The notes under the pieces were generated by a model, which saw only the letters and a program-made list of their open reading frames with translations, searched no databases and was not told the origin of the DNA. This document shows, piece by piece, positions 1 through 36,256 of a stretch of DNA of 36,256 bases (its first letter is position 1; each line of letters begins with the position of its first letter). Source of the stretch: a virus; IMG/VR virus record IMGVR_UViG_3300032285_000181, positions 1 through 36,256 of that record, one strand, 5' to 3'. The translations under genes were made by a program, and so were the position numbers.

Positions 1-498
1 TCTCATGTACTCAATAATCTCTGTTTGATTCTGTAATAAGTTATTTAGGCGCACTTGGGTGCGCTCGTCAATAGTTACAATTGACTCATCATTAAGAACA
101 TAATGCAATTTACCTTCAACCAATCTGTCCAGTTTATTAAGAGAGCGAATGCCATGAACAACTGGGTCTACACTAAACATATGAGAAGAAGCAAGTTGTA
201 TATAATTTTCGATTAATGTATCGGTAACTTTAACATCGTGATATTCTTTAATAATATTAGCGACAGTATGTTCTGATAGTTCCTCGTATAAGTCTTTTGA
301 TACTTGTTCTTCTAACTGATGCGAAATGTAGTCTTGTTTAATGTATTGTCTTGCTTCTTCTAAACTTGTAAAATCTGTTTCAATACCATTTATCAAAATC
401 TTATCATCCTCAGTTCTTTCGATCAACTGAAGATAGGATCTGATGCTTTCAACGATATCAGATCGCTTTAGAGATTTTGTAAATTCGTAGTAACGCAT
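1..498 (-). CDS. Uncharacterised protein, C-terminus beyond left edge (prohead core/protease neighbourhood)
   Basis: An open frame starts at ATG 498 and runs 166 codons to the window edge without a stop, so the C-terminus is missing. The start is fixed by a TAATG overlap with the stop of the gp67-like gene, which suggests translational coupling. The protein opens MRYYEFTKSLKRSDIVESIR and is charged and probably mostly helical, with no signal peptide, membrane segment or catalytic motif visible. In T4 the genes after 67 are 68 (prohead core) and 21 (prohead protease). The position therefore suggests a capsid-assembly role, but I do not recognise the sequence as gp68 and do not assign it. Confidence is high that it is a gene and low on its function. 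Confidence 0.8.
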   Translation of the reverse strand, partial: MRYYEFTKSLKRSDIVESIRSYLQLIERTEDDKILINGIETDFTSLEEARQYIKQDYISHQLEEQVSKDLYEELSEHTVANIIKEYHDVKVTDTLIENYIQLASSHMFSVDPVVHGIRSLNKLDRLVEGKLHYVLNDESIVTIDERTQVRLNNLLQNQTEIIEYMR

Positions 499-686
499 TA
501 CTCTTCTGCTGTTGGTTCAGCTACAGGCTCGGCTTGTTGACCAAACATATTTTGTGCAACTGATTGACGCATGTCATCTAAACGAGTAGATAACTTTTCT
601 GCCATTGCATTTGCAAACGCTTGTTCTGTTTCAAGTGCATCGCCAGCTCTAATTGCTTGGACTAAATTTTGTACTGTTTCACTCAT
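498..686 (-). CDS. gp67: Prohead core protein, gp67-like
   Basis: This 62-residue protein lies directly after the portal gene. Its core pattern, LVQAIRAGDALETEQAFANA followed by MAEKL and then VAQNMF, aligns with the N-terminal half of T4 gp67 as I recall it (LIEAIKSNDLVAARKLFAEA, then IARNFL). It ends in a short Glu/Pro/Ala-rich tail (EPVAEPTAEE) instead of the long acidic tail of T4 gp67, which has 80 residues. Family role: a small component of the internal prohead scaffold, processed during maturation. A GGAG ribosome-binding site precedes ATG 686, and the stop overlaps the next ATG by one base. Similarity and position agree, but the protein is short. Confidence 0.8.
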   Translation of the reverse strand: MSETVQNLVQAIRAGDALETEQAFANAMAEKLSTRLDDMRQSVAQNMFGQQAEPVAEPTAEE

Positions 687-698
687 AATATTCTCCTA

Positions 699-2414
699 TT
701 AATTTGGCCAAGTACCAGTTTTTAATTTGGTAACTTTCCCTTTGCTCTGTTGTGTATCCGTATCCTGTCCAGCATCTTGTTCTGCTTCAGCATCTGCTTC
801 CTCTGCTTGGTCTTGTGAACCTTGCTGTTGAGGTTGTTGCTCTTGTGCAGCCTGTTGCTGTTGCATTGCCTGCTGTTGTTGCTCTTGCTGAGCATCCATC
901 ATTGGTTGCTGCATTGCCAACTGGACTTGTCCTTGTTGTTCTGCTTGGGCAATCTGTTGATCTTTTTCGTCTTCGATCTGCTTATCAATCTCTTTGATTT
1001 CTTTCTCATCGAGGTGCAGAACATTCTTACGAGCCCATTCCATTGAGTAATACTTACCAATGTATGGATCCATCAACTGTAACAATCCCATTCTTTGTTG
1101 TAGGATTTCAGAATCTTTTAATTCGCTGTAATGATTGTCTTCAAGATAATCATATTTGATAGCAAACTGGATATCATCCCATTCATCTGGACGGATAACA
1201 CCTTTAGCGATTAACTGAACTCTCAACGCATGTGAGAACAAAATACTAAATTTCTTACGAAGTCTAACGATAAACTTATTAAACTTAACTTCATCACGAC
1301 TAATCTCTGTTGAACGACCAATACTAAAACCTTGCTGTTGTTGCATACGGCTAATTGGAACATTCAATGCATGATAAAGTTTATTCTGGAAATATTCAAT
1401 GTCTTGAATCTCACCCAAATTCTGACCACCTGGAAGTGTAGTAATCTCAGTACCTTTACCACCTTCACGACGTGGCATCCAGAAGTCTTCCATCATTGAT
1501 AGATGACGACGATCGTCACGTGTTTCACCAGTTGTTGCATCGTAAACAATCTTGTTACGGAACTTATTCATAATGTCCGAAACATACTGCTCTGCTTTCA
1601 ACTTAGGTAAATTACCCACATCAATGTAAAAAATTCTTCGTTCAGGCGCACGACTGATACGATAGATGACTAAAGAATCTTCAATCATCTTTAATTGATT
1701 TACTGGTTTGATTGCCTTATGTAGATAAGACATTGCCATTCCAGTATTAGAGTCTACATAACCTGATGGTGCATAGACTACTGAATCTAATCCAAGTTTA
1801 ACACCATGCGTTGTCTGCTCAGTGATACCCTTGTCATTGTAAAGATAGTATTCTTCTACTTCTTTTACAACTTCAACACCTTGTGGTGTTCTTTCTTTTT
1901 TAACATTCTTAATGCGACGAATTTTACGAGGATCAATGTAACGTAACTCTACGATACCATCTTTCATTCGTTCTTCATTAATAAGAATTTGATAATATAA
2001 TCTTCCATCAACATACCAGCTACGGAAGATTTCATGCGCTCTCTCGTTAAACTTGAGAATGCGAAGAATATTATTAAATTCTTCTCTAATCTTAGTCTTA
2101 ATACCTGAAGATACTTTTACATCATCTAGAATAATTTCAACTGATGTCTTTTCTTCATCAGCTACAATCGCTTCATTAATGATATCTTCAATTGCATTAT
2201 CACAATCACTATACTGAGCAACTTCACGATAACGACGGATTAGGTCGTTTTCATTTTTAATCACACCTTCAAGATCCATGACCATACCGTAGTAGCCACC
2301 AGCATTAACACCAGTGTTTACTACGGTTGCGCCTGTTTCTTGTGCGGAAGGAGGCACTACACTAGGTAGTGTCTCATCCTGTTTGCGTTTTATCTCAAAC
2401 CCAAATATCTGCAT
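699..2414 (-). CDS. gp20: Portal vertex protein gp20
   Basis: This 571-residue protein is of the T4 portal family (T4 gp20 is 524). It forms the dodecameric ring through which DNA enters the prohead and to which the neck attaches. Recognisable gp20 segments include SRAPERRIFYIDVGNLPK (about 254-271), the YHALNVPISRM segment and the RDEVKFNKFIVRLRKKF helix, regions that are well conserved across T4-like portals. The C-terminal 90 or so residues form an unusual Gln/Ala/Glu-rich, probably disordered tail. The start at 2414 has AAGG about 10 nt upstream. It lies between gp19 and gp67 in T4 order. Antisense open frames over the Gln-rich part are composition artefacts. Confidence 0.97.
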   Translation of the reverse strand: MQIFGFEIKRKQDETLPSVVPPSAQETGATVVNTGVNAGGYYGMVMDLEGVIKNENDLIRRYREVAQYSDCDNAIEDIINEAIVADEEKTSVEIILDDVKVSSGIKTKIREEFNNILRILKFNERAHEIFRSWYVDGRLYYQILINEERMKDGIVELRYIDPRKIRRIKNVKKERTPQGVEVVKEVEEYYLYNDKGITEQTTHGVKLGLDSVVYAPSGYVDSNTGMAMSYLHKAIKPVNQLKMIEDSLVIYRISRAPERRIFYIDVGNLPKLKAEQYVSDIMNKFRNKIVYDATTGETRDDRRHLSMMEDFWMPRREGGKGTEITTLPGGQNLGEIQDIEYFQNKLYHALNVPISRMQQQQGFSIGRSTEISRDEVKFNKFIVRLRKKFSILFSHALRVQLIAKGVIRPDEWDDIQFAIKYDYLEDNHYSELKDSEILQQRMGLLQLMDPYIGKYYSMEWARKNVLHLDEKEIKEIDKQIEDEKDQQIAQAEQQGQVQLAMQQPMMDAQQEQQQQAMQQQQAAQEQQPQQQGSQDQAEEADAEAEQDAGQDTDTQQSKGKVTKLKTGTWPN

Positions 2415-2437
2415 TATATAAAACCTTCAGTTAATTA

Positions 2438-3025
2438 TTAAAGTGGGAAACTACCAACTGGAGTATCAATAGAAACATTGACACCAAAGCCAGAAGCTGC
2501 ACCAGTAGCTGATGTAAAGTAGTTGTATTGGAACTCTACGTCAAACTGTTCAATTGCATTTTGTTGTTCGTAATCTAGACCAACTGCAGAAATTGTAGTT
2601 GGGAAAGCATCAACGAAAGTATAACTCTTGATAATTGCACCATTTCGATCCAACTGGTGAACATTTAAGTCAACTTGATAGTCAGTAGGATTAACACGAC
2701 CATTAGTAGTGTTATAGTTCTGAATACCAGATTGCCATTGCTCTAGTGCATTACGAATACCAAAAGTAGTATCGTTGTAAATTGTAACAGTCCATGGTTG
2801 GAAAGTTCTTTCGCCAGCAAAGTTAACTGGGCGACCACGGAACAAAACAGGTAATGTTTCGATAGTGGAAGCAGGTAGTTGAGCAGCCTTACACAAAAAC
2901 TGTGCACGCTGTCCTGCAACTACACCCAATGTAACAAAGGATGGGAATGAAAGTTCAACACGGAATTGATTAGGGCGAGCACCGCCACCAATCATCTGCG
3001 CTTTGAAATCAGCAATATTTGCCAT
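2438..3025 (-). CDS. gp19: Tail tube protein gp19
   Basis: This 195-residue protein (T4 gp19 is 163) is the subunit of the inner tail tube that the sheath drives through the cell envelope. Family features seen are the N-terminal segment with GGARPNQFRVELSFP (about 14-28), the central FAGERTFQPWTVTIYND stretch, and the DRNGAIIKSYTFVDAFPTTI region near 126-145. These are characteristic of T4-like tube proteins. The start at 3025 has an excellent AAGGAG ribosome-binding site. A GATAAATA late promoter core lies about 24 nt upstream, just after the gp18 stop, so the tube gene can be transcribed separately from the sheath. It is followed by gp20 as in T4. Confidence 0.95.
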   Translation of the reverse strand: MANIADFKAQMIGGGARPNQFRVELSFPSFVTLGVVAGQRAQFLCKAAQLPASTIETLPVLFRGRPVNFAGERTFQPWTVTIYNDTTFGIRNALEQWQSGIQNYNTTNGRVNPTDYQVDLNVHQLDRNGAIIKSYTFVDAFPTTISAVGLDYEQQNAIEQFDVEFQYNYFTSATGAASGFGVNVSIDTPVGSFPL

Positions 3026-3048
3026 TTAATTCTCCTTGTTCTTTTCTT

Positions 3049-3056
3049 TATTTATC
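3049..3056 (-). promoter_or_regulatory. Late promoter core GATAAATA before gp19
   Basis: GATAAATA lies between the gp18 stop and the gp19 start, 24 nt before ATG 3025, on the coding strand. It matches 7 of 8 bases of the T4 late consensus. Confidence 0.75.
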
Positions 3057-3061
3057 TTGAA

Positions 3062-5269
3062 TTACGCACCGATTTCTGAGAAGTTAATCGCAGAACGAGC
3101 AGCAACGAAATTGAGAGTGATAAAGTTGATAGAACGATTTGGCTTAACGAAGATATCAGCAACGAATTCGTTACGATCGATAACTTCACCTGTGTTGTTA
3201 GACTCATCGCACTTAACAACGAAATCAGTAATACCACGACGACCTTGTACGTCACGTAGGAATGGTTCAACTAAGTTCTTGAACTGTGCACGAGTAAATC
3301 CATCGTTGAATTCGAACAACTGGAATTTAGCAGCAGTTGCAATCGCTTTTTCCATAACGATGAATAGACGACGCACGTTAATACGATCGAACGCACTTGG
3401 CTTAGCCAATAGAGTTTTATCACCGAACAGAACAGTACCCTCTCCTGGGAATGTAACCACTGGGTTAACACCAGACTTGTAAAGAGTATCTCTGTTTGTT
3501 TTATTTGGATTGAATGCCAAACGAACTACGTTCTTGATTTGACCACGATTCAAACCACCTGGAGAGAACCATGGATCGTTAGTGTAGTCAGTACGTGCAC
3601 ATAGACCAGCCACGTCAGCGTTCAATGGAACCCAACGATACTTGTCGTTGTAGCGATCGTATTGATACTTATAACCAGAATCCATAACAGCGTATGAAGA
3701 TGATGGTAAAGTATTACGATAAGCAACGATAGAAGTAGCTTGTGTATCTGTAGAACCGATGATTGGATCACCAGAAGAAACATCTTGTGGAGAAATAAAT
3801 GCCACGCAATCTAGACGTGATTCGCAAACATTATTGATAATGTAAGTTGCCACTGCAGAAGATGCTTTGCCAGCCAATACTAGGCTAACATCATAACGCT
3901 CTGCATTATCAAATAATTCATATGCTGTTTCTAATTGACCATCAGTTACGCTGAAGTTATCAGTACCACCAGATAGAGAGTATGTCAATGCAGCTGTCAA
4001 TGATTTGAAAGTTGCGCCTTGAGCAACAGAACCCCATGCAGTTGTACCTGTTACAGTAGTAGGATGATCCATCCACCAGATGTATTCAGAACGTGAATTG
4101 ATTACGTTTTTGTAGTAGTTGTTTGTACCATCAGATTTCTTTGCATCAGATGCTTTAGAAGCAAACGCAAATTTTTCTAAGATAGTTCCTGGAGTGCCAG
4201 TGAACACACCATCTTCGTCAATAACGATAATGTGTACTTCATCAACTGCAGTAGTTGCACCATTATTAACATTGGATGCATAAGTTGAAGTTCCTGGAGC
4301 AGAATCAAATTCTGCTTTGTATGCCCATGCTGCATATGTTGCAGAGTCAGCCATAGAAACTAAAAGAGAATTACCTGCAGCACCTGGATATTTTGCAGCG
4401 AATTCGCCAACAACACCAGCACCATTAATGTAATTGGTATTGTATGTTTCGCCATTGATAATTTTTAAACCAGCCAATGTTACGTTTGCAGTAGCAACGG
4501 CAGTCACACCAGATGGAGGAGCAGCAATAGTTACAGAAGGAGCAGAAGCATAACCTGTACCAGCAGTTGCAACTGTCACACCAGTAATGCTTGATGTAGC
4601 AACAGTAACTGTTCCGCATGAAGCAGAAGAACCACCACCACCAACGAAGGAAGCAGTAACAGTACCTTTATATCCAGAACCACCAGCAGTAACTGTAATA
4701 CCAGTAACTGTTAAGTTTGGAGAAGATCCGCTAGTTTGTACAGTAAATGTAGCACCAGAACCACCACCAGAAGAAGTGATTTGAACAGATGGAGCAGAAG
4801 TATAACCAGAACCACCAGAAGCAACTGCGATAGCAGTAATTGCGCCACCAGAAAGAACTGCAGTACCAACTGCTTGGATACCACCATCTTCATCAGGAGA
4901 ACCGATAGTTACAGCAGGAGCAGCAGCTTTGGAATCATATCCAGAACCAGCAGTACCAACTGTGAATGAAGAAATACCACCAGTTTTCACTGCAACAGAA
5001 TTCAAAGATCCAGCATCAGCACGAACTAGTAATAAGTTGTTTGTATAAGATAGGAAGTTCGCAGCTGTGAAGAAAGATTGGAAATTGCTATCATTTGGTT
5101 TACCGAAGCGACGAACTAAATCGTTTTCTGAACTAACGGTAACAGGCTCCAAAGTTGGACCCCATGGGAACGCACCAGCAAAAGCACCAATAGATGATGA
5201 TACGGCTGGAACGATAGAAGTGAAATCTTTTTCTACGACTGCAACGCCTGGAGATAGTTGAAACGGCAT
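3062..5269 (-). CDS. gp18: Tail sheath protein gp18 with inserted GSGY-repeat domain
   Basis: This 735-residue contractile sheath subunit (T4 gp18 is 659) forms the outer cylinder of the tail. The N-terminus is typical: LSPGVAVVEKDFTSIVPAV, then GAFPWGP (33-39). The later VGEFAAKYPGAAGNSLLVS segment (about 287-305) and the C-terminal half, with ARTDYTNDPWFSPGGLNRG and a terminal ITLNFVAARSAINFSEIGA, are also conserved. Residues about 94-264 are an insertion of four GSGY repeats in a surface-exposed part of the family fold; this could decorate the virion. Upstream are an ACTAAATA late promoter core, a small hairpin in the leader and an AAGGAG ribosome-binding site, consistent with high late expression. 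Confidence 0.97.
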   Translation of the reverse strand: MPFQLSPGVAVVEKDFTSIVPAVSSSIGAFAGAFPWGPTLEPVTVSSENDLVRRFGKPNDSNFQSFFTAANFLSYTNNLLLVRADAGSLNSVAVKTGGISSFTVGTAGSGYDSKAAAPAVTIGSPDEDGGIQAVGTAVLSGGAITAIAVASGGSGYTSAPSVQITSSGGGSGATFTVQTSGSSPNLTVTGITVTAGGSGYKGTVTASFVGGGGSSASCGTVTVATSSITGVTVATAGTGYASAPSVTIAAPPSGVTAVATANVTLAGLKIINGETYNTNYINGAGVVGEFAAKYPGAAGNSLLVSMADSATYAAWAYKAEFDSAPGTSTYASNVNNGATTAVDEVHIIVIDEDGVFTGTPGTILEKFAFASKASDAKKSDGTNNYYKNVINSRSEYIWWMDHPTTVTGTTAWGSVAQGATFKSLTAALTYSLSGGTDNFSVTDGQLETAYELFDNAERYDVSLVLAGKASSAVATYIINNVCESRLDCVAFISPQDVSSGDPIIGSTDTQATSIVAYRNTLPSSSYAVMDSGYKYQYDRYNDKYRWVPLNADVAGLCARTDYTNDPWFSPGGLNRGQIKNVVRLAFNPNKTNRDTLYKSGVNPVVTFPGEGTVLFGDKTLLAKPSAFDRINVRRLFIVMEKAIATAAKFQLFEFNDGFTRAQFKNLVEPFLRDVQGRRGITDFVVKCDESNNTGEVIDRNEFVADIFVKPNRSINFITLNFVAARSAINFSEIGA
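4478..4990 (-). repeat. Four GSGY repeats inserted in gp18 (residues about 94-264)
   Basis: Four degenerate repeats of about 40-45 residues begin near residues 97, 142, 186 and 226. Each has the plan I-x-x-[VI]-x-V-x-x-x-G-[ST]-G-Y-x(2-6)-AP-x-V-x-I followed by a Gly/Ser-rich turn; the third copy lacks the AP. The segment falls between ADAGSLNSVAV and the GLKIINGETY region that are adjacent in related sheaths. The repeats resemble small beta-rich modules common in phage virion proteins. The antisense strand reads open here because of the codon composition. Confidence 0.8.
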
Positions 5270-5297
5270 TGTATTTCTCCTTGTTAATAAGTTTACC

Positions 5298-5315
5298 TAG
5301 ACAATTTTATGTCTA
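5298..5315 (-). other. Hairpin in the gp18 leader
   Basis: TAGACA and TGTCTA are separated by six bases and would pair in the gp18 leader RNA, downstream of the promoter core and well before the ribosome-binding site AAGGAG. With no T-run after it, it is not a terminator. A weak stem; it could protect the 5' end of the mRNA. Confidence 0.45.
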
Positions 5316-5321
5316 CATGTT

Positions 5322-5329
5322 TATTTAGT
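5322..5329 (-). promoter_or_regulatory. Late promoter core ACTAAATA before gp18
   Basis: ACTAAATA sits in the 73-bp gp17-gp18 gap, 53 nt before ATG 5269, giving a leader long enough to include the hairpin at 5298-5315. It differs from TATAAATA at two positions, so it is a weaker match. Confidence 0.6.
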
Positions 5330-5342
5330 TTTTACACGATTT

Positions 5343-6920
5343 CTAGAAGTTTAATGGAGCCTTCTCAGGTTTCCCATCTTCGTAGAACCCGAATGGTGTT
5401 AACTCTTCTTCGATCGCTTGCATTTGCTTAGCGTACATTATATTTCGTAGATTAACATTATTTAGGTCTTTAAAATACGAGTTAGTAGTTAGCCATCCGA
5501 ACAGAACCAGAGGCATTACCAAATCATCGTGATACCCTTCATCGGCTTCATAAGATCCTTTTTTCTCGATGAAAGTCGAGATCTCAGATATCGTATCAGC
5601 GTCATTTATAATAAGTTTGTTTTCTTCAACGAGTGCCTTAAAATTATGACACCCAATTCGTTTAATCTTTTTATCGGTATTAACACCTAATTGTGTTTTA
5701 CCACCACCAAAACCACCAGAGACAGTTTGCCCTAAAGCATGTCTTGTAACCATCAATATATTTTCATATTCCATTTCAGAATATAGGATGTGAGCAACCT
5801 GTTCCGAAATGTTAATCTCTAATAATACCCATGCTTGGTTGTACTCTTTCCCAACTTTGTAAATTACGTTTGGATAGAGCAATGGACTAATTTCATTGTT
5901 ACGATATTTTGCAACGATTCGATATGGAACCTCTGTAATATCAATAACTTGGAATGCTGAATAATCCCCACCAACACCTTTTGCCACGTCACAGACCATA
6001 CAATAAGTATGACCAGCCTGTGGGTTTACATACACATCCAATCCATCTTTCTGATGGACGATAGTATCTGGACTCATTCTAGAAATTGCATCTGCTCTAA
6101 CTAGAGTGAGAGAAGAACCCAAGAAATTACAAAGAACCTCTTGAGTAAATTTAAGTTCACCGAGTTGGGCTTTTTGTTCTGCAGCCCATGCTTCATCACG
6201 ACCTGGAATTTCCCAGTATGGTATGAATAGATTAACGAATCCATTTCTGCCTTTTTCAGCATCAGTCCAAAACTTCCAGAAGTGATTGTAACCTAGCGGA
6301 GTAGATGACAATAGAATTTTAGTAGTTTGTCCAGCAGAAATCGTAGGATAAACTGATGTAAAGAATTCTTCTGCCACGTTGTTTGGAATAATCGCTGCTT
6401 CGTCAACATACAACATGTTTACTGACTTACCACGAATACCAGACTTACCTGTTGCAGCAGTAAATACCTTTGAACCATTTTCTAGTTCAATGTCACCTTT
6501 GTTCCAAGTAGTAACACCTTGTTGCATCCATTTCGGCAACAACTCATACATTGTTTGATAACGATCTAAAACCTCACGAGCAGCAGTTGCTTTGTTCGCA
6601 AGGATAGCCACAGTTTTGTTGGCTTGGAAAATCGTATACCAAAGAATGTAGGCTGCAGATGTGGTCGTCTTACCTTGCTGACGACCTTCCATAAGGATAA
6701 CCCTACGATTATTATGGATTACATTTACTTTGTTTTTCTGGCAATCGTATAGTTTAAAGAGTTTTAAACCATGATCCAACGTAACAATGTAGCAGTAGTT
6801 CTCAATAAAATAAATCGGATCCTGAGAACATTTAATGTACTCTTGTATATCTTCAGGTGTAAAGTCAACAGTAACACCAGCTGCTTTTAAATTGGTGTTT
6901 GAATTATAAATTTGAGCCAT
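5343..6920 (-). CDS. gp17: Terminase large subunit gp17
   Basis: This 525-residue DNA-packaging motor (T4 gp17 is 610) has an N-terminal ATPase and a C-terminal nuclease. Visible motifs are Walker A GRQQGKTT (79-86), Walker B MLYVDE with the catalytic Glu (169-174), coupling motif SST (205-207), and nuclease acidic residues in VCDVAKGVGGDYSAF (Asp 311), LLEIN (Glu 368) and GYHDDLVMP (Asp 465/466). All key residues are present, so it should be active. It docks on the gp20 portal, cuts concatemers and pumps DNA. The ATG overlaps the gp15 stop (TAATG), leaving no room for a small-terminase gene 16 here. It ends with TAG 14 nt before the gp18 promoter. Confidence 0.98.
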   Translation of the reverse strand: MAQIYNSNTNLKAAGVTVDFTPEDIQEYIKCSQDPIYFIENYCYIVTLDHGLKLFKLYDCQKNKVNVIHNNRRVILMEGRQQGKTTTSAAYILWYTIFQANKTVAILANKATAAREVLDRYQTMYELLPKWMQQGVTTWNKGDIELENGSKVFTAATGKSGIRGKSVNMLYVDEAAIIPNNVAEEFFTSVYPTISAGQTTKILLSSTPLGYNHFWKFWTDAEKGRNGFVNLFIPYWEIPGRDEAWAAEQKAQLGELKFTQEVLCNFLGSSLTLVRADAISRMSPDTIVHQKDGLDVYVNPQAGHTYCMVCDVAKGVGGDYSAFQVIDITEVPYRIVAKYRNNEISPLLYPNVIYKVGKEYNQAWVLLEINISEQVAHILYSEMEYENILMVTRHALGQTVSGGFGGGKTQLGVNTDKKIKRIGCHNFKALVEENKLIINDADTISEISTFIEKKGSYEADEGYHDDLVMPLVLFGWLTTNSYFKDLNNVNLRNIMYAKQMQAIEEELTPFGFYEDGKPEKAPLNF

Positions 6921-7666
6921 TAAAATCCGTCCAGCCAGTTCTCCGATGAAACAGTTGCAGTAGCAACATCACCTTGTGCAGTATAAACTCTATTTGGATT
7001 ACTAAAGTCTTCATTGTCGCCAACATTGGCATTGACAGTTTGAATAACGCTTTGTCCACCGACTGGTCCAAATAGATTTGTTTTCATTTGGAATGATAGT
7101 GTATGAGTCACAAATCTACGAGTTTGGAAATCTCCATCATAGTCGTCTTGTACTGAAACGCTATTTAAAATAATTGGAACATCAATTTTGACATTCATGT
7201 CTGGCACGACATTAACTTGTAATGTATACTCTGGTGTAAATGTAGGAAGAATTTGTTCTAGAATTTGTAGACCATCTTCTTGAGTTTTGGTTAGAATGTA
7301 AAGCGATACATCAATATTATAAGGAACAGGGCTATACATTGTAGAAAGCGAACCTGAACCATCACCACATTTTAATTGTTGCATACGATTCACTTTGCGT
7401 GATGGATCGTAGTTGTAGCCAATAATCTCAAATGACATTCTTGGTAAAGAAACATAAGTGTGATGATCTAAATTTGGATCTTGGTCCAAACGAACTACCC
7501 ATTTTTCTTTCGGTGCATATGCAAGAGGAACTTGTAATCTTTGAATAACATTACCAGTTACAGAATCACCTTCACGACGATCGATATAGATGTCACTGAA
7601 TAAAGTGCCGAATCCTACGATGCACTTGCGAATGATTCCATGGTAATATACGTTGTTGTTTAGCAT
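6920..7666 (-). CDS. gp15: Tail sheath stabiliser / tail completion protein gp15
   Basis: This 248-residue protein (T4 gp15 is 272) matches gp15 along its length: an N-terminal YYHGIIRKCIVGFGTLFSDI segment, then VPLAYAPKEKWVVRL, PRMSFEIIGYNYDP, and YNIDVSLYILTKTQEDGLQI leading into LEQILPTFTPEY. It ends in ENWLDGF, comparable to the EDWDG end of T4 gp15. The family forms a hexameric ring capping the finished tail, contacting sheath and tube, and joins the tail to the neck. It overlaps by one base with both neighbours (TAATG at each end), so gp14, gp15 and gp17 are probably translationally coupled. Confidence 0.92.
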   Translation of the reverse strand: MLNNNVYYHGIIRKCIVGFGTLFSDIYIDRREGDSVTGNVIQRLQVPLAYAPKEKWVVRLDQDPNLDHHTYVSLPRMSFEIIGYNYDPSRKVNRMQQLKCGDGSGSLSTMYSPVPYNIDVSLYILTKTQEDGLQILEQILPTFTPEYTLQVNVVPDMNVKIDVPIILNSVSVQDDYDGDFQTRRFVTHTLSFQMKTNLFGPVGGQSVIQTVNANVGDNEDFSNPNRVYTAQGDVATATVSSENWLDGF

Positions 7667-8595
7667 TATGGATTATTAGTTATATCAACTTCACCGAATG
7701 GATTAGCCACATTGAACAGAACATCTGCAGCCTGAGTTTTAAATTTATTGTTATCACCAAAGGATTCTACTTTATCAACATTGGCTTCAATATGTGAAGT
7801 AGCCTGAGCAACAGTACTGAATCCACCACCAGTAAATACCACATTTGGAGCAGTTTGATATCCAACTCCAGGTGCTGTTACATCAACACGAATAACTTTT
7901 CCTGCTGTTGCACCAGATCCAAGAACTGCAGTGGCAGTTGCACCAGATCCAGAACCACCAGTAAATGTAACTGTTGGAGCAGTGGCATAACCAGTTCCAG
8001 TACTAGTAACTGTCACACCAGTAACTTCGCCATAAGGTGTTCTTGTTGTATTTGTACTGAAAGTTTTGAGAGTTTCAAATGCATCAATCGCAGCAACACC
8101 AGTATCAATCTTCTCAGAAGAGTACTGGAACAATTCAACTTGTAATTTGTAAACATAAAGTTTACCAAGTTGATAAAATGGATCTTGGTGTTTGACGAAT
8201 TTAATCTCAAACAAACCTTTAGTTAATGGGAAATAAATTAGGTCACCCTCGCATGGGCGAGTAGGAATAATAGTTGCGCCATAACGACCAACCAATTGAT
8301 CCCAGCGTCTACGTGCAACTACAAGAGTTGCAGACTGTTCCATCATTAGACCAAACTTCTGAATAAATGCACCTTGACCATCTAGTGAATCCACGTTTTC
8401 AAAATACATTTCAATTGGAAATGATGATGTAAATTTGCTTAGACGATCTTCACCAAGAATCTCGTCTTTGGAAACTAATGTTCTTGGAACGTAAAAGAAA
8501 TCTTGACCATAGATTCTTAAAGATTCTATGATAAGATCTTCTACAAGATACTGTTCGTTTTTAGTACCCTGTGTAAAATAAACATTAGTTGGCAT
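7666..8595 (-). CDS. gp14: Neck protein gp14 with inserted GSGY repeats
   Basis: This 309-residue protein (T4 gp14 is 256) is the neck component that helps seal the filled head and receives the tail. The first 175 residues are typical: MPTNVYFTQGTKNEQYLVED, YGQDFFYVPRTLV, PIEMYFENVDSLDGQGAFI, a GDLIYFPLTKGLFEIKFV strand and GKLYVYKLQVELFQYSSE. Residues about 190-266 are an extra segment carrying two GSGY-type repeats, which accounts for the length over T4. The family C-terminus resumes with KTQAADVLFNVANPFGEVD. The start at 8595 lies 3 nt after the gp13 stop; the stop overlaps the gp15 ATG. Confidence 0.93.
   Translation of the reverse strand: MPTNVYFTQGTKNEQYLVEDLIIESLRIYGQDFFYVPRTLVSKDEILGEDRLSKFTSSFPIEMYFENVDSLDGQGAFIQKFGLMMEQSATLVVARRRWDQLVGRYGATIIPTRPCEGDLIYFPLTKGLFEIKFVKHQDPFYQLGKLYVYKLQVELFQYSSEKIDTGVAAIDAFETLKTFSTNTTRTPYGEVTGVTVTSTGTGYATAPTVTFTGGSGSGATATAVLGSGATAGKVIRVDVTAPGVGYQTAPNVVFTGGGFSTVAQATSHIEANVDKVESFGDNNKFKTQAADVLFNVANPFGEVDITNNP
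7798..8028 (-). repeat. Two GSGY repeats inserted in gp14 (residues about 190-266)
   Basis: Two repeats of the plan VTGVTVTSTGTGYATAPTVT and IRVDVTAPGVGYQTAPNVVF lie in the C-terminal third of the neck protein. They are of the same type as the four repeats in gp18, so one portable module appears in two adjacent parts of the virion. Nucleotide copies differ at many positions, so the duplication is not very recent. Confidence 0.8.
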
Positions 8596-8598
8596 TAA

Positions 8599-9561
8599 TT
8601 ATCCCATGAAGAAGTCTAGCGGAGCAGACTTGGACATTAAATCTTGTTCTAGTTTATCAATTTCTTCTGTGGCTTCAGCGTACAGTTTATCACCATCCAA
8701 TGTAACACCACCTGGAAGTTGAATACCAGAGAATTTCTTTAAGTTAGTTGCCCATTGTCTTTTAAACAATGCAGCTGTATATTTCTTTAACCATGGCTCA
8801 TTCCATACTTTTGTAAAAGTAGTTGGATCTAAAGCACGGTATGCTTGAACGATAACGTAATCACCAAGCACGAAATCTGTATGCCAGTTTGCATCTAGGA
8901 ACAAACGATTCATTGTTCGGTTGAAACGGAATCCTTGATGACCATTTAATTCAAAATCTAGCAAAGCCAAATGACTCATTACAGTTTTGTAATAGATTAA
9001 AGATGTAGATGTTAAATCATACAAGTCATTTAAACGTAATTGGTATTGTAAATCAAAGATGTTCTTTGAAGATGATGCCATACCGATACTAAGAATTTTA
9101 GTAACACCATAAACATAATCTGGAACATCGATGTAACGATTATCATATTCGTTAAGTGTGATTGGAGTTGACCCAAGAACAGCAGTATGTCCATCTGAAC
9201 TAGTGATAGTTTCACCTGCAACAAAAGTTCCAACAACATCTCTAACTAATAGTAATGTTCCATTGGATACTCTTGATGACTCTCTGCAAACTTGTGCCTT
9301 TGCACCAGAAGTTGATCCTGTGATGTTTGTGGCGAGTCCAAAATTTTGTGCCACGCTAGTCGTTAAATTCATTTCAGAAGCACGAATTTGTTGCTTCATG
9401 TAAATTTGTTCAATACCTTCGTAGTGGTATAGTCTCCAGTACTCTAACGCTTCATCCAGACGATCTTCTAATTGATCATCATCCACGTTAATCTCAAGTA
9501 CAGGTGCACCGAGATCTCTTAGAGCGTATTGTTTTAAACCTTCTCTTGTGGATACTGCCAT
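8599..9561 (-). CDS. gp13: Neck protein gp13
   Basis: This 320-residue neck protein (T4 gp13 is 309) joins gp14 in closing the packaged head. ATG 9561 is chosen because it gives the conserved start MAVSTREGLKQYALRDLGAP and has a GGAGG ribosome-binding site 4-5 nt upstream. A longer 371-codon reading would run antiparallel-free through the end of the previous gene and is not credible. Conserved segments are DDDQLEDRLDEALEYWRLYH (27-46), NRYIDVPDYVYGVTKI, a DLYDLTSTSLIYYKTVMSHL helix and FRFNRTMNRLFLDANW. Residues about 78-137 carry an extra module with GTFVAGETIT, described under findings. The upstream stop (TAA) is 1 nt before this ATG. Confidence 0.94.
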   Translation of the reverse strand: MAVSTREGLKQYALRDLGAPVLEINVDDDQLEDRLDEALEYWRLYHYEGIEQIYMKQQIRASEMNLTTSVAQNFGLATNITGSTSGAKAQVCRESSRVSNGTLLLVRDVVGTFVAGETITSSDGHTAVLGSTPITLNEYDNRYIDVPDYVYGVTKILSIGMASSSKNIFDLQYQLRLNDLYDLTSTSLIYYKTVMSHLALLDFELNGHQGFRFNRTMNRLFLDANWHTDFVLGDYVIVQAYRALDPTTFTKVWNEPWLKKYTAALFKRQWATNLKKFSGIQLPGGVTLDGDKLYAEATEEIDKLEQDLMSKSAPLDFFMG

Positions 9562-9562
9562 G

Positions 9563-10054
9563 TTATCCTCCGAAAACCATTGCCATGGCAATAGCCTTAC
9601 CAGTGCTTGCGTAAACTGTTGGAGTTGCCCATGTAGGTGTAGAACCAGAACCATTAGATTGTAAAAACTGCCCTGAAGATCCTGAAGTAGTCCATGTTGG
9701 AGATCCAGTACCACCAGAAACTAAAACTTGTCCAGCAGTTCCTGCAGATGTTAATGCTAATCCAGAAGCACCAGAATATGCAACCGCACCTTGAACTGCA
9801 CTTAAAGAAGATCCAGTGCCACCATATGCTAAACCAACTGCGTTTCCTGTCCATGTAGAACCAGAACCAAGAGTTTTATTAGTAAGAGATTGACTACCAG
9901 CAAGAGTAACAACAGTGGCTCCACCACCAGCAGTAGTACCATCGTGAATGCGTAGAGTTTTTAGATCGGTGTCAACTGTAATTTCGCCCTGCGCACCAGT
10001 AAACGCATTGTTTTGTAGAGTAGTTCCTCTTCGAAGTTGTACTTGTGTTGCCAT
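9563..10054 (-). CDS. Short tail-fibre-like protein with conserved fibre N- and C-terminal segments
   Basis: This 163-residue protein begins MATQVQLRRGTTLQNNAFTG, then GEITVDTDLKTLRIHDGTT, an N-terminal attachment-type domain seen in many phage fibres. The middle is Gly/Ser/Thr-rich fibre repeat (AYGGTG, SAGTAGQVL, GQFLQSNGSG). It ends YASTGKAIAMAMVFGG, identical to the end of the 333-residue fibre at 30349. It lies just before gp13, where T4 has the fibritin gene wac, but it is not recognisably fibritin. A CATAAATA late promoter core sits 20 nt upstream and includes the previous gene's stop; the ribosome-binding site is GAGGAC. Probably a virion fibre or fibre tip; the exact location is unknown. 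Confidence 0.85.
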   Translation of the reverse strand: MATQVQLRRGTTLQNNAFTGAQGEITVDTDLKTLRIHDGTTAGGGATVVTLAGSQSLTNKTLGSGSTWTGNAVGLAYGGTGSSLSAVQGAVAYSGASGLALTSAGTAGQVLVSGGTGSPTWTTSGSSGQFLQSNGSGSTPTWATPTVYASTGKAIAMAMVFGG

Positions 10055-10073
10055 AATTGTCCTCTAATTTGTA

Positions 10074-10081
10074 TATTTATG
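10074..10081 (-). promoter_or_regulatory. Late promoter core CATAAATA spanning the stop of the 957-aa gene
   Basis: GCA-TAA-ATA at the end of the 957-residue gene yields CATAAATA, 20 nt before the 163-residue fibre gene. It would also serve gp13 and the neck genes that follow closely. Confidence 0.65.
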
Positions 10082-12950
10082 CTTGGGCTTCTGACCAGAA
10101 TAAGTTCACGCTGACACGTGCGTTACTTGATGTAAGATTCGTTACCACAATGGCTAAGTTATCTGGTCCATCTGGATAGTTACTATAACCACCAATTGCC
10201 GAGTTTGTTAATTCTTTAAGGTTTGATAAGTCAATTTCGTTCAAACTCCCTGGAGCTGCTAGAGTACCAAAAATCTGTTCGCCTGGAGTTGCAGCAGTTG
10301 CGCTACTTGTTGAGATTTGAGCAAAGGAAGGTTGTGAACCATTTGCTGACACGTTCAACGACTGCCAAGTTAATGAAGAAGCGTCCACGTTTCCTGGATT
10401 TAAAATACCAGTAATCTGAACTGATTGATCAGACTGAACTTGTAATTTTTGTAGAAGCAACTGTGAACGATTAATAAGTTCACGATCACCAAGTGTACCA
10501 ACTACTGAGTTACTAACAGAAGGTGCTAGGCGAACAAAGAATGCTGTGACTGTTTGTGCATTGGTTAATGCAATGTTTGTTTTTGGATAGTTAAAGTAAT
10601 AACCACGATCTTGATCGTAACCACCATCCATAATGTAAGAAGAACCCCAGTGGTTAATAACTGGTGCTGCACTACAACTCACCAAAGTTACTGAGTTATA
10701 TCCATTACCTAAAGCATGAGCAGCTGCAGTAGTTCCAGTAAATGTTCTAGTTTGACCACCACTGAATTGTGATATTGACGAACCACGTGTTAGACCAGTC
10801 AACACGTTTCCTGATTTACCAGTATAACTAATTAACTCACCTTCGCACATTACCACTGCAGGGTATGTTGAAGATGGAGTTGGGAATCTAGACGCATCTA
10901 CAAGAGTCATAGTAGTATCACTATTTGTCATAGCAGCTGCAAGTCTATCACGTGCAGATTCATTAATCGCTTGATAACGAACTGCAGCGTTACCTGTTCT
11001 CATATAGGCTTCATCGTTAATATTGTTTTGTTTCATACGATGAACAAGAACCATATTACCATCAACACCACGGCACATAAAGTCAATAAAACCAGCACCA
11101 TACCATGATGAAGAAATACCCAACATTTGCATTTTGTTTAGGTTAATATTGAAACCAGAGAAACCAGTTCCATCAATTTTGTCCACGTTAAATTGTGATT
11201 GAGGAATACGTGTTTCTAAAATTGCAGATATTTTAACACCAGATACGTTATTAACACCACGGAATTCTGGATTGATTGTTAAAGAAGTATCGCTAGCAAT
11301 GGAGTTTACCATGTATGTCATACCACGAATAACAATACGATCACCAGACTTTAACTGCTGAGTAAAACGAGTAGATGTTCCAGTAATAATTTGAGATGCA
11401 GCATTCACCGCAATAGTTCCTGATAATTGATATGTACCAGAACGCTTACCAACTGCTAAAGTTTGTCCATCAAACTCCCAATATAATCCGTTTTGATCAT
11501 CGAATGGACCAACACGAACAGTGGCTCCGTGCCAACCTTTAATAGTAATACGTGGAAGGTTGGTAATAACAGCACTTGTTGCTCCTGGAGCACTTGTTGC
11601 GATATATGTAAATGTATTTTCTGCCGTTACTGTATCAACAGTGTATGTTCCATTATAACCAGAAGTAACAACACCTGAAATAAGTACAGTGGCTCCAGGT
11701 TGCAGACCATGGTCAGTTTCTGCAGTAACTGTAACAGTGGCACCAATAGAAGTACTTGAGGCAGAAATTTGATCTAAGTTAAGAACAGGGTTGAACAATA
11801 CACCTGAAGTCCATAACAATCCTTTACCAGATTGATAGCGCATGTATTTTTTAGTTTGACGAGAAACCGATGCACCATGACTTGGATTAAATGGACCAAG
11901 TTGAACACCACCATCAAATGGACGATGTAAAATAAATGCATCTGAACGAGTGTAGACGTTTCCTGTGATGGCTGAGTTAGCCACTGCGCCACCTGCTCTT
12001 GCAGTGAATGTAAAAGTAGTTGGTGATGGAACTGTTTCAGCGTAAATAGTTCCAGTCATTAAAGCATGATTTGTGCCAGAAGAAGTAGCAACACACAATA
12101 ATGTTGCACCTGGAACTAAACCATGATTGTTTGAAGTGGTAACTGTAATAACTGAAGGAGATGCTGCATTGCTTGAAAAACTAGCAACTGGTAAGTTTGC
12201 GCCAGCAAAGAAACCAGCTTTACGACCATATGTTGAACCAGTGTAAAGAGATTGTCCGTTTGTACCAATGACACCTTTAGCGTAATATGTTAAAGTAGTA
12301 CTTGTAGGAACAGTAGCTACAATAAAAGCACCTTCAGCACGAGCATAAGTGCTTATGTTACCAAGACCGTAAATAATAAGTGGATCTCCCACAGATAAAC
12401 CATGAGCACTAGATGTAGTTACTGAAATAACCGATGGGGTTGCGCCATCTGTAGTAACTGCAGTGATTGCTAAATCAAGTCCTGGTTTTTCAAAAATACC
12501 TGGAATGTTACGAATATCAGTATAGTTCTGCCACTTAGTCGGTTGTAGTCCATACTCAAAGTCAGCGTCAATCAATGCTTGTGGAGTAGAAACACGAGCA
12601 CGTTCAATCGCATCAACACCGAATGGATATGGGCGAACGATATTACCTATGTTCTTTGGCGCATCAGTATAAACAGCAATTTTATCGCTTGATGACATTG
12701 CCGAAGTATCTTTGGCAAATGTGATAGTTGTTGCACCATCTTCTGGAGCATAAAATGTAGTAGTATCAGTCGCATCATAAGATACAGTAGCATTACGTGT
12801 ATTATCTCCAAGAGCATAAATGTTCTCTTGTGTTGTTTTATTTGCGATAATTAGTAACTGATTTAATTCAATTTTTCCAGGAATTTTTAATGTGCCTACG
12901 TTGGCAACTCCTGGAGTAAATACATATTTTTCAACTAACTGACGAGCCAT
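10077..12950 (-). CDS. Large virion structural protein (baseplate/fibre type, HGL repeats)
   Basis: This 957-residue protein opens MARQLVEKYVFTPGVANVGT. It has segments I associate with structural proteins of T4-like aquatic phages: FEYGLQPTKWQNYTDI (about 131-146), ILHRPFDGGVQLGPFNPSHG (340-359), then RQTKKYMRYQSGKG. Three beta modules with an HGLxxG turn sit near residues 183, 276 and 414. A GTSTRF...GDRIVIRGMTY module (about 524-547) and DASRFPTPSSTYPAVVMCEG, ELISYTGKSGNVLTGLTRG (about 685-723) are common in tail fibres and baseplate proteins. No enzyme motif is seen. AAGGAT before ATG 12950 overlaps the previous stop. Its place before gp13 corresponds to T4 genes 10-12. Structural role likely; exact part uncertain. 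Confidence 0.88.
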   Translation of the reverse strand: MARQLVEKYVFTPGVANVGTLKIPGKIELNQLLIIANKTTQENIYALGDNTRNATVSYDATDTTTFYAPEDGATTITFAKDTSAMSSSDKIAVYTDAPKNIGNIVRPYPFGVDAIERARVSTPQALIDADFEYGLQPTKWQNYTDIRNIPGIFEKPGLDLAITAVTTDGATPSVISVTTSSAHGLSVGDPLIIYGLGNISTYARAEGAFIVATVPTSTTLTYYAKGVIGTNGQSLYTGSTYGRKAGFFAGANLPVASFSSNAASPSVITVTTSNNHGLVPGATLLCVATSSGTNHALMTGTIYAETVPSPTTFTFTARAGGAVANSAITGNVYTRSDAFILHRPFDGGVQLGPFNPSHGASVSRQTKKYMRYQSGKGLLWTSGVLFNPVLNLDQISASSTSIGATVTVTAETDHGLQPGATVLISGVVTSGYNGTYTVDTVTAENTFTYIATSAPGATSAVITNLPRITIKGWHGATVRVGPFDDQNGLYWEFDGQTLAVGKRSGTYQLSGTIAVNAASQIITGTSTRFTQQLKSGDRIVIRGMTYMVNSIASDTSLTINPEFRGVNNVSGVKISAILETRIPQSQFNVDKIDGTGFSGFNINLNKMQMLGISSSWYGAGFIDFMCRGVDGNMVLVHRMKQNNINDEAYMRTGNAAVRYQAINESARDRLAAAMTNSDTTMTLVDASRFPTPSSTYPAVVMCEGELISYTGKSGNVLTGLTRGSSISQFSGGQTRTFTGTTAAAHALGNGYNSVTLVSCSAAPVINHWGSSYIMDGGYDQDRGYYFNYPKTNIALTNAQTVTAFFVRLAPSVSNSVVGTLGDRELINRSQLLLQKLQVQSDQSVQITGILNPGNVDASSLTWQSLNVSANGSQPSFAQISTSSATAATPGEQIFGTLAAPGSLNEIDLSNLKELTNSAIGGYSNYPDGPDNLAIVVTNLTSSNARVSVNLFWSEAQA

Positions 12951-12959
12951 TTTATATCC

Positions 12960-14369
12960 TTAGAATCCAAAAATAATTGCTTGAGCAAGATAATCTGATT
13001 TAACAGTACTATCTAGATTGCTTAATGAAACCACACCGCCAACATTAAGAACAGCCAAGTCATACGATGTAGTTGTAGTACCAAGTGGTGTTCCTAGATC
13101 TTCAGTAAGAACTACCGAATCGTATACATAACCAAGATCACTTTGTGCATTTGCAGTAAAGACTGAAGTAGAAGTAGCCTGTGCCCACTGAACACCTGTT
13201 CCAGTAGACTGTAAAAAATAACCACTAGTTCCTGCTGAACTATTGGCAGTTAATGTACCAGTAACAGTAAGATTATTTATTGTTGGAGCAGTTCCAAGTA
13301 CGTTAGCACCAGAACCAGTAGAAGTTGTAACACCAGTACCACCATTGGCAACAGGTAATGCTGTACCAGATAATGTAATTGCTAATGTACCACTAGTAGT
13401 GATTGGGCTACCAGATACTGATAGAAAGGCAGGAACTGTTGCTGCAACTGAAGTTACTGTACCACCTGCAGCAGCAGATGTAATCCACTTAACACCTGTT
13501 CCAGTAGATTGAAGAATTTGTCCGTTTGTGCCAACAGAACTTAAACTATCAGTTATTGTTCCAGCTAAACTTAATGAAGGTACAGTTAATTGACCAGCAT
13601 CATTTAATGTAAAAATATTTGTAGTATAAGCACTGTTGATAATCTCTAGACCACCAGTGCTGTTTAAACGAAACCATTTAGATGCATTTGTAGCAGAACC
13701 ATATCCGTTTGTTACGCTAAGAAAATCGTGATATCCAGTACCACCCTTGTTAGCATAACCAGCGATCTGCATAGCAACTGCAGATGCACCAGTGACAGTG
13801 CCAGAATCAACTTTGAACTGACCAGTTACTTGAAGTGGGTTTGTTCCAGAACGACCAATGTAGTTTGTATTGTTTGCGTTACCAAATACAATATAACCTT
13901 GAGAAGCATCTTGCTGTCCTCTAATACCTAGAGTGTTGGCTTGATTTATATCGCCAAGAACGACATCATCTCCAACGTAGACGTTAGTGCCAGCACCATT
14001 ATTGGTTAGGTAGATTTTATCAGCATAGATTGATCCAGCTACACCGAGACCACCACCAACCTTTAACGCACCAGTAGTGGTTGAAGATGCTGCAGTTGTA
14101 TCAGAAAGGGTAATTGCACCAGAGTAGGTGTGAGCACCAGAGAACGTGCCAGATAATGCACCACTATTAATAGTAGGTGATGTTAGAGTTTTGTTGGTTA
14201 GAGTTGCTGTGGCAGATAACGATGGAAATGTATCAATCGTATTGCCTGAAGTTTTGTAATACAGTTTTCCATCAGCATAGTTTAATGCTAACTCACCGTA
14301 ATCTAAGTCTGTAACTAACGGAGTTTTTGCCGCAGTTGAGGACTTCTTAAGAAGAAACTTATTCGCCAT
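12960..14369 (-). CDS. Tail fibre protein (469 aa)
   Basis: A fibre protein with a short attachment-type N-terminus (MANKFLLKKSSTAAKTPLVT, then GELALNYADGKLYYKTSGN) shared with the 1036- and 163-residue proteins. Next are LTNKTLTSPTI repeats, a GGGLGVAGSIYADKIYLTNN segment (105-124), and PVANGGTGVTTSTGSGANVL repeats common in trimeric fibres. It ends SDYLAQAIIFGF, a looser version of the AMAMVFGG end of two other fibres here. No Lys/Ser/Asp autoprotease or lyase domain is visible. The start at 14369 follows a hairpin with a T-rich tract; AAGG precedes it. It probably trimerises and binds the host surface. Confidence 0.88.
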   Translation of the reverse strand: MANKFLLKKSSTAAKTPLVTDLDYGELALNYADGKLYYKTSGNTIDTFPSLSATATLTNKTLTSPTINSGALSGTFSGAHTYSGAITLSDTTAASSTTTGALKVGGGLGVAGSIYADKIYLTNNGAGTNVYVGDDVVLGDINQANTLGIRGQQDASQGYIVFGNANNTNYIGRSGTNPLQVTGQFKVDSGTVTGASAVAMQIAGYANKGGTGYHDFLSVTNGYGSATNASKWFRLNSTGGLEIINSAYTTNIFTLNDAGQLTVPSLSLAGTITDSLSSVGTNGQILQSTGTGVKWITSAAAGGTVTSVAATVPAFLSVSGSPITTSGTLAITLSGTALPVANGGTGVTTSTGSGANVLGTAPTINNLTVTGTLTANSSAGTSGYFLQSTGTGVQWAQATSTSVFTANAQSDLGYVYDSVVLTEDLGTPLGTTTTSYDLAVLNVGGVVSLSNLDSTVKSDYLAQAIIFGF

Positions 14370-14393
14370 TCTCTAACCTTAAAAAAGGAAACA

Positions 14394-14411
14394 GGGGAGT
14401 AAGAACTCCCC
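14394..14411 (-). terminator. Hairpin with T-rich tract between the 1036- and 469-aa fibre genes
   Basis: GGGGAGT-TCTT-ACTCCCC makes a perfect 7-bp stem with a 4-nt loop on the coding strand, followed by TGTTTCCTTTTTT down to 14381. It looks like an intrinsic terminator or attenuator. The tract is interrupted by CC, so termination may be partial. The start of the 469-residue gene is 12 nt beyond it. Confidence 0.7.
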
Positions 14412-14420
14412 TCACAAAAT

Positions 14421-14428
14421 TATTTAGT
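14421..14428 (-). promoter_or_regulatory. Late promoter-like core ACTAAATA spanning the stop of the 1036-aa gene
   Basis: TAC-TAA-ATA at the gene end gives ACTAAATA, as before gp18. It lies just upstream of the terminator-like hairpin, so a transcript from here would begin in or just before that hairpin. The promoter call is therefore tentative. Confidence 0.4.
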
Positions 14429-17400
14429 ACGTACCGCCATCGATCTGGAAACCATCCAGAGTTGAAGTTGCTGCGCCAGCACCAGTAATGTTAGTACCAA
14501 TATACATTGATTTGGCAACTGACAAACCACCTGATAATACAACTGGAGCAGTTCCAAGAGCAGAAGCGTCAGTCGCAGAAGTGAATGTTACGTTACCAGA
14601 AGCAGAAACTGTTGTGCCACTGAAACTTGAAGAAGTAATTGTTTTGTTACTTAACGCTTCAGTACCAGCCAATGTAGCAAGAGTACCAGATGTTGGTAAT
14701 GTTACGTTGGTTGAACCAGTTTGTGTTAATGTTAAAGAGTATGCACCTGATGTTATGAATGCACCAGCAGTAGTAACAGAACCACCAAGAGTGATTGTAT
14801 TTGATCCGTTGTTTACACCAGTACCACCATAAGTAGCACCAACAACAGAACCCTGCCAAGTACCAGTACCGATAGTACCCAATGTTGTGATTGAAGTCTG
14901 ACCAACATATGATGCAGAGATATCAATATTATCAGCGTTAACTGTGATACGGTTTGAAGTACCAACAACATCAAGTGTGTTACCAGATTTGGTTAAACCA
15001 GCACCAGCGATAACTTGTCCAGCACCAGAGAACTGAACAAATGTTAAAGAAGTAGTATCAACAGTTACTGCACCATCAGTTGTTAAAACCCAACCAGAGT
15101 CAGCATTAACTGTACCTTCTTCAACGAAAGTAAACATACCAGGAGTGACTTCACCAGTTGGTGAATTGTCAGCATCAGTGGCACGAGTCAATACCCAGTT
15201 TGTAGAAATAGTACCAACTGTAGTAACAGTATAGATACCATTGTTAGATGCAGTGGTTTGGTCTTTAACCAGAACACGATCACCAGAAGAAAGAGCAATA
15301 CTATCAATAGTAATTGCTGCTTGAGTTCCAGCGTTAGTAAGAGTTTTACCAGCACCACTACCAGAAGCAGTAACTGTTAAGTTTGCAGTAGTTGCAACAC
15401 GAACTGAATCTTTAATATCCAGTGCTTGTTTAACAGAGTCAACATAACCCTTAGTTGCTGCATCAGTTGTCTGAGTTGGAGTACCAAGAGAAGTGATACG
15501 GAAACCAGCAACATCAACAGTACCAGTACCAACTGGAACCAAATTTACGTTACTATTTGAACCACCAGCAGTAAATGTTAGCGCACCAGTACCAGTAATA
15601 GAACCAGTAGTAGTTCCAGTACCACCATTGGCAACAGGCAATGTGCCAGTGACACCAGTAGATAATGGAAGACCAGTAGCGTTTGTTAAAGTAACAGACT
15701 GTGGAGTTCCAAGAATTGGAGTAACAAGAGTTGGGCTAGTACCGAATACTAATGCACCAGAACCTGTTTCGTCAGAGATAACACCTGCTAATTGTGAAGA
15801 AGTAGTTGATGCAAACTGAGCAAGAGTAGAACCAGTATAAGCAACAGTGCCACCAGTACCGAATGCTACTGAAGAACCATCTGTACCAGTAAATGTTAGA
15901 GTGTTACTTGCAGTTAAAGTTTTACCGTTGGCAATAGTTAAAGTACCAGTCGAAGTGGTAATTGCCAATCCGTTAATACTTGTAGCAGTTGCAACACCAA
16001 GAGTTGGAGTTACAAGAGTTGGAGAAGATGCTAATACAGCAGAACCAGAACCTGTTACAGCAGTAATACTTGTTCCGTTGATTTTAAATACGTTACCTGT
16101 ACCAGCTGTATCAAATGTCTTGTTGGTTAAAGTATCAGTGGTCGCTTTACCAACCAATGTATCTGTCGCTGCAGGTAATGTTAAAGTATTCGAGCCAGCG
16201 ATTGCAGCTGCAGCAAGAGCGATTGTACCAGAAGTAGAACCAGAGAAGTTTGCACCAGCAGAACCAATTGTTGGTGTAGTTAATGATGGGCTAGAAGCAA
16301 GAACAACTGAACCAGAACCAGTTACAGAAGTGATACCAGTACCAGCGATCTGGAACACGTTACCAGTTGCGCCAGTATTAAAAGTTTTGTTCGTGAATGT
16401 ATCTGTTGTTGCTTTACCAACTAATGTATCAGTTGCAGCTGGTAATGTTAATGTACCAGATGCTGCAGCAGTTGGTTGTAAAACTGTAGTTCCAGATGAA
16501 GAACCCGTTAATGTAACACCACCTGCACCGAATGTTGGTGTAGTGATTGTTGGGCTAGTTGTAAGAACATTCGCACCAGATCCAGTATTGGATTGGTAAC
16601 CAGTATATTCGTAAACCCAAGTCTGTGCACCAGTTGATGCAACAGTATATGTAATTTGTGTTCCCGCTGCTTGAGTGACGATAGCACCTGCAGCAGAATC
16701 TTGAATAGTAAGAGAACCAGTACTATTATTAGTAATGATGAATTCTTGACCAACTGTTAATCCAGAAGTAGATGGTAACTTAACAGTTTGAGTAGTTGTT
16801 CCAGTAAAGAACTGATTAGCAGTACTAGAAGAAGTAAGAGTAGTAGTGCCTGCACCAGTAGCAGTAGATGTATAACCACCTGCACCAATAGAAGCAATAG
16901 TAATTGTTTGACCAGATGCAGTGGCAGTAATACCATTACCTGCAGCGATCGTTAGAGTTTGAGATCCAAGAGCAACTGAACCAGTACCAGAACTACCAGC
17001 AATGTTTAACGTAGTGGAGATTGATTGAGTTGAAACAGCAGTAACTAAACCTTTACCGTTTACAGTGATAACTGGAATCGCAGTTGATGAACCGAATGAA
17101 CCAGTATTACTGTTAACAGTGGCAAGTGTTAATGCTTGGCTGTAGTTTGCAGTACCATCGAATGATCCAGAAGCAGTAGCATCACCAGTAAAAGCAATAG
17201 TACGTGAAGTTGCAAGAGCAGTTGCTGTTGAAGCATTACCACTTAAAGCAGCAGTAATAGTACCAGCTGAGAAGTTACCAGAAGCGTCACGCTTAACGAT
17301 AGCAGATGCGGTATTTGCATTGGTTGCTGCATCAACCAAATCTGTGTATCGTTTACCACCGATAATAACGTGACTTGACGCATTACCAGCTGTTTCTGAA

Positions 17401-17534
17401 CCTATACCGATGTATAATCGATCACCGCCATTTGATCCATTATCAGCTAATGCTGAGTACGCTAACTCACCAGCACCAAGGGTTGCTGGGTTTCCGCTAG
17501 TACTAGAGCGTTTAATTCTAATTATTGATGCCAT
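14424..17534 (-). CDS. Tail fibre protein (1036 aa) with tandem repeats
   Basis: The N-terminus is MASIIRIKRSSTSGNPATLG, then AGELAYSALADNGSNGGDRL, the same attachment type as the 469-residue fibre. Residues about 60-150 carry ATKGYV-like and AALSGNASTATALATSRTI fibre repeats. Residues 361-424 and 450-513 are a tandem duplication at an offset of 89. TLPVANGGTGTTTG lies near 631. A DAATKGYVDSVKQALDIKDS to GDRVLVKDQT...NGIYTV domain spans about 691-835, a module widespread in phage fibres. AGTEALSNKTI is near 956. It ends in TLDGFQIDGGTY. GGAG precedes ATG 17534. Host-binding fibre by family; receptor unknown. Confidence 0.9.
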   Translation of the reverse strand: MASIIRIKRSSTSGNPATLGAGELAYSALADNGSNGGDRLYIGIGSETAGNASSHVIIGGKRYTDLVDAATNANTASAIVKRDASGNFSAGTITAALSGNASTATALATSRTIAFTGDATASGSFDGTANYSQALTLATVNSNTGSFGSSTAIPVITVNGKGLVTAVSTQSISTTLNIAGSSGTGSVALGSQTLTIAAGNGITATASGQTITIASIGAGGYTSTATGAGTTTLTSSSTANQFFTGTTTQTVKLPSTSGLTVGQEFIITNNSTGSLTIQDSAAGAIVTQAAGTQITYTVASTGAQTWVYEYTGYQSNTGSGANVLTTSPTITTPTFGAGGVTLTGSSSGTTVLQPTAAASGTLTLPAATDTLVGKATTDTFTNKTFNTGATGNVFQIAGTGITSVTGSGSVVLASSPSLTTPTIGSAGANFSGSTSGTIALAAAAIAGSNTLTLPAATDTLVGKATTDTLTNKTFDTAGTGNVFKINGTSITAVTGSGSAVLASSPTLVTPTLGVATATSINGLAITTSTGTLTIANGKTLTASNTLTFTGTDGSSVAFGTGGTVAYTGSTLAQFASTTSSQLAGVISDETGSGALVFGTSPTLVTPILGTPQSVTLTNATGLPLSTGVTGTLPVANGGTGTTTGSITGTGALTFTAGGSNSNVNLVPVGTGTVDVAGFRITSLGTPTQTTDAATKGYVDSVKQALDIKDSVRVATTANLTVTASGSGAGKTLTNAGTQAAITIDSIALSSGDRVLVKDQTTASNNGIYTVTTVGTISTNWVLTRATDADNSPTGEVTPGMFTFVEEGTVNADSGWVLTTDGAVTVDTTSLTFVQFSGAGQVIAGAGLTKSGNTLDVVGTSNRITVNADNIDISASYVGQTSITTLGTIGTGTWQGSVVGATYGGTGVNNGSNTITLGGSVTTAGAFITSGAYSLTLTQTGSTNVTLPTSGTLATLAGTEALSNKTITSSSFSGTTVSASGNVTFTSATDASALGTAPVVLSGGLSVAKSMYIGTNITGAGAATSTLDGFQIDGGTY
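15996..16454 (-). repeat. Tandem 89-residue repeat in the 1036-aa fibre
   Basis: Residues 361-424 (16454-16263) and 450-513 (16187-15996) match at a constant offset of 89 codons. Both contain LTLPAATDTLVGKATTDT, then TNKTF, GNVF, VTGSGS, VLASSP and TPT[IL]G. DNA similarity is visible but interrupted by silent changes. Such units usually extend the shaft of a trimeric fibre. Confidence 0.85.
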
Positions 17535-17547
17535 CTTTTAATCTCCG

Positions 17548-17802
17548 TTAAAATTCTCCACCTTCCATGTTCTGCGCATCAAGCGTAGTCGTAGAAGTCC
17601 ACATGTTTGTGGTTGTTTTGTATACTAATACTGCCCCATTATTAAGTGTCGTTGTATCTACATTACCAATCGCTGAAAGAGAATCAACAGATTGTGGATT
17701 TGACAATGAACTTCCTGTTATAATAGTCGTACCACCTGTACTTGTGGTGGCTGTAATTATTGACTGGGTTGGGTCATCTACAACTGCAATTATATCTGCC
17801 AT
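17548..17802 (-). CDS. Small fibre-associated protein (84 aa)
   Basis: The protein begins MADIIAVVDDPTQSIITATT and has a central VDSLSAIGNVDTTTLNNGAV then LVYKTTTNMW stretch. This matches the pattern D-L-x-D-V-x(n)-L-x-N-G-x-V-L-V-Y-x(n)-W of short fibre or fibre-adaptor proteins in aquatic phages. It ends NMEGGEF, reminiscent of the IDGGTY end of the next fibre. The ATG lies 2 nt after the stop of the 112-residue gene, and the stop is 13 nt before the 1036-residue fibre, so the three form one operon. Probably a structural adaptor for that fibre; this is inference from motif and position. Confidence 0.75.
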   Translation of the reverse strand: MADIIAVVDDPTQSIITATTSTGGTTIITGSSLSNPQSVDSLSAIGNVDTTTLNNGAVLVYKTTTNMWTSTTTLDAQNMEGGEF

Positions 17803-17804
17803 GA

Positions 17805-18143
17805 TTAAATCTGTGTTATTTCTGGGGTTACTGTGACAATACCTTCCAAAATTCTTGTTTTTGCCGATGTAGATGTATTTGTGATTTCTATATCATAAAG
17901 GTATCTACCTGCTGGAATCGCAGAAGTTTGTGTCGATGTTAGTTGTAATCTAACCTTACCTGTAGGAGCATCAAATACGCTCGCTGAAAAGGTAAAATAA
18001 GAGGAAGAGCCATATGACTTTCTCATTTGAGAAGCAACGGTATATCCAGTTAAATCTAGAGATGAGCCTGTAGTTGACGCTACAGTGATAATATTACTGT
18101 ATGTCGAACCTTGATCTATGTATAAATTTGCTATCGATGCCAC
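17805..18143 (-). CDS. Small virion protein, BppU-N-like beta domain (112 aa)
   Basis: This 112-residue protein appears to start at GTG 18143 with GGGAG about 7 nt upstream; no suitable ATG is nearby. The pattern is IDQGSTYSNIITV, LTGYTVASQMRKSYGSSSYF, then TGKVRLQLTSTQTSAIPAGR followed by YLYDIEI and GIVTVTPEIT. It resembles the small all-beta domain at the N-terminus of baseplate upper proteins (BppU type) and similar proteins in aquatic myoviruses. It is the first gene after a strong terminator and a GATAAATA late promoter core. A role in fibre or baseplate assembly is likely; the BppU-like call is from pattern memory. Confidence 0.78.
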   Translation of the reverse strand: MASIANLYIDQGSTYSNIITVASTTGSSLDLTGYTVASQMRKSYGSSSYFTFSASVFDAPTGKVRLQLTSTQTSAIPAGRYLYDIEITNTSTSAKTRILEGIVTVTPEITQI

Positions 18144-18167
18144 TGGAAGTCTCCCATTCTACTCTCT

Positions 18168-18175
18168 TATTTATC
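18168..18175 (-). promoter_or_regulatory. Late promoter core GATAAATA before the 112-aa gene
   Basis: The minus strand reads GATAAATA, one base different from the T4 late consensus TATAAATA. It is 25 nt before the GTG start of the 112-residue gene and immediately after an intrinsic terminator, so it most likely begins the unit for the second fibre block. Confidence 0.75.
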
Positions 18176-18189
18176 GTTTTGCAGACTGC

Positions 18190-18218
18190 AAAAACAAAAA
18201 CCCCACGAGTGTGGGGTT
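18190..18218 (-). terminator. Intrinsic terminator after the adhesin cassettes
   Basis: On the minus strand AACCCCAC-ACTC-GTGGGGTT forms an 8-bp stem with a 4-nt loop, followed by TTTTTGTTTTTG. The other strand has no T-run after the hairpin, so termination is directional. It lies 25 bp after the stop of the 173-residue gene and ends transcription of the adhesin locus. Confidence 0.9.
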
Positions 18219-18242
18219 CGAATTAAGTCTTGGTTTAGAGAC

Positions 18243-18764
18243 TTATTCCGCTGCTGGCCAAGATAAAGATTCGACAGCTGTTCTGAAAGTATCAATGGCT
18301 TCTGCTTCAGCAATCGCTTCTTCTACACGAGTTGCTTCGGCAATAACTGCTGCACGATATGTCACAGTTGCTGCTGGAATATCCACGTTTCGTTCAATTT
18401 TACGAACTAACATCCAATCTGTATGAGAAAGAAGATTGTTCGCAGTTTGTTTAATTTGTGCGATCCACTGAGATTTCAATCCCTTAGTTGCGCCATTATC
18501 TTCCAATTCTTTTGGAGTAGAAGTATAGGTAACTGTAACAACTTTTAAAGAAGAATTAAATTCTGTGATTTCTTCACTCACTTTATAAAAACGATCATCT
18601 GGACGAGGAGCAAATGCTACGTCATAGATACCCAGATCTTGTTTTTCTTGAGGAGTTAAAGTTAGGAGTTCATCTGGACCATACTCAGTCCCATTTTTAT
18701 CTTCCCAGTTTGTGTATGGAGCAAACAGTTTAATACTGTTATCATTTTTTACTAAAGCGAACAT
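18243..18764 (-). CDS. Putative tail-fibre assembly/accessory protein (173 aa), paralogue of the 178-aa gene
   Basis: The N-terminal half (MFALVKNDNSIKLFAPYTNW, then DLGIYDVAFAPRPDDRFYKV) is a small unknown domain. The C-terminal half, from KGLKSQWIAQIKQTANNLL through TDWMLVRKIERNVDIPAATV and TYRAAV to SWPAAE, resembles phage tail assembly chaperone-type domains (W..R..E...P..V..YR). It is clearly paralogous to the end of the 178-residue protein at 26024. It follows the 1731-residue adhesin by 33 nt, with its own GATAAATA core and AAAGGA ribosome-binding site, and is followed by a terminator. Fibre-tip chaperones are often encoded just after their fibre. A chaperone role is likely but not proven. 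Confidence 0.8.
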   Translation of the reverse strand: MFALVKNDNSIKLFAPYTNWEDKNGTEYGPDELLTLTPQEKQDLGIYDVAFAPRPDDRFYKVSEEITEFNSSLKVVTVTYTSTPKELEDNGATKGLKSQWIAQIKQTANNLLSHTDWMLVRKIERNVDIPAATVTYRAAVIAEATRVEEAIAEAEAIDTFRTAVESLSWPAAE

Positions 18765-18794
18765 TTCGGTTTCCTTTTAAAGAATTCTATTATT

Positions 18795-18802
18795 TATTTA
18801 TC
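18795..18802 (-). promoter_or_regulatory. Late promoter core GATAAATA spanning the stop of the 1731-aa gene
   Basis: The coding end AGA-TAA-ATA makes GATAAATA, so the stop codon is part of the promoter. It is about 31 nt before the 173-residue gene. A second overlapping ATAAATA follows at 18791. Confidence 0.7.
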
Positions 18803-21800
18803 TTGCGTTGGCATACTTAAATGGAGTCTCTGCAAACGCAACGTAGATATATGTTTCTGCTGCATTGGCATCATAAGTGTAAGTATTTAATCTAAATCCG
18901 TTTGATAAGAAGTCGATTCTTTCGTTACCATCTTCGACCAAAGCATCATTTGGTTTTAGACGTGCAGTGGCATTATCACTGTTGTATGTTGTTCGTTTAC
19001 TATCAAACAATACCCAGTTTCTACTAGTTGAAGTGCCTTTAATTAAAACCCATGCAGGTCTAAATCCACAATTAACGAATGCTCCAGGAGAAGTTGCGTT
19101 ACCTGTATATGAACCCATTTTACTAAATCCTGGAACTTCTGCCCATAGGTATGCGATCCAACTATATGATGATGGATTATTTGCAGCAATTGTAAAGTGT
19201 GTACTAGTTGGGCTAGTATTATTAAACCAGTCTGCTCCAGTATTAAGCCCTGCATTACTGTCCAATCTTATGTTAGACAATGGTCCAACACTAGCGTGAT
19301 ATGTTTCCCATGAAGTCACACCATTAGTACCTTTAATAATAATAAACTTAGGTACTTGACCAAGATTATGCGGTACTTGCATTACAGCACCAGTACTATT
19401 AAAGTTTACAATATCAAAACCTGGAGTCTTACCTTTGTTCCAGCACCATGCAGCATATGTGTATCCATTTTCTAGACCATAAGGCGCAGCACCATTTGGA
19501 CTGTATAACTGGAATCCGTTTGGTAAGAATTGTGATAAACCAGCATTAGTTTCTGGACCAGAAGCACCAGTACTATTTGTTCCAATTGAAACACCTGGAC
19601 CACGAGTAGTATCGTAAAGTCGAGGAGACACGTTACCACCAGTTCTACACTTAGTCCAAACCAAGTCTGGAGTATTTACAGTATTACCTGTAGCATCTGG
19701 AAGATTATATCCACCAACATTCTTTAAATTCTTAGTATTAATCGCAACATGTCCAGTTGGAGGTGTATACGCAAATGGACGCTGACCAAAATTGGTATGT
19801 GTCGCTGACCAAGAATTAGTTGAAGTATTGGTATGACCAATATATGGATACAATGTAGTGTTTCTAGGAACAGATGTATCTGTATAGATTAAAGTATTAT
19901 TCCAATAATAACGAAGAGTACCCGCATCACAGTCTAATGCAAAACCCATATAGCCAGTAGATGTTACACCAGAAGCACCTAAAGTTCCATTTGATGTAAC
20001 CATATAAGGTTTATAATAAAAACCTACACTTACAGCTCCACCAACCATTGATCGCCCAGTAGTAGTGAACAAGTTTGGAGAACCATCTGGATCATTTTCA
20101 TATGGTAATGAAGTAACACCCATATAACTATGTGGGTCACCAGTACTTAAAATTTCCCAGTACCATTTACCAGTGTTAACACCAATAGTTCCACGATTTG
20201 ATTTACTATCAGTTCTTGGAAGTGTCAACAGATTATCATTTGATGACACTGATGGCACTAAAGGTACAGAAGATGATAATGGATCCCATTCACAGAAACT
20301 ACCACCAGATGCACTATCTGTTGGTCCATCGTTAATGATTGACTGATTAAGGATAGTGTTCGTTCCAATACCTGTATTGATACCATCAGAGTATGCATTA
20401 GCGTAAGATAGAATAACTACACCAGATCCACCATTACCACCAGTGTAGCCAGTAGCACCACCACCTCCGCCAGATCCTGGACGTCCAGATCCCAAACCAC
20501 CACCACTGCAGTCTGCAGACATACCAGTACCGCCACCACCAATACCACCTGCTCCAAAATATGCACTATTTGTGACATAGTAATTACCACCGCCACCGCC
20601 AGCATAGTATGTTGGAATACCAGTAATAGTATTTAATAATCCTGGACCACCACGAGAATCACTACTATTATATCCAACACCGCCAGCACCACCGCCACCA
20701 GAACCATAGTAAGTATTACCAGAGTTACCATTATTACCAGTGCCACCAGCATAACCTTGTCCTGCAGTGCCAGCACCACCACTATTACTACTTATTCCTC
20801 CGCCACCACCAGAACCACCTGCTTGTGCTGCAGCCTGTGTATAACTATAACCATTACCACCTGCAATGGCAGTTAGAGATGAGAATACTGAATTTTGTGC
20901 ATTACCTTTATTATAGGTAGATCCACCAGCACCAACTGTGACAGTATAAGACTGCCCTGGAGTTACAGCAACTGATGCATTGTAAATCATGCCACCTGCA
21001 CCACCGCCACCACCATTGGAGCCACCTGCACCACCACCAGCGATGACAAGTGCCTTAACAGATGTAACACCAGCAGGTGCAGTCCAAGTATAAGTTCCTG
21101 GAACACCATATGTCAATACTGTTGGACGTGGAAGAGACCAGTCAAATCCTACTGGTGTCCAGTTATTACCAGTACCAGAGGCATCATAACCGACTGTTCT
21201 TTGCCATGGAGATGCATCGTTAATAGTAACAGTATTATTGTTTGTTATTGCATAAGCATTAGTACTATTATCAACAATAGTTGCACTATTCAATGTTAAT
21301 AGAACCGTATTAGCATCAGAAGTAAATCCTGCAGTTGGTAGGGTTGTTTTTGTTATTGTTCTAACAATATTAGAAACTCTAAAATTAGAAATGTGACCAC
21401 CAAAATACGTGCTCGTCCAATCTAATCCAATCCAGAGTGGTGTAGTTTGTACAGCTGGTGTCAAAGTACCAGATCCAGCAAGAGCACCATCGATGTATAT
21501 ATTGCCAGAAGTTCCTGATCTTGTTAAAGCAATATGAGTCCATTTATTATTTGGAACACTTCCATTGGCAGAAAAAGTAGAAGAACCAATTTGTACTCCA
21601 ACTGTTCCATTAACTATTGTAAGTTCCATTCTGCCAGCATTACCAGTAGTTCCCTGCGAGCAAATAACATTAGATGCTGCTGTTGTATATACCCATGCTT
21701 CAACAGTAAAATCTCCAGTGGCAGGAATAACTTGAGTATTTGTAGTAGCCAAATACTGATTGGAGCCATTAAACAAACCAGCATAAGACATAGTCTCTTG

Positions 21801-23993
21801 AGTTGTAGGCTGAGCCATTGGAACATAAGAACCATTAGTTCCATATGTACCAGTGTACTTAATTGGCATCCAGTTATTATTTGCATCAAATGCACCGAAT
21901 GCAGTTGGAGGTAGTTGCTGACCATCGATCTGGTAGAACTCACTCATATATGCATCAATACCACCGCCACCACCAGCACTGTAACCAATACGAGTTTCAA
22001 CACCAGCAGTATTTACTGGTAGTGTTTGATTCAATGGCATGTAAGTTGCACTTACAGTATCGTTCTTTATTAGAACACCATCGATATAGTATTTTACTCT
22101 ATTACTTTGACTTGGTTGAGTTGAGTCAACTGCAAGCACATGGTGATGCCAGTTTTGATAATCGTTAAGTCCAGCAATTGGAGATGTTTGTAATCCAGTA
22201 ATCCAAGAACCATTATTCTGTGAAATCTCCATACCATTTTGGTAGAAATCCAACTGAAGTCTATTTGTGGAAGTTTGTCCTGCAGTCCAGATATATCCTT
22301 GACCAGAAGTTGATTCAGTTCTTGGACGTTTGACCCATACACTAACTGTGAATTTTTGTTGATTACCAGTTGCAGCTGGAGTTTGTGTTAGATACTGAGT
22401 TAAGTTCTTTACGAATCTTAAAGATTGTGTTCCAAATGCTGCAACTTGTTTTGGAGTAGTACCAACTTGCAAACTACTACCATTACCAGTGTATAGTTTA
22501 GTATCAAAGTGGTCGCTTGGACGTTTGATTACTGGGTTAGGTAGGTTAGTAGTATTTAAAGATTTAAATCCAACAGGTGGAGCATATCTGAACGGAGTCT
22601 GTCCAAAGTTAGCATCTATGGAAATATTGTAAACAGTTGCTGAAATAGAATATCCAAGAGATGGATTAATATTTGAGAATGTTGGGTTTGCTCCTGTTAC
22701 TGGATTTCCGTTTACCTGCCAAACTCCATTTTTACCAAACCACATATTTCCAGCATTTAAATCAAGAGCGATCTGGAAAATATCTCCTGATCCATAAGAT
22801 GAACCATAAGATGTTGTTGCATTATTTGAATATTTGTTCGCACTTAATAACTGATAAGCATAACCTGTCGATGTATAACCAATAGGAATCGCTGATGAAA
22901 TTGAAGAATCTATTTCTGACAGAGAAGATATACCGATATAGTTTCCAGAGTTTGGAGTACCAGTTATCGTAAACTCACAATACCACTTACCAGAAGTTAA
23001 ATTAAATGTTGAGAATGCGTTTTGATATGTTGCAGCATTGTAAGTAACAGTTAAATTACCGTTACTTATTGTTGGCTGAGAATAAGATTTATTAACAGGA
23101 TTCCAAGTAGCGTAGTTACCACGAACTACACCACCAACATCTTGTTGAACTGTTTGATTTGTGATTCCTGGAACATCAGTCATTAAGTCATGAGTAGTAC
23201 TACCGCTAGTAGTATAAGAAATAATAACAATACCACTTGCGCCACTTGCGCCAGTTTTAGTACCAGAAGAATATGCACCGCCACCGCCACCTGAACCATA
23301 AGAAGTTGAATAAGATCCTTGGCTACCAGATTGACCACCATTACCACCAGATGCATAAGATGTAGAAGTTCCACTAATAGATGACGTATAGTAACCACCA
23401 CCACTAGTACCTGAACCAGCACCTGTTACGCTACCACCACCGCCACCAACAAATGATCCAGAGTTTGCACCACCTGCAGCTCCAGCATTACCTTGTCCTG
23501 ATGGAGTAGCTGCACCACCAGCACCAGTAGTAGCTGCACCACCACCTGATCCACCAGCACGTCCATCTTCATTTGAAGAAGATCCACCGCCACCGCCACC
23601 ATATGATAATACAGATGATAATACTGAATTACCACCATTAACACCCCATACAGATTCGCTTGTAGATCCTGTTCCACCCTGACCAACAGTAACTGTATAT
23701 GCAGTTCCAGGTGTTACAGATAGTGTTCCATATAATGTGCCACCTGCACCACCACCGCCACCAGAGCGAGTGCGTCCAGAAGAAATATTACCAGAACCAC
23801 CACCACCGCCACCAGCTATAACTAGGTAGTTAACTGATGTTACACCTGCTGGTGCAGTCCATGTTGTTGTGCCAACTGTTGTGAATGCGACAACTGATGT
23901 TGTATTATTCGCTACAGTATATCCTACGTTAATGTCGTTCCAGTCGTTGCCGTTACCAGAAAGATCTTTTCCAGGATTAAATATTATTGCCAT
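18798..23993 (-). CDS. Giant modular adhesin (1731 aa): Gly-rich/SPRY/LamG
   Basis: Modules in order: D-SGNGND-W linker (10-18); glycine-rich domain 1 beginning TTTWTAPAGVTSVNYLVIAG (42-61, to about 260); SPRY-like 1 (about 300-475, WYCEFTI, FQIALDLNAGNMWFGKNGVW); LamG-like 1 (about 520-725, FTVSVWVKRP, NRVKYYIDGV); LamG-like 2 (about 736-930, FTVEAWVYT, KWTHIALTRSGTSGNIYIDG); a second linker SGTGNNW (939-945); glycine-rich domain 2 beginning TWTAPAGVTSVKALVIAGGG (969-988, to about 1197); SPRY-like 2 (about 1235-1415); and a C-terminal domain shared with the 1104-residue adhesin (about 1440-1731, IAYLWAEVPGFSKMGSY, ending YVAFAETPF). No signal peptide. These lectin-type folds suggest binding of surface glycans. 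AAGGAAG precedes ATG 23993. It lacks the N-terminal anchor of the other adhesins. Confidence 0.9.
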   Translation of the reverse strand: MAIIFNPGKDLSGNGNDWNDINVGYTVANNTTSVVAFTTVGTTTWTAPAGVTSVNYLVIAGGGGGGSGNISSGRTRSGGGGGAGGTLYGTLSVTPGTAYTVTVGQGGTGSTSESVWGVNGGNSVLSSVLSYGGGGGGSSSNEDGRAGGSGGGAATTGAGGAATPSGQGNAGAAGGANSGSFVGGGGGSVTGAGSGTSGGGYYTSSISGTSTSYASGGNGGQSGSQGSYSTSYGSGGGGGAYSSGTKTGASGASGIVIISYTTSGSTTHDLMTDVPGITNQTVQQDVGGVVRGNYATWNPVNKSYSQPTISNGNLTVTYNAATYQNAFSTFNLTSGKWYCEFTITGTPNSGNYIGISSLSEIDSSISSAIPIGYTSTGYAYQLLSANKYSNNATTSYGSSYGSGDIFQIALDLNAGNMWFGKNGVWQVNGNPVTGANPTFSNINPSLGYSISATVYNISIDANFGQTPFRYAPPVGFKSLNTTNLPNPVIKRPSDHFDTKLYTGNGSSLQVGTTPKQVAAFGTQSLRFVKNLTQYLTQTPAATGNQQKFTVSVWVKRPRTESTSGQGYIWTAGQTSTNRLQLDFYQNGMEISQNNGSWITGLQTSPIAGLNDYQNWHHHVLAVDSTQPSQSNRVKYYIDGVLIKNDTVSATYMPLNQTLPVNTAGVETRIGYSAGGGGGIDAYMSEFYQIDGQQLPPTAFGAFDANNNWMPIKYTGTYGTNGSYVPMAQPTTQETMSYAGLFNGSNQYLATTNTQVIPATGDFTVEAWVYTTAASNVICSQGTTGNAGRMELTIVNGTVGVQIGSSTFSANGSVPNNKWTHIALTRSGTSGNIYIDGALAGSGTLTPAVQTTPLWIGLDWTSTYFGGHISNFRVSNIVRTITKTTLPTAGFTSDANTVLLTLNSATIVDNSTNAYAITNNNTVTINDASPWQRTVGYDASGTGNNWTPVGFDWSLPRPTVLTYGVPGTYTWTAPAGVTSVKALVIAGGGAGGSNGGGGGAGGMIYNASVAVTPGQSYTVTVGAGGSTYNKGNAQNSVFSSLTAIAGGNGYSYTQAAAQAGGSGGGGGISSNSGGAGTAGQGYAGGTGNNGNSGNTYYGSGGGGAGGVGYNSSDSRGGPGLLNTITGIPTYYAGGGGGNYYVTNSAYFGAGGIGGGGTGMSADCSGGGLGSGRPGSGGGGGATGYTGGNGGSGVVILSYANAYSDGINTGIGTNTILNQSIINDGPTDSASGGSFCEWDPLSSSVPLVPSVSSNDNLLTLPRTDSKSNRGTIGVNTGKWYWEILSTGDPHSYMGVTSLPYENDPDGSPNLFTTTGRSMVGGAVSVGFYYKPYMVTSNGTLGASGVTSTGYMGFALDCDAGTLRYYWNNTLIYTDTSVPRNTTLYPYIGHTNTSTNSWSATHTNFGQRPFAYTPPTGHVAINTKNLKNVGGYNLPDATGNTVNTPDLVWTKCRTGGNVSPRLYDTTRGPGVSIGTNSTGASGPETNAGLSQFLPNGFQLYSPNGAAPYGLENGYTYAAWCWNKGKTPGFDIVNFNSTGAVMQVPHNLGQVPKFIIIKGTNGVTSWETYHASVGPLSNIRLDSNAGLNTGADWFNNTSPTSTHFTIAANNPSSYSWIAYLWAEVPGFSKMGSYTGNATSPGAFVNCGFRPAWVLIKGTSTSRNWVLFDSKRTTYNSDNATARLKPNDALVEDGNERIDFLSNGFRLNTYTYDANAAETYIYVAFAETPFKYANAR

Positions 23994-23994
23994 T

Positions 23995-24390
23995 TTACTT
24001 TACTTCCTTCCAAGATCCAGTAGTTTCATCCCATGTATATAACATTTCAACACCTTCATCTGGAATTGGTTTTGGAATTGGGGGATCCCATTCGCATGTA
24101 GTTTCATTTAAAGTCCAAGAAGTGTAAGGTTTTGGTGGGATGAAAGCATCTCTTTCCTCATCATATTTATACCCTGGACCAGCAAAGTTTTTACGAAATG
24201 CTTTGCTCTGATCTTCTGCCACAGTATTGTCTGAATTATAGTAAACACCACCACGAGTGTTGTAGGATGTTTGTTTGTAAACATCGCCTGTACGCTCGAA
24301 TAGTTCTAATTCTTTGCCATCGTCTTCTTGTCTACCAACAGTTACGTAGGTAACAATATTATTTTCGTCAAGTTTTGCAAAATGCGCCAT
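23995..24390 (-). CDS. Conserved small phage protein, fibre-cassette accessory (131 aa)
   Basis: The protein reads MAHFAKLDENNIVTYVTVGR, then TSYNTRGGVYY, GPGYKYDEERDAFIPPKPYT, SWTLNETTCEWDPP and a final YTWDETTGSWKEV. This composition (AHFAKLDENN, FIPPKPY-SW-LNE, repeated W-D) is a family I recall as frequent in T4-like phages of aquatic bacteria, usually next to fibre or structural genes, with no proven function. It lies between the 530- and 1731-residue adhesins, 9 nt after one and 1 nt before the other, so it is expressed with them. It takes the place that the 173/178-residue paralogues take after the other two adhesins. A structural or assembly role is inferred from position. Confidence 0.82.
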   Translation of the reverse strand: MAHFAKLDENNIVTYVTVGRQEDDGKELELFERTGDVYKQTSYNTRGGVYYNSDNTVAEDQSKAFRKNFAGPGYKYDEERDAFIPPKPYTSWTLNETTCEWDPPIPKPIPDEGVEMLYTWDETTGSWKEVK

Positions 24391-24399
24391 TGTTATCTC

Positions 24400-25992
24400 T
24401 TAGTTAAATGTAACAGTTTCTGATGTTGTAGAGGTAGCTGTAATTCTGTAAATATTATAACCAGATACAGAATTGATTGTAGTATAAGTTACACCTGCGG
24501 AAAAAGTTCCTGTGTATGTATTTGGGATTTTAATAACAGCGATGCCTGAACCACCAAGTCCACGACCGCTACCAGCTGAACCACCACCAGATCCAGTATT
24601 TGTAGCACCATTAGTAGCAGCAGTACCCACGTTATTTCCACCGTTACCACCGATACTAGATCCACCAGAGGATCCACCGTAGTATCCACCACCACCACCG
24701 CCACCTGCGTATGTTACAGATGAACCAGTTAATGACGATGCTCTACCAGAACCTCCATTACCACCAGTACTATTACCAGTAGCATTACTTCCTGCACTAC
24801 CTGCTCCGCCACCACCACCTCCGTGATATCCACCACCAGATGTAGCATTACCACCACCATATCCGTAACCAGTACCAAATTTATTGGCAGGTTGACTAGA
24901 TGATCCAGCATTACCAGTTCCGTCAGTATTTCCACCACCACCACCAGAACCACCATTATTAGTTACGCAACCGCCATACAAACCAACCAATGTTCCCCAG
25001 AATGTAGGATTACCATTAGTTGTAGATCCACTTGCAGTACCTGCTCCAACAGTAATCTTATACGGTGTTGCAACAGCAACTTGAGCAGTACCTTCTACGT
25101 ATCCACCTGCACCACCACCTCCGTGGGCATCAGCATGTCCACTACCACCACCACCAACTAAAAGAAAGTCAGCTGCAAAAGTAGAATTAAATGTAGAATT
25201 TAAAGGAAGATAAAATCCATTAGTACCATATGTACCAGTATAACGCTTTGGAACCCACGCTCCAGTCATTGCGTCAGTAAATCCAAAAGATGATGGGGTT
25301 AGTTGTTGTCCATCAACAAAATTAAGTTCAGCCATATATCCATCAAATTTACGATCTGCTGCACCAACTAAAAACATAGCACCAATAGTTTGTGTCTGAT
25401 TGGCTTGGTTAATTGCAATTGCCTGATTTTGAGTTGGGTATGTTACAGAAGGTGTAAAGGATGTTTGTTCAACACCATTAACATACATTCTAACTCTATT
25501 AGATGAAATAGCCTGTGTAGTATCAACTGCAACAATTAAATGATACCAAGCAGATGGATCACGATATTTAGCAGTGGTTCTCATAATAGTATTAGTGCCA
25601 GAAACTGGCCATTCTAAGTTACATGAGAAACAATCAGCTGATGAGTCTGCACCTGTTCTAAATAAAATTTCAAATTGCAAATCATTTTGTTGAGTTGCAT
25701 AATTAGAACCATGGAATAACCACTGATCACGATCTGTAGTAGTAATTTGTCCACGTTTAATCCAACCACTCCATGTGAATGTGGTATTACTACCAGAAGC
25801 AGTTAATGTTCTAGTTAAATATCCATTGTTTCTAAATCTTAATGAGTTTTGTGGAGTCCAACGACCACCTGGAAAGTTACCAGCTGCAGTTAATGCACCT
25901 GCTTCTTGTACTGAAAATAAACCATTGGCTGAGTTAGCATCAGTTACTTGTTCTGTTCCAGATAAAAATCCACCAGTATAGCGACGAGTCAT
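24400..25992 (-). CDS. LamG plus glycine-rich adhesin (530 aa)
   Basis: The N-terminal segment MTRRYTGGFLSGTEQV...ANGLF (1-26) is shared with the 1104-residue adhesin and is a candidate virion anchor. A LamG-like domain (about 46-264) has FTWSGWIKRG, AWYHLIVAVDTTQAISSNRV, RMYVNGVEQ, GYMAELNFVDGQQLTPSSFG and closes with TGTYGTNGFYLPL. A glycine-rich domain follows (about 275-488), beginning ADFLLVGGGGSG and running through many GGGGG stretches to GSGIAVIKIP. A 40-residue beta-like tail ends ETVTFN. It lacks the SPRY-like and C-terminal modules of its neighbours. AAGG precedes ATG 25992; an AATAAATA late core lies 29 nt upstream. Likely a receptor-binding fibre or tip. Confidence 0.9.
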   Translation of the reverse strand: MTRRYTGGFLSGTEQVTDANSANGLFSVQEAGALTAAGNFPGGRWTPQNSLRFRNNGYLTRTLTASGSNTTFTWSGWIKRGQITTTDRDQWLFHGSNYATQQNDLQFEILFRTGADSSADCFSCNLEWPVSGTNTIMRTTAKYRDPSAWYHLIVAVDTTQAISSNRVRMYVNGVEQTSFTPSVTYPTQNQAIAINQANQTQTIGAMFLVGAADRKFDGYMAELNFVDGQQLTPSSFGFTDAMTGAWVPKRYTGTYGTNGFYLPLNSTFNSTFAADFLLVGGGGSGHADAHGGGGAGGYVEGTAQVAVATPYKITVGAGTASGSTTNGNPTFWGTLVGLYGGCVTNNGGSGGGGGNTDGTGNAGSSSQPANKFGTGYGYGGGNATSGGGYHGGGGGGAGSAGSNATGNSTGGNGGSGRASSLTGSSVTYAGGGGGGGYYGGSSGGSSIGGNGGNNVGTAATNGATNTGSGGGSAGSGRGLGGSGIAVIKIPNTYTGTFSAGVTYTTINSVSGYNIYRITATSTTSETVTFN

Positions 25993-26020
25993 TTGTTTAC
26001 CTTAATGTATTCTATACTAT

Positions 26021-26028
26021 TATTTATT
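26021..26028 (-). promoter_or_regulatory. Late promoter core AATAAATA spanning the stop of the 178-aa gene
   Basis: The coding end GAA-TAA-ATA gives AATAAATA, again with the stop codon inside the motif. It is 29 nt before the 530-residue adhesin. One base from the T4 late consensus. Confidence 0.6.
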
Positions 26029-26560
26029 CGGCTTTTGGCCAAGCGATTGAAGACATAACTTCAATCAACTCTTCAATTGTGGAAACTGCTGCAATAGCAG
26101 TTACGACTCTGTTTGATTCTGCAACAACAGCTGCACGATATGTCACTACATTTTCTGGAATTTCAGTTGACTCAACTTCATTACGAATAATGAGATAGTC
26201 AGTTAGTTTTAGTAGTTTGTTTGATGTTGCTTTAATATCAGCAGTTAAACCACTCTTAAGACCTTTGTTGATAACACGAACATTGGTGTCAACCATTTCT
26301 TTTGTTTCTGCATCGTAAACTTTTACAAAAACTGGATCGCCATTTTCATCAACGGCTTCTACATCTTCCAATGCTTTTGGATTACCTGCAGACCAATAAT
26401 AGATTGGATCGAAATTAGTATCACCAGTCTTTTCAATACCCAAAGATGCACGAGTAGAAGCTGATGTTCCTTCTAACCATGCGTATGGATATGTCATTCC
26501 GTTCAGAATAAAATCTGAACCTTCAGTTATTTCTGTACCATTTAAGTAGTAAGTTGTCAT
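26024..26560 (-). CDS. Putative tail-fibre assembly/accessory protein (178 aa), paralogue of the 173-aa gene
   Basis: The C-terminal part (about residues 90-178: KGLKSGLTADIKATSNKLL, then TDYLIIRNEVESTEIPENVV, TYRAAVVAESNRV, SIAWPKAE) is plainly homologous to the end of the 173-residue protein at 18243. Both keep KGLKS, IK-T-N-LL, R--E, IP--V-TYRAAV-AE--RV--AIA and S--WP-AE. The N-terminal half (MTTYYLNGTEITEGSDFILN onward) is different. It follows the 1104-residue adhesin by 11 nt and has an ACTAAATA core inside the end of that gene. Location and family resemblance suggest a fibre-specific chaperone or connector; not proven. Confidence 0.8.
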   Translation of the reverse strand: MTTYYLNGTEITEGSDFILNGMTYPYAWLEGTSASTRASLGIEKTGDTNFDPIYYWSAGNPKALEDVEAVDENGDPVFVKVYDAETKEMVDTNVRVINKGLKSGLTADIKATSNKLLKLTDYLIIRNEVESTEIPENVVTYRAAVVAESNRVVTAIAAVSTIEELIEVMSSIAWPKAE

Positions 26561-26571
26561 TTTAATCTCTT

Positions 26572-29500
26572 TTATCTTGCTCTGTTATTTAGTGCGAATG
26601 GTGACTCTGCGAATGCAGCATAAACATACGATCCCCCAGATCCATTATAGTTTGGTGAAGCAGCATTTTTAAATTTAAATCCATTACTTACAATATCAAT
26701 TGCGTCGCTGTATCCTGGAGTACCTGTATATGGCTGAAGCGCAGCAATGGCTTGTGCACCTGATGCGAATTCAGATGTGCTATATCCATTATACGGAGTT
26801 CTTGCAGCATCCCAAATTAACCAGTCTCTTAAGTTTCCAGATGATAGAGTACCTTCACGAACTAAAATCCATTTAGGTTTAAATCCACAGTTAATAAATG
26901 GACCATCAGTTAAGCCAGATGAATAATATGATCCAAATTTACTAAATCCTGGAACTTCTGCCCATACATAGGCAATATAGTTTGCGCCACTGGCATTTAC
27001 GGTAGCGTCTGTTCCGATATAAATTGAACTTGAATCTGGTGTTTGACTATTGAAAAATGCGGTATATGCAAATGGTGCAGCATTAGAATCTAGATAAAAT
27101 GCTGCTTGTGGATTTGATAGTCCTGAATGATAAACTGCCCAAGATCTAGTAGTAACATCTCGTTGTTTAACAATCATAAATTTTGGTGCGACACCTAAAT
27201 TATGAGAAATACTTCTCGCAGCACCATTACCTGCCCATGTTACAATATTAAAACCAGAATTTGGTGATTGTTTCCACTGCCAACCCACGTTTCTGTATCC
27301 ATTTGTATTTGATACTGCATTAGTACCAACAGTAAATCCATCAGAGTTTAATTTATAAATGTTTGTTGGTTCATCTGCTTCAACTGCAGTAGTATTTGGA
27401 ATAAGTCTGCTTGGCGCACCACGTGCAGAGTCTACAATTAAGTGTGGATATGTTGTTGATAAACATTTTTCCCACACCAAGTCTGGGGCAAAACCACCAG
27501 CATTAGTGATATCCATTTGATAACCAGTACCACCCCAGACATTGACATCAAACCATTTATTTGGTTGTTGTGCTGCTTTACCAACAGAAGATGGACCAGT
27601 CGCTTGAATATTAGTAGTATTTAAAGATACAAATCCAGTTGGAGGAGTATATGCAAATGGACGCTGACCAAAGTTAGTTTGAGTCTGTAACGGATTTTGT
27701 ACTCCATTATATGCGTATGCAGACATAACTGGAACATAAGAATAAGAAGAACTAATCTGTCCACTTAGTCCAGGATTTGCACCTGTTACTGGATTACCAG
27801 AATTAAACCATGTTCCGTTTAAACCCCAATAAATTTTATTGTTGTCCATATCAACAGCAACCATAAGAATTTGTCCATTGGTTGGCACAGAACCATATGA
27901 TGTTCCAGAACCTTTGCTTTGATTGACAACTGTTTTTGGTGTGCCAGCATCAATCCACCAACTTAAATATGTAGCACCAGCACCATCGTTACCATATGTT
28001 GCAAAATTTTGTGGTGCTGTATTGGCAATGCCAAATAGGTAGTTAAATGAGTTTGTTCCAGAAATGTTAGAAACTACTTGGGAAATTGTAATTTCCCAAT
28101 AATATTTACCAGTAGGGGGAATAGTTTGCGATCCCATTACTCGTTGCCATTGTCCGACATTGGTAAAATTCATGTTTATATTACCATCAATTGGTAACGG
28201 AGTAGTACCACCAGAAGTTGTTGTGGCGAGTGGATTCCAAACGCAATAATTTCCTGAAACTACACCACCAGTATCTGTTGCTGATGTAAATACATTGACT
28301 GGAGAATCTGTTAAAATATCCCAGTTAGCCAGTGATCTATTAGTTCCAACATTCAATACATACATATTACCATTGAAACCCCAAGAGTTTCCATTGCCAG
28401 ACATATCTGTTAATGCATATGAGTAATCTACAAAAGAAGTAGTGCCATTATTAGTTAATGTTCTTGCATATTGACTATTGTCTTGAGTCGCTGATGCGCT
28501 CTGACAGCAAAGCAATTTTACGTTTGAAGAAATAGCACCCTGACTAGTTGTTGTCAGTTGTGCCTTTGGAACAGTGATAACAGTTCCACTGTATAAACAT
28601 TGTCCAATAGTAACTCGAGCATTTGAAATTGCGCCTGGCCAGTTTGCACCACCGAATGATCCATTGTTTCTATAGTTACCAATTGCTAAACCATAAGTTG
28701 TTTGATTGTATAACGATGTGGCACCAATGTTATATGTATATGTTCTTTTACCATTAATATAAACTGAAATATTACCTGCGTTACGACATACTGCAAGGTG
28801 ATTCCAAGTATAAATTTCAATCTGACCAATATCAACATAGTTGATTAAATCATTAGTGGATCCATCACTAGATGCAGCTATACGAAGCATGCGTTGTCCT
28901 GCGCCACTATTATATCCAGTAACAATTAAAGATTTGCCATTGACTGATGTTACGTTTTCACCAAAGTTAAAGATACCATGGTCGTTTTGAGTAAAGTATT
29001 CATTTGCATAGATAAACGCTTCAATCGTAAAGTCTTGATTGGTTAGTGCAAAGTCTGTGCTATATGCAGTTGTTAGATATTGTCCACTAGAACTTGCACC
29101 GAAATAGTTTGCATAGATTGTTTGATTATTGTTACCAAGAATATAATAACCATTATATCCATATCCACCAGTATATGGTTTTGGTTGCCAAATATTTGTG
29201 ATTGGATCAGCAACACCGAAATAAGATGGGTCTAACGCTAGACCATCAATAAAGTTTATTTCAGAAAGAAGACCATCAAAATAGTCAGAACCACCAGAAC
29301 GTGTACCAATAAGATGGGTCTGTGATGCTTCGTTAATTCTCATGGCATAGTTTTGAGATGGCATTGAGTTTGCAGCCAAATCTACTTCTCGTGTGCCATT
29401 AATATAAATTCTCAGTCTATCGTTAGCCACAGAGTTTGTAGTATCAGCCACTACAACAACGTGATACCATGCTGATGGATCTCTTAAAAGACGATTCGTT

Positions 29501-29886
29501 CTTAAGTAATAGTCGTATGTTACGTTATAATATTCATACTGAAGTCTGTCGCTTGTAAGATATAAACCAGCTTCGTTATTAGATCCGTTACCAACATATA
29601 ATAGTCTTTGTACTGAATTGTTAAAACTACCACGTTTCATCCAAAAACTATAAGTCCAAGTAGTTTGACTACCAGCAGTACTGCTAATAGTTCTAGCAAG
29701 ATAGTTACCATTACCAGTTCTGAATCTTAAAGATCCAGGGATCTCATAGACACCATCACCTTCTTGCCAAGTGCCATTAGTTGTGGCTTGATATTGGTCT
29801 TTTAAATCAAAAATACCACTATTTGATGATTGTGATAATGCTACTGGATTACCAGTAATAAAATTTCCTGGATATCTTTTAGACAT
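26572..29886 (-). CDS. Modular adhesin (1104 aa): two LamG, SPRY, C-terminal domain
   Basis: The candidate anchor MSKRYPGNFITGNP...NSGIF (1-26) resembles that of the 530-residue adhesin. LamG-like 1 (about 50-250: TWTYSFWMKRG, AWYHVVVVADTTNSVANDRL, RIYINGT, SEINFIDGLALDPSYFG, YGYNGYYILG). LamG-like 2 (about 258-480: FTIEAFIYA, WNHLAVCRNAGNISVYINGK). Linker DMSGNGNSW (494-502). SPRY-like domain (about 545-755: GKYYWEITI, ILMVAVDMDNNKIYWGLNGT, NFGQRPFAYTPPTGFVSLNT). C-terminal domain (about 800-1104: VWEKC, WQWKQSPNSGFNIVTW, SHNLGVAPKFMIVKQ, IAYVWAEVPGFSKFGSY, ending YAAFAESPF). All are extracellular recognition folds; glycan or surface-protein binding is likely. It has no glycine-rich domain. 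TAGGA precedes ATG 29886. Confidence 0.9.
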   Translation of the reverse strand: MSKRYPGNFITGNPVALSQSSNSGIFDLKDQYQATTNGTWQEGDGVYEIPGSLRFRTGNGNYLARTISSTAGSQTTWTYSFWMKRGSFNNSVQRLLYVGNGSNNEAGLYLTSDRLQYEYYNVTYDYYLRTNRLLRDPSAWYHVVVVADTTNSVANDRLRIYINGTREVDLAANSMPSQNYAMRINEASQTHLIGTRSGGSDYFDGLLSEINFIDGLALDPSYFGVADPITNIWQPKPYTGGYGYNGYYILGNNNQTIYANYFGASSSGQYLTTAYSTDFALTNQDFTIEAFIYANEYFTQNDHGIFNFGENVTSVNGKSLIVTGYNSGAGQRMLRIAASSDGSTNDLINYVDIGQIEIYTWNHLAVCRNAGNISVYINGKRTYTYNIGATSLYNQTTYGLAIGNYRNNGSFGGANWPGAISNARVTIGQCLYSGTVITVPKAQLTTTSQGAISSNVKLLCCQSASATQDNSQYARTLTNNGTTSFVDYSYALTDMSGNGNSWGFNGNMYVLNVGTNRSLANWDILTDSPVNVFTSATDTGGVVSGNYCVWNPLATTTSGGTTPLPIDGNINMNFTNVGQWQRVMGSQTIPPTGKYYWEITISQVVSNISGTNSFNYLFGIANTAPQNFATYGNDGAGATYLSWWIDAGTPKTVVNQSKGSGTSYGSVPTNGQILMVAVDMDNNKIYWGLNGTWFNSGNPVTGANPGLSGQISSSYSYVPVMSAYAYNGVQNPLQTQTNFGQRPFAYTPPTGFVSLNTTNIQATGPSSVGKAAQQPNKWFDVNVWGGTGYQMDITNAGGFAPDLVWEKCLSTTYPHLIVDSARGAPSRLIPNTTAVEADEPTNIYKLNSDGFTVGTNAVSNTNGYRNVGWQWKQSPNSGFNIVTWAGNGAARSISHNLGVAPKFMIVKQRDVTTRSWAVYHSGLSNPQAAFYLDSNAAPFAYTAFFNSQTPDSSSIYIGTDATVNASGANYIAYVWAEVPGFSKFGSYYSSGLTDGPFINCGFKPKWILVREGTLSSGNLRDWLIWDAARTPYNGYSTSEFASGAQAIAALQPYTGTPGYSDAIDIVSNGFKFKNAASPNYNGSGGSYVYAAFAESPFALNNRAR
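26586..26593 (-). promoter_or_regulatory. Late promoter core ACTAAATA before the 178-aa gene
   Basis: ACTAAATA, the same 8-mer found before gp18 and before the 469-residue fibre, lies inside the last codons of the 1104-residue gene and 26 nt before the 178-residue gene. Spacing to the start matches the other cores. Confidence 0.5.
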
Positions 29887-29925
29887 GGTGTCCTATCTCG
29901 TATTCAAAAACTACAAAAACTAAAA

Positions 29926-30330
29926 TTAAGAAATTGTTTCGTATGAAGCAACTACTTCTAGATAACTTGCTGTACCAGCCTGTACAGATAGTGAAGTATT
30001 TTCTGTCAAGTAAATCGCACCTGCTTTATCCAACATCATTAATGTTGTGTTTGCTGGAACAGAAATTTGATATACTAAACGATATGCAGTACCGCTAGAT
30101 GCTGTAGTCAATGTACCATTAGTTACTGCGTTTGCAGCAGAACGGAATGATAGTGATACAGTTGCAGCTGAAACACCATTCACGTTTGATACGAAAATGT
30201 TGTTTACTTTAATGATAGTACCGCTAGAAGCAGCATTGCTAACTAAAGCGTTATCGTTTGTGTTTGTTAATGCTTGGTATGCAATACCACCGTTAATGGT
30301 AGATACTGATACAATGTTTGGATTTGCCAT
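29926..30330 (-). CDS. Small virion structural protein (134 aa)
   Basis: The protein begins MANPNIVSVSTINGGIAYQA and is rich in Ala, Ser, Thr and Val, with alternating strand-like segments: GTIIKVNNIFVSNVNG, AATVSLSFRS, YRLVYQISVPANTTLMMLDK, GAIYLTENTSLSVQAGTASY, LEVVASYE. This looks like a single beta-sandwich. Similar small proteins sit in fibre or structural clusters of T4-like aquatic phages (from memory). The order VPANTT-hydrophobic-D then LTENTSLSV-G resembles small decoration or fibre-associated beta proteins. A GAGGAA ribosome-binding site precedes ATG 30330. It lies between a GGTG-repeat fibre and the first LamG adhesin. Precise function unknown. Confidence 0.78.
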   Translation of the reverse strand: MANPNIVSVSTINGGIAYQALTNTNDNALVSNAASSGTIIKVNNIFVSNVNGVSAATVSLSFRSAANAVTNGTLTTASSGTAYRLVYQISVPANTTLMMLDKAGAIYLTENTSLSVQAGTASYLEVVASYETIS

Positions 30331-30348
30331 TTTTATTTCCTCTTAAAA

Positions 30349-31350
30349 TTATCCACCAAAAACCATTGCCATTGCAATAGCCTTGCCTGTTGATGCGTAA
30401 GGAGCAGTAATCCATGAAGGAGCACCACTCGTCACAGCCATGATTTGTCCTTCAGACCCTGCTGTTAATTTACTTAGGGTGTTTACTGCCGAAGCGTAAA
30501 CGATATCACCCTTTGCATAACTTGTTTGTCCTGTTCCACCATAGTTATACGTAATTGCAGTACCGTTCCAAGTACCAGTAGTAATAGTACCAACGGATAC
30601 TAAACTTGATAGAGTTCCTACTGTAGTATAAACAACTGTACCACCTGTAGCAAAATCAACAGATGATGAATCTGTACCAGTAAATGTTAGCGTATTAGAA
30701 GCAGTTAGCGTTTTTCCATTTGCAATAGTTAAAGTAGCAGATGTTGCTGGAGCAGTAATAGTAACTTTATTAACTGTTTTATTAGTTAATGCTTCACTAC
30801 CAGCGAGAGTGGATAGAGTACCAGTCGTTGGTAAAGTAACAGAAGTGTTTGCAGATAGAGTTAAACCAAGTGAATAGTTACCAGTGAAACTAATTGTGTT
30901 TGCAGCATTATTTGCAATACCAGTACCACCATATGCAGCACCAATAACTGACGCATTCCAAGTACCAGTTGTAACTGTACCAGTAGCAGTAATGTCATCT
31001 AAACCTAGTGTATCCCAAGATGGAGTTCCATCAGCTGCCATTTTTAGGTAACTGGCAACAGATGGTTTAGTTAGTTTAGATAGTGTGTTTGAAGCACTAG
31101 CGTAAAGGATATCACCAGTAGCGTAGGTCGTTTGACCAGTACCACCTTTAGTTGCAGCGATAGCAGTCGCCGACCAAGTACCAGTAGCAACTGTTCCCAC
31201 GGTGACGATAGAAGTACCGCCAGTTAAACTATTCATGGCACCAGCATAGGTGGCTTCTAGTTTATCCGTGTTTAAGTTACTAAAGTTAGCATCGACTTCA
31301 GCGTTAGTAAGAGGCGACCCTTTAGTCGATCTTAAGACTATTGTTGACAT
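30349..31350 (-). CDS. Tail fibre protein with GGTG repeats (333 aa)
   Basis: The N-terminus MSTIVLRSTKGSPLTNAEVD then ANFSNLNTDK is a frequent opening of aquatic-phage fibres. The body is made of fibre repeats: GTWSATAIAATKGGTGQTTY, GDILYASASNTLSKLT (twice, about 79-95 and again near 278-293), GTWNASVIGAAYGGTG, LPTTGTLSTLAGSEALTNKT and a TLTIANGKTLTASNTLTFTG module nearly identical to one in the 1036-residue fibre. It ends YASTGKAIAMAMVFGG, identical to the end of the 163-residue protein. AAAGGA overlaps the previous gene's double stop. Probably a trimeric fibre. Confidence 0.88.
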   Translation of the reverse strand: MSTIVLRSTKGSPLTNAEVDANFSNLNTDKLEATYAGAMNSLTGGTSIVTVGTVATGTWSATAIAATKGGTGQTTYATGDILYASASNTLSKLTKPSVASYLKMAADGTPSWDTLGLDDITATGTVTTGTWNASVIGAAYGGTGIANNAANTISFTGNYSLGLTLSANTSVTLPTTGTLSTLAGSEALTNKTVNKVTITAPATSATLTIANGKTLTASNTLTFTGTDSSSVDFATGGTVVYTTVGTLSSLVSVGTITTGTWNGTAITYNYGGTGQTSYAKGDIVYASAVNTLSKLTAGSEGQIMAVTSGAPSWITAPYASTGKAIAMAMVFGG

Positions 31351-31353
31351 TTA

Positions 31354-31584
31354 TTATCCTTTTATACGATCTTGCAATAATGCTGATAGCATTTGTTTGA
31401 TTTCACTCAAATCTTGTTTTATGTTATTTATTTCGTGTGCCTGAGTAGCCAACTGCTCTTTATCAGACATTAAAGACTCTTTTCTACGAATATAGTTGTC
31501 ATAATCTGTTCTATTAGTATTTAGGATAGCCATGGTGCTGGCATCTCGTACTAAACTAGGATCTCCCTTTACTTTTAGAAACAT
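31354..31584 (-). CDS. Small conserved coiled-coil-like protein (76 aa)
   Basis: ATG 31584 (MFLKVKGDPSLVRDASTMAI) is preferred; it lies one base after the stop of the large structural gene (TAATATG). A GTG at 31593 would add three residues and overlap that gene by 8 bp; neither has a clear ribosome-binding site, suggesting coupling. The N-terminal MFLKVKGDPSLVRD...NTNRTDYDNY is a pattern I recall from small T4-like aquatic phage proteins. The C-terminal half (EQLATQAHEINNIKQDLSEI, KQMLSALLQ) has heptad-like hydrophobic spacing of a coiled coil. It ends in a double TAA. A structural adaptor is plausible; function unknown. Confidence 0.75.
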   Translation of the reverse strand: MFLKVKGDPSLVRDASTMAILNTNRTDYDNYIRRKESLMSDKEQLATQAHEINNIKQDLSEIKQMLSALLQDRIKG

Positions 31585-31585
31585 A

Positions 31586-34500
31586 TTATGCACACGCTAT
31601 AATTCGTAGATCTTTGATTCTTGGGATAGCAGAACTATTTGTAGACTGCATAACAATCTTAATCGCAAAAGAATCGAACTGGGCTAGACCCTCTTCAGAG
31701 TAATCTATATCAGTGAAAGTGCCATCTCCGTTTTGTACTTTCTTAATTGGAGCATCAGGATCAGTTAAAGTCCAGTTAATCTGATCCATATCTAAAGTAG
31801 AGCCCACTGGAGAAGTCTTATAGTAAACCAATACATTGGCTTCACTTGGGATATTTCCAGAGAATCTAATTCTAAAGAAGTTAGATGGGTTTGCCAAGTT
31901 AATCGCTCTAGAGATATATTTATTCACTGAAGAACTACCCACTGGGGCGATCTCGTCAACGAACAGAGTTCTTAGAGTAACTGTGGTTCCAGTAACAGCA
32001 GATTCAGCAGTAACTGAAGAAGTTCTAGCGATGTAAATCGTTCCAGTTGTAGAGCCATCACCACCGATACCAGTAACTAAGAAAGTTCCGTTATTTCCAG
32101 AAGTAGTCGCATTAGTAACAGTGATATATTTACCCACTGAAATTGTAGGAATCAATGCACATACTGAAGAATTGGTAGAAGTGATAGTGGTTGACTTACC
32201 AGAGTATAGTAAAGTCGCTGTACCATTAGTTGATAGACCAGCTGTATGAGTTGGACCAGTTCCACCAGTAGTTCCTGCAATAGTTACTATGTATAGATTA
32301 CCAAGATAGTTAATCTGATCACCAACAATTTTAGCAGTGCTTGCTGCCCATGCAGTTCCTAAGTTAGCGAAACTAAACGCTCCAGTTGAACCATCAAATA
32401 CTGTTCTATTGTCAAGAACAGACACGTTGATATTAGTCTCAGAAGGAGCATTAATCTTATTAGAAATAGCGATCAATGAAGTTCTGTGAGTATCAATGAT
32501 AGGTGAAAGAGCATTATTAGTAGAACTAATTGTTGCAGTTAGAGTTAAAGTCTTACCAGCAGATGTTTGATTTACAGTGGAAGCCACAACTTGAGGAGCA
32601 TAGAAAATATTGTTGTTATTTGGAACAATACCCTTTGCAGTACCGTAAGTGTATGGAGTTTCACCACCATCAACTGATTTACCAGTGGTTGTAGCCATAG
32701 TAAAGTCAACTTTAGTATCAGAGAAATTCTGTGCTTGAATAGCAGGAACTGCCACATCAAACAACACGTTGCTGCTGGCACGAACACCCATACCACCAGT
32801 ATATCCAGTAGTATCAGCATTTGTTGTAACAGTCATGCAGTAAGAATCTAAATCAACATCGCTAATTGTATGTTGAATCTGTGCGTTTGAAATATCTGTA
32901 TAAATTTCAGTTACTGGGATACCGTTAATTGGAGGAGCAAGTTTATATGCAACACCAGATGTTACTGGTGTAGTAGTATTTGCTTTAAGAACTAAATGAG
33001 TATTGTCAGTAACGTGATCGATAATACCGATAACCTTATTATCTGAAGCACGAATAAGTGCAGTTCCAGCGTAATCAACATCACTAATAAATGATGTTCC
33101 TGTACCAACAACAGCAGTACTTCCATCTGCAACAGTAAATGTTCCAGAGAATGAAGTTCCTGTATAAACAGTGGTATCTGTATTATCAAATACTACTTTA
33201 GAATTTTCAAACATTCCATGGTTTTGATGCCATACACGAACTTTGTTAGTTCCACTTACAGTTTGGAATGGATTACTATCAATTTCATTTAATGGAAGTA
33301 CATCGTTTACGAATGGAACCGCACCATTAACATCAGTATCAAATTTACAACGATAAAGAGTAAACTTCAAGTCTTGGTCTTGATTAGCAGTCCAAGTAGA
33401 TGCGTTCTGAGACTTGAATAGAACACCAGCATATGGTTGTTCAGAAATAGTTCTGCTCGAGTTAGGAATAATGTCACCCATCTGAGAGATCCAAACTTTG
33501 TAGTTATTGGAGTCAGACGCTAGAACGATTGCATATTCTTGACCATCTTGTACATAAACAGGAGATGGGAAAGTGAATGTTGTTGCGGTGTCATACTTAG
33601 GATATGAAGAGCCAGAACCATCAGTCATTGCAACAGTTGTATCTGAAAGATGTACATCGATCGGATTTAATGTTACTTTAGAGAATGGAAGAATGCGTTT
33701 TCCTGGATAGCCATTAACAACTTCACGAATCTCTAATGTCACAGGTAGGTTTGAATCTTTAGCAGCAAAGAAGATATCTACTTTACTTAAGAACGCACCA
33801 CCTGGAGATTGGACCAAGAATGTTTGTGCCAGTGGATCATACCAACCAGTATCACGAGCAACACGTTCGATAGTCTTAGTAACTGTATCGTTTTCAGCAA
33901 CAATCTCTTGAATAATATGAGCATTACGAATAGAGTTAATTGTTTGTTGACGAGTCTCAAGAATACCAGTTGCTTGATATTGAACTTTAGCAGAAGAAGA
34001 CTGTTGTCCATCCACAGTTGAAACATCAAGTAATTTAAACTCACGAGTACCAGTACGGAATTTTAATGCATCATCGTCTGGGATATAGAACACGAAGTTC
34101 AAATCACCAATAGAGTTAGTTACTAGTGCAGTACCTTGAGTATTATTAGTCGGCATTGTGCCACTAATAGTTGCAGTTGCACCAGATCCTGTACCATATG
34201 CAGTAATAGTTTCACCAAGAGTAAATGTACCCTTAATATTTACAATATGTAAGCGACGTGATGTGATAGTGCCAGCTGAATTGGTAGTGTAATCTTTTCC
34301 GATAACTACAGCAGTTGCAGAACCACCTTTAATTCTATCTCCCACATTCAAACACATATTGCCATTGGCATCTGCAGTATATGAACCAGAAATATTATCA
34401 ATAATACGTGCAGTATCTGCAGCATCGTTTCCAGAGTTCTTTGCAGTGTCAAAGTCAGTTCCAGATGTCAATGTATATGTTAGATACGATGCTGGTGTGC

Positions 34501-36256
34501 AGTAACCACTAACAGAAGTGCTATCAAAATATGGATAGAATGTTGTATTTGGTTTTAGTCCTTTAACTTGAACTAAAACATTTCGTGAACGAATGTATGG
34601 AATAACAGCAGTAGAAACTACTTTATCATCTACAACTTGACGCTCCATTTGAACTGCAAGAGTAGATTTAACACCAGTACGTCCACGACCAATTTGTTGT
34701 GCAGTAGTTTGAACATAAACTTGACGAGCTGGACCACCACCTGAACCACCACCAAAACGCTGGTTGAATTCATCTACGTTAATATAAGTAGCACCTTGGT
34801 CAAGAGCACGTTGGTTTGCCCAGTTAGAACCAGTTGTATACTGAATTAATGATCCACCGACTGGAAGAGGTTCACCCATCCAAAGGATTTGCCATGCGTT
34901 CCAAATAGTACCAAGGATACCTGCTTGAGTTGCAAGAGCAGCAATAGTATTAAAGTTACCTTCCACGTTACGGACAATATCTGGGCGACGAGCAGTTTCG
35001 AACCAATCATCTGAAGATGGGTTCATGCGAATATTGCCAAGGAATGTGAAGATAGCAAATGGATTGATGTTTTCAATACGAGATGCATATTGTTGAGTAA
35101 CAAGTGGAATATCTTCTTTAACTGGTAATGTAATTACATCACCATAAAGTTTATAGCCTGCACTTAATCGTGCAGCATCAGTACTCTTGTTTTCCACAAG
35201 ATTTACGTTATTCATTGTAAAGAATGGACGCAATTCTGCATTTTGCATATCAACAGAGCATAGGTAGTCTGGTGATAGCACGTTACCGACATTGTGTCCT
35301 GTGAATGAATCTACAATAAATCCATTCTTAAATCTTTCCAATCCTTTTGAGTCGGTGATAGAAAGTGATTTAGTTTCTTGTTCTAATAGTGATAAAGAAG
35401 TATAGTATTCTAGGTTATCGATACGCTTTTCTAGTTTACCAATATCACGCATTGTATAACGCTTGTTATCAACTTGATCAATAACGATGTTAGCGTTTGA
35501 TGTACCGAAAGTATATGGCTCAAGAGTCAACTTATAAAGAACCATACCCAATGCTGGATCAAGTGGCTCTCCTGGAACTAAAGCAGGAACACCAGCAATG
35601 TCAAAGAATTTACCAGTTTTATCGATAGCAATTTTATCTCTACGTGATAGGTAATATGAATAATCCAAAGTCATATCATTACCACGTTTTGGAGTGATAG
35701 AGAACGATGAATTTGTACCAGTAAATGTTAAACCAGCATCTCCAATTCTTGGACGGAAGTCGATAACATCACGTAATGATACACCATTGTAAGAAGGAAC
35801 ATCAACTGCCTTGATAGTATCATCAATTGGATAAGAATTCTTTGTAAAATAATCTCCAGGAGTATGCTCAAACCACTCAAATGTTACTGAAATAGGAGCA
35901 GATGGCGGAGTGTATGAATTCTTTAATAGTAATCTACCAAGATCATAAAAACTATCTCGTTGTCCATTATCAAAATCATAGTGATCAAAAATGTCAACAG
36001 TGTAAGTTCCAGCAGGTGATGCAAATGAACCACCATCCATCAGAATAGATTTAATACGAAGAATGTCTGCCTTACCGAGAGAAAGGAGTGCTTTTGTGGC
36101 TGTAGCCTGAGTTGTAAATGTTATAGTGGCAGTTTGTTTGATTTTAGTCTTTTCACCAATTCCTTGTTTCAAGATAGTTGCCATTGCAACAAAATCTTTT
36201 CCAGCATAAGTGTCTGGAATAGTGAATGTAATAGTTGTACCACCACCAGAAGTCCA
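31586..36256 (-). CDS. Very large virion structural protein, DUF4815-type, N-terminus beyond right edge
   Basis: The frame is open to the window edge: 24 codons upstream of the ATG at 36184 continue in frame with ordinary coding sequence (TSGGGTTITFTIPDTYAGKD), and there is no good ribosome-binding site before that ATG, so I read it as internal. At least 1556 residues are present. Numbering from the internal Met: VSLRDVIDFRPRIGD (about 135-149), LSRRDKIAIDKTGKFFDIAG (179-198), a probable coiled coil TMRDIGKLEKRIDNLEYYTS (244-263), a GTFTLGETIT module near 650, and RDTGWYDPLAQTFLVQSPGG near 775 followed by KVDIFFAAKD. These segments I associate with DUF4815-containing structural proteins of T4-like phages. 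Likely baseplate or fibre-related; located upstream of the fibre cluster. Confidence 0.88.
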   Translation of the reverse strand, partial: WTSGGGTTITFTIPDTYAGKDFVAMATILKQGIGEKTKIKQTATITFTTQATATKALLSLGKADILRIKSILMDGGSFASPAGTYTVDIFDHYDFDNGQRDSFYDLGRLLLKNSYTPPSAPISVTFEWFEHTPGDYFTKNSYPIDDTIKAVDVPSYNGVSLRDVIDFRPRIGDAGLTFTGTNSSFSITPKRGNDMTLDYSYYLSRRDKIAIDKTGKFFDIAGVPALVPGEPLDPALGMVLYKLTLEPYTFGTSNANIVIDQVDNKRYTMRDIGKLEKRIDNLEYYTSLSLLEQETKSLSITDSKGLERFKNGFIVDSFTGHNVGNVLSPDYLCSVDMQNAELRPFFTMNNVNLVENKSTDAARLSAGYKLYGDVITLPVKEDIPLVTQQYASRIENINPFAIFTFLGNIRMNPSSDDWFETARRPDIVRNVEGNFNTIAALATQAGILGTIWNAWQILWMGEPLPVGGSLIQYTTGSNWANQRALDQGATYINVDEFNQRFGGGSGGGPARQVYVQTTAQQIGRGRTGVKSTLAVQMERQVVDDKVVSTAVIPYIRSRNVLVQVKGLKPNTTFYPYFDSTSVSGYCTPASYLTYTLTSGTDFDTAKNSGNDAADTARIIDNISGSYTADANGNMCLNVGDRIKGGSATAVVIGKDYTTNSAGTITSRRLHIVNIKGTFTLGETITAYGTGSGATATISGTMPTNNTQGTALVTNSIGDLNFVFYIPDDDALKFRTGTREFKLLDVSTVDGQQSSSAKVQYQATGILETRQQTINSIRNAHIIQEIVAENDTVTKTIERVARDTGWYDPLAQTFLVQSPGGAFLSKVDIFFAAKDSNLPVTLEIREVVNGYPGKRILPFSKVTLNPIDVHLSDTTVAMTDGSGSSYPKYDTATTFTFPSPVYVQDGQEYAIVLASDSNNYKVWISQMGDIIPNSSRTISEQPYAGVLFKSQNASTWTANQDQDLKFTLYRCKFDTDVNGAVPFVNDVLPLNEIDSNPFQTVSGTNKVRVWHQNHGMFENSKVVFDNTDTTVYTGTSFSGTFTVADGSTAVVGTGTSFISDVDYAGTALIRASDNKVIGIIDHVTDNTHLVLKANTTTPVTSGVAYKLAPPINGIPVTEIYTDISNAQIQHTISDVDLDSYCMTVTTNADTTGYTGGMGVRASSNVLFDVAVPAIQAQNFSDTKVDFTMATTTGKSVDGGETPYTYGTAKGIVPNNNNIFYAPQVVASTVNQTSAGKTLTLTATISSTNNALSPIIDTHRTSLIAISNKINAPSETNINVSVLDNRTVFDGSTGAFSFANLGTAWAASTAKIVGDQINYLGNLYIVTIAGTTGGTGPTHTAGLSTNGTATLLYSGKSTTITSTNSSVCALIPTISVGKYITVTNATTSGNNGTFLVTGIGGDGSTTGTIYIARTSSVTAESAVTGTTVTLRTLFVDEIAPVGSSSVNKYISRAINLANPSNFFRIRFSGNIPSEANVLVYYKTSPVGSTLDMDQINWTLTDPDAPIKKVQNGDGTFTDIDYSEEGLAQFDSFAIKIVMQSTNSSAIPRIKDLRIIACA

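Follow-up and report, generated by a model that had tools for sequence, protein, structure and literature searches.

How a large adhesin comes to begin in the middle of a module, without the anchor of its neighbours, is the question raised by a 1731-residue protein encoded in a 36.3-kb virus record (IMG/VR record IMGVR_UViG_3300032285_000181, 36,256 nucleotides; "the window" denotes this whole stretch of DNA). Phages are known to exchange fibre tips along with chaperones, and some have branched fibres. The window belongs to an aquatic T4-like myovirus in which portal, tail sheath, terminase and neck families were found, and its portal is nearest, at ~56% identity, to those of Methylophilales and Pelagibacter T4-like phages. 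In the order of minus-strand transcription, the genes encode proteins of 1532, 333, 134, 1104 (the slot-1 adhesin), 178, 530, 131, 1731, 173, 112, 84 and 1036 aa. The features that bear on the question are the following.

26572-29886, minus strand: 1104-aa slot-1 adhesin, uncut in the window
26024-26560, minus strand: 178-aa tail-fibre-assembly-like protein ahead of slot 2
24400-25992, minus strand: 530-aa protein, made up of the anchor and LamG (the front half of the split adhesin) and an inserted glycine-rich tip
25834-25992, minus strand: anchor MTRRYTGGFLS...SLRF, residues 1-53 of the 530-aa protein, common to all slot-2 genes
25201-25227, minus strand: LamG side of the cut joint, GTNGFYLPL, residues 256-264 of the 530-aa protein
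24406-25173, minus strand: inserted glycine-rich tip, residues 274-529 of the 530-aa protein, with the C-terminal end ITATSTTSETVTF
23995-24390, minus strand: 131-aa gene (phrog_7759), partner of the glycine-rich tip and probable tip chaperone
18798-23993, minus strand: 1731-aa protein, the adhesin's displaced back half, in the order linker-Gly-SPRY-LamG-LamG-linker-Gly-SPRY-DUF7483
23967-23993, minus strand: new start of the 1731-aa protein and its nine restart residues MAIIFNPGK, 1 nt past the 131-aa stop, with GGAAGGAAG upstream
23940-23966, minus strand: first linker DLSGNGNDW, residues 10-18 of the 1731-aa protein
21159-21185, minus strand: second linker DASGTGNNW, residues 937-945 of the 1731-aa protein
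18804-19688, minus strand: DUF7483 C-terminal domain of the displaced 1731-aa half
18243-18764, minus strand: 173-aa protein, weak match to the tail-fibre-assembly family phrog_4912
18198-18219, minus strand: strong terminator-like hairpin (9 pairs and a T-rich tail) directly 3' of the 173-aa gene

A longer N-terminus of the 1731-aa ORF, which starts with MAIIFNPGKDLSGNGNDW, is impossible, because the ORF scan of the window shows its frame to be open for only 2 codons above the ATG. The linker with which the protein effectively begins occurs at residues 494-502 of the 1104-aa protein as DMSGNGNSW, and a degenerate DNA pattern for it is found in the window at the two sites within the 1731-aa gene only (0 in 100 dinucleotide shuffles). 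In IMG/VR, almost all of 27 contigs have the linker behind a LamG-type segment, mostly at about residues 205-275; in other phages, D.SGNGN[ND]W is preceded by a LamG-type segment with the end YGTNGFYL.F. Domain bounds taken from Pfam and from HMMs made for this analysis place a first unit of Gly_rich_2 (residues 38-260) and SPRY (266-496), a second unit of two LamG domains (524-726 and 741-920), the linker at 937, Gly (979-1212) and SPRY (1217-1433), and a C-terminal DUF7483 (1436-1730). DUF7483 (239.9 bits), LamG_3 (92.7) and SPRY (45.7) all score above the Pfam cut-off. The polypeptide thus carries neither a leader nor a LamG at its start; the linker comes first and the front lies in the 530-aa gene. 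Both the 530-aa and the 1104-aa protein carry the anchor pattern M[TS][RK]RY.G.F, which the 1731-aa protein lacks, so that the initial annotation, which had the protein start inside a module at a linker found elsewhere behind LamG and lack the RY-G-F anchor of its neighbours, is borne out with exact residue positions. An AlphaFold2 (AF2) model of one displaced protein has low confidence at residues 1-47, and in its fold search SPRY domains headed the list, with no match of its own for DUF7483 among the matches listed.

The origin of this start is visible in syntenic relatives. A tblastn search of phage records with the N-terminal 157 residues of the 1731-aa protein, under a low-complexity filter, gave no match, and a query with its C-terminal 400 residues recovered no relative among related loci; a scan of metagenomic virus contigs with the slot-2 anchor, of a kind that favours close relatives, yielded nine syntenic loci, in which L157 is L069 again and the pairs L156/L164 and L160/L161 are duplicates, each identical over the compared genes. 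The anchor of the 530-aa protein is 69% identical over 72 columns to that of the uncut 1493-aa gene of L069/L157. In five relatives, slot 2 is one uncut gene (1493 aa in L157, 1810 in L156, 2140 in L159, 1694 in L160 and 2017 in L162) with the layout anchor-LamG-linker-...-SPRY-DUF7483, flanked as in the window by neighbours like the 178-aa and 173-aa proteins, and this one-gene place is taken in the window by the 530-, 131- and 1731-aa genes. The sequence of L158 ends within slot 2. In uncut L156, L157 and L162, the GTNGFYLPL-type motif continues for ~10-20 residues before the SGNGN linker is reached. L162 has, uncut, the order anchor-LamG-linker-Gly-SPRY-LamG-Gly-SPRY-DUF7483, the same as that of the N-terminal part of the 530-aa protein followed by the 1731-aa protein, linker and Gly module included. 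Its joint reads ...KIYSGTYGTNGFYLPFNQASSLGSDRSGNGNNLTPNNF...TTSWTAPANVTSVNYLVVAGGGG; in the window, the 530-aa protein has ...KRYTGTYGTNGFYLPLN there and the 1731-aa protein GKDLSGNGNDW...TTTWTAPAGVTSVNYLVIAGGGG. Since L162 presents the order of the window without the cut, the 530-aa front and the 1731-aa protein together match a single gene. The sequence comparison strongly supports residues 1-264 of the 530-aa protein as the missing adhesin front and the 1731-aa protein as its back, and derivation of the latter by splitting of one longer slot-2 adhesin is very likely. The earlier suggestion that the protein was cut from a longer ancestor adjoining the 131-residue gene has therefore gained strong support from the uncut syntenic genes and from the front kept in the 530-aa protein. 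As a separate observation, the uncut 2017-aa gene (L162:10001-16051) already holds a glycine-rich module within its linker-SPRY junction; glycine-rich modules therefore enter this joint in-frame too.

Elsewhere, homologues mostly begin with a leader and LamG. Many homologues with just the N-terminus of the 1731-aa protein would have told against the first interpretation, and this was half borne out: linker-first proteins occur at four other loci, each directly behind a gene of the 131-aa family, but most homologues start otherwise. An apparent class of homologues starting at the SPRY unit, seen in joined tblastn matches, was rejected, as translation shows mostly a short leader and LamG. L038 was likewise set aside as a linker-first split: at L038:7734-10467, the upstream LamG frame ends at the same motif (GLTFGSNGLLS) and a second, different frame resumes with FYLDMADGNDLGNDVSGNGNDW, likely a frameshift at the same joint, whether real or a sequencing error.

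Domain trees place the displaced parts among their uncut counterparts. The slot-2 copies of SPRY unit 1 fall in one clade (0.99), in which the displaced copies of the window and L163 lie amid uncut ones, SPRY unit 2 forms a clade of its own (0.92) and DUF7483 another (1.0), both with displaced copies amid uncut ones, and the LamG of the 530-aa protein clusters with the front LamGs of uncut slot-2 genes (0.88). The displaced slot-1 half of L156 clusters with slot 1, and its DUF7483 with that of L157 slot 1 (1.0). Because units 1 and 2 of all slot-2 genes fall in separate SPRY clades, the two-unit layout predates the cut. A duplicated unit joined to a full one, as first proposed, accordingly describes the layout, but that fusion was not made in the 1731-aa gene. 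The displaced halves do not form one group in these trees, which argues for repeated cuts (or repeated repairs).

What lies between the two halves is the glycine-rich C-terminal half of the 530-aa protein together with the 131-aa gene. The gain of the 131-residue gene, to which the cut had been tentatively attributed, is thus part of the event, as the gene sits inside the insert, but the insert is a pair of tip and gene. Like pairs split adhesins at the LamG/linker joint in slot 2 of L163 (534 / 118 / 1295 aa), in slot 1 of L156/L164 (534 / 117 / 577 aa) and in L130, another phage with an unrelated locus (518 / 118 / 581 aa), and at the second LamG/linker joint in slot 2 of L244 (1168 / 118 / 569 aa). 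With the window, this makes five split loci, all from metagenomic virus contigs. The cassette DNA of L163 and L156, although in different slots, is 78.7% identical over 1486 nt, running from the LamG end to ~150 nt inside the restarted gene. The tree of the 131-aa family has L163 and L156 as one sister pair (0.98) and L244 and L122 as another (0.97), L122 being without a split adhesin, and puts none of them near the copy of the window; these placements suggest that the cassette was acquired independently three or more times within this phage group and once outside it. Within the window, the LamG ends of the 1731-aa and 530-aa genes share a direct repeat (21820-21872 and 25205-25257; 53 nt, 77% identical), a possible recombination substrate for removal of the cassette.

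The 131-aa family (phrog_7759) is tied to glycine-rich tips in general. Most of its members were found with the 131-aa protein as query, without selection for tips, and a few from Gly-rich or LamG queries; 88 of 101 follow a gene ending in a glycine-rich tip, compared with 8 of 2215 control ORFs of 90-160 aa, and such pairs are widespread without split adhesins. In L139, L142 and L143, there are two family copies per locus, one behind a glycine-rich tip and the other behind a different protein of ~200 aa ending EEMDLTGLKLEA. Searches of the family against Pfam gave nothing but one weak chance match, those against PDB sequences no match and Foldseek against the PDB no convincing match, and no profile link was found to the local 173/178-aa Tfa-like family (hhalign probability 0.9%), which itself has chance matches only among PDB sequences. 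In its AF2 model (pLDDT 91.6), the N-terminal domain of the 131-aa protein (residues 3-60) aligns to chain 7ypx_a of the Cyanophage Pam3 fibre with Z 5.2 and an rmsd of 2.5 over 58 residues, the only chain with Z>=2 among the Foldseek candidates, at a Foldseek E of 5.3 and at a Z below 8, which may reflect a common arrangement. Chain 7ypx_a has 162 residues, as long as the chaperone gp25, whose domain 1-55 binds the glycine-rich tip (PMC9608196). In residues 75-129 of the model, strands are the sole regular elements, and a C-terminal helical trimerisation domain is missing. Adjacency to the tip and the alignment to 7ypx_a together make a chaperone of the glycine-rich tip the best guess for the 131-aa protein, a Z of 5 being weak on its own. 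A large unnamed family thereby gains a genomic context as the partner of glycine-rich tips.

Several features bear on whether the displaced half is expressed. All five restart ATGs lie at +1, 0, 0, -1 and -1 nt from the partner-gene stop (the coupled ATG of L244 being codon 6 of its longest ORF), and a GGAG/AGGA-type Shine-Dalgarno (SD)-like sequence stands just upstream of the restart in 5 of 5 split loci; within the last 20 nt, such a sequence occurs in 38 of 101 members of the 131-aa family and in 19% of ORFs overall. Despite at least three acquisitions, the restart peptides resemble one another (M[AS]...G.D.S(GN)..N.W). As the 1731-aa start is 1 nt past the 131-aa stop, translation is probably by coupling. 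No terminator-like site was found on the minus strand between the 530-aa and 1731-aa genes, and the hairpin behind the 173-aa gene is the probable end of the adhesin transcription unit. A 173-aa-like gene is conserved behind every complete slot-2 gene, and the 173-aa protein is presumed to be the chaperone of the displaced half. T4-type late promoter motifs between genes are not above chance in the window; the only TATAAATA there (24164-24171, minus strand) lies inside the 131-aa gene and is probably meaningless, because such sites are rarer than chance expects. The back-half ORFs are intact in all five split loci, and omega for the displaced DUF7483 of the window is 0.38-0.52, compared with 0.38-0.55 for uncut pairs, values in which evolution before and after the cut is not separable. 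A literature search on the proteomics of LamG-SPRY-DUF7483 adhesins found nothing useful. Taken together, these features favour translation of the back half without proving it.

The same arrangement could be read as a silent reserve, the displaced half being an orphan tip that is idle or not translated at all and is kept only because recombination between LamG joints can restore it. A new tip and partner gene with the old C-terminus downstream is indeed the layout of CDI/Rhs orphan modules, the 53-nt repeat at the LamG joints could serve such recombination, and the ungrouped displaced halves indicate that gains or reversals are frequent. However, CDI orphan toxins lack start codons (PMC9086364), which disfavours a silent orphan here, where 5 of 5 displaced halves have one together with an SD-like sequence and their ORFs of 569-1731 aa remain open and constrained; a silent reserve is unlikely. 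Less probable again is an independent virion protein, with a back half that attaches in its own way to the baseplate or to a different fibre and has no tie to the 530-aa protein. Cultured pelagiphages have SPRY and DUF7483 on separate genes, so these parts can exist apart from LamG, but no known attachment domain would fit in the 5-10 residues that the restart adds, and the back half is invariably encoded directly behind the cassette. That the split state is ancestral and the uncut genes are later fusions is very improbable: one genome pair cannot give the direction of a single change, but across phages there are 77 complete LamG-SPRY-DUF genes versus 5 SPRY-DUF-first genes, the 131-family copies in the split loci go back to different relatives, and two joints as well as two slots have been cut. 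Direction is read here from this gene count and the 131-aa family tree, with no dated event. An assembly artefact or chimera, conceivable for a metagenomic contig, has a negligible chance given the same organisation in contigs of other samples and the identical L156 and L164 loci.

The preferred reading is therefore that of an invaded adhesin whose back half stays in use. A mobile pair, the glycine-rich tip and its 131-aa partner gene, would enter exactly between LamG and linker of the slot-2 adhesin, leaving an anchored front half (530 aa) with the new tip at its end. The back half would be kept as a gene of its own, with its start codon 1 nt past the partner-gene stop and coupled translation, and would rejoin the virion non-covalently via the front half to give a two-tip (branched) adhesin, which may broaden or hedge receptor choice. 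Taken as a whole, from displaced back half and inserted pair through coupled start to a two-protein, perhaps branched, adhesin, this chain is somewhat favoured. Evenly balanced is the more general proposal of a "split-and-keep" mobile cassette that repeatedly invades LamG/linker joints and yields a two-tip adhesin with the old tip still translated, the 3' end of the partner gene being able to supply the ribosome-binding site. Uncut gene, tip-plus-partner module and cut gene are seen side by side in natural relatives, in two slots and at two joints, which suggests in concrete terms how a one-tip adhesin can become a two-tip adhesin and still keep the old specificity, and makes testable the question of whether the back half of a lectin-type adhesin can be displayed without its anchor.

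Several known systems resemble parts of this arrangement. Cultured pelagiphages encode the same LamG, SPRY and DUF7483 parts in two or three genes, but without an inserted tip or partner gene. In Pelagibacter phage HTVC202P (gp49-gp51, L168:4268-6809), the three domains are three genes, with a break at the same LamG/linker joint, and the gp49/gp50 overlap contains a repeated stretch of ~31 nt (counted by eye) spanning the linker; this break looks like the product of a short tandem duplication. In HTVC011P (L033:7989-10351) and HTVC104P (L167:4407-6826), LamG-SPRY and DUF7483 are adjacent separate genes with a 1-nt stop/start overlap, and this boundary is a second recurrent break point of the adhesin type. 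At L014:4964-9773, a 1244-aa Gly-Gly-LamG-Gly-SPRY protein, with the glycine-rich module first, is followed by a separate DUF7483 gene. Orphan modules of CDI/Rhs systems (PMC9086364) likewise combine an inserted new tip and partner gene with an old C-terminus displaced downstream; their orphan toxins are without start codons, whereas the displaced adhesin halves have coupled starts.

In Pam3, gp24/gp25 (PMC9608196) also consist of a glycine-rich receptor tip followed by a small gene, and the N-terminal domain of the 131-aa model aligns weakly to gp25; gp25, however, has a C-terminal helical domain, and the 131-aa family does not. The movement of fibre-chaperone modules between distant phages is likewise known from V22 gp26/gp27 (PMC7289586) and the A5 modules (PMC10579305). 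The papers on Pam3, V22 and A5 describe fibre and chaperone exchanged as a module, and do not report an old half that is retained as a gene of its own. The precedent for the two-protein reading is LtfA and LtfB of the T5-like phages DT57C and DT571/2, which form a branched fibre in which LtfB depends on LtfA, and whose two-gene loci fuse spontaneously to one (PMC4728585). There, too, the one fibre gene of relatives corresponds to two genes, the first retaining the anchor and a tip of its own and the second being anchorless, and a two-protein adhesin of the 530-aa and 1731-aa proteins that works like LtfA/LtfB is most likely by this analogy. LtfB has an N-terminal region of its own resembling phiEco32 gp15, whereas the 1731-aa protein resumes at the linker after about nine new residues and shows no recognisable docking domain; because only MAIIFNPGK precedes the linker, it is compared with the LtfA/LtfB type and not filed under it. 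Compared with LtfA/LtfB, the insert here is a cassette of tip and partner gene, found at several joints and in several slots.
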